64,000 bases of DNA from Psychrobacter sp. DAB_AL43B (lineage in GTDB: Bacteria > Pseudomonadota > Gammaproteobacteria > Pseudomonadales > Moraxellaceae), in the NCBI RefSeq assembly GCF_900168255.1, contig NZ_LT799838.1, positions 558,001-622,000 on the forward strand. The letters run 5' to 3'. Below are positions 1 to 64,000 of this stretch, in pieces. Position numbers and translations under genes: made by a program. The notes beneath the pieces are model-generated. The model was not told the origin of the DNA. It made no database searches and was given only the letters and a program-made list of their open reading frames with translations. Each line of letters opens with the position of its first letter. The first letter of the stretch is position 1.

Positions 1-213
1 ACGCGCCAAACCATCATTCAAATCTTGCTCGACAATCGATAAACCATTAGCAATCGCCTCATTGATTTTTTCTTCGTCAATCTCAAGCCCGTAGCCCGTT
101 ACGCCACGATTTTTTTGCAAGTGAGCGAGCAGCTCGCCATTACCACAGCCTAAGTCCAGCACATGTGAGTGCGGTGCGATCCAGCGCTCAGCCAATTGAT
201 GATCCATTCTCAT
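1..213 (-). CDS. metW: MetW methyltransferase-like protein, partial
   Basis: This is the N-terminal part of MetW; the rest lies beyond the left edge. The visible residues begin M-R-M-D-H-Q and contain the SAM-binding motif [13 protein letters not shown], followed by an acidic strand end (GLEID) typical of Rossmann methyltransferases. MetW is the usual partner of MetX and is thought to support homoserine acylation in methionine synthesis. The ATG at 213 overlaps the metX stop codon as ATGA, which implies translational coupling in a metX-metW operon. An internal ATG two codons later is an alternative start. The identification rests on the motif plus the metX neighbour. Confidence 0.9.
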
Positions 214-1637
214 GAGCGCTCTCCTGCTTTTTGATGACTGCTTTGATGGTTTTTTTGACGATTGTTTTCTACTTGGTTATCAGTCATAAATGGTGCGGTC
301 AAAAAACCTCTGACAGCACCCATATAACGCGGAATATCAAATAAGAATGAGTCATGGCCATGTGGCGCATCGATATTAATATAGCTGACCGGCTTGCCAG
401 TAGCCATCAATGCATCGACAATCTCTTGCGAGCGCTCCGGTGCAAAACGCCAATCAGTGGTAAATGACACGATTAGATATTGGCACTGAGTATGAGCAAA
501 GGCTGCTTTAAGCGCGGTAAGTTCTTGGTGATTGTTCTCACTCATGTTGTCGATATCAGTGCTGCCGGCTAAGGTTTCTGCAATCTCATTCTCGCTAGAA
601 TCTACTTTTACAGAATCAGAATTAGATGAGGTTAACGGATAATCACGCGTCGGGTCAAAATAGTCTAGAGCTTTGGTCATAAGCAAATAGGTATTGGCAT
701 CGAAGTTTTCGCTAAAGCGTTCGCCTTGATAGCGGAGATAGCTTTCGACTTGGAACTCAACATCGTAACCATACATAAACTTGCCCGATTTTAAATCACG
801 GCCGAATTTTGCTTTCATCGCGTCATCGGTTAAATAGGTAATATGCCCAACCATCCGCGCCAAAATAAGCCCGCGACGAGGGTAGGTACCGGCTTGCAGG
901 TAGCGTCCCTCTTTAAAATCAGGATCCGATAAAATCGACTGGCGTGCGACTTCGTTAAAGGCGATGTTTTGTGCGGAGAGCTTTGGTGTACAGGCAATCA
1001 CCACACAGCGCTTAAGTCGATCAGGATAATCGACTGCCCATTGCATGGCTTGCATACCGCCCATTGAGCCACCGACGATGGCATGCCAAACGTCAATGCC
1101 CAAACGGTCTGAGAGCATAGCTTGGGTCTTTACCCAATCTTTAATCGTGACCAGTGGAAAGTCGGGACCATAAGCGCGTCCTTCATCGCCATCGGCTGTA
1201 CTGTCAGGATTAATGGTTGTTGGACCTGTCGATCCAAAGCAGCTGCCGATATTATTCACACAGACGACAAAAAACCGATTGGTATCAATAGCTTTATTAG
1301 GACCAATCATATTGTCCCACCAGCCTGATTTTTTATCATCGGCACTATGAAAACCTGCTGCATGATGACTGCCAGATAAGGCATGACAAATCAGCACCGC
1401 GTTTGATTTAGCGCTATTCAGCGTGCCATAAGTTTCGACTATCAGGTCAAACGAGGGCAGGGTACGGTTGCACTCCAAGGTTAATGGCTCAGCGAAATGA
1501 AAAGTCTGTGGCGTGACAATGCCAACTGAGCCAACTGGGCCAACTGAGCTAACTGAATCAGCATCGTTAACTGAGCTAACAGAATGTGGTTTTTCTTTGG
1601 AGAACTGGTCACTGGTATTATCAGGGCGTGCGTTCAA
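210..1637 (-). CDS. metX: Homoserine O-acyltransferase MetX
   Basis: This alpha/beta-hydrolase-fold enzyme activates L-homoserine with an acyl-CoA, the first committed step of methionine synthesis. The nucleophile Ser is in [12 protein letters not shown], the oxyanion region in [12 protein letters not shown], and the catalytic His in APHGHDSF near the C-terminus. Family members are about 380 residues. This one is about 475, with a Ser/Asn/Glu-rich insertion of roughly 45 residues before the late catalytic Asp region and a long low-complexity N-terminus rich in Val-Gly-Ser. No ATG precedes the conserved core. I chose TTG at 1637 because GAGG lies 5 nt upstream; TTG at 1658 is also open. Acetyl- versus succinyl-CoA preference cannot be told by eye. 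It is coupled to metW by a 4-nt overlap. Confidence 0.92.
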
Positions 1638-2017
1638 AGCTACCTCGCAAGACAACAATCATCAATAAAATAAGAAGGGCAATCTATCGACAAATCGTTT
1701 TGCCGATATTTTTTAAATGGTTTAAGCTAAAAGCGTTTTATTTACACTATTCTTTTGATAATGTGCTCGCCTATTGTATGGCGATGCGCATATGAGTACA
1801 ACCTTCGAGCGCAGTCTTTCAAGCTTAGTTTTTATAGTGGCTAAATAACGAATGGAATGCATAGGCTGCAGCTGCGTATCAAATTGTATAAGTGCACTTT
1901 TGCGATGCGTTATTAATGGATAAAATGCTACACTAACAGAGCGTTAATTTAACACTGACTTAACAATCTTTTATCTCATATTTTCTTTAATTAACCTAAT
2001 CATAAAATAGTGCTGCT
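1638..2017. other. Divergent metX/hemH intergenic region
   Basis: This 380-bp AT-rich spacer separates the divergent metX and hemH starts, so it should hold promoters for both. I see no recognisable riboswitch, RNA gene or convincing -35/-10 pair. Small open frames that cross it lack a ribosome-binding site and are not supported. Confidence 0.5.
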
Positions 2018-3037
2018 ATGAAACCTGAACTGCCCCCACGTATTGCCGTCTTATTAATCAATCTAGGTACGCCTGACGAACCTACTGCACCTGCAGTACG
2101 TCGATATTTGCGTCAGTTTTTATCAGACACGCGAGTGATTGAGATTCCTAAATTATTATGGGCGATTATCCTCAATCTGTTTGTATTACCGAGTCGTCCG
2201 AAGCGTGTAGCAGCAGCCTATGCCAGTATTTGGGATGGCGATTCGCCGATGCGTAACATCCTTAATACTCAAGTTGAGATGTTAGATAAACGTTTGGCTG
2301 AAAGTGCTGCGCCATTTCGCGTTTCCGTTCATTCTGCAATGAGCTACGGTAATCCTGGTTTGCCTGATGTTATGGACAAGCTGCGTAGCGAAGGGGTCGA
2401 TCATTTTGTGATGTTACCTGTATTTCCGCAGTATTCAGCGACCTCAACGGGTGCAGTATATGATGCGATTACCAAATGGTCGCTTAAACAGCGTAATTTG
2501 CCGAATATCACCATAGTCAAAGACTACTTCGCCCATCCTTTATATATCAAAGCATTAGCGGATAGTATTCGCCGCTTTCAAGCGGTACATGGCAAGCCTG
2601 AAAAATTAATGTTTAGTTTCCACGGTATTCCGCAGCCTTATATGGATAAAGGTGATCCTTATCCTAGACGTTGTAAGTGTACCGCTGCGCAAGTCGCTCA
2701 CGAGCTTGGTCTAAAAGATGATGAATGGATTATTAGCTTCCAATCACGCTTTGGTAAGCAAGAATGGGTCAAGCCTTATACCGATGTCATACTTGATGAG
2801 TGGGCGAAGTCAGGCGTGCGCTCCGTCCAAATTCTCAGCCCTGCATTTTCAGCAGACTGTCTTGAGACGTTAGAGGAGCTGGCGATTGAGAACCGTGAGA
2901 ACTTCATTAATGCTGGCGGGCAAGAATATCATTATATTCCAGCGTTGAACGCAGACGAAGCACACATTGATTTATTAGAAGCCATGAGCGCGCCATTGGT
3001 AAAAGGTTGGGCGGGCACATTAGACGGTTGGGCGTAG
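2018..3037 (+). CDS. hemH: Ferrochelatase HemH
   Basis: This enzyme inserts ferrous iron into protoporphyrin IX, the last step of haem synthesis, at the inner face of the cytoplasmic membrane. The 339-residue protein starts with the family segment [14 protein letters not shown]. It has the catalytic His in [18 protein letters not shown] (about residue 202) and the conserved acidic segment [11 protein letters not shown] near residue 283. Length is normal. The gene stands alone, transcribed away from metX, and a strong hairpin terminator follows about 30 bp after the stop. No odd features. Confidence 0.97.
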
Positions 3038-3066
3038 ATGCTATTCTGAGTAAGTCATAAAATATT

Positions 3067-3100
3067 AAAAAATACCGGACATCATGTTCGGTATTTTTTT
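3067..3100 (+). terminator. Rho-independent terminator after hemH
   Basis: The stem AAAAATACCG-AC pairs with GT-CGGTATTTTT around an ATCAT loop, and the right arm runs into a T-tract. Confidence 0.85.
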
Positions 3101-3131
3101 GTCTAAATAATTTTTTTACAAGATAATGGCT

Positions 3132-3470
3132 TTAAAAATCATCATCATTACTCAATTTTGCAGCATCTCTGTCTGCGATATCGACGATATCAGGATAGTC
3201 GCTGTCATCTAAATTATCATCGACCAGTAGCTCATCAATGCGTGATTCGTCAATATTTTGGCGATGCATCGGTGTGAGACCTTGAATGGCATCAGTACCG
3301 ACTTCTGAATTGTCAAACCCTGCGCTATTATCAATGACATCATCATTATCAATAGTATGTAACATAGGGTTGTCTAAATCGACAAGTTGATCATTACTGT
3401 CCATATCCGCGCTCTTGTGGCTAGCGATACCGTTCATCTCTTCTGGCAGTGGAGTTTTTGAGTGTTCCAT
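3132..3470 (-). CDS. Acidic protein of unknown function
   Basis: I do not recognise this 112-residue protein. It is very rich in Asp and Asn, has no Cys, no signal peptide and no membrane segment, and reads as largely disordered, with short repeats of D-x-D-D. The start is credible: AAGGA lies 7 nt before the ATG. It sits between hemH (convergent, with the terminator in between) and the SDR gene. A small acidic cytosolic or DNA-mimic-like protein is conceivable, but nothing in the sequence proves a role. Confidence 0.65.
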   Translation of the reverse strand: MEHSKTPLPEEMNGIASHKSADMDSNDQLVDLDNPMLHTIDNDDVIDNSAGFDNSEVGTDAIQGLTPMHRQNIDESRIDELLVDDNLDDSDYPDIVDIADRDAAKLSNDDDF

Positions 3471-3678
3471 ACTATATTCCTTAATTTTTATGCGTGTTAA
3501 ATTTATTAGAATGTCGTCTTATGGCTATTTTGTACGGTTATCATCATTGCCTCTAGTAGTAAGCTGTCACAGGACGGTAAAAATATGTAAGAGACGCATT
3601 TATTTGAGACGGTAATTTACAAGAGGTTATAGTTGTCTCAAAAAAAAGCGATGCAGCCGAAATAATGCCCTACTGATA

Positions 3679-3711
3679 AAAAAAACGGCTACCGAAGTTG
3701 GTAGCCGTTTA
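3679..3711 (-). terminator. Terminator after the SDR gene
   Basis: A perfect stem, AAACGGCTACC with GGTAGCCGTTT, encloses a 6-nt loop. On the minus strand it is followed by a run of eight T. It ends the transcript of the SDR gene. Confidence 0.88.
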
Positions 3712-3750
3712 AATGTTCTCACGTTATCTATGTAGCTTTTAGCGACTAAT

Positions 3751-4539
3751 TTATTTAGTACCAATTTTACTATTGATAAAGCGCATCAATGAGTCAGGAG
3801 CTACTTGCGATGCTGTGTGTAGCATTTTAGCTGGAAAGCCAATAGGATAATGGGTGCGTGAAATCTTACGATTCGGTTTACCGCTTAGCTTGCATAAGGT
3901 TTTGGCGACATCATCGACGGTTAAATTGATACCCAAACGATCGATACTTGTGACACTAATGTCTTTTGTCATATCAGATTTTACCCATAATGGCATGACG
4001 TCAATTACTTTGATACCCAGCTCAGCGTATTCAATATTTAATCCTTCGGTCAAACCCCGTACAAAAAACTTACTGGCAGAATAAGGAGCAACTTCAGATT
4101 GACCATAAATAGCCGAGGCAGATGAGACGTTAATAATTTTACCGTTTTTGGCATCTGCTAAATGAGGGGCTAACTTGTGACAGCCGATAAGAACGCCTTT
4201 ACAGTTGATATCAATCAATGACAACTGTTTATCCAAATCAGTATTGGGCAACGCGCCACTCACCAAGACGCCCGCATTGTTAATCAATACATCAATGCCC
4301 TCAAAATGATCCATCATGTGATCAATGGCAGTATCCCACGCTTCAGGATCAGTAACATCAAGATGACCATGGACGATACGATTGTCTTTCAGGGCTTTTT
4401 TAAACGCTTTATCATTAATCGCTTGCTCAAGCTCAATCGTGTCAATATCAAACAGACCGACGCTATGACCTTTTGCGACCAGTCGTTTGGCCGTCGCTAA
4501 ACCGATACCGCGTGATGCACCTGTAATTAATATATTCAT
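3751..4539 (-). CDS. Short-chain dehydrogenase/reductase (SDR)
   Basis: This 262-residue classical SDR oxidoreductase has the nucleotide-binding motif TGASRGIG at the N-terminus and an acidic residue after strand 2 (LFDID), which suggests NAD(H). NNAG is present, and the catalytic Ser-Tyr-Lys lies in NVSSASAIYGQ...PYSASK. The substrate cannot be predicted. The C-terminal third (KISRTHYPIGFPAKMLH) resembles SDRs annotated only as 'SDR family oxidoreductase' in Moraxellaceae. It is a single-gene transcript with its own terminator. Confidence 0.9.
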   Translation of the reverse strand: MNILITGASRGIGLATAKRLVAKGHSVGLFDIDTIELEQAINDKAFKKALKDNRIVHGHLDVTDPEAWDTAIDHMMDHFEGIDVLINNAGVLVSGALPNTDLDKQLSLIDINCKGVLIGCHKLAPHLADAKNGKIINVSSASAIYGQSEVAPYSASKFFVRGLTEGLNIEYAELGIKVIDVMPLWVKSDMTKDISVTSIDRLGINLTVDDVAKTLCKLSGKPNRKISRTHYPIGFPAKMLHTASQVAPDSLMRFINSKIGTK

Positions 4540-4754
4540 AATGACTCGCTTAGTAGTGATTAATAGTAGTTATTAATAGTGATTAATGATGACTGAATAG
4601 AAATGTCGTATTAAATAATGGTTTTAACCATATATTAACTATACATTTATTACCCATAGTAAATCCAACTATTGTTCTTTTATTTAGCTTTTAGTATAAC
4701 AAATCATACATAAGCTTTTAGCACTAAGGTGAATTGTATCACTGCTGATGCTTT

Positions 4755-5282
4755 TTATACTTTGCATGGTGCATATAGCTTATATGATAAATCTCTTTCG
4801 AAATCAATGGTTTTGAAACGCCACAAATAAACCAATGCAACAGCATAGACGCCCGTCTCTGCGATTTCTTCTACTATTTGTCCAATGCTTTCAGGAATAA
4901 TAATAGTATTCTCGCCCATATACTCTAGTATTGCTAAGGCCACTACGATGAGATATAAAGAGGCTGGCACGGATTTTAATACCGCCCAAAGATAACGCCA
5001 TGTATAAGCTAATAAGCCAATAATAGACAGATAAACGACTAAAAGAATAGCGTCTTCCCACCAGTCATAAGAATGATTTAACAATGAAAAATCACTTGAA
5101 ATAAATAGCTCTGGCAAATAGTTTAACTCACGACGAATCACCGCAAAAAATATCAATACTGATGCCAGCCAAAAATAGTGACTTTGTTTGGTTTGACTCT
5201 GTATGACATACTGCGCGCAACGTAATATGCACGCTATCAATATGATGATGCCGGGGATTTCGATAATACCGTCTACAGCCAA
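4755..5282 (-). CDS. Small integral membrane protein of unknown function
   Basis: About 175 residues with four to five hydrophobic segments (IIEIPGIIILIACI, YFWLASVLIFFAV, AILLVVYLSIIGLLAY, LYLIVVALAILEY, GVYAVALVYLW). I do not recognise the family. The start is unusual. The longest open frame begins at a TTG inside the polA terminator hairpin. I prefer TTG at 5282, because AGGAG lies 8 nt upstream (5291-5295) and it leaves the hairpin outside the gene. There is no in-frame ATG in the first 100 codons. Confidence 0.6.
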   Translation of the reverse strand: MAVDGIIEIPGIIILIACILRCAQYVIQSQTKQSHYFWLASVLIFFAVIRRELNYLPELFISSDFSLLNHSYDWWEDAILLVVYLSIIGLLAYTWRYLWAVLKSVPASLYLIVVALAILEYMGENTIIIPESIGQIVEEIAETGVYAVALVYLWRFKTIDFERDLSYKLYAPCKV

Positions 5283-5290
5283 AATAAAGG

Positions 5291-5295
5291 CTCCT
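5291..5295 (-). promoter_or_regulatory. Shine-Dalgarno deciding a TTG start
   Basis: AGGAG on the minus strand, 8 nt before TTG at 5282. It is the main reason for rejecting the longer frame that would start inside the terminator. Confidence 0.55.
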
Positions 5296-5302
5296 AATTT
5301 TA

Positions 5303-5336
5303 AAAATAAAAAAAGTGAGCACAATGGCTCACTTTA
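5303..5336 (-). terminator. Terminator after polA
   Basis: The stem AAAGTGAGC/GCTCACTTT has a 6-nt loop. On the minus strand a run of seven T and more T/A follows. It lies about 130 bp beyond the polA stop and directly upstream of the small membrane protein gene. Confidence 0.85.
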
Positions 5337-5463
5337 AGCTAAAAGATAATATATAAATAAAACAGATTTATTATACTGCTAACTATCATACGCAACTGTT
5401 TCTTTAGTTTACGCTGAGAGTGGCAAGTATCTTACGCAGTATTACAACCATTTAATTTAAGGA

Positions 5464-8454
5464 TTAATGCGCCTCGTCCCAGTTTTGTCCACTATCTGTT
5501 TCGACTAATAGTGGTACAGCAAATTCTACATTCCAGCCTTTTCCGACGGCTGTCGTCGTCAAGACATCTTGCATCGCATTAGTAATTAATTGGCTAATAT
5601 CATCAACCTTATCTGCATCGACTTCAAATACCAATTCATCATGGACTTGTAGTAGCATTTTTGCCTGAGATTTTGGTAATACTTTATCGACAGCAATCAT
5701 CGCCAGCTTAATCAAGTCAGCCGCTGAGCCTTGTAATGGCGCATTAATCGCCGCCCGTTCAGCACCCTGCTTGACCATACGATTGCTGTGGTTGATATCA
5801 GGGGTGTAAAGCTTACGACCCAATATGGTCTCGACATAGCCTTGCTCATAAGCGCTGGCACGAGTATTGACCATATAGTTTTTCACACCCGGATAACGCT
5901 CAAAGTACATATCGATATAGTCTTGCGCTTCGCCGCGGCTCATTTGCAGCTGCTTAGCAAGCCCAAAGGCGCTCATACCGTATAGCAGACCAAAGTTAAT
6001 GGCTTTAGCATTACGACGCTCAGTTGAGCTAACATCAGCAACATCTTTCCCTAACACTTCAGCAGCAGTGGCTGCGTGAATATCCAACCCTTCATTAAAT
6101 GCATGAGTGAGATTTTCATCGCCTGAGAAATGCGCCATCAAACGCAGCTCAATTTGCGAGTAATCCGCTGCTAAAATAACGCGACCTGCTGGCGCAATAA
6201 AGGCTTGGCGAATCAGACGCCCAGTAGCGGTTCGGATCGGAATATTTTGTAAATTGGGATCGGTTGAAGATAAACGCCCAGTACTGGTCAGCGCTTGATG
6301 ATAGCTAGTATGTACGCGGTCAGTCTCAGCATCTGCAACGTTATCTAACGCATCGGTATAGGTGCTTTTAAGCTTAGATAGGCTACGATATTCTAGAGTG
6401 ATATCAACCAACGGGTGATCGATTTTTGACAATACCGCTTCGCCAGTCGAATACTGACCTGACTTAGTTTTTTTGCCACCAGCAACGCCTAGTTTTTCAA
6501 ATAGCATCTCGCCAAGTTGCTTAGGAGAACCTAGATTAAATTCCTCGCCAGCAACTTCATACGCGCGTTTTTCTAAAGCGATAATTTCTTCATCAAAACG
6601 TTTAGACAGCTCATTTAAAAATGAACGTTTGATTAAGATACCGTGAGCTTCCATCTGGCAAAGTATTTCAGCCGTTGGGATTTCTAGCTCGTGCAGCAGC
6701 TTAGAATTATTTTCATCATCGGCAAGTTTCTCGCTGAAAATATCGAACAGCTGATAAGTGATATCGGCATCTTCGCAAGCATAATCACTGGCTATATCAA
6801 TAGCCACTTTATCAAAACTGACTTGCTTAGCACCTTTGCCAGCCACATCTTCAAAGCTGATGGTTTGTGTTTGTAGATAATGCCGAGCCAAGTCGTCCAT
6901 GCCATGACGGGTAATCGCGGCATTGATGACGTAGCTGGCAAGCATGGTATCCATTGCCCAATTATTAGGACGCTCATGTATCGCGCCAACTAAGTCGATA
7001 TCATAGTGACTGAGAATATGCGCATCGTACTTTAAGTGTTGACCGATTTTGCCGATATTTGGATTTTCTAAAATTGGTTTGAGACGTGCTAATACTGTAT
7101 CGCGATCAAGTTGCTTTGCCGTTAGTTCATCGTCTTCTAAGCTGTGCGTGAGCGGCACATAATAAGCCTCATGTGCTTGCACCGCAAACGATAGACCGAC
7201 GATTTGTGCCTCGCGCCAATAAACGCTGGTGGTTTCAGTGTCAATGACAAAGTGTGGAGCGGCTTCTAATAACTGAATCAAACTGTCAAATGCAGGCTCA
7301 TCTAAAATGGTATGCCAGGCTTTATCATGGCTTTTACTGTCTTTGATATCATCAATCTTGGTCGATTGTAGATATTTAGCGATTTGCGCTTGTGATTCGG
7401 CATCGGCTTGACTGTCAGCGACACTTTGCGAGCCATGCCCATTAGCGTTGGCGGGATGGTTCGGGTGGTCGAGAGAAGCCAGCTCATTTCTAAACTCAAG
7501 CTCATTATATAACTCACGTAATTCATCTATATGGGCACAAGGGTCGGTATTGATTTTTAAATCGTTCCAATCTTGACCGATATCTAAGTCCGTCACGATG
7601 GTCGCCAGTTTGGCATTGAACGGGATATCATCGGCGTGCTCAATCAAACCCTTTGCACCGCGACCTTTAATAAAGCCAATATGCTTTAACATATTAGCGA
7701 TATCACCATATTCTACGAGCAAGTCTTTCGCCGTTTTTTTACCAATACCGGGCACGCCTTTGATACCGTCAGAGGCGTCACCCATCAAGGTTAAAAAATC
7801 AATCATTTGGTTGGGGTTAATACCAAATTTTTCAATGACCGCTGCGGTGTCGGTTACTTTGCCTGTAAAGCTATCCTCTAATATGACGCAATCATTGACC
7901 AGTTGCATCATATCTTTATCGCCGGTTGAGATGACCACGTGATGACCTTGCTCGACCGCACGGTGAGCAAGCGTACCGATGATATCATCGGCTTCCGCCC
8001 CTTCAATGCGTAACAGTGGAATACCCAACGCGGTCACCAAACGATGGATATAAGGAATTTGCTCTAATAGCTCTATATCGATGGGTGGACGGGCAGCTTT
8101 ATAATCCGCAGACATATGATGGCGAAAAGTCGGTGACTTGGTATCAAAGCAAACCGCCATATGAGTCGGATGATAACGGCGCATCAGCTTTAGCAGCGCA
8201 TTAAGCGTGCCGCGGATGGCGTTGGTTATCAGTCCTTGCGAATTTTGCATGGTTTTTGGCAGCGCATGATAAGTACGAAACAGATAATAAGAGCCATCAA
8301 CTAAAATAAAAGGTGGCTGGTCTTTGTCGACGTGACTGGTGTCCATGGTTGCAACATTTGGCATGGTATCGAAGTTAGGCAACGCTTTAGGATCGAGTGC
8401 TTGGTGGGAGTTGTGGTTATTGTCTGAGCTAGGGTCGGTCATGTGGTCAGTCAT
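5464..8454 (-). CDS. polA: DNA polymerase I
   Basis: This is replicative gap-filling and repair polymerase I with all three domains. The 5' nuclease starts at FILVDGSYYLFR. The 3'-5' exonuclease has its DTE motif (FVIDTETT, about residue 402). The polymerase domain has motif A (DYSQIELRL, about 762), motif B (RRNAKAINFGLLYG) and motif C (LQVHDELVFEV, about 936). The protein is about 996 residues, slightly longer than usual because of a roughly 50-residue Asn/Asp-rich N-terminus and an Ala/Asn/Gln-rich linker before the exonuclease. Starts at GTG 8463, ATG 8454 and ATG 8442 are all open, and none has a strong ribosome-binding site; I chose 8454. It is monocistronic. Confidence 0.97.
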   Translation of the reverse strand: MTDHMTDPSSDNNHNSHQALDPKALPNFDTMPNVATMDTSHVDKDQPPFILVDGSYYLFRTYHALPKTMQNSQGLITNAIRGTLNALLKLMRRYHPTHMAVCFDTKSPTFRHHMSADYKAARPPIDIELLEQIPYIHRLVTALGIPLLRIEGAEADDIIGTLAHRAVEQGHHVVISTGDKDMMQLVNDCVILEDSFTGKVTDTAAVIEKFGINPNQMIDFLTLMGDASDGIKGVPGIGKKTAKDLLVEYGDIANMLKHIGFIKGRGAKGLIEHADDIPFNAKLATIVTDLDIGQDWNDLKINTDPCAHIDELRELYNELEFRNELASLDHPNHPANANGHGSQSVADSQADAESQAQIAKYLQSTKIDDIKDSKSHDKAWHTILDEPAFDSLIQLLEAAPHFVIDTETTSVYWREAQIVGLSFAVQAHEAYYVPLTHSLEDDELTAKQLDRDTVLARLKPILENPNIGKIGQHLKYDAHILSHYDIDLVGAIHERPNNWAMDTMLASYVINAAITRHGMDDLARHYLQTQTISFEDVAGKGAKQVSFDKVAIDIASDYACEDADITYQLFDIFSEKLADDENNSKLLHELEIPTAEILCQMEAHGILIKRSFLNELSKRFDEEIIALEKRAYEVAGEEFNLGSPKQLGEMLFEKLGVAGGKKTKSGQYSTGEAVLSKIDHPLVDITLEYRSLSKLKSTYTDALDNVADAETDRVHTSYHQALTSTGRLSSTDPNLQNIPIRTATGRLIRQAFIAPAGRVILAADYSQIELRLMAHFSGDENLTHAFNEGLDIHAATAAEVLGKDVADVSSTERRNAKAINFGLLYGMSAFGLAKQLQMSRGEAQDYIDMYFERYPGVKNYMVNTRASAYEQGYVETILGRKLYTPDINHSNRMVKQGAERAAINAPLQGSAADLIKLAMIAVDKVLPKSQAKMLLQVHDELVFEVDADKVDDISQLITNAMQDVLTTTAVGKGWNVEFAVPLLVETDSGQNWDEAH

Positions 8455-8596
8455 AAAAGTCACTTATCAGCTATTAGATAAAAATATGTGCTTATTATAA
8501 CGCTAAAATCAGCGCGTGCTGAACTGCTTAAAAGTTACTAGATATTCTTATACTCATAGCTTTTATTGTTAAAGTAACTAAAATTTAACCACACAT

Positions 8597-8634
8597 AAAC
8601 AAAAGAACCCAGACCAGCTGAGTTCTTTTGTTTA
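8597..8634 (-). terminator. Terminator after ohr
   Basis: The long stem CAAAAGAAC-CAG/CTG-GTTCTTTTG has one mismatch and is followed by T/A-rich sequence on the minus strand. It lies just past the ohr stop. Confidence 0.75.
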
Positions 8635-8669
8635 TTAATATCGTCGTTGTTATTACTGAGAGTGAGAGC

Positions 8670-9083
8670 TTATTTTACTTCTGAGGTCACTTCGCTATCA
8701 ACATTACCGTGGGTAGCTTTAGAATATGGGCAGACTTTATTGGCTTTTTCAACCAATTGTTGGAATTCATCAGCAGATAGCTCTGTATTTTCAGCAATAA
8801 CGTGAATTTTAACGGCTAATTGAAAATCTAGGCCTTCACCTTTCATTAAATCTACCGATACTTCAGTAGTAGAATCAAACTTTGCTTTTTCTGCCCCTTT
8901 GACTGCAGCAAGTGCACCATCAAAGCAAGCAGCATAGCCCATAGCGAATAGTTGCTCTGGGTTATTACCGTCTTTACCAGAACCAGGTGCAACCATATTA
9001 ATCGTCAAATCGCTGTCTTGAAGGCTAGCGCTACCTGCACGGCCGCCAGTTACAGAGGCTTTAGTAGAATATAGGGTTTCCAT
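8670..9083 (-). CDS. ohr: Organic hydroperoxide resistance protein (Ohr/OsmC family)
   Basis: This 137-residue thiol peroxidase reduces organic hydroperoxides in the cytoplasm. It has the Ohr start ETLYSTKASVTGGRAG, the first redox Cys in GYAACFDGAL and the second in CPYSKATHGN. Length and motifs fit Ohr better than OsmC. The ATG follows an AAAGGA ribosome-binding site. No OhrR-type repressor gene is adjacent, so regulation is not shown by context. It is a single-gene unit with a terminator. Confidence 0.93.
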   Translation of the reverse strand: METLYSTKASVTGGRAGSASLQDSDLTINMVAPGSGKDGNNPEQLFAMGYAACFDGALAAVKGAEKAKFDSTTEVSVDLMKGEGLDFQLAVKIHVIAENTELSADEFQQLVEKANKVCPYSKATHGNVDSEVTSEVK

Positions 9084-9371
9084 GATTTATCCTTTTATAT
9101 GAATTGTTGTCCATCATTTTTTAGATCGTGTTTTTTAAGTCTTGTTATAGCTAGTTTTAAAATAGCCCATCTAGCATACCAGAGCATCAGGCAAGCTTTA
9201 TATAGCGGCAGTAAAAGTATGCTATGAATTTGTAAGTTCACCTTCTAAGTTCAGAAGCCAAAGAGTAAGTTTGCTATAACTCGTCGTTACAGTAGGGTAA
9301 ACTAGGCGTATAAAATCAGATTTATAACAACCATAATTATTGATACTAGTATTTAAGAAGGACGCCGGAAA

Positions 9372-10265
9372 ATGAATAAATTAATAATGACACCTATTGC
9401 ACTCTCGTTATTGGCGTTTGCGCTTACAGGCTGCGGTGAGGGTGAGGATGCTATTTTTGGCTCGGGTAGCGGTAATAATGAGCTGACAATAAGTACTATT
9501 GAACGCAGCTCAAATGCCATTGCACGAATCGATACCACTTATCGCACAGGCGCACGTGATGTTAAAAAGACCAATATCATAGGCAGTTATAATCAAAATC
9601 TAGATGATTTAGACGTTTCAGTAGTCCTATCAGATAAATTTGAAGGAACGCTTGAAGATAAAAATATCGAAGTGAATGGTCGTATTGTTAAGCGTCCTAT
9701 CTATGAGAAAAATAGCAACAACCAGTTTAACTATGAAACTAATTATAAAACGCTGAATTTATCAGGCAAAAGCGCAAACAGCTATCGTCGCGGCGACCGT
9801 AATAATAAAAGCACAGGCGTACTGACGGATTTGAATAATTATACCGCTATTCCGTCTAACGCTACTTTTCCTTCAGGTTCGGTATGTTATGTTCCTGTAG
9901 CGTCTACAGACCGTTCTTTCTTTAGCTTTAGTCAAAATAAGCGAACTGGATATTTGACATTAGATAAATGGACGGAAGCAGCAGAAAAACAGTTTGGTGA
10001 TAATCGTGCTTCTAAAACAACCTTGCTCAATATCGGTGCAGGTAATAACCAACAAGCTTCGCAAGTCGAGTTTTTTGCCACCAATAATGAACCTAGCTAT
10101 CTTTATAATGGGGTTGAATATAATAAGGTCATTTATAATGCCGACTTTGTGGGTAAAAACCAAAGCCCACCGAATCAAAATGATGTAACAGGAGTGATTG
10201 ACTGTACAATAGTCAATGATATCGCCGCGGACTTTTTAGCAGATCAAATCAAACGTTATTATTAA
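9372..10265 (+). CDS. Predicted lipoprotein of unknown function
   Basis: This 297-residue protein begins with a lipoprotein signal peptide (MNKLIMTPIALSLLAFALTGC); the lipobox LTGC predicts acylation at Cys21. The residue after Cys is Gly, so outer-membrane sorting is expected. The body is Asn/Thr/Ser-rich with many predicted strands and no recognisable domain. Two further Cys residues (SVCYVP and VIDCTIV) could form a disulfide. It is flanked by ohr (divergent) and a terminator. Function unknown. Confidence 0.8.
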   Translation: MNKLIMTPIALSLLAFALTGCGEGEDAIFGSGSGNNELTISTIERSSNAIARIDTTYRTGARDVKKTNIIGSYNQNLDDLDVSVVLSDKFEGTLEDKNIEVNGRIVKRPIYEKNSNNQFNYETNYKTLNLSGKSANSYRRGDRNNKSTGVLTDLNNYTAIPSNATFPSGSVCYVPVASTDRSFFSFSQNKRTGYLTLDKWTEAAEKQFGDNRASKTTLLNIGAGNNQQASQVEFFATNNEPSYLYNGVEYNKVIYNADFVGKNQSPPNQNDVTGVIDCTIVNDIAADFLADQIKRYY

Positions 10266-10279
10266 ATTCAAAAAATATT

Positions 10280-10318
10280 AAACACTCTCTATTTAACCAG
10301 TAGGGAGTGTTTTTTTTA
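10280..10318 (+). terminator. Terminator after the lipoprotein gene
   Basis: The stem AACACTCTCT pairs with AGGGAGTGTT (one G:T) and is followed by eight T. Confidence 0.85.
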
Positions 10319-10397
10319 TGCGCTAATTCTGCATCCTAACGTTAAATCCGCTACAATACGCCCATTGTTTACTCTATTTATTTAGATTGACTTCTAA

Positions 10398-12020
10398 ATG
10401 ACACAACCGTCGAAGCCGAAAATTATGAGCGTAGATCCAAAGAAATTAAATAAAGAAGTTGCCAAACGCCGCACCTTTGCCATTATCTCGCATCCCGATG
10501 CGGGTAAGACTACCATGACCGAAAAGCTGCTGCTATGGGGTCAAGCCATTCAAGTAACTGGCGAGGTAAAAGGTCGCAAAACCGACCGTCATGCGACGTC
10601 AGATTGGATGAGCATGGAGCAAGAGCGTGGTATTTCTATTACCACCTCGGTCATGCAGTTTCCCTACCAAGAGTACATGGTCAACTTACTTGATACCCCT
10701 GGTCACGCCGACTTTAGTGAAGATACTTATCGTACGTTGACCGCAGTAGACAGTGCGCTAATGATGGTTGACGGCGCAAAAGGCGTTGAAGAACGTACCA
10801 TCAAGCTGATGGAAGTTTGCCGGATGCGCGACACACCCATCATTTCCTTTGTCAATAAGCTTGATCGCCAGATTCGTGAGCCACTTGAGTTACTCAGTGA
10901 AATCGAAACGGTTTTGAAAATTAAATGCATTCCGCTAACGTGGCCGATTGGTATGGGTCAAGATTTCGTCGGCGTTTATCATTTAACTGAGAATAAAACT
11001 TACCTCTATGAAAAAGGTCATGGCGGTGAAATTACTGTGGCTGAGACTCGCGAAGGTTATGACTATCCTGATATCCGAGAACGCTTGGGCGCGCTGATGT
11101 TTAATTCATTTGAGGAGTCTCTTGAGCTGGTACAAATGGCGTTAGAGGACTTTAGTGTGGAAGCGTTTTTAGCTGGCGAGATGACGCCAGTATTATTCGG
11201 TACGGCACTCGGTAACTTCGGTGTCAATATGGTACTTGATACGCTGGTAAAATACTCACCACCACCAAAAGCGCATCCGACTACTGAGCGTGAAGTGGCA
11301 GCAACAGAGACAAGTTTTAGTGGCTTTGTCTTTAAGATTCAGGCCAATATGGATCCGCGTCACCGTGACCGCATTGCTTTCTTACGTGTCTGCTCAGGCA
11401 AGTACGAAAAAGGCATGAAGATGAAGCATGTGCGTTTGGGTAAAGAGGTGCGTATTGCCGATGCCTTGACCTTTTTGGCAGGTGACCGTGAAACGCTAGA
11501 AGAAGCGTATCCAGGTGATATCATCGGCCTCCATAACCATGGCACGATTTCTATCGGTGATAGTTTCACTGAGGGCGAAGAGCTGAATTTCACCGGCATT
11601 CCACATTTTGCCCCTGAATTATTCCGTCGTGTGATACTAAAAGATCCCCTCAAGTCAAAAGCCTTGCAAAAAGGTCTACAGCAGTTGAGTGAAGAGGGTG
11701 CAACTCAGGTCTTTATGCCACAGATTAACAATGATTTAATCTTGGGCGCTGTGGGTGTGCTACAGTTTGAAGTGGTTGCCCATCGTCTCAAAGAAGAGTA
11801 CAAAGTCCAATGTATCTTTGAGCCGGTATCGATTGCGACCGTACGCTGGATTCATTGCGATGATGAAGTGGCGTTGGCTAAATTTAAGCGTAAAGCCCAT
11901 GACCAATTATCTTTAGATGGCGGTGGTTACTTGACGTATCTTGCGCCATCACGAGTCAACTTGCAGCTGATGCAAGATCGCTATCCAGAAGTCACCTTTA
12001 GCAATACTCGCGAACACTAA
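10398..12020 (+). CDS. prfC: Peptide chain release factor 3
   Basis: RF3 is the GTPase that removes RF1/RF2 from the ribosome after termination. The 540-residue protein carries the G1 motif SHPDAGKTT, switch region [13 protein letters not shown]3 DTPGHADF and G4 NKLD, followed by the beta-barrel and RF3-specific C-terminal domains. Length matches the family. The first ATG (10398) has no clear ribosome-binding site; the next in-frame Met (residue 10) would still keep the G domain. Monocistronic, with a strong terminator. Confidence 0.97.
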
Positions 12021-12054
12021 AATCAGCGCGCTAATCACTCTTTATGTTTAATTT

Positions 12055-12084
12055 TAAAAGACACGCCTATCGTGTCTTTTTTAT
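12055..12084 (+). terminator. Terminator after prfC
   Basis: AAAAGACACG and CGTGTCTTTT pair perfectly around a CCTAT loop, followed by T residues. Confidence 0.88.
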
Positions 12085-12229
12085 TGCTTATGATTTATTT
12101 AAAGAACACATTACTACTTTGTAATAAATATTAATCACTCGAAAACACAAACAGTGTTCCTACAATACAGGACCGTGGTTACGGTAAAATGTCAATAAAC
12201 CTTATATGTATACATATCAAAGAGGCTAT

Positions 12230-13084
12230 ATGAAATCTGCAACCCAACTTCATACTAATAAGTTAGCAGCAGCCCAACCGTTAGCGCTAAAGACTGGCTG
12301 GCTGCGTCTAATGGGCGTGTTAGGTAGTGGGGTGCTATTTAGCGCATTAAGCTTGTCAGCGCATGCTGGTAGCCTTATTAGCAGCACTGATTATCTGGAT
12401 TATGAACTACCAAAAAAGATACAGGAAGCTTGCCTTCAGCGTGATAAATGCCCAGAGATTGAAGTCAAATATCTCAAGACTAATCATAGTTGGATAAACG
12501 ATATCACTAACGAGCGCATTAATAATCTAGTCGTTAATAGCAAGCCTACTGAGTCAGCACCTATCACTACTAAAAGCAATCAAGCAGACGTCAAAAGTGC
12601 CATCGATAGTTTTGTTGCCTCACAGTTCGCTGATTTACCTGCAGATAGCGTGTTTGTTTATAATTTGATGGTGACGCCTGAATACTTAGGTCACGTCAAT
12701 GATTTTGAGATGTTTGAGATAAATTCCTACGTCTTTACCGGTGGCGCTCATGGGATGCCTTATAGTGAATATTTGGTGTTTGACCAAAAGACTAAAAAAC
12801 AAATCCAGTTAGCAGATATGTTGCAGAGTGGTAAAAAAACACGATTCAAAGCGCTGGCCTATAATGCTTACAAAGACTGGGTGAAAACAGTCGATGAAGA
12901 CGTTAGTAGTTATGAGAAAAACTGGCCGTTTACCCTGAGCGATAACGTGACATTGACGGATAAAGGGATCGATATTCGTTATCAGCACTATTCTATTGGC
13001 CCATATGCTTATGGGATGCCAGTGCTGAGCATTCCTTATAATAAGCTTGGCGGGATTATAAAACCTAACTTTATTCCTAAATAA
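12230..13084 (+). CDS. Exported DUF3298-type (RsiV-like) protein
   Basis: A roughly 284-residue exported protein. An N-terminal signal peptide ends near SAHAGS. The body resembles the DUF4163/DUF3298 pair found in RsiV-like proteins: TGGAHGMPYSEYLVFDQKTK in the first half and IRYQHYSIGPYAYGMP near the end. In this family the module is extracytoplasmic and binds peptidoglycan-related or protein ligands in some members; the role here is unknown. I chose ATG 12230 because AGAGG precedes it by 5 nt; an ATG at 12206 gives eight more residues but has no ribosome-binding site. Confidence 0.8.
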   Translation: MKSATQLHTNKLAAAQPLALKTGWLRLMGVLGSGVLFSALSLSAHAGSLISSTDYLDYELPKKIQEACLQRDKCPEIEVKYLKTNHSWINDITNERINNLVVNSKPTESAPITTKSNQADVKSAIDSFVASQFADLPADSVFVYNLMVTPEYLGHVNDFEMFEINSYVFTGGAHGMPYSEYLVFDQKTKKQIQLADMLQSGKKTRFKALAYNAYKDWVKTVDEDVSSYEKNWPFTLSDNVTLTDKGIDIRYQHYSIGPYAYGMPVLSIPYNKLGGIIKPNFIPK

Positions 13085-13166
13085 TGAAGATTATATCTGC
13101 ATAATATTTACGACAATAATTTAACATTAGCCATTGGGTATTTGATAAAAAACAAGGAGTCATAGT

Positions 13167-14312
13167 ATGACGAACCATACAGATAATGTGAATGCGGCAA
13201 CAACAGACACGTGGCAGCTTAAGGCGTTAACAGAGGCACTCGGTGACCTGACATTGACGATAACTGACAGTCTATCTGTTGGACGAGGTAACGATAATGA
13301 TGTGGTGCTTGGTAGCAAGCAGATATCACGTAATCATGCCGTGTTGAGCGTCTTAAACGGTAAGTTGTATGTAAAGGATTTGAACTCATCGAACGGTACA
13401 TTTATCAATGATGAACGTATTGAAACCAATGAATCTAAATACCTTAAGGCGAATGATACACTTGGATTTGCAAGCTTTAGTTTTCAAGTAACTGCGCCAT
13501 TGGCTGCTATGGACAATGAGGAAGTAGTTGCAGATAAACCAACTTTGATGTTGAGTCCTGATACTGAAATCACGCCTATTGTTGAAGTAGAGCCGGTTGT
13601 TAAAGAAAACCTTATCAAAGAAACTATTATTAAAGAAACCATGGTCAAAGAGATATTACCTAATAGTGATAATTTAGAAGCTACCTCTATTACAGCTGTG
13701 CAAGACGCAAAACCAGCTAACAGTCTGGCTAAGATAGACGAGCCAGTCGTTAAAGAAACAGGAATTGCTGATGTCTTATCAGCTACAAATAATTTGCAAC
13801 CTGCACCGGTTGAAACGGCTCCCGCTATTACCACAATACCTGACAAATCTAGTGTAGCCGCTGAGCAGGAAGCGCTGACAGCTCTAGAGGCTGCACCGAC
13901 ATCATCGACAGCCTCTGTTAATAACGAGCTACCCGTCACGCAGCCAGTGTTATCTGAAGAATCAGCAGTACGCGAAGAACTAATCTCATATGAAGAACCA
14001 ACTTTACATGAAGAAGCAGTAGCTCAGGCAGAGCATGACAAAACCACCACAACTGCCCTGCAAGAAGAAGCTGATCCCGATATTCTACGCGCGAAACAGG
14101 CAGCCACAGGACAGTTTTCAGGCACTGCTAATCTAGGCCAGTCTCGTGATCTCGGTACGACAGGCAACAATGCCATGGATCAAGCCATTAGCAATCCTGC
14201 TAATGCAGGTTCGGTCGAGAAAAAGCCTAGCGGTGGTTGGTTTATATGGGTTTTCCTTGCCATTATTATTATCGGCTTAGCGTTATGGTTATTTAATACG
14301 GGTATGGTATAG
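13167..14312 (+). CDS. FHA-domain protein with C-terminal membrane anchor
   Basis: This 381-residue protein has an N-terminal forkhead-associated (phosphothreonine-binding) domain, about residues 15-105, with the signature SVGRGNDNDVVL, SRNHAVL and SSNGTFIND. A long acidic, Ala/Thr/Glu-rich disordered linker (about 110-340) contains short repeats of the type VKE-x-I. A single C-terminal helix (WFIWVFLAIIIIGLALWLF) anchors it with the FHA domain in the cytoplasm. AAGGAGT precedes the ATG. No kinase or type VI secretion gene is next to it, so the partner is unknown. Confidence 0.85.
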   Translation: MTNHTDNVNAATTDTWQLKALTEALGDLTLTITDSLSVGRGNDNDVVLGSKQISRNHAVLSVLNGKLYVKDLNSSNGTFINDERIETNESKYLKANDTLGFASFSFQVTAPLAAMDNEEVVADKPTLMLSPDTEITPIVEVEPVVKENLIKETIIKETMVKEILPNSDNLEATSITAVQDAKPANSLAKIDEPVVKETGIADVLSATNNLQPAPVETAPAITTIPDKSSVAAEQEALTALEAAPTSSTASVNNELPVTQPVLSEESAVREELISYEEPTLHEEAVAQAEHDKTTTTALQEEADPDILRAKQAATGQFSGTANLGQSRDLGTTGNNAMDQAISNPANAGSVEKKPSGGWFIWVFLAIIIIGLALWLFNTGMV

Positions 14313-14422
14313 GCAATATTTGATAGTAAGACAATATTAATCATGTACTGCTCAATGATAAAAGTGATCGTCACCTCACTTTAATACCTTATAGTCAGTT
14401 CAATGTCAAAGCGGTATAGCGG

Positions 14423-14490
14423 GACTGGGATGGTTTTTTTTCAGCCTCTGTCTACGTAGGCACAGCAAGCAAGAGAAATTCATTCCAGTC
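14423..14490 (-). repeat. Dispersed intergenic hairpin repeat, copy 1 (inverse orientation)
   Basis: On the minus strand it reads GACTGGAATG... with the core TTGCTTGCTGTGCC and AGACAGAGGCT, ending ...CATCCCAGTC. The ends are an inverted repeat (GACTGGRATG/CATCCCAGTC). The core matches copies at 20516 and 49253. The arms differ from those copies but still pair. Confidence 0.8.
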
Positions 14491-14803
14491 TAGCGTCATA
14501 AAACAACGTATCTATTTTATTGGGTATAGACTATTGCAGCATATGATGAGTAAGTTTCATCTGTATTCACTAAATCTGTCATAACTTATAAGCATTAATA
14601 GTTGGTAAGTTTACATAATTATTTTGAGAATTAACCGATAGATGGTAAGTCAAAAAGAAGCCAGTGCTTATATTTTTGGCTGACAAAGTAGATGGTTTAA
14701 TAAAGAGTTATAAAATTAGTTATTTAACGATAATAAAAACTCTATTATAATCAATTGCTTGAGTTTTTTTATGAAAATAAAAGCAAAAAAAGCAAAAAAG
14801 GGC

Positions 14804-14831
14804 TTGCGTCTGCCAATATATTTGATAGAAT
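14804..14831 (+). promoter_or_regulatory. Promoter of the tRNA-tuf cluster
   Basis: The -35 TTGCGT (14804-14809), a 16-bp spacer and the -10 TAGAAT (14826-14831) end 22 bp before the first tRNA. Immediately upstream is a G/A-rich run, AAAAAAGCAAAAAAGGG, consistent with a strong stable-RNA promoter. Confidence 0.6.
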
Positions 14832-14853
14832 AGCCACCACTTTGAGAGAACAA

Positions 14854-14929
<76 letters not shown>

Positions 14930-14994
14930 TCTCTTTCAAAGTAGCTTTTTATGAATTTACTTTAAATTAAAGTTATTTTATATCAAGCAATCTA

Positions 14995-15078
14995 GGTGGG
15001 ATTGGGGAGCGGTCAAACCCAACAGACTGTAAATCTGTCGCGAAAGCTTCGAAGGTTCGAATCCTTCTCCCACCACCA
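14995..15078 (+). tRNA. tRNA-Tyr (anticodon GTA)
   Basis: 84 nt, class II with a long variable arm. Acceptor GGTGGGA/TCCCACC, anticodon loop CTGTAAA (GTA), T-arm GGTTCGAATCC and encoded CCA. Confidence 0.97.
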
Positions 15079-15163
15079 TATTTTTTCTAAAGTTTGTCTT
15101 AGCGCCAAGCATACTCTATATCTTTAACGACTTTATATAAAGTCAATGCCGATAAGAGTAAAT

Positions 15164-15237
15164 GCGGGTGTGGTATAATGGTAACACCTTAGCCTTCCAA
15201 GCTAATGACGCGGGTTCGATTCCCGCCACCCGCTCCA
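15164..15237 (+). tRNA. tRNA-Gly (anticodon TCC)
   Basis: 74 nt, with acceptor GCGGGTG/CACCCGC, anticodon stem-loop AGC-CTTCCAA-GCT (TCC), T-arm GGTTCGATTCC and encoded CCA. Confidence 0.97.
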
Positions 15238-15342
15238 TATATGCACCATCGCAAAAATTATCAATAATTCATCACGACAGTCAGTTATTATCGCTGTATC
15301 GTGATATTTTTTTTAGTGCAACTTACTGGTTGGCTAGAATAC

Positions 15343-15417
<75 letters not shown>

Positions 15418-15922
15418 TTTATTGTTACAGGCTTTTATATTTGCTTTGCTACTTTCACACAGAGCCTTGCGTCGATATCGAAATTATAAAATATTGAAAA
15501 ATTATAAATACAGTGTGGCAAATAATGATTTGAGGGTGACACTGAGGTGTTGCCTTTTCGTGCTGTCAGTTTATTAGTAAATGCTACACTTGTTTATCTT
15601 TTTAAGATATGAACAAAGTACAGCGAGATAAAGTTGTGCAACAGCGCTGCTATATATTAGCCTGTGGTATTCAATAGATTGAAAAGCACGTATAATGCCC
15701 TTATTTATAGGCTTAGTATCCAGACGTATGGAAGTTATACATAAGATATCAGCGCTATCATAGATTTTTAGTTAACAAGTTTTATCGTTAAAACCTAAAT
15801 TTTGTTAGCTATATAGAATAAACATAGTGTCAACGGTTTGATGGTCATACATCAGAAGCCGTCAAACAGTTATTTACCAATCTTTGATTGATAAATATTC
15901 ACCAAAAAAAGAGGAAATACCC
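15418..15922 (+). other. Leader region between tRNA-Thr and tuf
   Basis: 505 bp without a supported gene. It holds a possible -10 TATAAT at 15691-15696 without a clear -35, so tuf may have its own promoter in addition to read-through from the tRNAs. The ribosome-binding site GAGGAAA is at 15911-15917. No riboswitch recognised. Confidence 0.5.
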
Positions 15923-17113
15923 ATGGCAAAGGCCAAGTTTGAACGCGTAAAACCACACGTTAACGTCGGTACCATCGGACACGTTGACCACGGTAAAACA
16001 ACCCTTACCGCTGCTATCGCAACTGTAGCTGCAATCACCTCTGGTGGCGAAGCCAAAGACTACGCAGCAATTGACAGTGCACCAGAAGAAAAAGCACGTG
16101 GCATCACCATCAACACCTCACACGTAGAATATGACACGCCAACACGTCATTATGCTCACGTCGATTGCCCAGGTCACGCCGATTATGTTAAAAACATGAT
16201 CACTGGTGCGGCGCAAATGGATGGTGCTATTCTAGTTGTATCAGCCACTGACGGCCCAATGCCACAAACCCGTGAGCACATCCTGCTTTCACGTCAGGTT
16301 GGCGTACCGTACATCGTCGTGTTCATGAACAAATGTGACATGGTTGATGACGAAGAATTGCTTGAGCTAGTAGAAATGGAAGTTCGTGAATTATTAAGCG
16401 ACTATGACTTCCCAGGTGATGACACCCCAATCGTTAAAGGCTCAGCTACTGAAGCCCTTAAAGGTTCACAAGAAAAATACGGCCAACCAGCGGTCGTAGA
16501 ACTACTAAATATCCTAGACACCTACATCCCAGAGCCAGAGCGTGACATCGACAAAGCATTCCTAATGCCAATCGAAGACGTATTCTCAATCTCAGGTCGT
16601 GGTACTGTTGTAACTGGCCGTGTTGAATCAGGTATCGTACGCGTTGGCGACGAAATCGAAATCGTCGGTATCCGTGACACGCAGAAAACCACCTGTACTG
16701 GTGTAGAGATGTTCCGTAAACTGCTTGACGAAGGTCGTGCAGGCGAAAACTGTGGCGTACTACTACGTGGTACTAAGCGTGAAGACGTACAACGTGGCCA
16801 AGTACTTGCTAAGCCAGGTTCTATCACTCCTCATACCAAGTTTGACGCTGAAGTATATGTATTGTCAAAAGAAGAGGGTGGTCGTCACACACCATTCCTA
16901 AACGGCTATCGTCCACAGTTCTACTTCCGTACCACTGACGTAACTGGCGCAATCCAATTACAAGACGGTACTGAAATGGTAATGCCTGGTGATAACGTTG
17001 AGATGGGCGTAGAGCTTATCCACCCAATCGCTATGGACAAAGGTCTTCGCTTTGCAATTCGTGAAGGCGGCCGTACGGTAGGCGCTGGTGTTGTTGCTAC
17101 TGTATTGAACTAA
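15923..17113 (+). CDS. tuf: Elongation factor Tu
   Basis: EF-Tu delivers aminoacyl-tRNA to the ribosome. The 396-residue protein starts [16 protein letters not shown] and has G1 GHVDHGKT, switch [14 protein letters not shown]3 DCPGHADY and G4 NKCD, then domains 2 and 3. The start at 15923 follows GAGGAAA by 5 nt; the open frame extends 13 codons further upstream but that part does not belong to the family. It lies downstream of four tRNAs, as in the tufB operon of enterobacteria, and ends at a strong terminator. Codon choice is strongly biased, as expected for a highly expressed gene. Confidence 0.99.
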
Positions 17114-17165
17114 GATTTGAAACATCAGAGCAATCTGATGCTTAGTTTATGTTAAGTAGTTAGTT

Positions 17166-17199
17166 AAAAGCCGCTCTCTTTATTGAGAGCGGCTTTTTT
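17166..17199 (+). terminator. Terminator after tuf
   Basis: AAAAGCCGCTCTC and GAGAGCGGCTTTT form a perfect 13-bp stem with a 6-nt loop and a T-tract. Confidence 0.93.
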
Positions 17200-17293
17200 G
17201 TGGGTGTTTGTAGCTAAAGTAAAGGGTTGTGATTATAGTGTTTATAGCTGAAGGCAAAACAATCTTAATTTAAAAAAAGACAGAAGAGAGCTG

Positions 17294-17770
17294 ATGTTCA
17301 ATATAGAAATACTAACAACCGACCTAGATGAAAGCATGGCAACGATTAAAAATGTCGCTGCTATCGAAGCGGTTGTCCAGTTGCAAGAGCCATGGACTTA
17401 TCAAACACTTAACGATCTGCTCAAACAAGATAGTATCAGTCTAATGGTCGTTATTCATACTTCTAAAAACGAAGTGATTGGCTATTGCTTATATCAAGTA
17501 TTGTTTGAGCAAGCAGAAATTTTACGTATTGGCACTCATCCTGACTATCAGCGTCAAGGCATTGCTTCACAAATTTTTGCTAGGCTAAATGAAGAATTGA
17601 AGGTCAATCAGGTAGAGAGTCTTTTGTTAGAGGTGCGAGCAGATAATACTCCTGCGATAGGATTATATGAACAGCAAGAATTTGCGGTGATTCATAGACG
17701 TAAGGGCTATTATCAATTACCTCATCAGCCAGCGATAGATGCTTTAATCATGCAGCGTATTTACCGTTAA
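17294..17770 (+). CDS. rimI: GNAT acetyltransferase, RimI-like
   Basis: A 158-residue GNAT N-acetyltransferase. The acetyl-CoA loop is in IGTHPDYQRQGIAS (R/Q-x-x-G-x-A), followed by LLLEVRADNTPAIGLYEQQEF, the segment typical of RimI-type enzymes that acetylate the N-terminus of a ribosomal protein. AGAGAG precedes the ATG. It is convergent with the merR-like gene and follows tuf without sharing its transcript. Assignment to RimI rather than another GNAT is probable, not certain. Confidence 0.8.
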   Translation: MFNIEILTTDLDESMATIKNVAAIEAVVQLQEPWTYQTLNDLLKQDSISLMVVIHTSKNEVIGYCLYQVLFEQAEILRIGTHPDYQRQGIASQIFARLNEELKVNQVESLLLEVRADNTPAIGLYEQQEFAVIHRRKGYYQLPHQPAIDALIMQRIYR

Positions 17771-17836
17771 TGGCGTCAAATACCATTGAGCGAATTTATT
17801 AAAATAAAAATACTATATTAGTCGGATTTTTTATTA

Positions 17837-18271
17837 TCAGAGTGAGGGTGTTTGCTTTTTACAGACTTCAATATCAAGCTTGTATTCACTGTCTGCTTTC
17901 ATATGTTCGAGAATATCAATGCGTTCGGTCAACATCTCTATCATCAAACTGATGGTAGCTTGTTGTTTTCTGATTTGAGTCAGTTTTTGCTGGGTAAGGG
18001 TCAACTGTAAGTCAATATCGAGCTGCCCATCGTAATAATCGTTGAGGCTATCTTTTATTTCAGTCAGCGTAAAGCCAATAGCTTGCGCGCTTTTGATTAA
18101 TTCGATACGCTCAACACATTCTGGGTGAAACTCAGTATATAGCCGTGAACCTGCCTGACGTTTACGGGATTTCAGCAGCCCCAATTGGTCATAGTGACGA
18201 ATTGTATCTTTGGTGGTATTGGCTTTTGACGCCAGCTTTCCTATTAATAAAAATGATGTATCAGGTGCCAT
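17837..18271 (-). CDS. MerR-family transcriptional regulator
   Basis: A 144-residue regulator. The N-terminal winged helix-turn-helix (FLLIGKLASKANTTKDTIRHYDQLGLL) is followed by the second wing R-Q-A-G-S-R-L-Y and a C-terminal coiled coil (about residues 80-125) for dimerisation. The only Cys residues are one near the HTH (PECVERIELI) and one at the C-terminal tail, so it lacks the usual metal-binding set. The effector is unknown and no obvious target operon adjoins it. Confidence 0.88.
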   Translation of the reverse strand: MAPDTSFLLIGKLASKANTTKDTIRHYDQLGLLKSRKRQAGSRLYTEFHPECVERIELIKSAQAIGFTLTEIKDSLNDYYDGQLDIDLQLTLTQQKLTQIRKQQATISLMIEMLTERIDILEHMKADSEYKLDIEVCKKQTPSL

Positions 18272-18365
18272 AATAAACTCATGGTTATAAGGTGTAAGTG
18301 GCTGATTATATAGATAGTGATTGTGGATGATACTTAACGATAATAATGATGTTTATCCAGTCAGT

Positions 18366-19220
18366 TTAGACACTTAATTGCCATGGATTTAAGGTATGAA
18401 GTAGCGATACTGGTAAAGGTTTATGAGAATCTTTGAGCCATCTGCTTGAACCATTAGCTATTAAAGAATCTAATTGGATTAAGAATTTCGCGCGCGGTAA
18501 GGTAGTTGCGCCTAAACTCATCAGGTGCTCATTGGGTAATTGGCAATCGACGAGCGCTACATGACTCTGATCACACAAGCGCATTAAGCCCCAAAATGCC
18601 AGTTTTGATGCATTGGAGGCACGATGAAACATCGACTCGCCAAAGTAAATACTGCCTATTTTTAAGCCATATAAGCCTCCAATCAGCTGTCCTTTATCAT
18701 CCCAAACCTCAATGCTATGGGCAAAACCTTGAGCGTGCAGCTCAGTATAAGCTTCAATCATTTCATTATGAATCCAAGTATGTTCGCCCTCAGGCTGACT
18801 TTCATTAAGATCGTCATTGACGCCATTACTACGCGGTAAACTACAAGCGTGTATGACCTCATCAAAAGCGTGATTAAGGGTTAATTGCCAACGCTCACGG
18901 TTCGCTTGTTTGTGTAGTGATTTGCTCGGTTGATAGTCAGCTGGCACCATCACACATCGTGACTCAGGACACCACCAAGCAATGGGTTCGTCTTCATTGA
19001 ACCACGGAAATAACCCTTGCGCGTAAGCAGAAATCAGGGTTTCAGGTGCCAAATCCCCCCCAATAGCCACAATACCTATGCCATCAGGATCCACCATAGC
19101 AGGATCTGGGAAGTCATAACGCCCAAGACTTCTGATATTTTTACCAAAGGTCTCAGACGTTATATGAGCCGCATTGATATCAATATCAATGCGGTCGTCG
19201 TCTTTAGAAGAGTTGCTCAC
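18366..19220 (-). CDS. aat: Leucyl/phenylalanyl-tRNA--protein transferase
   Basis: Aat adds Leu or Phe from tRNA to N-terminal Lys/Arg of proteins, marking them for ClpS/ClpAP degradation. The 284-residue protein has the family signatures GLFPWFNEDEPIAWWCPESR, GGLYGLKIGSIYFGESMF and LVDCQLPNEHLMSLGA. It starts with GTG directly after the trxB stop, so the two genes form a tight operon. An N-terminal extension of about 30 acidic residues precedes the conserved core. Confidence 0.96.
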   Translation of the reverse strand: MSNSSKDDDRIDIDINAAHITSETFGKNIRSLGRYDFPDPAMVDPDGIGIVAIGGDLAPETLISAYAQGLFPWFNEDEPIAWWCPESRCVMVPADYQPSKSLHKQANRERWQLTLNHAFDEVIHACSLPRSNGVNDDLNESQPEGEHTWIHNEMIEAYTELHAQGFAHSIEVWDDKGQLIGGLYGLKIGSIYFGESMFHRASNASKLAFWGLMRLCDQSHVALVDCQLPNEHLMSLGATTLPRAKFLIQLDSLIANGSSRWLKDSHKPLPVSLLHTLNPWQLSV

Positions 19221-20954
<1,734 letters not shown>

Positions 20955-23900
20955 GTGATATCAGCACCACTTATTGATTATTTAAAAAAGGGCATATTTA
21001 CCCTACTTGGGTCAATACTAGCGGTTTACTTGTTTGTCATTTTAATGACTTATACGGGTAATGATCCTAGCTGGTCGCACATCAGTAGTGATATGACTGC
21101 GATTAATAATATGGGCGGCGAGACGGGTGCTTGGCTATCAGATTTGCTCTACAGCTTTTTTGGTTTTGGCGCGTGGTGGTTGCTGGCGTTTTTGGTTTAT
21201 GAATCTATCCTAATTTGGTGGGATAACAAACCAACATTTTGGCTACTACGCTTGGTTGCTTATGTATTTTTAATTTTAAGTGCCAGCGCCTTATTTGCGC
21301 AAGTGATTGCTTTGGTGCAGCAGGTAGCGGATCCCATGGTGTCAGGTCTCAAGGGTGTTGCTGGCGGTATTATCGGTCTTGAATTACAAGCGCGGCTGGC
21401 TCAGCTGTTGTCGCAGTGGGGGAGTGTGACGTTTTTGACAGTGTTCGTCATTATTACGGCCACGTTTGCTTTTAATATCCATTGGCTGACGATTTATGAA
21501 AAAATCAAGTCATGGTCGTGGCTTGGCTCTGGTATCAGAAACCAAGATAGTGAGTTTGATCATAGTCAAACATCACAAGAAGCCGATGCTGTCCAACAGG
21601 ATGTTAATGACACTGTGATGGCTGAAAAAAACCAGCAAGAATATGAGCAGTTACCGCTTGAATTGCAAGCCGCTGACCACGCTGGTAATAGGGAAAATGG
21701 AAGTAGAAGTGGTCGTTTCAGTAACGTTTTGACAGATTTTTTATCGACTTCAGGACTGGGTGCTGGCGTAAAAGCCTCTATGATAGCAGCGGCACAAGCA
21801 GCAAGTGATAGTGCAAGACGGGATGAGCAATTACAAACGGCTGCCACCATGCCTAGTAGTGCCACTATCTCTAATCCTAATCAAGGATCAACGCCTGTTT
21901 CAAACGCTCCTATAACGCCAGTAAGAAAAGTTGAACCGAGTTTTGCATGGAACGATGCCAATACTGTCGATGATTTGTTGGCGAATGAGATGAATATGGG
22001 GCAGGATACGATACCTTATGATTCTGCTACGATAAACGCGCCACGTTCAGATGAATCTGCCGCTGACTTTTTTGATAGCTCAAATATAGACGTTTCTGAT
22101 GCAGAGACGGATAGTAAAGAACTCTCAACGACAAATATAACGTCTACTCAACCTGCTTTTGATACCAATCAAGAGAGTGTTCAGTTGCCTAACGAATCAC
22201 AAGTCCATTCATTGGTAAATGCTGAACATCATACGAACACTGATATTTCTGATTCAGTTGACACTGTTGATACCTTAGTGGATGCATGGTTAGCAGAACA
22301 TGCAGCAGTGCCTTCAGCTACTGAACTAGGTAAAGAGGAAGAAGCACCAATATTAGAGACGGTATTTGCGCCTACTGTAGAGGTATCTGATAATTTAGTG
22401 AATGACTCAGTTAATAAACCTGCTGATGACTTTTCTAATGAATGGTCTGTTGAAAAAGCTGAGTTCTCAAATGACTTGGACTCCTCTTCTATAGCCGGCA
22501 TGGGCAGTGCGTCAAAAGTGGTAAATGTGATTGCGCCAGCTTTCGAAACCACTGATATGACGCCAACCAATACCCCGCCTGCTAACCCTAAGTTACCTCC
22601 TACGGTAGAAACTAGCGCTTCAACGCCAGATAAGCAGTTAATAACAGCTACGAAGCCAACGGTAAGCTTTGCGGTGCCAGAAGGCGATAGCAGCAATCAT
22701 ATTACCGATATGATGCCGGAAGACGATAGCGTTGAAGATAGTAATGCGCCCGTTATGCCGCATATTAGTGATGATATTGCGTTCAGCCAAAAATCACGAT
22801 CGATGCAAACGGCTGCTTATCGTAGCAGTCTGTCACCGATTCCAGAGATGTCTATTTTAGATAAGCCAGATCCCAATCGTCAGCCAAGCTATACGCTTGC
22901 TGAGCTTGAACAATTATCAGAGCTTTTGGAGATTAAGTTACAAGAGTTCAATGTAAAAGCAAACGTCGTCAATGCGATTCCAGGTCCTGTGGTGACCCGC
23001 TTTGAAGTAGACCTAGCACCTGGAATAAAAGCCAGTAAAGTCACGGGGATTTCACGGGATTTGGCACGTTCATTATCAATGGCATCCTTACGTGTCGTCG
23101 AAGTGATTCCCGGTAAACCCTATATTGGCATTGAAGTGCCCAATAAACAGCGCGAAATGGTGCGCTTGATTGAGCTATTGGATACCGAAAAATTTAAAGA
23201 TCCTAAAGCACAAATTAGTATGGCGATGGGTAAAGATATTGGCGGTAAAGCTATTATTACTGATCTTGCACGAGCGCCCCATATGTTGGTTGCTGGTACG
23301 ACAGGCTCTGGTAAATCAGTCTTGGTCAACGCCATGTTACTATCGATGCTGCTTAAATATACGCCGAATGAGCTGCGGATGATTCTTATCGATCCTAAGC
23401 AACTTGAGCTTGCCAACTATAATGATATTCCGCATTTGCTGACGCCAGTCGTTACCGATATGACCGAAGCTGCCAGCGCTTTGTCATGGTGCGTCGCAGA
23501 GATGGAACGTCGTTATCAGCTCATGAGCTTATTAAAAGTCCGTAAGCTGAATGAGTTTAACAAAAAAGTTATCGCTGCTGAAAAATCAGGTAATCCCATG
23601 CTTGACCCGTTATGGCGACCCAATGACAGCGTGAGTATTAGTCAAGCACCTAAGCTCAAGACTTTACCTATGATTGTGATCGTTGCCGATGAGTTTGCTG
23701 ATATGATTATGCAGGTTGGCAAGCAGGCGGAAGAATTAATTACACGCTTGGCGCAAAAATCGCGGGCAGCAGGGATTCACTTAATTCTTGCGACTCAGCG
23801 TCCATCGGTTGATGTGATTACCGGTTTGATTAAAGCTAATATTCCAGTACGAGCGGCGCTACGAGTGAACTCAAAAGTGGATTCGCGCACTATTTTGGAT

Positions 23901-24308
23901 AGTGGTGGCGCAGAAGATATGCTTGGTAATGGTGATATGCTGTTCTTAGGGCCCGGACAGATTGAACCGGATCGTGTCCATGGTGCCTATGTCAGCGATG
24001 AAGAAGTCAATAGTGTCTGTGATGCATGGCGTGAGCGCGGTGCACCTGATTACATTGATAATATGGCTGGCAATTTTGAGTTGTCTAGTCCCGGTGGCGG
24101 CAGTAGTGCCAGCGCCTCTGGTGAAGATGATGATCTTTATAATGAAGCCGTTGGTTTTATTATGGAGACACGTAAAGTTTCTGCTTCTAGTATCCAGCGT
24201 AAATTCAGCATTGGTTATAATCGTGCCGCGCGTATTGTAGACTCAATGGAGGATGCGGGGCTGGTCAGCTCAATGGGTAAGAGTGGTAAACGTGAGCTAT
24301 TAATGTAG
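20955..24308 (+). CDS. ftsK: DNA translocase FtsK
   Basis: FtsK couples chromosome-dimer resolution and DNA pumping to cell division at the septum. The 1,117-residue protein has four N-terminal membrane segments (about residues 10-175) and a long Ser/Thr/Asp-rich linker (about 190-640). The motor has Walker A GTTGSGKS (781-788) and Walker B VIVADEFAD. The C-terminal winged-helix gamma domain (about 1050-1117, SASSIQRKFSIGYNRAAR) reads KOPS. The start is GTG at 20955. Chromosomal, single gene. Confidence 0.97.
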   Translation: MISAPLIDYLKKGIFTLLGSILAVYLFVILMTYTGNDPSWSHISSDMTAINNMGGETGAWLSDLLYSFFGFGAWWLLAFLVYESILIWWDNKPTFWLLRLVAYVFLILSASALFAQVIALVQQVADPMVSGLKGVAGGIIGLELQARLAQLLSQWGSVTFLTVFVIITATFAFNIHWLTIYEKIKSWSWLGSGIRNQDSEFDHSQTSQEADAVQQDVNDTVMAEKNQQEYEQLPLELQAADHAGNRENGSRSGRFSNVLTDFLSTSGLGAGVKASMIAAAQAASDSARRDEQLQTAATMPSSATISNPNQGSTPVSNAPITPVRKVEPSFAWNDANTVDDLLANEMNMGQDTIPYDSATINAPRSDESAADFFDSSNIDVSDAETDSKELSTTNITSTQPAFDTNQESVQLPNESQVHSLVNAEHHTNTDISDSVDTVDTLVDAWLAEHAAVPSATELGKEEEAPILETVFAPTVEVSDNLVNDSVNKPADDFSNEWSVEKAEFSNDLDSSSIAGMGSASKVVNVIAPAFETTDMTPTNTPPANPKLPPTVETSASTPDKQLITATKPTVSFAVPEGDSSNHITDMMPEDDSVEDSNAPVMPHISDDIAFSQKSRSMQTAAYRSSLSPIPEMSILDKPDPNRQPSYTLAELEQLSELLEIKLQEFNVKANVVNAIPGPVVTRFEVDLAPGIKASKVTGISRDLARSLSMASLRVVEVIPGKPYIGIEVPNKQREMVRLIELLDTEKFKDPKAQISMAMGKDIGGKAIITDLARAPHMLVAGTTGSGKSVLVNAMLLSMLLKYTPNELRMILIDPKQLELANYNDIPHLLTPVVTDMTEAASALSWCVAEMERRYQLMSLLKVRKLNEFNKKVIAAEKSGNPMLDPLWRPNDSVSISQAPKLKTLPMIVIVADEFADMIMQVGKQAEELITRLAQKSRAAGIHLILATQRPSVDVITGLIKANIPVRAALRVNSKVDSRTILDSGGAEDMLGNGDMLFLGPGQIEPDRVHGAYVSDEEVNSVCDAWRERGAPDYIDNMAGNFELSSPGGGSSASASGEDDDLYNEAVGFIMETRKVSASSIQRKFSIGYNRAARIVDSMEDAGLVSSMGKSGKRELLM

Positions 24309-24415
24309 AAAAATGTTGATTTTGAAAAGTAGTTTTAATTAGTTATCGTTGGTTATTTATATTTGAATAAATATCAAGAGTAATAACTACGCCTGCTTAA
24401 TATATAGGAAGTTTT

Positions 24416-24697
24416 ATGAAAAAAATGGTATTTACTATTATCATTGCGACTTTATGTATTTCCAATATTACGCTTGCTGATACGTTTCAAAAACAAATGT
24501 ATTGTTCTAAGCCTAGTAAACCCTACAATTTTACATCTGAGTCTCAATACAATCGGTTTGTCGATGATGTTAACAAGTATCAAAGTTGTATTAACGACTT
24601 TGTTGATGAACAGAACCGTGGGATTAAAAATCATCAAAAATCAATAAATAATGCGATTGAAGAGTGGAATAGGTTTGTTCAGTTTGAACTGAAGTAA
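24416..24697 (+). CDS. Small exported protein of unknown function
   Basis: 93 residues with a clear signal peptide (MKKMVFTIIIATLCISNITLA, cleavage after Ala-Asp region). The mature part is about 70 residues, with two Cys (QMYCSKPSKP and YQSCINDF) that could form a disulfide, and amphipathic helices. I do not recognise a named family with certainty. AGGAAG precedes the ATG. It lies between ftsK and an amidase and has its own terminator. Confidence 0.75.
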   Translation: MKKMVFTIIIATLCISNITLADTFQKQMYCSKPSKPYNFTSESQYNRFVDDVNKYQSCINDFVDEQNRGIKNHQKSINNAIEEWNRFVQFELK

Positions 24698-24710
24698 AGC
24701 TTTCAGAAAT

Positions 24711-24743
24711 AAAAAAGTCAAGCATAACTGTTTGGCTTTTTTT
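24711..24743 (+). terminator. Terminator after the small exported protein gene
   Basis: AAAAAGTCAAGC pairs with GTTTGGCTTTTT using G:T pairs, with a short loop and a T-tract. Confidence 0.7.
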
Positions 24744-24821
24744 ATGAGTAGATATCACTAAGAAAACAACGCTATAGTAGTTTAACTTCATTTAACACTT
24801 ATAAACCAAGGAAGGTCGGTT

Positions 24822-26315
24822 ATGTTTAAAGAATATACCCAATACGATGCGTTAGCACTAGCGGCATTGGTTAATGCAGGGGAAGTCAGCGCTAAAGAGT
24901 TGCTTGATGCGGCAGTCGATCAAGCCAATCAGCTCAATCCTAAATTGAACGCTATTATTCATCGTTTTGACGAGCGTGCTTATAATGCAGCGCAGGCAGG
25001 ACTGCCAGCCGGTGTATTTAACGGCGTCCCTTATTTATTAAAAGACTTATCTTTTAGCTTCGCTGATGAACCTCTCACCATGGGCAGCCGTAGTGTCAAT
25101 ATCATATCAAAAAGCGATAACGAAATCGTCAAGCGTATGAAAGCCACGGGTGTGAACACTTTTGGTAAAACCAATACCCCAGAATTTGGCTTGATTATCA
25201 CCACTGAACCAAAAGCGCATGGCGTGACTCACAACCCTTTTAAGAAAGGTTATAGCTCTGGTGGGTCATCGGGTGGTAGTGCGGCGGCTGTGGCAAGCGG
25301 TATCGTACCGATGGCAGGCGCTGGTGATGGTGGTGGCTCTATTCGTTTTCCTGCCGCGTGGTGTGGTACATTTGGACTTAAACCCAGTCGTGGTCGCAAC
25401 CCAATGGGTCCCTTATTTGGCGAAGGCTGGGAAGGGGCAGTGGCAGATCATGTGATTACGCGTAGCGTGCGCGATAGTGCCGCCATGCTTGATGCGACTA
25501 GCGGTGCAGAGATCGGTGCGCCTTATATTATTGCGCCACCAGATAGTACCTTTCTAGAGGCCGCAATGCGCGTGCCAAGGCAATTAACCATCGCCTTGCA
25601 TCAACAACCGTTGGTCGCTAATACTGTGGTCGATAAAGAAGTCCTTGCCGTATTAGAGCAGACAGCTAAGCAGCTGGAAGCCATGGGGCATCGTGTGGTG
25701 CCTGCTGAACCTAATATTAATATTGAACAGTTTTGGCATGATTTTTTAGTGGTAGTCTGCGCGCATACTGCTTTTACCATCGATAATATCGAGCGTTGCC
25801 ACGGTGCACAGCACATACAAAATCTTGAGCCGCAAACGTATAATATGGCGATGCTTGGACGTTCATTATCTGCCGTTGATTTGGCTCACGCTAAGCAGGG
25901 CTGGCATGATAGCCAATATCAAACCGGTCTGTTGTTAGAGACCTACGATATGATTTTGTGCCCAACCGTCCCGACACCTGCAGTGAAACATGGCGTACTA
26001 CCACCAAGTCGGATGGATGAGATGCTTATGCGTAGTGCGGGTTTGCTAAACAAAGGCATTGATATGGGTAAATATGCCTTTAGTTCGGGAGTGATTGAAA
26101 AGTTAAGTTCGCCAGTACTAGGGAAAATGGGCTTTACTTTATTAGGTAATATTACTGGACTACCGGCTATGTCATTGCCCGTCGGCATGAGCAAAAAAGG
26201 TCTGCCAATTGGTATGCAGCTGATTGGGCGCATGAATGATGAAACGACGTTATTGAGTGTCGCTGGAGAGATGGAGCGCGCCGGTTTATTTACCAAACTT
26301 GCGTTTGAGATGTAG
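24822..26315 (+). CDS. Amidase-signature hydrolase
   Basis: A 497-residue amidase with the Ser-cisSer-Lys triad: Lys74 (YLLKDLSF), cis-Ser149 ([10 protein letters not shown]) and nucleophile Ser173 ([11 protein letters not shown]). The spacing between the two Ser residues (24) is that of the family. It lacks a signal peptide, so it is probably cytoplasmic. It resembles amidases and cyclic-amide hydrolases more than GatA, and no gatB or gatC is nearby. Substrate unknown. AAGGAAGG precedes the ATG. Confidence 0.92.
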
Positions 26316-26381
26316 TTTTATATGCCTGTCTATATCTGTCTGACGCTTTATATCTATTGCTTTTGCTTTGATTCAATTGTT

Positions 26382-27296
26382 TTAATCAAAGCGATAGATA
26401 TCCATGCCTAAACTATGGTGCGCCATACTTTGGTGGACGACAGAGACGCGCTGACCAGCACCTAAAGCAAAAAATAGTGGCAGTAGATGCTCATCGCTTG
26501 GATGTATATCCTTGTAGTCAGGGTATTGCTGCCAGTCCAGAGCGCTAGGAATGTCTGTTTTTAGCTGTTGTAGTAACCAGACTTTAAAGTTTTTTGCGGT
26601 TTGGTCAATACTCTCTGCTTGCCAGCGTAACGCCTGTAAATTATGCGTAATATTCCCTGAGCCAATAATCAGAATTTGCTCATGGCGCAGCTGTGCTAAT
26701 TGTGCGCCCAATTGATAGCAGGCGATACTGTCATAATAGTGTGGCAAGGATATTTGTACGATAGGAATATCGGCCTGCGGATACAGGTGTAAAAGTGGCG
26801 CCCATACGCCATGGTCGCTGACACGCAAGGGATTAACCCGACAAACAATACCGCGCGCGCTCAGTTGCTGCGCCAGTGTCTCGGCAAGTGCTGGGTGACC
26901 AGCAGCAGGATATTGAAGCTCATACAGCTCAGGGTTAAAGCCTGAAAAGTCATGCCAAGTCTTTGGCTGCGGATTACTACTGATTTCAAGTTTGGCCGAT
27001 TGCCAATGCGCAGACATAATGACGATAGCGCGGGGCTTAGGTAGGTTTTGTCCTATACGTGCCAGCGCGCTTGTCGTGGCTGATTGTTCGATAGCGAGCG
27101 TCGGAGCACCATGCGAGATAAATAGCGCAGGTAGTTTCGGTCGTTTCGCTGCACTCGATATAGTCGGCGCATCTGCCCAAGCCGCCGCCGCTGTGATTGG
27201 CGTCGATATTAGTGGAGTAGACAAATCGTCACGGTTGTCATCGCGTTGCTGATTGGCACTTTGAGCATTAGGTGTTGCAGGTTTAGGATATCTCAT
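26382..27296 (-). CDS. ygiD: DODA-type extradiol dioxygenase (YgiD-like)
   Basis: A 304-residue LigB-superfamily ring-cleavage enzyme, similar to YgiD/4,5-DOPA dioxygenase. Metal ligands are visible in FISHGAPTL and the following SAHWQS, and in DHGVWAPLLHLYP; the conserved GSGNITHNL and LPLFFALGAG segments are present. The N-terminus carries about 55 extra low-complexity residues (Ala/Thr/Asn-rich) with no alternative Met. The natural substrate is not known. The gene is convergent with the amidase. Confidence 0.88.
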   Translation of the reverse strand: MRYPKPATPNAQSANQQRDDNRDDLSTPLISTPITAAAAWADAPTISSAAKRPKLPALFISHGAPTLAIEQSATTSALARIGQNLPKPRAIVIMSAHWQSAKLEISSNPQPKTWHDFSGFNPELYELQYPAAGHPALAETLAQQLSARGIVCRVNPLRVSDHGVWAPLLHLYPQADIPIVQISLPHYYDSIACYQLGAQLAQLRHEQILIIGSGNITHNLQALRWQAESIDQTAKNFKVWLLQQLKTDIPSALDWQQYPDYKDIHPSDEHLLPLFFALGAGQRVSVVHQSMAHHSLGMDIYRFD

Positions 27297-27401
27297 GTTG
27301 CATTTATTAGGGCACGCGCCCAGTTTTCAATCTGTTGATCATTGTGATTGTTTATGACGTTTTTACGAGGTAATTGTTTTTGCATTATCTTTACATTGGT
27401 T

Positions 27402-27890
27402 TTAATTACCACGGTGATAAGGATGGTTATGATTGATACTCATCGCTCGATATAGCTGCTCCATGAGCACAACGCGTACTAAAGGATGCGGTAGCGTAAG
27501 CGCTGATAATGACCATTTCACATCTGCTTTTGCCAATACCTCTGGTGATACCCCGTCGGCACCACCGATGACTAAGGCAATATCATCACCTTGCTGCATG
27601 CCATCAGCCAGTTTATCTGCCAAATCTTCGGTGGAAAGCATTTTACCTTTCACATCCAATACCCATAATTGTTCACGTCCTCCAGCAGCATGAGCGGCTA
27701 ATATTGCCAGACCTTCTTGCTCACGGTATTGAGCCAAATTGGCATCCGAAGGGTTTTTAGCGCGTTTTGCCGCAGCAATTTCAACAATTTCTGTACTGAG
27801 CATCGGCTGGATACGTTTGTAGTATTCATCAAAACCAGTTTGTACCCATTTTGGCATTTTATTACCAACGGTCAATATTCTTACTTTCAT
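27402..27890 (-). CDS. rlmH: 23S rRNA pseudouridine-1915 N3-methyltransferase RlmH
   Basis: A SPOUT methyltransferase acting on helix 69 of 23S rRNA in assembled 70S ribosomes. It starts MKVRILTVGNKMPKWV. The SAM-binding knot region is VIGGADGVSPEV and the C-terminus LPHPLVRVVLMEQLYRA...NHPYHRGN is invariant in the family. The start at 27890 gives 162 residues, near the usual 155; an upstream ATG four codons earlier is possible. A divergent, roughly 300-bp gap separates it from the DUF2147 gene. Confidence 0.97.
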   Translation of the reverse strand: MKVRILTVGNKMPKWVQTGFDEYYKRIQPMLSTEIVEIAAAKRAKNPSDANLAQYREQEGLAILAAHAAGGREQLWVLDVKGKMLSTEDLADKLADGMQQGDDIALVIGGADGVSPEVLAKADVKWSLSALTLPHPLVRVVLMEQLYRAMSINHNHPYHRGN

Positions 27891-28194
27891 AGTGCGTACC
27901 ATTTCAATAGATGATTAATTGTAACAAAAAAATTCTGCGCTTAAGGTAATGTAACAAACGAACCTTTTACAAAGCAAAGTTTTGTGCTTTACTAGCATTC
28001 GACAAACAGTTGTTCTTTATTTTTCTGTTTTATTAAAAATTGCCTTTCTAAAAGTTGTTCTCTTAAAGATTACTTGCTTAAAAAGAGTTCAAGAAAGTGA
28101 GGTATTTCTTAAGGAGATAAGGAACAACAGTATGATGTCTTTATAATAAACCAAAAGCTAGCTTGAAACATTTTTTAAGCGAAAGGAGTCGTTC
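27891..28194. other. rlmH / DUF2147 intergenic region
   Basis: 304 bp of AT-rich sequence. AAGGAGATAAGG at 28111-28122 precedes ATGATGTCTTTATAA, a five-codon frame, but I see no basis for calling it a leader peptide. A TATAAT-like hexamer is at 28142-28147 with no matching -35. AAAGGAG before 28195 is the ribosome-binding site of the next gene. Confidence 0.4.
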
Positions 28195-28641
28195 ATGAAT
28201 CGTACTATATCAAGTTTACTTACCCTGAGTGCCGGTGCACTGCTATCTACCTCTGTTTTTGCTGCTTCTTTAAATGGCACACAGTGGCAAACTATCGACG
28301 ATAAAACCGGTGAAAAAAAGGCCGTTATTCAGCTCACTGAAAACAGTGGTAAAGTGTCAGGAAAAATTATCAAAGTCCTCAATAAACAAAATGCTGACGC
28401 CGTTTGCACCAAGTGTCCCGGTAGCCTAAAGAACAAGCCTATTGAAGGGTTACAAATATTGTCAGGCTTAAAAGCTGATGGTAATAATCAATGGAGTGAT
28501 GGCAAACTGGTCGATCCTGAGTCAGGAAAAACCTATTCTGGAAAGCTTACATTGAGTGATAATGGTCAAAGCATGAAATTACGCGGCTATGTCGGTTCAC
28601 CAGTCTTTGGTCGCTCGCAAACGTGGCAGCGTATTAAGTAA
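28195..28641 (+). CDS. Exported DUF2147-domain protein
   Basis: A 148-residue periplasmic protein. The signal peptide (MNRTISSLLTLSAGALLSTSVFA) is followed by a single beta-rich DUF2147 domain: GTQWQTIDDKTGEKKAVIQL, the paired Cys segment CTKC, LQILSGLKADG and LRGYVGSPVFGRSQTW. The CxxC is placed as in many members. Function of the family is unsettled. AAAGGAG precedes the ATG, and a terminator follows. Confidence 0.9.
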   Translation: MNRTISSLLTLSAGALLSTSVFAASLNGTQWQTIDDKTGEKKAVIQLTENSGKVSGKIIKVLNKQNADAVCTKCPGSLKNKPIEGLQILSGLKADGNNQWSDGKLVDPESGKTYSGKLTLSDNGQSMKLRGYVGSPVFGRSQTWQRIK

Positions 28642-28756
28642 ATTGGCTGTTAATCCTATCATTTATTGATAGCAGCTCTGGTTGTTTTTACTTAAAATAA
28701 ATCTATTGAAGCAAGAATAACGAGAGAAAAAGCATTTAGGAAAAAGTGTCAAAAGT

Positions 28757-28793
28757 AAAAGGATAGCTAATATATATTGGCTATCCTTTTTAA
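28757..28793 (+). terminator. Terminator after the DUF2147 gene
   Basis: AAAAGGATAGC pairs with GGCTATCCTTTT across an AT-rich loop, then T residues. It also lies near the end of the convergent DUF421 gene. Confidence 0.8.
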
Positions 28794-28854
28794 TTTTTGC
28801 ACATTTATTGGTATATTTAAGGTTTTTTATTAGTAGCGCTTTTTAGTAGCGACA

Positions 28855-29403
28855 TTACATAAGTGGCGCAATCGTCTCTGATACCGCGCCATCTTCCCAC
28901 TGAGGATTATCGCTATTATCAGACAAAGTAGGTTTTGGAATGATGGTGAGTTTGGCGTCCGATTCAAAAACAATGGCCTCGACATCATCGAAACGGTGAA
29001 TACCTTCAGAACGCATGGCGCATTCAATCTCTTGTCGAGTCAGACGCTCGGCACGCATCGCATCGGGCAAAAACTGCCCTTGATAAAAAACAATGCGCGG
29101 CTCAGATAAAATAAAACTGCTAAATTGCGGTGAAATAGAGGCGTATTTGGTAACCAAAAATTGTAATAGATAGAGCACTACAATAGAAGACATACCTTCG
29201 ATAAAAGGGATGTCTTTGAGCAAAATAGTACTGGCGCTCAATGAGCCAATCATCACGGTGACAATCCAATCAAAATTATTGAGCTGTGAGGTAGAGCGTT
29301 TGCCGGAGATTTTGGTGGCGACCACAATCAAAATATAAACCATGACCGTAGTCAGAACAATACGTCCAAGCTTATCGATATTGTCAAAAAAAAGTGTGTC
29401 CAT
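28855..29403 (-). CDS. DUF421 (YetF-like) membrane protein
   Basis: 182 residues, with three N-terminal membrane helices (about residues 10-85) containing the family segment GKRSTSQLNNFDWIVTVMIGS. A cytoplasmic alpha/beta domain follows (EPRIVFYQGQFLPDAM, RLTRQEIECAMR, VEAIVFESDAKLTIIPK). This is the DUF421/YetF/YcaP family. Its physiological role is unclear. Single gene, convergent with the DUF2147 gene. Confidence 0.9.
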   Translation of the reverse strand: MDTLFFDNIDKLGRIVLTTVMVYILIVVATKISGKRSTSQLNNFDWIVTVMIGSLSASTILLKDIPFIEGMSSIVVLYLLQFLVTKYASISPQFSSFILSEPRIVFYQGQFLPDAMRAERLTRQEIECAMRSEGIHRFDDVEAIVFESDAKLTIIPKPTLSDNSDNPQWEDGAVSETIAPLM

Positions 29404-29540
29404 GGTCTTAGCTCCTACTAATTAAAGTTAATCGTCCTAAAGACAGCGTAACGGAATTTACGTATGAATAGGGCAGAAACTTTGTAGTCGCTTGTCGATG
29501 ACGTTAAAGCGTTCAATCATCATTTAATAGCAATAAATAC

Positions 29541-30056
29541 TTAACTGGCTTTGCGATTAGGATCGAGCAGACGATTGAGGGCCCAAATACTGATGCGTGC
29601 GCTCACTAAACTAAGTACCAATATCATGATTAATGCAGAAAGCAGCGGTAGCGGCTGTTGCATGCTCATATCGAGTAGCACCTCACGGCTCACTGCATCA
29701 AATAAAAAGAACCAGATACCTAAGAAATAAACGACAGTGAGCAGCCAAACCACAGCTACCCCACCGAACATTAAGCGATTGATTTCACTGCTATCCAATG
29801 CGCGCTGTTGATGCTTGATAAATTTCTGCACCGCAATATAAGCGCCCATAATGATGGATAGCACGGTCACCATTTGCGCGTTTAGGGGAAACTTGGTTTG
29901 AATAATCATAAATAGCGCACTGGCAAGAATATAACCAACGGCAAAAAATCCAACATAGGGTGTCAGTTTAGGTTGAGTAAGTTTTGCGCTTGGCGGCAAT
30001 CCATGACGTCCTGATTGAGTAGTAGACTTACTAAGTTGCGGCGATTTGCGTGACAT
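29541..30056 (-). CDS. Four-helix membrane protein (ABZJ_00895-like)
   Basis: 171 residues. A basic, Ser/Pro-rich N-terminus (about 30 residues) precedes four hydrophobic segments (VGFFAVGYILASALFMI, MVTVLSIIMGAYIAV, GGVAVVWLLTVVYFLGIWFFL, LPLLSALIMILVLSLV). Between helices 2 and 3 is KFIKHQQRALDSSEINRL. From memory it resembles Moraxellaceae proteins named ABZJ_00895 family; that name is tentative. Function unknown. Confidence 0.75.
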   Translation of the reverse strand: MSRKSPQLSKSTTQSGRHGLPPSAKLTQPKLTPYVGFFAVGYILASALFMIIQTKFPLNAQMVTVLSIIMGAYIAVQKFIKHQQRALDSSEINRLMFGGVAVVWLLTVVYFLGIWFFLFDAVSREVLLDMSMQQPLPLLSALIMILVLSLVSARISIWALNRLLDPNRKAS

Positions 30057-30175
30057 AAGATGACCTTTATAAAGGGGAGAGCGTCGTTTTGATAAAAGCG
30101 CGATAAAAGCTGCAAAATATTTATCCCAGCAGCATTGTCTTGCTTATAAAGTATATTGACTATAATAAAAAACGA

Positions 30176-32266
30176 TCAATGCTGCGCCGTCCAATCAAGC
30201 ATCGCATCTAAAACCGGTCTTGCTGTATAAGCATTTAGCGCCTGTTCGCTATTGATCAGTCCAACCACCACATAATCTTGTCCGGACAGCCCTTTGACAT
30301 AGCCTGCCATCGAAGTGACATTATTTAAGGTACCCGTTTTTATCCAAGATCGACCAATGGCTTGCGATTCAGGTAAGCGTTCGCTATGAGCGGTAATAGT
30401 ACCGCTGACCCCAGCGATACCTAATGAGCTGACGTAGGCATCAAAGTTTGGATGGCTGTAAGCGTAGGTCAATAGCTCGCTTAAATTAGCGGCGCTGATC
30501 GTGCAGTCGCGGCAGAGTCCTGAACCATTGGTTAGATGTGGCGGCGGTGTGGTCAGATGGGTTTGCCACCATTGGTTTATGGTCTGTAAGGCAAGAGGAT
30601 AGCTCGTAGTAGTAGGCTTACCAAACTGGTATAAACTGGTTTGGAGCTTATCAATGGTTTTATTACCAGTTTTATTTATGGTTTCATTGATGGCTGCATT
30701 GACGGTCTCGTCACTGCTGAATTTTTTATAAGCCGCTATAGATAGCGCCACTTGTTCAGTCATCACATTATTAGAGAAGTGATTGATATCATAAATTTGC
30801 TGCGTCAAGTTTAACGATGGGTAGCTGACAATTGGCAACGGTGACATAGCTATAGCGGCCAGACCGCGCAGTGATTTAGGCTTTTTATTCACATCATAAG
30901 GGGTTTCTTGGCTGATGACTTTTCCACTTAGCGTATTACCTAGTGCTTGCCATTTGGCGGCGATGACGCGCGCCGCAAAATCTTTGGCATCAGGGTAAGC
31001 GACATAAAAGGCATGTTCGCCACAGCTGTCCGGTAAACTGGCATTTAGCGTCAGCTGTGTCGGTTGCCACTGCGGTGCGAGACTATAGCGGGCTTGACCA
31101 CAGGCAGCTGCGCGTATATTTATCATGTTAGGCAATTGATAGTTTGCTAATTGCGGCGTATAGGTCAGCTGTGCTTGGGTATTACTTAGCGGATAGCTTT
31201 GGATACCGATACTACTAAAATTCACCAAAAAACCATCAGGGCTGGCATTATAAGGGCGCAGAGGTGCATTATCAAAGGCAGCAGGGTCTTTACTGACATT
31301 TTTAAAAATGGTGCTATCAATGATAATATCGCCGTTAATATGGCGAATACCTGACGTTTGCACTTTATATAGCAAGTGTTGCAAACGCTCATGAGTCATT
31401 TTTGGGTCACCGCTACCTTGAATAATCAAGTCGCCATATAGCTGGTCACCGATAATGATGCCTGTGTGATAGACACGTGTATGCCAGACAAAGTCAGCGC
31501 CCAAGGTATCTAACGCAATAAAGCTAGGGACGAGTTTCATTGTGCTGGCGGGTGTACGCGCGATATCGGGCTGATGATTTAGTAACGGTGAAAACGAGAT
31601 TTTTATTGAAGTGTTGGTTATAACCTGCTTATTTTTATTACTACTGTCGCTGTTGCTTTCATTTCTATTATCGTTTCTATTGCTATGGTTAGTAGGCGTT
31701 GATGCTCCATCTGGCAATAGCGATGGGCTGCTCTCTAAACTTTGATAGGTATAAGGGTCATCGGTATAAGCATGTAGCTGTTTTTCGTATTGTGTAATCG
31801 TTCGCTTCTCGATGGTCACCAAGGCGCTTTGATGGCTTGCGACTGGTTTATTACCATTATTATTTTGCGTCGTTTGTTTATGAATGCTGTTAGATTCAGC
31901 ATTCATGTTATCTGCGCTTGCAGGCTTTGAGTTACTATTGATTTTGGTGGTGTTAAGATTTTTGCTATCAATATTACCGCTATCAATGACCTTAATAGGA
32001 GAGGGTAATCGACTGGCGTTTTTATCACCCACTGGCGTGATAACGATACTGATATCCGCTGCGGTCAAATCAGCTCGCGCTAGCGCCGTCTCGATTGCTT
32101 CTGGTAATGCGGCTTGCACGTGTATTGGCGCTACAATAGAAGTGGCAAATAAGACGATTATTGATAAGTGTTTGGTGATGTGATTCGACGGTTTTAAATG
32201 TTGGCTATTAGCTTTCAGTTTGGTGTGGCTTGTAGGGTGTTTAATAAATTTAAATGTGGGAAGCAT
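30176..32266 (-). CDS. dacB: D-alanyl-D-alanine carboxypeptidase/endopeptidase (PBP4, DacB-like)
   Basis: A periplasmic class C low-molecular-weight penicillin-binding protein that trims or cleaves peptidoglycan peptides. Active-site motifs are SxxK (PASTMKLVPS, about residue 241), SxN (HFSNNVMTEQ, about 497) and KTG (SWIKTGTLNN, about 642). A membrane-type signal segment (LSIIVLFATSIVAPIHVQA) follows an unusually long N-terminus. Between the signal peptide and the SxxK motif lies an insertion of roughly 120 residues rich in Asn, Ser and Lys, so the protein is about 696 residues versus 450-500 in typical members. ATG 32266 is preferred over TTG 32296; neither has a good ribosome-binding site. 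Confidence 0.9.
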   Translation of the reverse strand: MLPTFKFIKHPTSHTKLKANSQHLKPSNHITKHLSIIVLFATSIVAPIHVQAALPEAIETALARADLTAADISIVITPVGDKNASRLPSPIKVIDSGNIDSKNLNTTKINSNSKPASADNMNAESNSIHKQTTQNNNGNKPVASHQSALVTIEKRTITQYEKQLHAYTDDPYTYQSLESSPSLLPDGASTPTNHSNRNDNRNESNSDSSNKNKQVITNTSIKISFSPLLNHQPDIARTPASTMKLVPSFIALDTLGADFVWHTRVYHTGIIIGDQLYGDLIIQGSGDPKMTHERLQHLLYKVQTSGIRHINGDIIIDSTIFKNVSKDPAAFDNAPLRPYNASPDGFLVNFSSIGIQSYPLSNTQAQLTYTPQLANYQLPNMINIRAAACGQARYSLAPQWQPTQLTLNASLPDSCGEHAFYVAYPDAKDFAARVIAAKWQALGNTLSGKVISQETPYDVNKKPKSLRGLAAIAMSPLPIVSYPSLNLTQQIYDINHFSNNVMTEQVALSIAAYKKFSSDETVNAAINETINKTGNKTIDKLQTSLYQFGKPTTTSYPLALQTINQWWQTHLTTPPPHLTNGSGLCRDCTISAANLSELLTYAYSHPNFDAYVSSLGIAGVSGTITAHSERLPESQAIGRSWIKTGTLNNVTSMAGYVKGLSGQDYVVVGLINSEQALNAYTARPVLDAMLDWTAQH

Positions 32267-32401
32267 GAGCAGTCTATCATCAGGTGGCAAAAACAACCTA
32301 TGGTAACATGAGTTGCTATTTTCGCGTAGATGCAGATTCGTAGATCTAGGGTATGGTTGAAAGTATGATTTTATCGTACTATTTTATCAAAATAGTCAAA
32401 G

Positions 32402-33007
32402 TTAGCGCACATGCATAAACGCCATCGCTGTCATGATGGCATCATTATAAGCATCATGAGTGCCAAGCTCAGGAATATCGTAGTGCGCTAAGATATTGGT
32501 CAAATGCTGCGACTGACCGGGGATGCTTTGGGTACTACCAACCATACGTCGACTATATAGCTGACGGACATCAATCACTTCATTTGGCAAATGAGTACCC
32601 ATATAGTGTTTTACCAAAGGATTTAAAAACCCCGTATCTATCTGCGGGCAAAACCCTACTATAGGTCGATTATCAATAAAAGGCAATAGTAGCGCCAGCA
32701 TCTCATCGTAGCTCATTCCATGCTCAACATCAGCGGTGCGCAAACCATGAATAATAATGGTATCGCGATCAGGCATCACAGGTGGCTTGCAAACCAAATG
32801 TAGACCATTACCGGTGTCGATCGTATCGCCATTGATATGAATGGCTGCAACAGATAATAGGTGATGTTTTTTTGGATTGAGTCCGGTCATCTCACAGTCA
32901 ATCGCTACCCATTGCCCAGCCATAGGTTTAGTAAACATCGATGCCAGCTCAGGGCGCTGTAGCTGTGTTTTTTGCCAAGAAGACGATAACTGTTTTAGCC
33001 AACTCAT
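32402..33007 (-). CDS. DnaQ-like 3'-5' exonuclease (DEDDh)
   Basis: 201 residues. Exo I is VAIDCEMTG (Asp37, Glu39), Exo II GFCPQIDTGFL (with its Asp) and Exo III HDAYNDA. In Exo II the usual His-Asn pair before the Asp region is replaced by F-C-P-Q. It begins 32 bp after the stop of the CBS/nucleotidyltransferase gene and is probably cotranscribed with it; this pair is commonly linked in gammaproteobacteria. Role not established. Confidence 0.9.
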   Translation of the reverse strand: MSWLKQLSSSWQKTQLQRPELASMFTKPMAGQWVAIDCEMTGLNPKKHHLLSVAAIHINGDTIDTGNGLHLVCKPPVMPDRDTIIIHGLRTADVEHGMSYDEMLALLLPFIDNRPIVGFCPQIDTGFLNPLVKHYMGTHLPNEVIDVRQLYSRRMVGSTQSIPGQSQHLTNILAHYDIPELGTHDAYNDAIMTAMAFMHVR

Positions 33008-33039
33008 ATCATTTTATCTCCAACGCTAGCCAATCTGCC

Positions 33040-34992
33040 CTAACCAAATTCAAGCTGATAATGGCGACTCAATTGACCTTTAAAACTTTTGACCACCGCC
33101 AAACACTCTTTTAATAAATCACGCTCAAGTGCGGTTAATGTTGTTGGGTCAACTTCATGAGCATGTTTATCATCTGTCGACAGCGCGACCGATAAACGCT
33201 GCGCCATAAAGAACTCTAATGCCTCAAGCAAGGTATCAGCACGCTCTTGATTCAAGGCTCGTACTTGCACCAACGCTTTAAGACGCCCTTTGCTACTAGG
33301 GGCATCAAAAATATCGTTTTCTAATGCTAAGGTACGAATACCATGCACCAGTGGAAAAATACCGGCTTTTTTAAGGTCAATATCATAAGAGCTGGATTTA
33401 CCGCCCAGTAGCGGCACAAACTTTTGCCACCATTGACTGACATCGCCAAATTGCAGCGCTGCACGGGCGAACTGACGCACAAACATCGCATCTGACTGAC
33501 GATGGGCTATTTTTAAGTGTTGACGGACATGAGTGAGTAGTGACTCATCGCCGCAGACGTATTCACCATCAAATATAGCCGATAAATAAATACTGTGCTT
33601 CGGATCGGTGTTTCTAAACCATAAACTAATCTGGGCTTCAAACTGCTTTAGCGGCTGACGCCAAATTGGGTTGGTCATCATAATATTGCCATTACACAAC
33701 GGATAACCAAGGTTTGCTAACTGCTGGTTAAAGGTATCGGCAAACTGTGCCAACTCAGGATGAGTAAAGCCGTCACGAATGATCAGGGCATTATCTTGAT
33801 CCGTACGCATGATTTGCTCACCGCGACCCTCTGAGCCCATGACGATGACGCAGGTATTAGCCATCACTTCATCAGGGACGATAAGTTGCCAAAGCTTGGT
33901 AAAAACCTGCGCATTGAGTGTCTGTACCATACGGCTAATATTACCCATTTTTATACCGTTTTGATGCTGTGCACGAATATAGCGCCCGATGAGATCGACT
34001 GCTGTATCCAAGCTGGGTAAATCTGTTGCCTGTTCAATCTGAATACTGATCAGCTGTGAATGATGACCAATATGAGCGAGCATATCACTTTGCCCGAGTA
34101 CGCCTACGACTTGGCCATTGGCGTCAATCACCGGCAGCCTATGAATACGGTAGCGAGTCATGGTCAATAGCGCATCGCCAATCTCATCATCGAAATCGAT
34201 GGTTCGCAGGTTGAAACTCGCATAACGTTGACAAAGGGTGGTAGCAGGATTTTGCTGGTCGCTAACGGCGCGGCAGATATCGGTATCGGTTAGAATTCCC
34301 AGCGTACGATCAGAGCTATTTTTATCTTCTAAATGCCCTGATGGTCGTACCAGAACATGCTTAAGTCCAGCCTCAGTCATGATGCGTGCTGCTTGAAATA
34401 TGCTGTTATCTGCATCAACGATATGTACCGGCAATAAAGCGACATCGATCACCGGTTGCAGCATGATTTGCTGCACTTCTTGTTGGTCGTTATAACTCTC
34501 AGTGTCTAGATTCTGCCCGCTACGTCGCTGCTGCAAAGCCTTCAATCGTTCTGGTAAATTTTCTGATAATAATTGGCGTACCAAATGGTTTTGCGCACTG
34601 ATTTTATCAATGATTGATCCATTAATTTGCAGTAACAGAGTGTCTTCAGTCGCACGAAATTGATAGGGGGTTATCGCTGAACTTCTGCCTTGCTGAATAC
34701 TACCTTTTTGTAGACTCTCTTCTATGAGCGATTCTGGCAGGCGACGACTATCAAACCAATCATTGCTATTGAGATGATCGGTATGATTGCTCCCTAGATA
34801 AGCGGCAAAAAAATCACCATTAAGCAGTTGCTCGATCTGTCCTTTGAGTACCACATAAAAGTACTGCAAATCGTCCGCCGGCAAGACTTCGTCTTTGGCA
34901 AGATAACGAACTTGGGTATTTTTTTTAATACTTTGGCGTTCACCAGCGCTTAACACATCAAATGGCGGTTGGGTAAAATCAAGATGGGGCAT
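33040..34992 (-). CDS. cNMP-binding/CBS/DUF294 nucleotidyltransferase-like protein
   Basis: A 650-residue putative signalling protein. It has an N-terminal cyclic-nucleotide-binding-like domain (about 1-140) and a CBS pair (about 175-310: GILTDTDICR and HRLPVIDANGQVVGVLGQSDML). A GlnD-like nucleotidyltransferase domain (VIVMGSEGRGEQIMRTDQDNAL, about 375-400) is followed by a helical C-terminal DUF294 domain. The G-S-x-G-R-x-E-x...D-Q-D pattern keeps the expected acidic metal ligands. Substrate unknown. It is the first gene of a two-gene unit with the exonuclease. Confidence 0.9.
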   Translation of the reverse strand: MPHLDFTQPPFDVLSAGERQSIKKNTQVRYLAKDEVLPADDLQYFYVVLKGQIEQLLNGDFFAAYLGSNHTDHLNSNDWFDSRRLPESLIEESLQKGSIQQGRSSAITPYQFRATEDTLLLQINGSIIDKISAQNHLVRQLLSENLPERLKALQQRRSGQNLDTESYNDQQEVQQIMLQPVIDVALLPVHIVDADNSIFQAARIMTEAGLKHVLVRPSGHLEDKNSSDRTLGILTDTDICRAVSDQQNPATTLCQRYASFNLRTIDFDDEIGDALLTMTRYRIHRLPVIDANGQVVGVLGQSDMLAHIGHHSQLISIQIEQATDLPSLDTAVDLIGRYIRAQHQNGIKMGNISRMVQTLNAQVFTKLWQLIVPDEVMANTCVIVMGSEGRGEQIMRTDQDNALIIRDGFTHPELAQFADTFNQQLANLGYPLCNGNIMMTNPIWRQPLKQFEAQISLWFRNTDPKHSIYLSAIFDGEYVCGDESLLTHVRQHLKIAHRQSDAMFVRQFARAALQFGDVSQWWQKFVPLLGGKSSSYDIDLKKAGIFPLVHGIRTLALENDIFDAPSSKGRLKALVQVRALNQERADTLLEALEFFMAQRLSVALSTDDKHAHEVDPTTLTALERDLLKECLAVVKSFKGQLSRHYQLEFG

Positions 34993-35094
34993 GGCATCAT
35001 CCTTGATGGCACGTTCAGTGAAAGGTATATTACGAATGATAAGTTAGTATAAAGAATAGTGGCGATATATTTTTACTATAACATTGTTTAGGAG

Positions 35095-35143
35095 AAAGCC
35101 GTCAATAACCATAAAAATATTGTGGTTATTGGCGGCTTTTTGA
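35095..35143 (-). terminator. Hairpin terminator near the dapC end
   Basis: A long stem, AAAGCCG-CAATAACCA with TGGTTATTG-CGGCTTT, has one mismatch. The T-run is better on the plus strand (five T) than on the minus, but only minus-strand genes flank it, so dapC is the likely user. Confidence 0.6.
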
Positions 35144-35232
35144 GATTATAGGAGCTTTTTAAGATTAGATAAACTATTAGCGATTATTTTAATATTTACC
35201 GCTTAAATAACTTCATTTTTTAAAGTTAGAAC

Positions 35233-36465
35233 TTACGCACCAAGTAATTTTCGAATGCGACTAATCGCTTCACGGCTTTCATCAACGCTGGCTACTAAGG
35301 CAATGCGCACATAGCCTTGTCCTGGATTTTTCCCATTAATTTCGCGTGACAAATAACGCCCAGCAAGTGCATGAATATTGGCTTGTTCATATAATGCTTT
35401 GACAAACAGCTCATCATCACCATCGAACTGCTCAGGGACTTTTATCCAAAAGTAAAAGCCCGCTTCAGGCATGCGTAAATCTAATAATTCACCAAGCTCA
35501 GACATCCACAAAGCAAATTTTTCTTGGTACAGTGCTCGATTGTGTGCCACATGCTTTTCATCTTCCCACGCAGCGATAGACGCAAGCTGATGTGGAATCG
35601 GCATCGCACAGCCTTGATAGGTACGATACTGTAAATAAGCCTGCAAAATCTTGGCGTCACCCGCCACAAAGCCTGAACGTAGACCGGGCAAGTTTGAGCG
35701 TTTGGATAAAGAATGAAACACCACACAGTTTTTAAAATCATGGCGACCGAGGGCAGCACAGGCTTGTAATAAACCTATTGGCGGTGTTTTAAAATATAGC
35801 TCGCTATAACATTCGTCACTGGCAATGATAAAGCCGTATTGGTCTGATAGACGAAAGATTTGCTCCCAGTCGTCCATCGTCATCACCGAGCCAGTCGGGT
35901 TATTTGGGCTACAAACAAATAACAACTGCGTACGTGTCCATACCTCTTTTGGTACGGCACGATAATCCCCTTTAAAGTCATTATCTGCTGTGCAGGGTAT
36001 AAAGTAAGGCGTCGCTTGCGCTAGTATCGCCGCCCCTTCATATATTTGATAAAAAGGATTGGGCATGACGACCGTTGGTGGTTGGCTAACGGTAAGCGGT
36101 TCAATAGCGTCTGTGGTTTCTACTTTGTGGTCAATCACAGCCTGCACAATACTAAAGATCGCCTCGCGAGTACCCATCACTGGCAATACTTGCGTATGAG
36201 GGTCGACATGATTTAAAAAGAAGCGCTTTTCAAGCCAGTGTGCAATGGTTTGGCGTAGCTCAAATATCCCATTTGTGGTTGGATAAAGGCTTATTTTGTC
36301 CAGATTTTCACGTAGCACGTCCAGCACAAATGCTGGTGGCTCATGCTTTGGCTCGCCAATACCCAGCTTAATTTCATTATAACTATGGGCTGGAGTGCTA
36401 TCAGCAAGCAAAGTTGCCATTTTAGCAAAGGGGTAGGGGTGCAGATATGTTAAGTTGTGATTCAT
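35233..36465 (-). CDS. dapC: N-succinyldiaminopimelate aminotransferase
   Basis: A PLP-dependent class I aminotransferase of the DapC type in lysine and peptidoglycan precursor synthesis. The family start NHNLTYLHPYPFAKM is evident, as are GIGEPKHEPP, SPNNPTGSVM, ASDECYSELYF, and the PLP lysine in FHSLSKRSNLPGLRSG. I chose ATG 36465 (410 residues) over TTG 36489, because family members begin at this Met and the upstream TTG has no ribosome-binding site. The glnD gene nearby is unrelated by pathway but often close to dapC/map in gammaproteobacteria. Confidence 0.94.
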   Translation of the reverse strand: MNHNLTYLHPYPFAKMATLLADSTPAHSYNEIKLGIGEPKHEPPAFVLDVLRENLDKISLYPTTNGIFELRQTIAHWLEKRFFLNHVDPHTQVLPVMGTREAIFSIVQAVIDHKVETTDAIEPLTVSQPPTVVMPNPFYQIYEGAAILAQATPYFIPCTADNDFKGDYRAVPKEVWTRTQLLFVCSPNNPTGSVMTMDDWEQIFRLSDQYGFIIASDECYSELYFKTPPIGLLQACAALGRHDFKNCVVFHSLSKRSNLPGLRSGFVAGDAKILQAYLQYRTYQGCAMPIPHQLASIAAWEDEKHVAHNRALYQEKFALWMSELGELLDLRMPEAGFYFWIKVPEQFDGDDELFVKALYEQANIHALAGRYLSREINGKNPGQGYVRIALVASVDESREAISRIRKLLGA

Positions 36466-36729
36466 AATTAGGCTAACTATAATAGACAATTAATAATAAA
36501 GTTATAAAGAAAAATTACATTCAAGCAGTGTAGCACTTCTCTTATTTTTTGTCTTTTCTTCTCATGTTTATCAATAGCAATCTATAGCGTCTCAAATGAG
36601 CGCGCGCTGAGCCATAGCCAGTGTTAACCATGAGACTAGCCCTTAGTATAAAGCTGACATGATATAACCTATAACTAAGAAAAAACAACGGTTGGCTTTT
36701 ATAGCAACGCATTTTAGGAATAACTTGAT

Positions 36730-37398
36730 ATGCCTGGTTTTTTTAAAACTGACGGTCTCAACGCTAACGATATCAATGAAAAATATTTTGATAATGATCA
36801 GCGTATTGAATTATATGAACAACTAAAACAGCGGGAGCAGGCTTGGTGGCAGGCACGTCAGCAGTTGACTCTTTTAAAAGAGCGCCAAATGTTTTGGTTT
36901 GGAGAAAACAGCTTTATGATGTGGTTGTTGTGGCAGTTGGTCACCTACGTGGTTGTTGCCATGGTATTAATGTTGCTCAGCAAGCTGTTAGATATATCGC
37001 TACCTTTATGGCAATATATTACTATATTTGTCATACACACACTGATTTTTGTCATTATGCTTGGGTTTAAGGGTCGATTTACTACTCTTTTAGAACGTAA
37101 AATTAACCAAGCCGATTTGTCGAGTGAAGAAACCCTAAATGAGATGACGATTTTGGCAGTCGATAGCCTTTATCGTGATGTTCATGCCAAAGCGCCTATC
37201 TCTTTAAAGGAGATTTATAGGTATTATGATGCACAATTCCGTTTAGCAAGCTTGCACCGCTTGCTACAAAAGGAAGTTGATGCTGGACGCTTAACGTATG
37301 GAGACCAGAAAGTAGACGCAGGGATACTGCCTCTGGAGCTTGCCGATGACGCGCTGAAAGAACATGCTCGTGGCGTCATATACAAAAGCCTGATATAA
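36730..37398 (+). CDS. Two-helix membrane protein of unknown function
   Basis: 222 residues. A charged coiled N-terminus with many Gln/Trp (about 25-55) is followed by two membrane helices (MMWLLWQLVTYVVVAMVLMLL and YITIFVIHTLIFVIMLGF). A cytoplasmic C-terminal region contains a helix pattern (ISLKEIYRYYDAQFRLASLHRLL) that may be a winged-helix-like or tetramer element. I do not recognise it. AGGA precedes the ATG. It is divergent from dapC and convergent with glnD. Confidence 0.7.
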   Translation: MPGFFKTDGLNANDINEKYFDNDQRIELYEQLKQREQAWWQARQQLTLLKERQMFWFGENSFMMWLLWQLVTYVVVAMVLMLLSKLLDISLPLWQYITIFVIHTLIFVIMLGFKGRFTTLLERKINQADLSSEETLNEMTILAVDSLYRDVHAKAPISLKEIYRYYDAQFRLASLHRLLQKEVDAGRLTYGDQKVDAGILPLELADDALKEHARGVIYKSLI

Positions 37399-37517
37399 AA
37401 CCTGTTATTTATATAGTGATTTATTCAATCGCTGGATAAATGACAGGTCCTAAACTGCTATCTTGGAGCATGATGCTTTATAGCTAAGCCTCTATGTACA
37501 AGATAAGCTGAGCTGAG

Positions 37518-40328
37518 CTAATTATTGTCATTACGTATACTAAGGCTTTCTATCAGGGTCGCTTTTAAAGTGTCGAGTTTATCAGCGGATAATGCTTGAT
37601 CGTTCTGATCACTGATATAAAACATATCTTCTGCACGCTCGCCCAACGTGGTGATACGTGCCGCATGTACCTCAATCTGCTGTTGTAAAAACACTTGTCC
37701 AACGCGGGCAAGCAAGCCTGGCTGATCAAGTGTCTCTAAGCTCATAATATGCTGATTTGAGGCCTCATTAAACTCAAAGTTAATCGTTGTAGCGACTTCA
37801 AAATGTCTAAGCTGGCGTGGAATCCGTCTGTTAGTTAGCTTGGGAACAGTAGGGTTTTTAAACGCATCAATCAAGCGCTGCTTAAGTTCTTGTTGACTAT
37901 CTGCATCGACCAGTAGCGTGCCACTACGATCCAGTAGCACGTAAGAATCCAAAGCAAAATCACGGGTGGCGGTAATGATGCGTGCATCCAAAACGTCTAG
38001 ATTCATCTGATCAAATACTGCCATGGTCACCGCAAATAAATTGACCTGATCTTGGGTGTAAATAAAAACCTGCACTGCATCAAGCGCCAGCTCACGGTGT
38101 TCACGTAGGACGACTAATGGCGCACTGTCAGCGTCAGAAGCTCGACCTATAGGCGGATGATTCAAAATAGCTTCGGTATGCCATAATATGTCTTCTGCAA
38201 TCTCCCGCAGAAAATACTCATCACCCAAGTCATCCCATAATCTCAGCACCTCATCGCGATTCATATGCTGATTGTCGACATTATCAAGCATCACCAGTGC
38301 TTGTTTACGCGTGGCACTAATCATATCTTGACGGTTGGTCGGCGCATCGATATCTGCACGTAAGATACGTCGCGTTTGCGAATATAACTGTTTCATGAGG
38401 GTCGCACGCCAGCTGTTCCAAAGCTGAGGATTGGTAGCATTCATATCAGCAACTGTCAGCACATATAGATGATTTAGATGAGTGACGTTACCGACTAAGT
38501 CTGCAAATAGCGTCACTACCTCTGGATCTGAGATGTCTTTTTTCTGTGCGGTCATCGACATCAATAAATGGTAGCGTGTCAGCCAGCCGACTAAGTGGGC
38601 ATCGGCAACACTCATACCATGTGCTAGGCAAAACTCAATCGACTCTGTTTCGCCAAGTTGGCTATGATTGCCGCCACGACCTTTAGCGATATCATGAAAC
38701 ATCGCTGCCAATACCAAAATCTCTTTGCGCTCAATACGCTGAAAGATAGAGCTGATTAGGGGAAAGTCTTCATAAAAACGCGGGTCAGTGAAACGGTGCA
38801 AAATACGAATCAAAAATAAGGTATGCGCATCAACGGTATAACGGTGAAACAAATCATACTGCATCAGACCGGTGACTTGCGCAAAGGCAGGGATGTAGCT
38901 GCCCAAAACCCCGTAGCGATTCATGGTACGCAGGCGATGAAAGAGATAATTTTGCTCTTTTAAATTGGCTAAAAATAGCGCTTGGTGCGTGGGGTTATCT
39001 CTGTAAGCCTGATCAATACCACGCGCGGCAATTTTTAGTGCACGCAAAGTATGCGTACGTACATTTTTGATACCATATTGACCCATGAGTAAAAACATCT
39101 CTAAAATCGACTCAGGGTGCTGGGCAAACACTCGGTGATGCGCCATCGCAATTTGCTCACCGACTTGATTAAAGCGGGCATTAATAGGCTGCTTCTTTGG
39201 GCGCTCCTCATCCGGTAATTGCAGCTCTATGATGGTTTCATAGTAGTGATTGGTCAGCATTTCAGACAGCGTCGATATCTGCATCGCACAGCGATAATAG
39301 TCACGCATAAAGCGCTCTACAGCCGCATTCGGTTGGTCGTCTGGTTGCGTCTCATAGCCCATCAGTTGGGCAATATCACGCTGATAATCGAATAATAGCT
39401 TGTTTTCATTACGACCCGTTAACTCATGCAAATAATGACGTATTTGCCATAAATAGCCTTCTGCAAAGCTCAATTCATCGAACTCTTTTTCCGTCAAAAA
39501 GTTTTGCTGTACCAAGTCATAGAGCTTACTGACTCGAAAGTAGCGCTTGGTCACCCAGCCGATAATATGGATGTCACGCAGACCACCAGGGGCAGTTTTG
39601 ATATTGGGCTCAAGATTGTATTCTGTTGCATTGTGCTGTAGGTAACGTGCTTTTGCCTCATTGATTTTTACCTCAAAAAAATCACGTGGTGACCACTGGG
39701 TGTTTACAATCTGATGCGGCACATCTTGCAGGGTTTCGTTACCTATCAACAATCGCGCTTCCAACAAAGCGCTGGCAATGGTATGGTCTAGTGCTGCCTC
39801 TAAGCATTCACTAACGCTGCGTACTGACAGGGCTGGCTCAAGTCCAACATCCCACAGTAACGCCACCAAATTATCAATTTTACTACTCGTATTGGTATCA
39901 AGCTCGCTAGGCATTAGCAGCAAAATATCCACATCTGAGTGTAGTGACAGCTCACCGCGACCATAGCCACCAGTTGCAAATAACGCCAAATCCGTCTTAT
40001 CAAGCTCAAACCATTTGAATAAAGCAATCAGTAAGTCATCGATGACACAAGCCCGCGCCGCAACCAGCTGCCGAATATTGACGCCGCGTTCGAGTGCACG
40101 GCTGATATCGTCATTGATTTGAATAAGCCACCCAGAAATGCCTAATAGTGAGTTTTCTATCACACTTTTATCTGTTAACAGGTTATTTTCTAATAGGCTA
40201 TCTGCTAGTAAATTATCTGCTTTTAGAGTGTCCGCTGGCAGTGAGGCTATTGCCGCAGCAGTGTTTGATGAGTACGTTAGAGTGGGCATCGGCGTCAAAT
40301 CAATAGAGGCGACATCACAATTAAACAT
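37518..40328 (-). CDS. glnD: Bifunctional uridylyltransferase/uridylyl-removing enzyme
   Basis: GlnD senses glutamine and modifies the PII protein to control nitrogen metabolism. The 936-residue protein has the nucleotidyltransferase motif FATGGYGRGELSLHSDVDILLL (about 118-140), the HD phosphohydrolase motif AAMFHDIAKGRGG (about 540) and two C-terminal ACT domains (about 730-930, including LDQPGLLARVGQVF). Length is slightly above the usual 890 because of a Leu/Ser/Asn-rich N-terminus. It lies downstream of map on the same strand but a terminator separates them. Confidence 0.97.
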   Translation of the reverse strand: MFNCDVASIDLTPMPTLTYSSNTAAAIASLPADTLKADNLLADSLLENNLLTDKSVIENSLLGISGWLIQINDDISRALERGVNIRQLVAARACVIDDLLIALFKWFELDKTDLALFATGGYGRGELSLHSDVDILLLMPSELDTNTSSKIDNLVALLWDVGLEPALSVRSVSECLEAALDHTIASALLEARLLIGNETLQDVPHQIVNTQWSPRDFFEVKINEAKARYLQHNATEYNLEPNIKTAPGGLRDIHIIGWVTKRYFRVSKLYDLVQQNFLTEKEFDELSFAEGYLWQIRHYLHELTGRNENKLLFDYQRDIAQLMGYETQPDDQPNAAVERFMRDYYRCAMQISTLSEMLTNHYYETIIELQLPDEERPKKQPINARFNQVGEQIAMAHHRVFAQHPESILEMFLLMGQYGIKNVRTHTLRALKIAARGIDQAYRDNPTHQALFLANLKEQNYLFHRLRTMNRYGVLGSYIPAFAQVTGLMQYDLFHRYTVDAHTLFLIRILHRFTDPRFYEDFPLISSIFQRIERKEILVLAAMFHDIAKGRGGNHSQLGETESIEFCLAHGMSVADAHLVGWLTRYHLLMSMTAQKKDISDPEVVTLFADLVGNVTHLNHLYVLTVADMNATNPQLWNSWRATLMKQLYSQTRRILRADIDAPTNRQDMISATRKQALVMLDNVDNQHMNRDEVLRLWDDLGDEYFLREIAEDILWHTEAILNHPPIGRASDADSAPLVVLREHRELALDAVQVFIYTQDQVNLFAVTMAVFDQMNLDVLDARIITATRDFALDSYVLLDRSGTLLVDADSQQELKQRLIDAFKNPTVPKLTNRRIPRQLRHFEVATTINFEFNEASNQHIMSLETLDQPGLLARVGQVFLQQQIEVHAARITTLGERAEDMFYISDQNDQALSADKLDTLKATLIESLSIRNDNN

Positions 40329-40380
40329 GAGATTTATCCAGTTAAAAGTTTGAAATATGGGTCATTAAAACTAAAAAGCT

Positions 40381-40424
40381 ATCGACAATACATTGACAGT
40401 ATATCGACAATACATTGAAAGTAT
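40381..40424. repeat. 22-bp tandem duplication upstream of glnD
   Basis: Two adjacent copies of ATCGACAATACATTGACAGT + AT (40381-40402 and 40403-40424) differ at one base. They lie 53 bp upstream of the glnD start, in its probable promoter or leader. Confidence 0.75.
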
Positions 40425-40473
40425 AAAGGTAAAAAATAAACAACAATAGTAATTAACAAGCATTAATAACAGT

Positions 40474-40501
40474 CCAAAAAAAAGACCGCCTAAGCGATCT
40501 T
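40474..40501 (-). terminator. Terminator after map
   Basis: On the minus strand AAGATCGC-TTAG-GCGGTCTT forms an 8-bp stem (one T:G) followed by eight T. Confidence 0.8.
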
Positions 40502-40509
40502 ATATTCTG

Positions 40510-41304
40510 TTATTGAGTTAAAAAACTCAAGTCTTCTTCGGGGCGCGCGGTGAACACTTCACAGCCATTGTCAGTCACCACCATGGTATGCTCCCACTGG
40601 GCTGACAGCTTACGGTCTTTGGTGATTGCCGTCCATTCATCTGGTAAAATCTTAGTCTGCCATTTGCCTTCATTAATCATCGGCTCGATGGTAAAGGTCA
40701 TGCCCGTTTTTAGCTCAAAGCCCGTGCCTTTTTTACCATAGTGCATCACTTGCGGCTCATGGTGGAATTCATTGCTGATACCGTGACCACAGAACTCACG
40801 CACGATACTAAAACGCTCAGGCTCGACTATTTCTTGAATCGCAGCACCGACGTCACCAAGACGCGCGCCATTCTTGACCACACTCATACCAGCATAAAGT
40901 GCTTCTTGTGCCACTTTACAAATACGCTGCGCCATGATGGAACCATTACCGACGACCCACATTTTTGAGGTATCACCGTAATAGCCATCTTTAATGACGG
41001 TCACATCGATATTGATGATATCGCCGTCTTTAAGAATTTTGTTTTCGCTTGGAATACCATGGCACACCACATGGTTGACTGAGGTACAGATTGATTTAGG
41101 GAAACCATTATAATTAAGTGGAGCGGGGATAGCGTCTTGTACATTGACGATATAATCGTGAGCAATTTGATTCAACGCTTCAGTGCTAATACCCACTCTG
41201 ACATGCTGATCAAGCATGACAAGCAAATCGCTGGCAAGCTTACCAGCGACACGCATTTTTTCTATGGCTTCAGGTGATTGGATAAGAGATTTTTTAGTCA
41301 TCAT
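40510..41304 (-). CDS. map: Methionine aminopeptidase, type I
   Basis: Removes the initiator Met from nascent proteins. The 264-residue protein has all metal ligands in place: Asp in INIDVTVIKDGYYGDTSKM, His in FCGHGISNEFH, Glu in FTIEPMI and Glu in QWEHTMVV. Length is typical. Two adjacent ATG codons (41304 and 41301) can start it. A terminator separates it from glnD, which lies downstream on the same strand. Confidence 0.97.
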   Translation of the reverse strand: MMTKKSLIQSPEAIEKMRVAGKLASDLLVMLDQHVRVGISTEALNQIAHDYIVNVQDAIPAPLNYNGFPKSICTSVNHVVCHGIPSENKILKDGDIINIDVTVIKDGYYGDTSKMWVVGNGSIMAQRICKVAQEALYAGMSVVKNGARLGDVGAAIQEIVEPERFSIVREFCGHGISNEFHHEPQVMHYGKKGTGFELKTGMTFTIEPMINEGKWQTKILPDEWTAITKDRKLSAQWEHTMVVTDNGCEVFTARPEEDLSFLTQ

Positions 41305-41715
41305 AATCGGTCTTATAGTTATAGAATTTAGGTAATAAATTATACCATAAATGCAGATGGTGCTGTTTTAATGCAGAAAGCACTGTGTTTTGATTGCGTT
41401 AACCTTCAATGTGCGTATTCGTAGCCTACCCATACTTATTGTCGTAACTTGCTGACACAGTTTCATATATGCCCGCTATTTCCATAAAGAAGCAGTAACT
41501 GCAAAGAGTGAAATTATATGTTTTAGATTGACTATAGAGTCACTAATTCTAGTGTTTTTAAAGCAAAAATAAGTTGAATGTTACAAAGTATAGACGTATG
41601 GTAATTTTGGTTGCTAAATGAATTAGCAGTGTTTTTTATCGCTTGGTGCTGGATGCAATAACTAAGCCATATCATATAAAGACGCCCCGACTATCACTAT
41701 AACAAGGATGTTGTT
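41305..41715. other. map / lipase divergent intergenic region
   Basis: 411 bp, AT-rich, with no supported gene. It should contain the map and lipase promoters; I do not see a confident -35/-10 pair or operator. AAGGA at 41703-41707 is the lipase ribosome-binding site. Confidence 0.4.
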
Positions 41716-42804
41716 ATGACCCGAAAAACTTCCCTTCGTGCGGTATTTACGCCGAGCGCATTTTTACCTTCACTGGGTGCCATTGGTGCCGGTGTCATCC
41801 TGATGGCTCTACAAACGACTTCTGCCCAAGCAGCTGGTCAATATTATAACTGTGCCAATCCTACTGGTTGTAAACTGGTCAGTAGCAAGTATTTTACCTC
41901 AAATCATACAGATACCAAGTACCCAGTCGTCATGGCGCATGGTTTGGGTGGTTTTACCAAAGCATTTGGATTGGTTGACTATTTTTATGGCATTCCTGAA
42001 TCGTTAATGAGTGGGGGCAGTCAGGTTTATACCACCAAAACCTCATCCGTCAATAATAGCGAATTTCGTGGTGAGCAATTACTGCAACAAGTTAAAACCA
42101 TCAGTGCCATTTCAGGCAGTCCCAAAGTTAACTTACTCGGTCACAGCCAAGGTGGTATCGATAGCCGTTATGTTGCTGCCGTCGAACCGAAATATGTGGC
42201 ATCTGTAACTGCCATCTCAAGTCCAGAGCAAGGCTCAAAAATGAGCGACTGGGTTATTAAACAAGTTGTTGAAGGCAGTGCCAATGATGGCTATGGTGAA
42301 GGAGAGTTTAATGTTGGCTCACAGATTGCGCTAGGTTTCTTTAAGCTCGTCGGTGGCTTTATGGATGTCAGCGCCGGTATTAGCTTGAAGGAGTTACAAG
42401 AGCAAGATGGTTGGAATGCACTTGAAGCGCTATCTACTGATTATGCCGCCAAATTTAACGCTAAATTCCCAGCTGCGATGCCAACCAGTTATTGTGGTCA
42501 GCCAGCGGATACCGAAGTCAATGGTATCAAGTATTACTCATTTAGTGGTATTGGGCAAATAACGAATGGTCTTGATCCTAGTGATTATCTACTGGCTCTT
42601 ACTGGCACGACTTTTAATGGCGATCCAAACGACGGTTTAGTATCTGCCTGCTCGAGCCGCCTCGGCTATGTGGTACGTGATGATTACCGAATGAACCATT
42701 TAGATTCAGCCAATCAAGTACTCGGCTTAACAGCATGGGGACAACCTGACCCAAAAACCTTGTACCGTGATCAAGTAAACCGTTTGAAAAAAGCCAATCT
42801 ATAA
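41716..42804 (+). CDS. Secreted triacylglycerol lipase (family I.1-like)
   Basis: A 362-residue alpha/beta-hydrolase lipase. The signal peptide ends near TSAQA (residue 39). The oxyanion segment is VMAHGLGGF, the nucleophile is Ser144 in LGHSQGGIDSRYVAAV, the acid is probably in DPNDGLVSACSS and the His in MNHLDSANQ. It resembles Pseudomonas-type true lipases that need a dedicated foldase, and the foldase gene follows 131 bp downstream. Export is expected by Sec then type II secretion, whose genes are not in this window. Confidence 0.93.
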   Translation: MTRKTSLRAVFTPSAFLPSLGAIGAGVILMALQTTSAQAAGQYYNCANPTGCKLVSSKYFTSNHTDTKYPVVMAHGLGGFTKAFGLVDYFYGIPESLMSGGSQVYTTKTSSVNNSEFRGEQLLQQVKTISAISGSPKVNLLGHSQGGIDSRYVAAVEPKYVASVTAISSPEQGSKMSDWVIKQVVEGSANDGYGEGEFNVGSQIALGFFKLVGGFMDVSAGISLKELQEQDGWNALEALSTDYAAKFNAKFPAAMPTSYCGQPADTEVNGIKYYSFSGIGQITNGLDPSDYLLALTGTTFNGDPNDGLVSACSSRLGYVVRDDYRMNHLDSANQVLGLTAWGQPDPKTLYRDQVNRLKKANL

Positions 42805-42854
42805 AGCTTATCTATAACACTGTTCTTTAACACGGTCATAACTGGCTCGTACGT

Positions 42855-42890
42855 AAGCAGGGTCAACAGCGTTGACCCTGCTTCTTTATA
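42855..42890 (+). terminator. Perfect hairpin between lipase and foldase genes
   Basis: AAGCAGGGTCAAC and GTTGACCCTGCTT pair over 13 bp with a 3-nt loop, followed by C-T-T-T-A. It lies in the middle of a two-gene unit, so it may act as a partial terminator or mRNA-end stabiliser, setting lipase above foldase. Confidence 0.75.
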
Positions 42891-42935
42891 TTGGATTTAT
42901 ATATAAACTGATTTATTAAATAAGATGTTTTTGCT

Positions 42936-44045
42936 ATGTCATATAATCGCCGCTCACCCTTTTTACCTGTTGTTATTATTGCTGTGATTATCGCTATAAC
43001 AGTAGCGGTGATTCTGTGGTTTAAACCTAATAATAGCAGCGTTAATGCTTCTCAATCTCTATCTGCAACGGACAATAATGACGCTGAAAATAGCTCGATA
43101 AATATGGCTAATCCCAGTAATGGCGCTGGCATGTCATCCAATAAAAATAGTACTCAATTTGCTACGGGGCTGGAGAATTTACCGCGCTCCTTGCAAGGTA
43201 CCGATGTCGATGGTGACATTATCATTGATGAAAACAAACAGCTGGTCGTCACTGAAGGCTTACGGCGCTTGTTTGATTATTTCTTATCAGCGCTTGGTGA
43301 AGAAGAGGAAGCTATTATTTATGCCCGTGTGGAAAGCTATATTCGTAGTCACACGCCAGAACCTGCCGCCAGTCAAGCTGTCACTATATTCGACCAGTAT
43401 ATTGCTTATCTTAAGTCGATTCCTGATATAGAAAACCGTTATGGGAATTTACAGTTGCAAGCAACAGAAAAGGGTGAATTAGATTTGAATGTCGTGGCAC
43501 AGCAAAAGCAAGATGTGGCTAAGCTACGTCAGCGGCACTTTGCCAAAGAGACGATTACAGCGTTCTTTGGGGCAGAAGATGAATATGATGATTATAGTAT
43601 CGAGATGGTAAGAATTAATCAAAACCAGCAGTTATCAGAGGCTCAAAAAGAAGCTGCCAAGCAAGACCATATCAGCCGTATGCCGGATAATTCGACCAAA
43701 GCTAATATTGCTAAGCAAGCCAATTTGAATGAATTAATGAGTCGCACCGAGCAAATGCAAGCCAAAGGTGCAACGGCTGAGGAGTTATATAATATGCGTC
43801 GCGATCTTGTCGGTGCACCAGCAGCAGCAAGGCTTGCACAAGTCGATCAAGAAGATGCCAACTTTGAGCAACGCTTTAATCAGTATCAAGTACAAAAACA
43901 GCGTCTGTTAAGCCAAAATACTGATAAAACGCAAGCTCAAACTCAAATCAACCAGATTGAGCAGCAATTGTTTAATGAGGCTGAACGCAAACGTCTGGCA
44001 GGTTATGCCGCTCTGCAACAACAGAAAGCTGCTGATATAAATTAA
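42936..44045 (+). CDS. lifO: Lipase-specific foldase (Lif)
   Basis: This membrane-anchored periplasmic chaperone folds the cognate lipase. The N-terminal anchor (FLPVVIIAVIIAITVAVILWF) is followed by an Asn/Ser-rich linker. Then comes the signature R-x-x-F-D-Y in GLRRLFDYFLSALGEEEE and a long Gln/Glu/Arg-rich helical body up to residue 369. The motif and the neighbour upstream make the assignment firm. The ribosome-binding site is weak, so expression may depend on translational context. Confidence 0.93.
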   Translation: MSYNRRSPFLPVVIIAVIIAITVAVILWFKPNNSSVNASQSLSATDNNDAENSSINMANPSNGAGMSSNKNSTQFATGLENLPRSLQGTDVDGDIIIDENKQLVVTEGLRRLFDYFLSALGEEEEAIIYARVESYIRSHTPEPAASQAVTIFDQYIAYLKSIPDIENRYGNLQLQATEKGELDLNVVAQQKQDVAKLRQRHFAKETITAFFGAEDEYDDYSIEMVRINQNQQLSEAQKEAAKQDHISRMPDNSTKANIAKQANLNELMSRTEQMQAKGATAEELYNMRRDLVGAPAAARLAQVDQEDANFEQRFNQYQVQKQRLLSQNTDKTQAQTQINQIEQQLFNEAERKRLAGYAALQQQKAADIN

Positions 44046-44361
44046 TAAAAACATGGGTTACAGATATAGTTTTATAGGTAAATAAAAACCTAACTATTAA
44101 GGTTATAACAAAAGTTTAAGTGGTATCAGCTAATAGGTGGCTTAGCAAGGTATGTTAGCAAAAATACCATAAAGTGGAACAAATATAGCGGTAATTGGTA
44201 CTCAATCTATCATGACAGGCTTATGAAAAATGGGCATAATGGCCGCATTGTTTAGACTAAAGAAAACAACAAATTAATCAGAGCAAACGCTACTGGTTAA
44301 AATGATAAACAATAATATTTTTACCTTTCTATATTAATATTTGAAACCTCTAGGAGTTTAT
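44046..44361. other. Foldase / META lipoprotein intergenic region
   Basis: 316 bp with no supported gene or RNA. AGGAG at 44352-44356 is the ribosome-binding site of the next gene. No clear promoter seen. Confidence 0.4.
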
Positions 44362-44850
44362 ATGAAAAACATGACTAAAATGATGCTGGCTGCCACTTTA
44401 GCTGTAGGTACACTTGCCGCTGGTTGTCAAACTACCCCTAGTGTTACTGCACCAGTGACCCAGCCAATTACATCTAATACTTTACAAGCCTATGATTGGC
44501 AGCTTGTTGATGCCAAGCGTACCAATGGCGATAAAGTAAGTCAGTTATTCTTTGATCCAGCTAAGCCATTAACCCTAAAATTCTTTAAAGATAATGGCAA
44601 TGACCGCGTTACATTTATGAACACCTGCAATAACATGGGCGCTAACTACAGTGTTGTGAATGGCAATGTTGTGTTAGGTAACGTCTTATCTACTATGATG
44701 GCATGCCCTGAGCCACAAGCAAGCTTTGATACGGCAACAATGGCGACTGTACAAGGTAAATATAGCATCAGTAATAACGCTAATAATACGCCTATCTTAA
44801 CCATCACCAATAGCAATCAAGTTGCTCATTTTAAAGCTATCTCTAAATAA
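44362..44850 (+). CDS. META-domain (HslJ-like) lipoprotein
   Basis: 162 residues. The signal peptide (MKNMTKMMLAATLAVGTLAAGC) has lipobox LAAGC. The META domain contains YDWQLVDAKRTNG, FMNTCNNMGANYSV and STMMACPEPQ, with the conserved Cys pair typical of HslJ-like proteins. AGGAG lies 5 nt before the ATG at 44362; a TTG at 44341 extends the frame but sits before the ribosome-binding site. Probably outer-membrane anchored and stress related; function unproven. Confidence 0.88.
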   Translation: MKNMTKMMLAATLAVGTLAAGCQTTPSVTAPVTQPITSNTLQAYDWQLVDAKRTNGDKVSQLFFDPAKPLTLKFFKDNGNDRVTFMNTCNNMGANYSVVNGNVVLGNVLSTMMACPEPQASFDTATMATVQGKYSISNNANNTPILTITNSNQVAHFKAISK

Positions 44851-44890
44851 TTTAGCGATTTAATAGAAATGTTCTAAAAACTTGTATCGC

Positions 44891-44924
44891 AAAAATGCCT
44901 CACGAATAAGTGGGGCATTTTTTT
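44891..44924 (+). terminator. Terminator after the META lipoprotein gene
   Basis: AAAAATGCC-CAC and GTG-GGCATTTTT form a stem with one mismatch, followed by T residues. Confidence 0.85.
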
Positions 44925-45020
44925 GTCTAAAATTAGAGGGCAATGTACGTTACACTAGATGCAACGCTTGCATTTTGTGACCCTTCTATACGCATTCCAC
45001 AAGGCTTTATCGGACTTTAT

Positions 45021-46037
45021 ATGATGTTGAAAACTGCTGTATTAAAACCGACTATTAATATTCGCATGATAAGCGGCCGTGTTGTTATGGCAATGTTTGC
45101 TATTCCAATACTCGCCATCCTGACAGGGTGTCAGACAATACCAAACAATATGTCTAAAGCGCCTATTGATAGGAGTAATCCGCTTACTGCGGCAATGCCA
45201 GCGATAGACCGGCAAGGCTATATTGCTTATGTAGAGGAGCAAGGTTTAGGAGCCGCGAAGATATCGACACTGTATCGTATCCGTCCGGATGGCAGCGACC
45301 GCCAATTAATTGATCAGTTAAATGGCTATATCTATGCGCCTGCGTGGTCAGCGGATGGTCAAATGCTTGCTTATAGCAAACAAGCAGCGCGCCAGCACCC
45401 AAAGATTTATATTTATGACGGCAAAAGTAAAACCCATAATCTGGTCGTGAATGCTGAGGGCAGCAATTTATCACCGTCATTCTCACCTGATGGACAAAAA
45501 TTGCTCTATAGTTCAACGGTTGGTGGTAATGCCGATATCTATGAGATGCGTTTAAGCGATGGCGATACTAAACAGCTCACCACCTTACCGAGCACTGAAG
45601 TGCAGCCAAGCTATGCAAGCGACGGGCAAAGCTTTGTTTATACCAGTGATAAAGTGCGTGCTGGACGCCCAAGCATTTATCGTTACCGCTTTGCTACTGG
45701 TAACGCCGCGCTTATATCGACAGGAGGCTATGCGGCAAGCCCGCAGCTTAGCGTAGATGGTCAGCATTTGGCATATCTTAATGGTCGCAAGGCAGCAGTC
45801 ATGACCCTAGCTACAGGACAAGTCATCAATCTAGCAGAAACTGGACTTGATGAGCCAGCGCGTCTATCACCTTCTGGGCAATATGCTGTTTACCCGACAC
45901 GTCATGCAAATTTAGGTGGGCAAGTGAGTAACCAAAGCAGTGGTAGCTTGGTGATCCACTCATTATCTGGTAATACCAGCTATGCTATCAATAGCAAAGA
46001 TGGGGGCGTTGTGCGTTCACCGATTTGGGGGCGATAG
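45021..46037 (+). CDS. TolB-like beta-propeller lipoprotein
   Basis: About 338 residues. A signal segment ends at the lipobox ILTGC. The rest is a run of PD40-type propeller blades: YAPAWSADGQMLAYSKQ, SPSFSPDGQKLLYSS, QPSYASDGQSFVYTSD, SPQLSVDGQHLAYLNG and ARLSPSGQYAVYPT. It resembles the propeller of TolB but lacks the TolB N-terminal domain and is not next to tol or pal genes. The start is uncertain: ATG at 44943, 45021 or 45066 all keep the lipobox. I chose 45021, since 44943 has its ribosome-binding site too close. Confidence 0.85.
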   Translation: MMLKTAVLKPTINIRMISGRVVMAMFAIPILAILTGCQTIPNNMSKAPIDRSNPLTAAMPAIDRQGYIAYVEEQGLGAAKISTLYRIRPDGSDRQLIDQLNGYIYAPAWSADGQMLAYSKQAARQHPKIYIYDGKSKTHNLVVNAEGSNLSPSFSPDGQKLLYSSTVGGNADIYEMRLSDGDTKQLTTLPSTEVQPSYASDGQSFVYTSDKVRAGRPSIYRYRFATGNAALISTGGYAASPQLSVDGQHLAYLNGRKAAVMTLATGQVINLAETGLDEPARLSPSGQYAVYPTRHANLGGQVSNQSSGSLVIHSLSGNTSYAINSKDGGVVRSPIWGR

Positions 46038-46342
46038 TAGGATAGCTATGTATTATGTAATGAGATGCCTATATAATCACCAATAAAGAAACATAAGTTG
46101 ATTATATTAATGTAAGTCTGGGATGTGCTTTTTAGTAAATGGAGTCCAATAAGGCCAGCTAAGACATAGCAATCCAGTCCAATGCTTCAAAATATAAAAA
46201 TCAGATCATGTAGCATGAATTCTATTAAAGCCGAATGGAACAGAACTAAATAGAACTAATTCGAGTTAAGTCATATAGCATCAAATTGTGTAAACGAGTC
46301 ATAAAAATACCTGATTAGGTGAGCAAAAGGACAGAGTGTGCA
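46038..46342. other. Gap before the YqiJ-flotillin block
   Basis: 305 bp. It contains short A-rich, imperfectly repeated words (GAACAGAACTAAATAGAACTAA) but no gene, RNA or clear promoter that I can support. Confidence 0.4.
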
Positions 46343-47005
46343 ATGCAAGAATCTTTTTTAATATTCATTACTAAAATCAGTTTATACCCTACCGTTATCT
46401 TTACCGGTCTTGTAATGTTTGTCACCTTATATTGGCTTGTATCTTTGATAGGCATGGTAGATATGGACACCGTAGAATTCGGGGATTCAGGTAGTGATAC
46501 TAACGTATCTGACTTATCATCCACTGGTTTTTTTACAGGTCTCATGCTTAAGTTTGGTCTTTATGGCGTGCCTTTAATCATCATCCTTAGCTTAGTCAGT
46601 TTGATTGGTTGGCTATTAAGCTATGTCTATACCAGTTTTCTGCATCAGCGGATTGATTCTGGCATTTTGTATTATCTGTTTGGGACTGGGGCTTTAGTGT
46701 TTGTCTTAGTGGTGTCCATGTGGCTAACAGGTATTATCATTTCACCTATCCGCAAGAGCATCGCCAAAATCCCCAAACGTAATGCGGCAAACAACATCGG
46801 TAAAACGGCTATAGTACGGACGCTTAGTGTGACAGATAAGCATGGCGAAGCTGAGCTAAATGATGGCGGAGCAGGATTAATACTAAAAATTCGTCGAGAT
46901 AGTGATAGCGTGGAGCTGCCACTAAAACAAGGCGATAAAGTGCTGTTGGTAGAGTATTTAAATGATAGCGGTGCGTACAGAGTCGCGCTTGCTAAAGATA
47001 AATAA
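46343..47005 (+). CDS. yqiJ: YqiJ/NfeD-like membrane protein with OB fold
   Basis: About 220 residues. Three membrane segments (LYPTVIFTGLVMFVTLYWLV, VPLIIILSLVSLIGWLLS, LYYLFGTGALVFVLVVSMWL) precede a cytosolic OB-fold tail (IGKTAIVRTLSVTDKHGEAEL...LKQGDKVLLVEYL), as in NfeD-type partners of flotillins. It sits 198 bp upstream of the flotillin gene, as yqiJ does with yqiK in E. coli. ATG 46343 preferred over GTG 46319, which has no ribosome-binding site. Likely to work with the flotillin in membrane organisation. Confidence 0.82.
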   Translation: MQESFLIFITKISLYPTVIFTGLVMFVTLYWLVSLIGMVDMDTVEFGDSGSDTNVSDLSSTGFFTGLMLKFGLYGVPLIIILSLVSLIGWLLSYVYTSFLHQRIDSGILYYLFGTGALVFVLVVSMWLTGIIISPIRKSIAKIPKRNAANNIGKTAIVRTLSVTDKHGEAELNDGGAGLILKIRRDSDSVELPLKQGDKVLLVEYLNDSGAYRVALAKDK

Positions 47006-47203
47006 TAATAAAAACATTTTTTAGTTAAATAATTTCTAGTAGTCAATTATTAATAATAAATTCTAGGCAAAACGAATATCTAATAACTGTTTAATGAAAC
47101 AATAATCACTATTGAGTAATGTATAAACGACAAATAATCTATTTAAAGGCATGGTATTAACTATTTTAAATTCGATTTGAATGTTCAAATTTAGGGAGTG
47201 AAC

Positions 47204-49216
47204 GTGGATATACTTATTATCGTTGGCGTGGTTGTCATACTGGCATTTGTTTTTGTTATGGCAGCACTTTTGATGCTGAAAGCCTTTTATATTAAGGTGG
47301 AGCAGGGTACGGCGCTCATTATTAACGGGGTTAATAAAATTGCCGTACGCTTTGATGGTGGCTTTGTTTGGCCGGTTATCAACAAAAAAGAACTAATGAG
47401 AATCTCGCTTATCACCTTAGAGGTCGATAGACGAGGTAAAGAAGGACTGATTTGCGCGGATAACATGCGTGCTGACATCACAGTTGCGTTTTATTTGCGC
47501 GTTAATGAAACCGAAGAAGACGTTCTTAAGGTTGCTAAATCTCTTGGCGCTGAGAGAGCATCAGACAAAGTCGCTGTTAATGAGCTGTTTAATGCTAAGT
47601 TCTCGGAAGCATTAAAAACAGTGGGTAAGCAAATTGATTTCGTTAAACTGTTTGAAAATCGCAGTGAGTTTCGTGACAGTATCGTTAAAGAGATTGGCAA
47701 TGATTTAAACGGCTATATCTTAGAAGACGTGGCAATTGATTACTTAGAGCAAACGCCAAAATTATCGTTAGATTCAAGTAATATCTTAGATGCTGAAGGT
47801 ATCAAAAAGATTACTCAACTGACGGCCTTTCAAAACATCATTACCAATGAGCTTGAGCGTGATGAAGAGCTAGCGGTTAAAAAGAAGAACGTTGAAACTA
47901 GAGAAGCTATGCTTGAGCTGGAACGTCAGCAAGCGGATGCTGAAGCCAGACAACACCGTGAAATATCTTCTGTGATTGCACGTGAAACCGCTGAAACGCG
48001 CAAGATTGAAGAAGAAGAACGTAAAAAATCTGAGACAGCCGTGATCATGGTTGAGCAAGATTTGGCGATTCAGCGTGAAAATCAACAGCGTGAAATCGAA
48101 GTGGCTGGCCAAAACCGCTTGCGTGCTGTCGTCATCGAAGAAGAGAAAGTCACGCGTGCTCGCGATTTAGAAATCGTCTCGCGTGAGCGTGAAGTTGATT
48201 TACAGCGTATCGAAGCTGAACGCGCGATTGAGCTTGAGAAAAAAGAAATCGCCAACGTCATTCGTGAGCGTATTGCAGTAGACAAAACCGTTGCTCAAGA
48301 AGAAGAGCGTATCAAGGAAGTCCGTGAAGTCAGCGAAGCTGAGCGTTCTAAGCAAACACGCGTATTAGCAGCTGAAGCAGATGCGGAAGAAATCAAAGTA
48401 CGTCAGGTCAAAAAGGCGGAAGCAGAAGAGCTATCTGCTAAGCATAAAGCCGTTGAGATTACCACGCTGGCTGCCGCCAATCTTGAAGCCGCTGCTAAGG
48501 ATTCTGAAGCTAAAATAAAAATGGCTGAAGGTATTAAAGCGGAAGAGTCTGCGCATGGATTTGCTGAAGCAGCTATCCAAGAAGCCAAGTCAGTCTCGTT
48601 AGAGAAAGAAGGAATTGCCAAAGCCAATATTATCAAGGCCACAGGGCAGGCTGAAGCACAATCAGAACGGGAAAAAGGCATGGCTGATGCTGAGGTTATC
48701 GCAGCTCGCGGTGAGTCAAATGCTAAAGCCGAGCGTGATATCGGGTTAGCAAATGCTCAAGTTATCGCCGCTCGCGGTGAATCAAATGCTAAGGCGGAGC
48801 GTGAAGTTGGGCTTGCAAAAGCTGAAGTAACCCGCGCCCATTTCCAAGCGGAAGCCGATGGTCTGGTCGAGAAATTCAATGCCATGGGCAGCATGAGCAA
48901 AGAAGCTCGCGAGCACGAAGAGTTCCGTATGGGACTTGAAACGGCATTGCAAGAAGCGATGGCATCGATTGAAGCCGGTAAAGAGATTGCGAAAGAAAAC
49001 GCTGAAGTATTGGCAGTGGCGCTACAAAAAGCCAAAATCGATATCGTTGGCGGTGAAGCGCACTTCTTTGATAACTTTGCTAAGTCATTGTCGATTGGTA
49101 AAGCAATTGACGGTCTCGCTGGCAAGTCAGATACGTTGAGCGGCATTATCAATACGATGATGGCCAATCAGGTAATGAGCAAAGCCAATAAGCAAAGCGA
49201 TGACAGACCTGCTTAA
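47204..49216 (+). CDS. yqiK: Flotillin (YqiK-like)
   Basis: A 670-residue membrane-scaffold protein. One N-terminal membrane segment (ILIIVGVVVILAFVFVMAALLML) is followed by an SPFH domain (about 45-215). A long Glu/Ala/Arg-rich coiled coil (about 225-560) and a flotillin C-terminal region (GGEAHFFDNFAKSLS) complete it. Inside the coiled coil is a 22-residue tandem duplication (IAARGESNAKAER). AGGGAG sits 5 nt before GTG 47204, which I prefer over GTG 47198. It belongs with the YqiJ-like gene just upstream. Confidence 0.92.
   Translation: MDILIIVGVVVILAFVFVMAALLMLKAFYIKVEQGTALIINGVNKIAVRFDGGFVWPVINKKELMRISLITLEVDRRGKEGLICADNMRADITVAFYLRVNETEEDVLKVAKSLGAERASDKVAVNELFNAKFSEALKTVGKQIDFVKLFENRSEFRDSIVKEIGNDLNGYILEDVAIDYLEQTPKLSLDSSNILDAEGIKKITQLTAFQNIITNELERDEELAVKKKNVETREAMLELERQQADAEARQHREISSVIARETAETRKIEEEERKKSETAVIMVEQDLAIQRENQQREIEVAGQNRLRAVVIEEEKVTRARDLEIVSREREVDLQRIEAERAIELEKKEIANVIRERIAVDKTVAQEEERIKEVREVSEAERSKQTRVLAAEADAEEIKVRQVKKAEAEELSAKHKAVEITTLAAANLEAAAKDSEAKIKMAEGIKAEESAHGFAEAAIQEAKSVSLEKEGIAKANIIKATGQAEAQSEREKGMADAEVIAARGESNAKAERDIGLANAQVIAARGESNAKAEREVGLAKAEVTRAHFQAEADGLVEKFNAMGSMSKEAREHEEFRMGLETALQEAMASIEAGKEIAKENAEVLAVALQKAKIDIVGGEAHFFDNFAKSLSIGKAIDGLAGKSDTLSGIINTMMANQVMSKANKQSDDRPA
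48692..48823 (+). repeat. 66-bp tandem duplication inside the flotillin gene
   Basis: Two in-frame 66-nt units (48692-48757 and 48758-48823) encode the 22-residue repeat with IAARGESNAKAER at its centre. Third-position differences show the duplication is not recent. The length equals about three coiled-coil heptads. Confidence 0.85.
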
Positions 49217-49591
49217 TCTATAGCCAGTCTTAAATAAGAGAAGTATAGATGTTATCACGTACTGCTGGGATGAATTTTTCTTGCTTGCTGTGCCTGCGCA
49301 GACAGAGGCTGCGAAAAATTAATCTCAGCAGCACTGTATACTTTTAAAAATAGATTAACTATCAATATTGACCATGCACACAATAGTAAATGAAGAGTGT
49401 TATTAAAGTAAGTGGTGATCTAGGTTGCCATTTACTTTTTGCCAACTCAAAGTCAACCCTGACAGTGAGTTGGTTAATCTAAAAAAACCGGCAGTGATTA
49501 ATTGTTTTTTTAGATTAACCAAGTGCTTATTTGATTCAAAAAATTCCTTAGATTTATCTTATTGCCTAAAAATAAAAATGGACGAGCAACG
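49217..49591 (+). other. Gap between flotillin and giant ATPase genes
   Basis: 375 bp holding copy 3 of the dispersed hairpin repeat (49253-49338) and otherwise AT-rich sequence. The gap and repeat suggest that the ATPase gene has its own promoter or is only partly cotranscribed with the flotillin gene. Confidence 0.45.
49253..49338 (+). repeat. Dispersed intergenic hairpin repeat, copy 3
   Basis: Arms GTACTGCTG-GAT and ATC-CAGCAGCAC pair; the palindrome is 49259-49334 (76 nt, the same length as copy 2). The core TTGCTTGCTGTGCC...CAGACAGAGGCT matches the other copies. Confidence 0.85.
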
Positions 49592-52500
49592 ATGGCGGAT
49601 ACGCAGAATTCAATCGATTCAGGTAGCAAAGACCAACATAATAAAGCCGAGCAAACAGATCAGGCGGTTGCTTCAGGTAATGCTTATGAGCTTATTAAAA
49701 AACGCCTCACAAAGCAAGGCAGTCGTCTAGAGCAACAAACTGCCAAGCTGAATCATGCGCGCCTGCAAGAATTTGGCAGCACTCAGATGCAAGTCATTGC
49801 TCGCACCCGTATTCGTACCGAATATAACTGTGTGGCGCAAGATATGGTACAAGTAGGCGAGTACCTGCTATTTGGCTACAATGTATTTATGGGTCTCAAA
49901 CGTGCGAGTAATATCAAAGATGTGCTCTCGCTATATCGTTTGAGTGAGCCAGCAGAGGGCGAAGAAGAATATCAGCTCGAGGAAGTAGAATTAAAAAACA
50001 CGTTTTTAGATCAAGATGCCTTTGTCCAAGACTTCAATGAGTTATATCGATATTACAAACAAACGCGGCTAATCCAGCTGACGGTTAAAGACAGCAAATT
50101 GCTAATGGCGTTCCAAATCGGTGAGCGTATCAGTGATATTCGCGTCTTTCGTTTTGCATTGGATTTTAGTGAAAGCGTGCCAGAGGCTGCGCAAGTGGCT
50201 TATGTGGATAATCGAGGTGAGCGCGATATTGAGCTTCCGCCTGCCTATGATTTTGATTGGATAGAAACCACGCGTGATCAGATGATCAACGGCAAATATC
50301 CGCATATGAATATCTTAGATACGATATTTGTCGAAACCGTCGGTGGCGATCTAACCATTAAAATTGAGGATAATACGCAATCAGGACAAGGTATTTATAG
50401 CGAGCCTGTGAATGATCGTACCCAGTCATTGACCGATGCAGATATTGCTTATGCCAAAGTGGGCAGTTTAATTTTACTCAAAGTGTTGCCGTATCGAGAA
50501 GACAGTTACCGTTATTTTGTATATAACACCTTGACCGAAGCCGTGCTGCGCTTAGACGTTATTGGACAATCATGTGTGCAGCTGCCTGAGGATCACGGCA
50601 TTATTTTCCCTGGCGGTTATTACTTACAAACAGGCGAGCATAAGTTGTTTGATGCCAATCATGCCGGTGCTAAAAACTTACAATTTAAGCGTAAAATCGT
50701 CTCACCAAACGGTGAAGATGTTCTCTTCTTATTCTACGATGTCGCTAAAGGCGTCACAGGATTGTTTCCATATAACTTGATTAAAAAGCAATTGGCCAAT
50801 CCCATTTACTGTAACGGTATGGCACTCGCTGAAGATGGTCGCTTGGTACTGTTTAGCGACCAAAGTGAAGCGTCGCGCATCCACCCGATGCAGATATGGC
50901 ATACCCCTTATGCGTCACCTGAGTATGTGAGTGAGCTGCCTGAAAGTACCAGTTTTTATGGCAAAATCGGTAATAAAGAATTGGTACGCGGTATCTCCGA
51001 TCTCTATAGCATCACTCGCCTCATCGACAACCAAAGCGTCTCACAAAAGCTCTACGAGGAGCTGGCAGACAATACCAGCCGCCTTTTTGATAGCTATTAT
51101 TGGTTGTCAGAGCCTGAGCTTGATGAGGTTGCGGGCAGTATTAAAGAAGTCACCGCCACCGCTGAGCTGGTCATTGACGAGTTTGCCAAAGTACAAAGTA
51201 TCCAAAAGCAAACCCAAAATGCGCTGAGCAATGCTGAAGAAAAACAAAACGACATCTTGCGGCAAATAAAAACCACCACCTTTGAGTCGGCAAGTGACTA
51301 TGTCGATCAGTTATCTGCGATTAGACGCCAAAAAGGCCATTTGGTTAGCTTAGAGGATTTGCGTTATTTAGATAGCGCTAAACTTGAAGTATTGCAGACT
51401 CAACTAGAAGAAGCAGAAAGTGAGCTTGCCGAAAAAACTGTGTTATTTTTAAGTGATGAAAAGGCGCTTGTGAGCTACGAAGGCGTTTTAGCTGATGTCA
51501 GTGAACGCTTAAATACCGCTGAAACCAATGCCGAATTAAAACCCGTCCTAGAACAAATCGATGAAACGGCGCAAGGTTTGGACTTATTAACTGAGCTACT
51601 AGGCACATTAGACGTTGCCGATGCCACCGTACGTACGCAAATCATTGATGATATTTCTGCTATTTATGCTCGATTAAATCAAAGCAAAGCCAAACTCAAT
51701 CACAAGCGCAAAAATCTCGGTTCTGCCGAAGCCGTTGCTCAATTTGGCGCGCAATTTAAACTGTTTGGTCAATCGATTGCCAATGCCTTATCGATTGCCA
51801 ATACGCCTGAAAAATCAGATGAGCAAATGGCAAAATTACTGGTGCAATTAGAAGAGCTAGAGAGCCAGTTTGCCGATCCAGAGACCAACAGTGGCGATCA
51901 GTTTTTAGCCGATATTATCAGTAAGCGTGAAGAGATTTACGAAACCTTTGAAAATCATAAGCAGCAATTGCTTGATGCGCGTAATCGCAAAGCCCAGAAC
52001 TTAGGTGATGGCGCATTACGGATGCTAGAGAGTATCAAAAAACGCACCCAAAGTACGGGGGTCACTGGATTTAAAGAAGAAGATGCGCTCAATACTTACT
52101 TTGCATCAGACGGACTGGTACAAAAAGTACGCGCTATCGCCAAAGACTTACAAGCGATGGGCTTTAGTGTCAAAGCCGATGACATCGATGCGCGTCTCAA
52201 AGCCATACAAATTGAAAGCTATAAGAGTCTAAAAGATAAGTCTGATTTATTTGAGGATGGCGGTCAGATTATTAAATTGGGCAAGCACCGTTTTTCAGTC
52301 AATACCCAACCATTAGATTTGACTCTACTTAGTCGTCAGCAATCCAATGGCGCGCGCGTGCTGAATTTGCATCTAACCGGTACTGACTACTACGAAGTGC
52401 TTAACAATGCCGAGCTAAACGCTTTACGCCCGTATTGGGATATGAATAGGGCTTCAGAGTCTGATATCGTGTACCGCGCAGAATACTTAGCTTATAGCAT

Positions 52501-55500
52501 CATCGAGAGTGCTAAAAACAGCCAAGACGGACTGACCGAAGCGCGTTTATATCAGGCTTATGATGAGACGCTGTTAACCTTCGATAGCAAGGGTGATATA
52601 GACGAAGACAGTCCGCTACCTAAACTCGTCAGAGCTTATGCGACACCGCGTTATCAGCTCGGTTATGACAAAGGCATTCATGACCATGATGCCACGCTGT
52701 TATTGCTACAGATCTTACCCACGCTACGTCAAGCGGGTTTGCTAATTTATACCCCGCAAGTACGGGCGTTGGCGCAATTATTCTATTGGCAATTAAGCCT
52801 CGTACAAGCACTTGGCTTAGAAGCACTACAGCAATTTGGTTATGATGCTTGGTTAAATGATTCGGTGCTGACGCGAGTGAGTAACTGGACAGATAGAGCC
52901 ATCACCGCTGAACAACTGCGCCGTACGTTAGGTAGTGATACTGCCAAAGCTTTGTTGGTTGAAGACATGACGCACGTGATGCGTAACTTTGTCGCCGCTT
53001 ATAGTGACGATAAATTTAGTGTAGAGAACAGCTCAGATTCAGAAACTGGTCAAATTCATAAAACCACTCTTTTTAATAATACTACTGTCTTTCAGCAAAG
53101 CTATGTGCAACTTGCTAGTGAATATTTGGTCAGCGTCATGGGACAAGTCAGTACGCCCAATGGCAATATCGAGTGGCAGACTAGCCAACAAGCCCAGCAA
53201 TTATGCGAGCAGCTAAGTAAAACTTTGAATAGCTCGTCAGGTAGTGCGCAAAATACTGCTGGTTTTGAGCAATTACAGTCTTCAATCGGCAAGCTTGGAT
53301 TGCAGCCCAAATCGGCCTATGAATTGCTGGCCACATGGTTCCATGCGCTACTTGACCAAATATATGGCAATGCCGAAACGGATGATAGTCAGAGCGAGTC
53401 AAGCGGCGATAATGCGCTTAGTGAAGAGCAGCAGGCTAAAATCGAGGAAGAAAAAACCCTACGCCAGCAGCAATTAGCAAGTGGTCGCCATTATGTGCCA
53501 GAAGCGATTGCGGTATTGTTAACGCAGTTAAACGATGCTCAAAGAGAGGAGCTGGTTCAAAGTCTTATAAAATCAGGCACGAGCTTTGATAACATTGATA
53601 GCATCAATAAAGGTGCAATTGCCTCTTCATTCTCAGCCATATCGCTGACCAGTATTAATAATCCACTCAACCAAACCCATAATTTTGAGCGTAGCACAGG
53701 TAAAGTGTCGCTTGAGAGTCAAGTTAACCACTTATTGGGTGAGCATCAACGTATCCATCAGCAGACGCTAACCTTTGCCGTCGATGATTTCTTGAGTCGT
53801 TTGCATCATCATGATACGCAGGTTATTCCTGCCTATAGACGTTACCTAGCTCTGCGCTCAGAAATCTTGCGCGATGCCAAAGAAGCGTTGCGACTTGATG
53901 AGTTTATGCCGCGTCCCTTATCATCATTTGTGCGTAACCGTTTGATCAATGAGAGCTATTTGCCGTTAATCGGTGACAACCTTGCCAAGCAAATGGGTAC
54001 GGTTGGCGAAGATAAGCGTACCGACTTGATGGGTATCTTGATGATGATATCGCCACCAGGTTATGGTAAAACCACCTTGATGGAATACGTTGCCAACCGT
54101 CTGGGCTTAATTTTTATGAAAATTAATTGCCCGTCACTCGGTCATGACGTCACCTCTTTAGATCCTGAAAAAGCGCCTAATGCCACCGCACGCGAAGAGC
54201 TCAATAAAATTAACTTAGCCTTTGAGATGGGCAATAACGTTATGCTCTATCTCGATGATATCCAGCATACCCACGCTGAATTTTTGCAGAAATTTATCTC
54301 GCTCGGCGATGGCACACGCCGTATCGATGGCGTCTGGCAAGGAAAAACTAAAACCTATGATATGCGTGGCAAAAAATTCTGTGTGGTCATGGCAGGTAAC
54401 CCCTATACCGAAAGTGGTGAAGCTTTTAAAGTTCCTGATATGCTCGCTAACCGTTCTGATATCTATAATTTAGGCGATATTATGAGCGGCATGGAAGAAA
54501 TATTCGCACTCAGTTATATCGAGAACTCGCTCACCTCTAACGCGGTATTAGCGCCACTTGCCAACCGCGACTTAGCAGATGTCCATCGCCTCATTAAAAT
54601 GGCGAAAGCAGACAATACTAATCTCGCCCAAGTACAAAGTAGTGAGCTGACTTATCCCTATAGCAGCTCAGAGATTAATGAGATTATTGCTATCTTGCGT
54701 CATATGTTTACCGTGCAAAAAGTCATTCTTGATGTCAATCAAGCCTACATTGCTTCTGCTTCGCAAGATGATAAATACCGCGTTGAACCGATATTTAAGC
54801 TCCAAGGCAGTTACCGTAACATGAATAAAATGACCGAAAAACTATCGGCGATTATGAATGACAGCGAGCTTAACCAGTTGATAGATGACCATTATTTGGG
54901 CGAATCGCAGCTCTTGACCACAGGCGCAGAAAGCAACCTGCTCAAACTTAGCGAGATGCGCGGTGAGCTGACCGAGCAAGAAGCACAGCGTTGGGCGCAA
55001 ATCAAAACTGACTTCTTACGTAACAAAGCCATGGGCGGTGAAGACGGCGATACTGGTGCACGTATCGTGGCTCAGTTGGTCGACTTGGCGAGTGGTTTTA
55101 ATGCCATCAGTAGTCAGTTTGATAAATACCTCACCCAAAACAACCCTGAGGAAATCGCTCGCTTACGACAAGCAGGACAACAAGTGCAAATCGATGCGCA
55201 ACTTGAATCGCAAAAAATCCTCGCCGATAGCTTTATTAATAATGCCAAAGTGGTCAGCGACAGCATCGACAATGGCTTTGAAAAAAGCATGAATCAGCTG
55301 ATGCAAATCTATAAGCACGATCACAATGCTGAAAAGGCGGAAGGCGAGCATCTCAAACAAAGCCAAGAGATGCAAAAACAGCTGATGGTACAGCTGGTCG
55401 ATGCGGTTGAACAACTGGCGCAAAAAATGGCTGATGGCCTATCTCATAGCTTAACGGAAAGCTTGCTTAAGAATGATGAGAATCAAACAGCAGATAGCGA

Positions 55501-55678
55501 TATTCCTGATATTCATCAACAAACTGTACTTATGGCAAACGCACTTAAGCAAGCCCTTGCGCCGTTGACAATGCGTATGGATGAAAAGCTGGCCATTGAT
55601 AGTAGTACCGATCAATCTGGTAAGCTCATTGTGAACAGCCTCAATCGACTGAATAAAATATTTGATGATTATGACTAG
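49592..55678 (+). CDS. Giant AAA+ ATPase, 'DNA repair ATPase'/DUF3686-like
   Basis: About 2,028 residues. From memory it resembles large proteins annotated 'DNA repair ATPase' (DUF3686) found beside flotillins. The N-terminal 480 residues are beta-rich (propeller-like). A coiled coil spans about 500-720, and helical regions follow. An AAA+ module has Walker A SPPGYGKTT (1487-1495), Walker B LYLDD (1552-1556) and a GSYRNMNKM segment late in the domain. The C-terminal 180 residues are helical and Gln/Lys-rich. ATG 49592 is preferred over TTG 49562. It follows yqiJ-yqiK and precedes two zinc-ribbon genes. No experimental role known to me; membrane-linked quality control, repair or defence are all possible. 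Confidence 0.85.
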   Translation: MADTQNSIDSGSKDQHNKAEQTDQAVASGNAYELIKKRLTKQGSRLEQQTAKLNHARLQEFGSTQMQVIARTRIRTEYNCVAQDMVQVGEYLLFGYNVFMGLKRASNIKDVLSLYRLSEPAEGEEEYQLEEVELKNTFLDQDAFVQDFNELYRYYKQTRLIQLTVKDSKLLMAFQIGERISDIRVFRFALDFSESVPEAAQVAYVDNRGERDIELPPAYDFDWIETTRDQMINGKYPHMNILDTIFVETVGGDLTIKIEDNTQSGQGIYSEPVNDRTQSLTDADIAYAKVGSLILLKVLPYREDSYRYFVYNTLTEAVLRLDVIGQSCVQLPEDHGIIFPGGYYLQTGEHKLFDANHAGAKNLQFKRKIVSPNGEDVLFLFYDVAKGVTGLFPYNLIKKQLANPIYCNGMALAEDGRLVLFSDQSEASRIHPMQIWHTPYASPEYVSELPESTSFYGKIGNKELVRGISDLYSITRLIDNQSVSQKLYEELADNTSRLFDSYYWLSEPELDEVAGSIKEVTATAELVIDEFAKVQSIQKQTQNALSNAEEKQNDILRQIKTTTFESASDYVDQLSAIRRQKGHLVSLEDLRYLDSAKLEVLQTQLEEAESELAEKTVLFLSDEKALVSYEGVLADVSERLNTAETNAELKPVLEQIDETAQGLDLLTELLGTLDVADATVRTQIIDDISAIYARLNQSKAKLNHKRKNLGSAEAVAQFGAQFKLFGQSIANALSIANTPEKSDEQMAKLLVQLEELESQFADPETNSGDQFLADIISKREEIYETFENHKQQLLDARNRKAQNLGDGALRMLESIKKRTQSTGVTGFKEEDALNTYFASDGLVQKVRAIAKDLQAMGFSVKADDIDARLKAIQIESYKSLKDKSDLFEDGGQIIKLGKHRFSVNTQPLDLTLLSRQQSNGARVLNLHLTGTDYYEVLNNAELNALRPYWDMNRASESDIVYRAEYLAYSIIESAKNSQDGLTEARLYQAYDETLLTFDSKGDIDEDSPLPKLVRAYATPRYQLGYDKGIHDHDATLLLLQILPTLRQAGLLIYTPQVRALAQLFYWQLSLVQALGLEALQQFGYDAWLNDSVLTRVSNWTDRAITAEQLRRTLGSDTAKALLVEDMTHVMRNFVAAYSDDKFSVENSSDSETGQIHKTTLFNNTTVFQQSYVQLASEYLVSVMGQVSTPNGNIEWQTSQQAQQLCEQLSKTLNSSSGSAQNTAGFEQLQSSIGKLGLQPKSAYELLATWFHALLDQIYGNAETDDSQSESSGDNALSEEQQAKIEEEKTLRQQQLASGRHYVPEAIAVLLTQLNDAQREELVQSLIKSGTSFDNIDSINKGAIASSFSAISLTSINNPLNQTHNFERSTGKVSLESQVNHLLGEHQRIHQQTLTFAVDDFLSRLHHHDTQVIPAYRRYLALRSEILRDAKEALRLDEFMPRPLSSFVRNRLINESYLPLIGDNLAKQMGTVGEDKRTDLMGILMMISPPGYGKTTLMEYVANRLGLIFMKINCPSLGHDVTSLDPEKAPNATAREELNKINLAFEMGNNVMLYLDDIQHTHAEFLQKFISLGDGTRRIDGVWQGKTKTYDMRGKKFCVVMAGNPYTESGEAFKVPDMLANRSDIYNLGDIMSGMEEIFALSYIENSLTSNAVLAPLANRDLADVHRLIKMAKADNTNLAQVQSSELTYPYSSSEINEIIAILRHMFTVQKVILDVNQAYIASASQDDKYRVEPIFKLQGSYRNMNKMTEKLSAIMNDSELNQLIDDHYLGESQLLTTGAESNLLKLSEMRGELTEQEAQRWAQIKTDFLRNKAMGGEDGDTGARIVAQLVDLASGFNAISSQFDKYLTQNNPEEIARLRQAGQQVQIDAQLESQKILADSFINNAKVVSDSIDNGFEKSMNQLMQIYKHDHNAEKAEGEHLKQSQEMQKQLMVQLVDAVEQLAQKMADGLSHSLTESLLKNDENQTADSDIPDIHQQTVLMANALKQALAPLTMRMDEKLAIDSSTDQSGKLIVNSLNRLNKIFDDYD

Positions 55679-55733
55679 GGTGTTGGTAATGGATGTAAAC
55701 TACTGATATATGAAATAAACCACTGAGAAAAAT

Positions 55734-55904
55734 ATGGCGCATAAGAAAAAGAACGTCCGTAAAAAAGAATGTCCCGTCTGCGAGCGTGAGTTTAGCTGGA
55801 CTAAAAAGTTGGATAAAAACTGGGAAAGCATGGTCTATTGCTCCGACCAGTGTCGCCGCGTGAAAAAGTATGAAGGGTTGGATCATCAAAAAGAAGATAG
55901 ATAG
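55734..55904 (+). CDS. DUF2256-type small zinc-ribbon protein, copy A
   Basis: A 56-residue protein beginning [16 protein letters not shown]. Two Cys pairs (CPVC, residues 13-16, and CSDQC, 36-40) around a Trp-rich middle ([11 protein letters not shown]) make a zinc ribbon of the DUF2256 type. GAGAAA precedes the ATG. It begins 55 bp after the giant ATPase gene, so it may be cotranscribed. Function of the family is unknown. Confidence 0.85.
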
Positions 55905-55948
55905 GCGTTAATAGTCAGTTAGAGATATACGGAAAGAGGGGGCAGACA

Positions 55949-56116
55949 ATGGCACATAAGAAAGTAAACTTACCGCAAAAAATCTGCCCCGTTTGCCAGC
56001 GCCCATTTACGTGGCGTAAAAAGTGGGAAAAGGATTGGGAGCAGGTGATTTATTGTTCGGAGAAGTGTCGGCGGGCCAATAGTAGAAAGCGTGAGAGTAT
56101 TGAGAAGACAAATTGA
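55949..56116 (+). CDS. DUF2256-type small zinc-ribbon protein, copy B
   Basis: 55 residues, a clear paralogue of the gene 44 bp upstream: MAHKK start, [26 protein letters not shown]. The two copies agree at about half of positions, so the duplication is old. GAGGGGG precedes the ATG. It is the last gene before the AT-rich HNH-NTPase gene and may mark the left boundary of that acquisition. Confidence 0.85.
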
Positions 56117-56197
56117 TCGTCTTTCACGTTTGATTAAAGGTTAAAAGACATCTTAGAAAAAAGCTTAGTAACTTCTATTAAAGATTTAGGGTTGAAA

Positions 56198-59100
56198 ATG
56201 GCTAGAACTAAAGAGAATAATTTTACAAAACTAACCATAATACAATTAAGAGATAGGGTAGCTAACCTTTGCTCGAACCCTGATTGTAGAAAAAATACCA
56301 TTGCGGCAAATTTTGAAACTACTGATAAAACAACTCTCATAGGGGAGGCAGCCCATATATGTGCTGCAAGTTCTGGAGGGCCTAGATTTGATCCAAATAT
56401 TACAGCAACGGAAATAAAATCTTTTGAAAATGGAGTTTGGCTATGTTCGGTTTGTCATAAAATAGTTGATAGAGAGCCTTTAACATATCCTGTAGAAATG
56501 CTTAAAAGCTGGAAAACTGAAACTGAAGAATATGTTCGAAAGCAACTAGGAAAAAATTCTAACAATCAAAGTAAATTTGATGAAAAAATTCTAACTGATG
56601 AATGGTTTATAAACCAAGTTAGAGGTGAGATTGCTGATTTAGGAGCCAGATATAATAAAACACTAAACGTCGAAATTGATGAAATATCTAATAGCTTTGA
56701 TGCATTGTTAAGAAACGAGAGGTTTGAAGAGGTCATTTTCGATAATCTCAACAAGATTTATAAAATTCTGAAAGATTTCAAGTTTGATTTTGATAAACAT
56801 AACTTAGAAGAAGGCAGAACCGTTGTTATTATAGACTTAGCATTAGGTCAGCTAAAACATAGTTGGAGTGAAATTCTGAATGAGGAAATTAAGACGATAT
56901 CATTTTCAAGCATTGTAGAAATGCTTGATACGATTGGGTCTGATTTGGAAGAAATATTACAATCTACTAATGAAAGTTATAATTATTTAAATAGAAATAA
57001 TATTTGGAATTTAAGAAGCTATATTGAAAACTTAGAAAGTGTAGACTTTAATATTTTTAATAATCCGTATTTAGTTATTTATGGAAAAGCAGGTGTTGGT
57101 AAATCACATTTATTAGCCGATTTAGCATCTAATATAATTAATAATAATAATAAATGCATTTTGATATTAGGTCAGAAACTCAGTAATCAGGACAACCCGT
57201 GGAGTCAGATTTTAAGAAATGAACTAAGATTAAACTATAACGAAGATAGGTTGCTAGAGATATTAAATAGTAGAGGTCAGGAGCAAAAGGAAAGATGTTT
57301 AGTTATTATTGACGCCCTTAATGAAGGACAGGGTAGATATTTTTGGAACAATTCTCTAGCAGGTTTTATTGATAAGTTTAAAAAATATCCATGGGTAGGT
57401 TTGGTCTTATCAGTACGTTCTGAGTATAAAGATGAGGTTTTGGAAGGTATTAAACCAGCTATCAGTAATGGCAATATTAGTGAGATCTTACATGAAGGTT
57501 TTGAACATAATGTTTTTGAAGCGGTTCAAGAGTTCTATAAGCACTATGAGCTACCTTTGCCAACTGAACCGATGTTAGTAGATGAATTCAAAAACCCTCT
57601 TTTTCTTAGAATATATTGCGAATATAGATCTAATGCGCCAAGTAGTGAACACTCAATAGAACTTATAACAGAGGTGTTTAACGAGTATTTAAGAATAATT
57701 AATAAAAAGTTATCACATGTTTCAAGGTTTAGTTATCGACATAGTAGTAACTATGTCAAGAGAGTATTACTCAAGATTGCAGAAGAAATTTATTTGAGTA
57801 ATGGTAGCCAAATCCATTATGAAGAGGCAATAAATCTTGTCATTAAAACTGGTTTCAAAGAGCCTAACGCAAATGGTTTCTTAGAAGCTCTAATTTCTGA
57901 AAACTTGCTACTTAGCTATGAAGATAAAAGTTCTGAAAATGAGTATGTTTACTTTGCTTTTGAACGATTCTTAGATTATTTAACAGCCGAAAATATAGTC
58001 AATAGTATCGACCCTTCGGATAGTTTTGATAAATTATTCGAATGTGATTCAATATCAGTCAAATATAAAGGTCGAATATTGTCTACAGGTGTTTTGAGTA
58101 TCCTATCGGTACTATTTCCTGTCAACTTTAAGCTAGAGTTTTTTGAAGTTTTTGTAAATGATAAAATATATCAGAACTATAGTTTAGGTCATGCGTTTAT
58201 TGATAGCTTACTTTGGAGATGCGAAGAGGATATTTATTTAGATAGATGTAAAGTATTTTTTGATAGAAATATTTCACAAGATGGAGACTTGTTCCACCTT
58301 TTTATTAATCTAAGGTATCAGGTTGCTGGCCGTACTAACCATCCTTTCAATGCTAAAAATCTTAATTTATGGCTAAATAGTTTTACTTTAGCTGATAGAG
58401 ATGCATTATGGACGACTCATATTAGTAGTCGCATTTATGAAACTTCATCAATCTATAATCTAATAAATTGGGCAAAGAAGTCAGCTTTTTCTGAAGGACT
58501 ATCTAACGCTAGTCGTAGGTTAGTTGGAATCAGCTTATCATGGCTATTTACAAGTACAAATATTAAGTTACGTGATAATGCAACATTAGCTCTTGTTAGG
58601 TTACTCCAAAATAAGTTATCAATTGCTTTTGAAGTCATAGAAATCTTCAAAGATGTGAATGATCCTTATGTTCTAGAAAGAGTTTTTGCCTCAATATATG
58701 GAGCAGTTTTATCTTCTCAGCAATTTGAAGGATTGCATAGCATTTGTGACTATTTAGTTGAAGGTTTCTTTACTCAAGATGAGATTTATCCCAATGTTCT
58801 CGTAAGAGACTATGCTAGAAATATTGTTGAGTATGCTCAATACAAAGAGGTTATTAATATTAGCGAGCAGAAACTTGAGTTATGTAGACCTCCCTATATA
58901 AGCGAGTATCCAACTAATCTTCCAACTAGAAAAGAGATTGTTGAAAATTATCATCCTGAGAGTATAGTCAAAGATAATTCTGAATACCGGTTTGTAGGTA
59001 GCAAGATTATTAGTTCCATGACAACTGAATACGGTGCTGGTACTGGAGGGTATGGGGACTTTGGAAGATATGTATTCCAATCAGCATTCCGTAATTTCAA

Positions 59101-60250
59101 ATATCTTAATGTTTCAAATTTGAGCAATTATGCAGTACAACTTATTTTTGAGCGTTATGGGTATGATTTAAAGAAGCATGAAGATTTTGATAAACACGAG
59201 GCAACCAGTGGTGATCAACATACAAACGGTATTGAAAGGATAGGTAAAAAATATCAGTGGATAGCTTTGTATGAGGTTTTTGCAAGAGTGTCTGATAATC
59301 ATGAAATGATAGACCCGTCTACTAAACATGGAGAGTCAGAAATTAAAATATGGTACGACGGTTCTTTAGATAATTCCATTCGGGATATAGATCCTACTTT
59401 TATTGCTCCCGAAAAAGATGATCTGAAAATTATTATGAATCCAACATATGAAGATTGGTATGATAGTTTTGAAGCATGGGTAACATCTAGCGAAAACCTA
59501 ATAAAACCAAGAGAGCTTATTTTAAAAAAATATGCTGACCAAGGATGGTTTAGTTTACAGCAGTATATTACCTATGAGCCAAAACCGAGACTTGGCGAAG
59601 ACATTTATTCTGGTGCCTATCAAAAAATATGGTACAAAGTTCAAGCATATCTTATTAAAGATACTGAATTTAATAATGTTATTGAAAATTTAAATAATAA
59701 GAATTATATGGGAAATTGGATGCCCCAACCCGCTCAAAGATATTATTTGTTTAACTTAGAATACTACTGGTCACCACTATTTAAAATGTATGAGAATCAG
59801 TATTATGGAGACTATGGCTGGCGAGATATTAAACAAGATTTTGATGGGAGATCTTTAGGTAAGGCTTATATTTGCACAGAAGAACATAATTGGGAAGGAG
59901 GAAAAAACTCAGATTTAGCTTATGGTATACTTTCTCCTAGTAAATTAGTATGGCAAGAACTAAATCTAGTTAACTCTAAGTATGCTGGTGCATGGCTTGA
60001 TGAGAATGAAGAAGTCGTTTTATTCGATGGCTCTTTGTATGGTAATAAAGTTGAAAATTTACTTATTCGTAGAGATAAGTTAGAAGAGTTACAGAGTAAG
60101 ACTGGTTGTAGACTAGTATGGACGATATTAGGTGAAAAAATCGCAATGGATAAGGGTCGTGATGGTATTAATAAAAGACTGGAAATTTCAGGCCTATATT
60201 ATTATGAGAATGGAGAAATTAAAGGTGAGCAGGATTTCTTTGTAGAATAG
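56198..60250 (+). CDS. HNH nuclease fused to a STAND-like P-loop NTPase
   Basis: 1,350 residues. The N-terminal HNH domain has Cys25/Cys30, the EAAHI His53, Asn78 and Cys83-x-x-Cys86-His87 (NGVWLCSVCHKIVD). A helical linker leads to the NTPase: Walker A GKAGVGKS (296-303), Walker B-like VIIDALNEG (Asp372) and LVLSVRSEY (about 405). The remaining 850 residues show no family I know; the first part looks helical and the last third is Tyr/Trp-rich. Nuclease-NTPase-sensor order resembles Avs-type (STAND) anti-phage proteins, but this is inference. AGGG lies 6 nt before ATG 56198. The gene is visibly more AT-rich than its flanks, with many AAT/ATA/AGA codons, which suggests transfer. Confidence 0.85.
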   Translation: MARTKENNFTKLTIIQLRDRVANLCSNPDCRKNTIAANFETTDKTTLIGEAAHICAASSGGPRFDPNITATEIKSFENGVWLCSVCHKIVDREPLTYPVEMLKSWKTETEEYVRKQLGKNSNNQSKFDEKILTDEWFINQVRGEIADLGARYNKTLNVEIDEISNSFDALLRNERFEEVIFDNLNKIYKILKDFKFDFDKHNLEEGRTVVIIDLALGQLKHSWSEILNEEIKTISFSSIVEMLDTIGSDLEEILQSTNESYNYLNRNNIWNLRSYIENLESVDFNIFNNPYLVIYGKAGVGKSHLLADLASNIINNNNKCILILGQKLSNQDNPWSQILRNELRLNYNEDRLLEILNSRGQEQKERCLVIIDALNEGQGRYFWNNSLAGFIDKFKKYPWVGLVLSVRSEYKDEVLEGIKPAISNGNISEILHEGFEHNVFEAVQEFYKHYELPLPTEPMLVDEFKNPLFLRIYCEYRSNAPSSEHSIELITEVFNEYLRIINKKLSHVSRFSYRHSSNYVKRVLLKIAEEIYLSNGSQIHYEEAINLVIKTGFKEPNANGFLEALISENLLLSYEDKSSENEYVYFAFERFLDYLTAENIVNSIDPSDSFDKLFECDSISVKYKGRILSTGVLSILSVLFPVNFKLEFFEVFVNDKIYQNYSLGHAFIDSLLWRCEEDIYLDRCKVFFDRNISQDGDLFHLFINLRYQVAGRTNHPFNAKNLNLWLNSFTLADRDALWTTHISSRIYETSSIYNLINWAKKSAFSEGLSNASRRLVGISLSWLFTSTNIKLRDNATLALVRLLQNKLSIAFEVIEIFKDVNDPYVLERVFASIYGAVLSSQQFEGLHSICDYLVEGFFTQDEIYPNVLVRDYARNIVEYAQYKEVINISEQKLELCRPPYISEYPTNLPTRKEIVENYHPESIVKDNSEYRFVGSKIISSMTTEYGAGTGGYGDFGRYVFQSAFRNFKYLNVSNLSNYAVQLIFERYGYDLKKHEDFDKHEATSGDQHTNGIERIGKKYQWIALYEVFARVSDNHEMIDPSTKHGESEIKIWYDGSLDNSIRDIDPTFIAPEKDDLKIIMNPTYEDWYDSFEAWVTSSENLIKPRELILKKYADQGWFSLQQYITYEPKPRLGEDIYSGAYQKIWYKVQAYLIKDTEFNNVIENLNNKNYMGNWMPQPAQRYYLFNLEYYWSPLFKMYENQYYGDYGWRDIKQDFDGRSLGKAYICTEEHNWEGGKNSDLAYGILSPSKLVWQELNLVNSKYAGAWLDENEEVVLFDGSLYGNKVENLLIRRDKLEELQSKTGCRLVWTILGEKIAMDKGRDGINKRLEISGLYYYENGEIKGEQDFFVE

Positions 60251-60309
60251 TCATAAAAATGTTTATTAGAAAAAAGACCTAGAACCACGATAAATACCCG
60301 AAAAAAATG

Positions 60310-60432
60310 CGATGATATCGCTAGCCCCAATTGTCGAGGATATAATACGGCTAGGCAAGTTGTGGTGGATTACTTTGAGACATCATCGAGCCGACAGGAA
60401 CGGCTCAAAACGCAGCCACCACTTTGACTAGC
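60310..60432. other. Nested palindromic element of unknown nature
   Basis: Outer arms CTAG-CAA (60351-60358) and TTG-CTAG (60424-60431), then GTGGTGG (60362-60368) with CCACCAC (60416-60422), then an inner hairpin GAGCCG/CGGCTC (60388-60406). Upstream is a small hairpin, GCGAT/ATCGC. It could be a structured RNA or a remnant end of a mobile element. Confidence 0.5.
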
Positions 60433-60437
60433 AGATA

Positions 60438-60478
60438 GAAATAAAAGCGGGATTGGCTACCTAAACAACCAATCCCGC
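60438..60478 (-). terminator. Terminator-like hairpin beyond the metH-tail remnant
   Basis: GCGGGATTGG and CCAATCCCGC pair perfectly around 12 nt, and the minus strand continues TTTTATTT. It would end the symporter transcript and, before the duplication, perhaps metH itself. Confidence 0.75.
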
Positions 60479-60515
60479 ATAAAACATTTCTCTGGAAAGC
60501 TCTAATTAAAATCAA

Positions 60516-60590
60516 CCCTACAAATTCCGATTCAACCACTTTTCAGCAGTTTTTATATCACTACCTTTACGGTCAGCATAAAATTTTAGC
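60516..60590 (-). pseudogene. Remnant copy of the metH 3' end
   Basis: About 75 bp align with 61744-61818 at roughly 80% identity by eye (about 14 differences). The reading frame and stop codon are kept: it encodes [24 protein letters not shown], against [24 protein letters not shown] in metH. It has no start and no upstream coding sequence, so it is a remnant or attachment-site-like duplication and not a gene. Confidence 0.8.
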
Positions 60591-60616
60591 AGAATATAAA
60601 TAAGAAGAACAGTGAC

Positions 60617-61546
60617 TTAACGAGCATCTCTCTTTGCAAAAATATTGGCAACCAGCGCACCACTAAAGTTATGCCACACACTAAATATTGCACTAGGCAA
60701 GGCAGCGACAGGATTGAAATAAGTCGCAGCAAGAGCAGCACCAAGCCCAGAGTTTTGCATACCCACTTCAATCATAATGGCACGGCGTTGCTTCTCAGTG
60801 AAGCCGGATAAGCGAGCGATTAGATACCCTAAGGTATAACCCAGCATATTGTGTAGGGCAACTACGATAAAGACGATAGCACCACTTTCTAAAATAGTTG
60901 CTTTAGAAACCGCGACAACGGCAGCTATGATAATTGAGATACCCAATACCGAAATCATAGGCAATATCTCGACAGCAAATTCGATTTTCTTACCCAAAAA
61001 TTTGTGGAAAATAACCCCTAATAATATCGGTAAAATAACGATTTTAGTAATGGTTAGCATCATACTGGCTAAATCAATATCAATCAGCTGACCGGCAAAC
61101 ACATTTAAGAGAATAGGGGTCAAAAAAGGCGCTAGTAGGGTTGATATAGAGGTAATGGCGACACTTAACGCTACATCGCCTTTGGCTAAGAAAGTAATCA
61201 CATTACTAGAAGTACCACCGGGGCAACAACCAACCAAGATAACGCCAACGGCGATTAAAGGATCAAGATTAAAGATGACGGTTAGCAAGTAGGCAATCAA
61301 AGGCATCAAAGTAAATTGCGCCAGCAGCCCTACCAATACAGGTTTAGGTCGCTTGATTATTTCTACGAAATCTTCCGCCTTCAAAGTCATACCCATACCA
61401 AACATGATGATTCCCAATATGGGTACAATCAAAAAAGCCAACGATGCGAAGAATGTAGGAAAAATAAATCCTAAGACGGCACTGACCAATGCCCAAATTG
61501 CAAAAGTTTTGCCAATCCAACTAGAAAGTAGAGCAATTTGTTTCAT
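60617..61546 (-). CDS. Bile acid:sodium symporter family transporter
   Basis: A 309-residue BASS-superfamily membrane transporter with about nine to ten hydrophobic segments. It carries the family motifs GMGMTLKAEDF and VGCCPGGTSSNVITFLAKGDVALSV (Na+ site region) and EVGMQNSGLGAALA (second crossover helix). The substrate is unknown; bacterial members carry organic anions such as pantoate or keto acids as well as bile acids. ATG 61546 is preferred over TTG 61558. It lies between metH and a duplicated metH tail, which suggests that it arrived as an insertion. Confidence 0.9.
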   Translation of the reverse strand: MKQIALLSSWIGKTFAIWALVSAVLGFIFPTFFASLAFLIVPILGIIMFGMGMTLKAEDFVEIIKRPKPVLVGLLAQFTLMPLIAYLLTVIFNLDPLIAVGVILVGCCPGGTSSNVITFLAKGDVALSVAITSISTLLAPFLTPILLNVFAGQLIDIDLASMMLTITKIVILPILLGVIFHKFLGKKIEFAVEILPMISVLGISIIIAAVVAVSKATILESGAIVFIVVALHNMLGYTLGYLIARLSGFTEKQRRAIMIEVGMQNSGLGAALAATYFNPVAALPSAIFSVWHNFSGALVANIFAKRDAR

Positions 61547-61667
61547 AACCTTTCTCAAAATAGTGAAGTAGATAATAATCTAGCATGTATATAGGCAGGA
61601 AATGATAAAAGTATTTTGTTATCAAGGTAGCGATAAGTTTGCTGACGTGAAGCAGGTTATTACTCTA

Positions 61668-61702
61668 TAAAAAATGGCTTACTTATATTAAATAAGTAAG
61701 CC
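61668..61702 (-). terminator. Terminator after metH
   Basis: GGCTTACTTAT and ATAAGTAAGCC form a perfect 11-bp stem with a 5-nt loop, followed on the minus strand by seven T. Confidence 0.9.
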
Positions 61703-61745
61703 AAATATAATTATCAGATGTCTATGAGTTAACTCAACTTCATTC

Positions 61746-64000
61746 CTACAAATTCGGATTCAACCACTTCTCAGCAGTCTTCATATCCCAGCCTTTACGC
61801 TCAGCATAACTCTCTAACTGATCGGTGCTGATTTTACCGACGTTGAAGTATTCACTATCAGGATGCGAGTAGTAAAAGCCACTAACCGAAGACGCAGGCC
61901 ACATCGCATAGCTTTCGGTCAAGATAGTACCGATAGCATCGCCTGTACCAATCCATTCAAATAGCTTACCTTTTTCGGTATGCTCAGGGCAGGCAGGGTA
62001 GCCAGGTGCTGGACGGATACCGACGTATTTTTCTTTAATCATCTCATCATTGGTTAGGTTTTCGTCAGCCTGATAGCCCCAATACTCTTTACGAATCAGC
62101 TCATGTAGATGCTCGGCAAAGGCTTCTGCTAAACGGTCAGACAAGGCTTGAGTCATAATGGCATTATAGTCATCACCAGCGGCTTTATATTTTTCAGCGA
62201 GTGCTTCTGTACCAACTATTGAGACTGTAAAGCCACCTAAATAGTCAGTATGCGTTTCCGATGGTGAGATAAAGTCTGCTAAGCTAAAGTTTGGCTTACC
62301 ACTGGCTTTGTCACTTTGTTGACGTAAATGCTCAAACTGATAGGTTGGGTTGCCACCTTGCTGTGGATCGTTATCATAAACGGTGACAGTATCCGCACCA
62401 GTACGACGTGCTGGCATCAGTTTGAATACACCTTTCGCGACGATTAATTTCTCATCAATCATCTTTTGCATCAATTCATTAGCATTATCGAACAAATCAC
62501 GCGCTGCTTCACCAACTACATCGTCTTGTAATATTCTTGGATATTTACCTGCCAGACCCCAAGAGATAAAGAACGGTGTCCAGTCGATATAAGGCAGTAG
62601 ATTGGTGATGGGATAATCATCAAGGATAACTTGTCCTAGCTTATTAGGAGTCGGCGGCACATAGTTGTCCCAGTCATCTTTAAAGCCAATGTCGATTGAT
62701 TCCGCATAGGATATCTTGGCGGCTTTTGGTTGACGCTTGGCGAGGCGCTCACGCACTTTTATATATTCTGCGCGGGTTTCATCGATCAAACCTTGACGGT
62801 GCTCTTTTGATAGCAGCTTCGTCACTACGCCGACTGAGCGCGACGCATCTGCCACGTATATGACGCCATTGTTTTGGTATTGCGGCTCAACTTTGACCGC
62901 CGTATGTGCTTTAGAGGTCGTTGCACCGCCAATCATCAAGGGCAGCGTTATACCGCGTTCTTGCATTTGTTTGGCGACATAGACCATTTCATCAAGACTT
63001 GGAGTAATCAAACCTGATAGACCAATGATATCAACTTCCTCAGCAATTGCGGTATCGAGGATTTTTTCACAGGGTACCATCACGCCCAAATCAACAATGT
63101 CATAACCGTTACAGCCAAGCACCACGCCGACGATATTTTTACCGATATCATGGACGTCACCTTTGACGGTTGCCATGAGGATTTTGCCTTTCTTTTCACC
63201 CTCGACTTTTTCCGCTTCGATGTACGGGTTGAGCCACGCGACAGACTGCTTCATGACGCGAGCGGATTTGACTACTTGCGGTAAAAACATTTTACCGGCA
63301 CCAAATAAATCACCAACGATATTCATACCGTCCATCAGTGGCCCTTCGATGACCTCTAGTGGTCTAGGATATTTCTCCCACGCTTCTTTGGTATCGGCTT
63401 CAATAAAGGTAGTGATACCTTTTACTAACGCATGGGCAATGCGCTCTTCTACTGTGCCTTCGCGCCAAGTCATGTCGACGGTGCTGTCTTTTTTCTTACC
63501 GCCGTCCTGATAGCTCTCAGCGATGGTCATTAGCCGTTCGGTGGCATCTTGACCAGTCTCGCCTTGATTGCGGTTAAGCATCACATCTTCGATGGCATCG
63601 CGTGCTTCTTTAGGAATATCGTCATATAACTCAAGCATGGCAGGGTTAACGATACCCATCGTCAAGCCATTTTGAATCGCATGATAAAGGAATACGGAGT
63701 TGATGGCTTCACGGATAGGGTTACCACGGAAACTAAATGAGACGTTCGATACGCCGCCCGATACCATGGCATTCGGCAAGTTTTCCGTAATCCATTTAGT
63801 CGCGTTGATAAAGTCGGCACCGTAGTTGTTGTGCTCAGTAATACCGGTGGCCACGGCAAAGATATTGGGGTCAAAGATAATATCTTCAGACGGGAAACCT
63901 ACTTCATTAACCAATACGTCATAGCTGCGCTTACAAATCTGAGTTTTGCGCTCAAAGGTATCGGCTTGTCCATCTTCATCAAATGCCATGACAATAATAG
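61746..64000 (-). CDS. metH: Cobalamin-dependent methionine synthase MetH, partial
   Basis: The C-terminal ~750 residues of MetH; the frame stays open through the right edge ([14 protein letters not shown]), so the true start is outside. Visible are the end of the methyl-folate (pterin-binding) domain, the cobalamin cap domain and the cobalamin-binding domain. The latter has [10 protein letters not shown] (axial His), [11 protein letters not shown] and [13 protein letters not shown]. The AdoMet activation domain ([12 protein letters not shown]) is at the C-terminus. It methylates homocysteine to methionine, the end of the pathway begun by metX at the other side of the window. Its last 23 codons are duplicated at 60516. 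Confidence 0.98.

Follow-up and report, generated by a model that had tools for sequence, protein, structure and literature searches.

An Avs2-type gene with an HNH nuclease effector in a defence hotspot of Psychrobacter

An Avs2-type gene with an HNH effector was identified with confidence at 56198..60250 (+) of the window, i.e. the whole 64-kb stretch of Psychrobacter DNA that was analysed, and is referred to below as the HNH-Avs2 gene. On sequence grounds its 1350-aa product is an Avs2 in PADLOC's sense (1271 bits), on a branch not named by the NCBI model. The HNH module is of the CBASS Cap5 kind, and the slot in which the gene lies, between metH/SBF and DUF2256, is a defence hotspot in Psychrobacter. 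The protein most probably acts as a single-gene phage sensor of the Avs2 type, in which a terminase would trigger an oligomer-gated HNH nuclease with an abortive outcome.

Gene and HNH effector module

The gene is a single open frame of 1350 codons, which opens with ATG 56198 and closes with the stop at 60250 (the mechanical ORF start is a TTG 6 bases upstream of this ATG). An earlier, sequence-only reading had called the gene AT-rich against its surroundings, which holds, with a GC content of 32.2% vs 41.9% for the whole window; the lowest-GC stretch of the gene's length in the window has 32.1% and lies at 56078. In a promoter/terminator scan, 18 promoter-like sites were counted vs 21.1 expected. 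The same reading had described an N-terminal HNH nuclease joined to a P-loop NTPase, and all of its motifs were found where it had placed them: C25-x4-C30, EAAHI (residues 50-54) and C83-x2-C86-H87 in the HNH module, and, by motif and alignment, Walker A GKAGVGKS (residues 296-303; 57083..57106, +) and Walker B DALNE (residues 372-376; 57311..57325, +) in the NTPase. The motifs are not due to chance, since C25, C30, H53, N78 and C83 are invariant in a 39-sequence HNH alignment (window protein and 38 homologues), and G299, G301, K302, S303, H304 and D372 in 76 Avs2 sequences (window protein and 75 homologues). That the gene is a degenerate, inactive remnant is hardly credible: rarity in the genus (2/105 genomes) and AT-richness would fit such a remnant, but 1350 codons are open, the motifs are intact, and relatives have 1341-1350 aa at 65-78% identity.

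The HNH module covers approximately residues 1-120 (56198..56557, +), as judged from 9om4, Cap5 chains and Foldseek with an AF2 model; homology with proteins carrying other C-termini ends at about 56550. Residues 1-120 matched the HNH endonuclease 9om4 with 73 bits and, more weakly, Cap5 7rwm (27 bits) and 7rwk (19.6 bits). Pfam HNH_2 scored 16.1, below its cut-off of 21; the assignment to HNH and to the Cap5 kind rests on PADLOC, the 9om4 and Cap5 chain matches, and Foldseek, in which the first nine matches listed for the AF2 model of the module (pLDDT 81.2) were Cap5 structures. H53 aligned with position 56 (His56) of two Cap5 chains, and the Foldseek-listed entry 9nlg is titled as a His56Ala mutant; a literature search found no paper on a Cap5 HNH with H56. 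The best Cap5 structure matches are tetramers, two of the entries with DNA. The HNH fold and the catalytic-type His position are common to CBASS Cap5 (HNH-SAVED) and the window protein, whereas no SAVED nucleotide-sensing domain was found in the Pfam scan of the latter, which has the Avs2 C-terminus instead and is matched by the CBASS SAVED-HNH models of PADLOC only in its HNH part.

NTPase, C-terminal region and predicted mode of action

Downstream of the HNH module, a mostly helical linker (about residues 151-294; 56648..57079, +) was predicted in an AF2 model of residues 151-1350 (pLDDT 86.4), and the C-terminal region extends over about residues 481-1350 (57638..60247, +). The PADLOC Avs2 profile PDLC02162 matched residues 119-1347 with its first 151 positions unmatched; the six top PADLOC models were all Avs2, and no Avs4 profile appeared in the PADLOC list, which comprised 24 families at an E threshold of 1. 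Residues 128-921 and 979-1344 matched 9o4e, a solved Avs2 chain (555 bits), the unaligned stretch measuring 57 residues in the window protein (922-978) vs 133 in 9o4e. The protein combines a P-loop NTPase of the STAND type, its two Walker motifs intact, a match of NTPase and C-terminus to the Avs2 profile over their whole length, a C-terminus homologous to solved Avs2, and an N-terminal effector, the part whose type varies in Avs2. NTPase and C-terminal region align with Avs2 over most of their length; the difference from PDLC02162 and 9o4e is the N-terminal effector, which is an HNH here. The NCBIfam Avs2 model NF041813 gave 928.6 bits, below its 1000-bit equivalog cut-off (taken as a naming threshold, not as a defining biological trait), and the protein is therefore regarded as a divergent Avs2, with 30.7% identity to an annotated plasmid Avs2. 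Pfam NACHT and nSTAND6 matched below their cut-offs. A known housekeeping family, which in the sequence-only reading would have spoken against a defence protein, was rejected, as no Pfam or NCBIfam model reached its curated cut-off.

In the structure comparison, one of the 50 matches listed covered residues 771-1344, the stretch that aligns with the C-terminal portion of Avs3; this was the terminase-bound Avs3. The entry in question, Avs3 with PhiV-1 terminase (8dgc), showed 12% identity and an rmsd of 6.6 to the predicted window protein, and the Avs3 chains of the library have 2004-2028 residues vs 1350; this fold match is looser than the match to Avs2. The portal-bound Avs4 among the same 50 matches covered the NTPase half. 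9o4e was not among the Foldseek/VIA-align matches listed. The analysis supports the earlier suggestion that an HNH effector is joined to an NTPase of the STAND type from an anti-phage family; its distribution is patchy, and in relatives the site often holds defence genes. The word "uncharacterised" is not supported for an NTPase matched to Avs2 over its whole length by PADLOC and 9o4e, and the C-terminus, thought unplaceable and possibly a new sensor, is the Avs2 sensor region, the predicted half of which also has the fold match to terminase-bound Avs3. A new kind of sensor was rejected on the PADLOC Avs2 and 9o4e matches, with the Avs3 fold as looser support; the protein is a novel member of a known family.

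Architecture, intact motifs, the Avs2/Avs3 relationship, the Cap5-like HNH and the place in the hotspot are results of this analysis and, read together with the behaviour of relatives, point to the following course. In the uninfected cell, the STAND NTPase would keep HNH-Avs2 inactive. Upon infection, the C-terminal region would bind some conserved protein of the phage, the large terminase subunit being the most likely candidate; ATP binding by the NTPase and oligomerisation of HNH-Avs2, probably to a tetramer, would follow. The oligomer would pair the N-terminal HNH domains, as in activated Cap5 tetramers, and the paired domains would cut double-stranded DNA, so that phage production stops and the cell is lost. 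Terminase trigger, oligomer gating, DNA cleavage and abortive outcome are carried over here from the relatives. The available portions of PMC12931631 and PMC12724215 describe nuclease effectors as used by Avs1-4, terminase as sensed by Avs1-3 and portal by Avs4, and those of PMC12799240 describe an interchangeable pool of fused genes on which Avs and other systems draw, the fused effectors being activated by oligomerisation. Four chains are present in 9o4e, and the Cap5 structures that match best are tetramers, so the scaffold may agree with its effector in number; trimerisation, spoken of in the accessible part of PMC12724215, counts against a tetramer match.

A variant in which an Avs2-type sensor responds to another phage protein (portal or Ksap1-like), with NTPase and HNH output unchanged, is rather unlikely. 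According to the accessible portions of PMC12931631 and PMC12724215, Ksap1 is a second trigger for an Avs2 of Klebsiella, which apparently binds it as well, and JADA is named for Avs5; the low identity to the plasmid Avs2 likewise sets the window protein at a distance from named Avs2 proteins. Against this variant, the terminase-bound Avs3 alone covered residues 771-1344 among the 50 matches listed, and the portal-bound Avs4 covered the NTPase half.

If the favoured reading holds, Avs2 sensors are able to drive an HNH nuclease of the Cap5 type, which is tetrameric in CBASS; this would suit an Avs scaffold that is itself oligomeric, and offer a testable rule for effector-sensor pairings. A literature search found no paper joining Avs2 with HNH (the main Avs paper, Gao 2022, lay outside the search and may contain HNH-Avs2) and none combining STAND NTPase, HNH, terminase and Avs; an HNH-Avs fusion is not described in the available portions of the AVAST and HNH papers found.

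Homologues and possible exchange of the HNH module

A total of 568 homologues were found. Among the 120 listed, 109 have an N-terminus of at least 50 residues, and these fall into nine sequence groups, with 83 proteins in one non-HNH group, 6 with HNH (window protein included) and 20 of other kinds. The 83-member group is labelled "PDDExK" in the tree, an assumption of ours from the style of its motif. On a FastTree of 114 Avs2 proteins, HNH requires at least two changes: five Psychrobacter-type HNH-Avs2 proteins form one clade, and P0094 stands far away. A Haloplanus plasmid protein labelled "HNH endonuclease" was rejected as an archaeal HNH-Avs2, as the Avs2 models start at its residue 1-5 and no HNH model was listed.

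At an E threshold of 0.001, 11/105 Psychrobacter genomes gave a match of some kind, and two (the window genome and G016) had full-length HNH-Avs2, in both adjoining SBF-metH; the universal presence at this locus that the sequence-only reading had held to speak against it was thus not observed. HNH matches at E up to 1e-15 were found in 13/348 genomes of the family, the open frames other than the two Avs2 genes having 198-568 codons. Among plasmids, 343/72,556 records matched, all below 60% identity; among phages 7/50,697 matched, none covering over 80% of the query.

A second Psychrobacter HNH protein, named HNH-X in this analysis, has 525 aa (L008:1501-3075, genome G069; kin among P0121-P0151) and 60 homologues, many through the HNH part alone. 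The HNH is 58-73% identical in five compared, and HNH-X occupies the same chromosomal site in two genomes, whereas its C-terminal 400 residues are unrelated to the window protein and, beyond the HNH, without a name in PADLOC or Pfam. HNH-X is a candidate unnamed defence gene. In genome G054 a copy at the hotspot site (L007:1501-2922) is interrupted by an apparent IS630-type element.

Four HNH matches above 60% identity were obtained in the 105 genomes, all at the hotspot, two on an Avs2 and two on an HNH-X C-terminus. At the DNA level, identity to G069 and G054 sets in shortly upstream of the start codon; it extends to 56550 (codon 118) for G069 and to 56515 (codon 106) for G054. Between P0001 and the HNH-X protein P0130 the HNH identity is 73%, vs 59% between P0001 and P0003, while outside the HNH P0001 and P0003 are 77-81% identical. 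In the HNH tree, P0001 and P0002 were placed among HNH-X proteins (97/94), with P0003 apart. These sequence comparisons suggest an exchange of the HNH module between sensors, which is treated as a lead only, since in the AU test a single clade remained acceptable both for the five Avs2 HNHs (p 0.118) and for P0001-P0003 (p 0.164); phylogenetic proof of an exchange was discarded for the same reason. Tentatively, and with doubts prevailing, the slot might be a site of sensor exchange, where the 5' HNH half stays and the C-terminal sensor half (Avs2 or HNH-X) is traded via recombination in the shared HNH stretch.

Hotspot and neighbourhood

In the window the hotspot spans 55734-61746. To the left, the gene is preceded by a DUF3686/DUF7902 AAA ATPase (49580..55678, +; Pfam DUF3686, 648 bits), the left-hand hotspot anchor, a small DUF2256 gene as part of the conserved left border (55734..55904, +; PF10013, 46.2 bits) and a second, cargo-side DUF2256 gene (55949..56116, +; PF10013, 79.5 bits). 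A flotillin-like gene (weak FloT match, 18.6 bits) stands before the DUF3686 gene (47198-55678 for both), and the two are paired in many loci. The other border is formed by an SBF-family transporter (60617..61558, -; Pfam SBF, 159 bits), with the 3' part of metH (61746..63989, -; relatives in 101/105 genomes) as anchor, the name metH being that of the sequence-only reading rather than taken from a family search.

A regulated HNH nuclease that senses a non-phage signal, e.g. plasmids or damaged DNA, is very improbable. STAND proteins sense varied signals, and Pfam calls the neighbouring DUF3686 an "ATPase involved in DNA repair"; the Avs2 relationship over the whole length and a site often filled with phage-defence genes in relatives argue against it and for a phage sensor.

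Signs of insertion at metH had also been noted earlier. A decayed copy of the metH 3'-end (60512..60581, no strand assigned; 70 bp, 86% identical to 61740-61809) was indeed found, but the repeat brackets the SBF transporter, not the HNH-Avs2 gene, and was therefore rejected as a border of the gene. Similar copies lie downstream of SBF or metH in 12 of the 79 other loci searched, and these decayed copies suggest that an insertion took place long ago where metH ends. The distance between the HNH-Avs2 gene and SBF is 65 bases in P. frigidicola (L002), and the cargo of G069 abuts metH, with no SBF in between.

For the genus-wide comparison, 78 stretches downstream of metH (L016-L093) were collected; they come from 78 genomes out of the 101 in which metH was matched, and three are shortened by contig ends. 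Comparable loci were those with metH and DUF3686 within about 12 kb, i.e. 43/79 with the window included, and all cargo counts refer to these 43. Each had DUF2256-like matches just before DUF3686 and cargo ORFs between the borders, in intervals of 1.4-9.4 kb (cargo ORFs are mechanical picks, and the intervals may include the cargo-side DUF2256 gene); an empty site was not seen among the 43.

Cargo of at least 200 aa formed 45 clusters. At 1e-10, PADLOC matched 20 of 30 cluster representatives and left ten without a match. The matched cargo comprises GajA, two kinds of GajB, type IIG restriction, ThsA-type SIR2, AriA-like, PDC-M36A, a DrmMII-type methyltransferase, OloA, OloB, a retron reverse transcriptase, AbiD, HEC-06, MTase_II, LmuA, LmuB, Avs4, AbiP2, Drt2 and C3a187; from the gene names we take the systems to be, among others, Gabija, Olokun and Lamassu. 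Thirteen further clusters gave seven PADLOC families with one member each, and the remaining two are the window gene and HNH-X (PADLOC matches within the HNH alone). Genes of PADLOC-matched clusters were present in 30/43 loci including the window, or 29 without the HNH-X locus, with members scored by their cluster representative and the matches of the 13 further clusters left out.

As a control, 34 of the 37 other window ORFs of at least 150 aa were searched (three mechanical ORFs left out), yielding 6 PADLOC families with one member each, look-alikes of housekeeping genes among them, and no full system. The difference between 23/45 matched clusters (the 20, the window gene and two of the 13 further clusters) and at most 6/34 in the control, which was not drawn at random and admits smaller ORFs than the cargo set, gave a Fisher p of 0.0025; with the 13 further clusters left out (21/45), p was 0.009. 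Defence genes were met in the same slot of relatives, and no second defence system was found in the window itself (34 other ORFs, PADLOC). A literature search on Psychrobacter defense systems, hotspot and phage found no paper.

About half of the 45 larger clusters had no PADLOC match at 1e-10, and the compact slot could be mined for unnamed systems. A full-length Avs4 (L069:7270-11985, G080; 1513 bits) occupies the same slot, which thus takes more than one Avs type. At two hotspot loci (L078:2751-6186 and L027), a protein without a PADLOC match at 1e-10 lies beside a DrmMII-type cytosine methyltransferase; to us it has a GHKL/MORC-like look.
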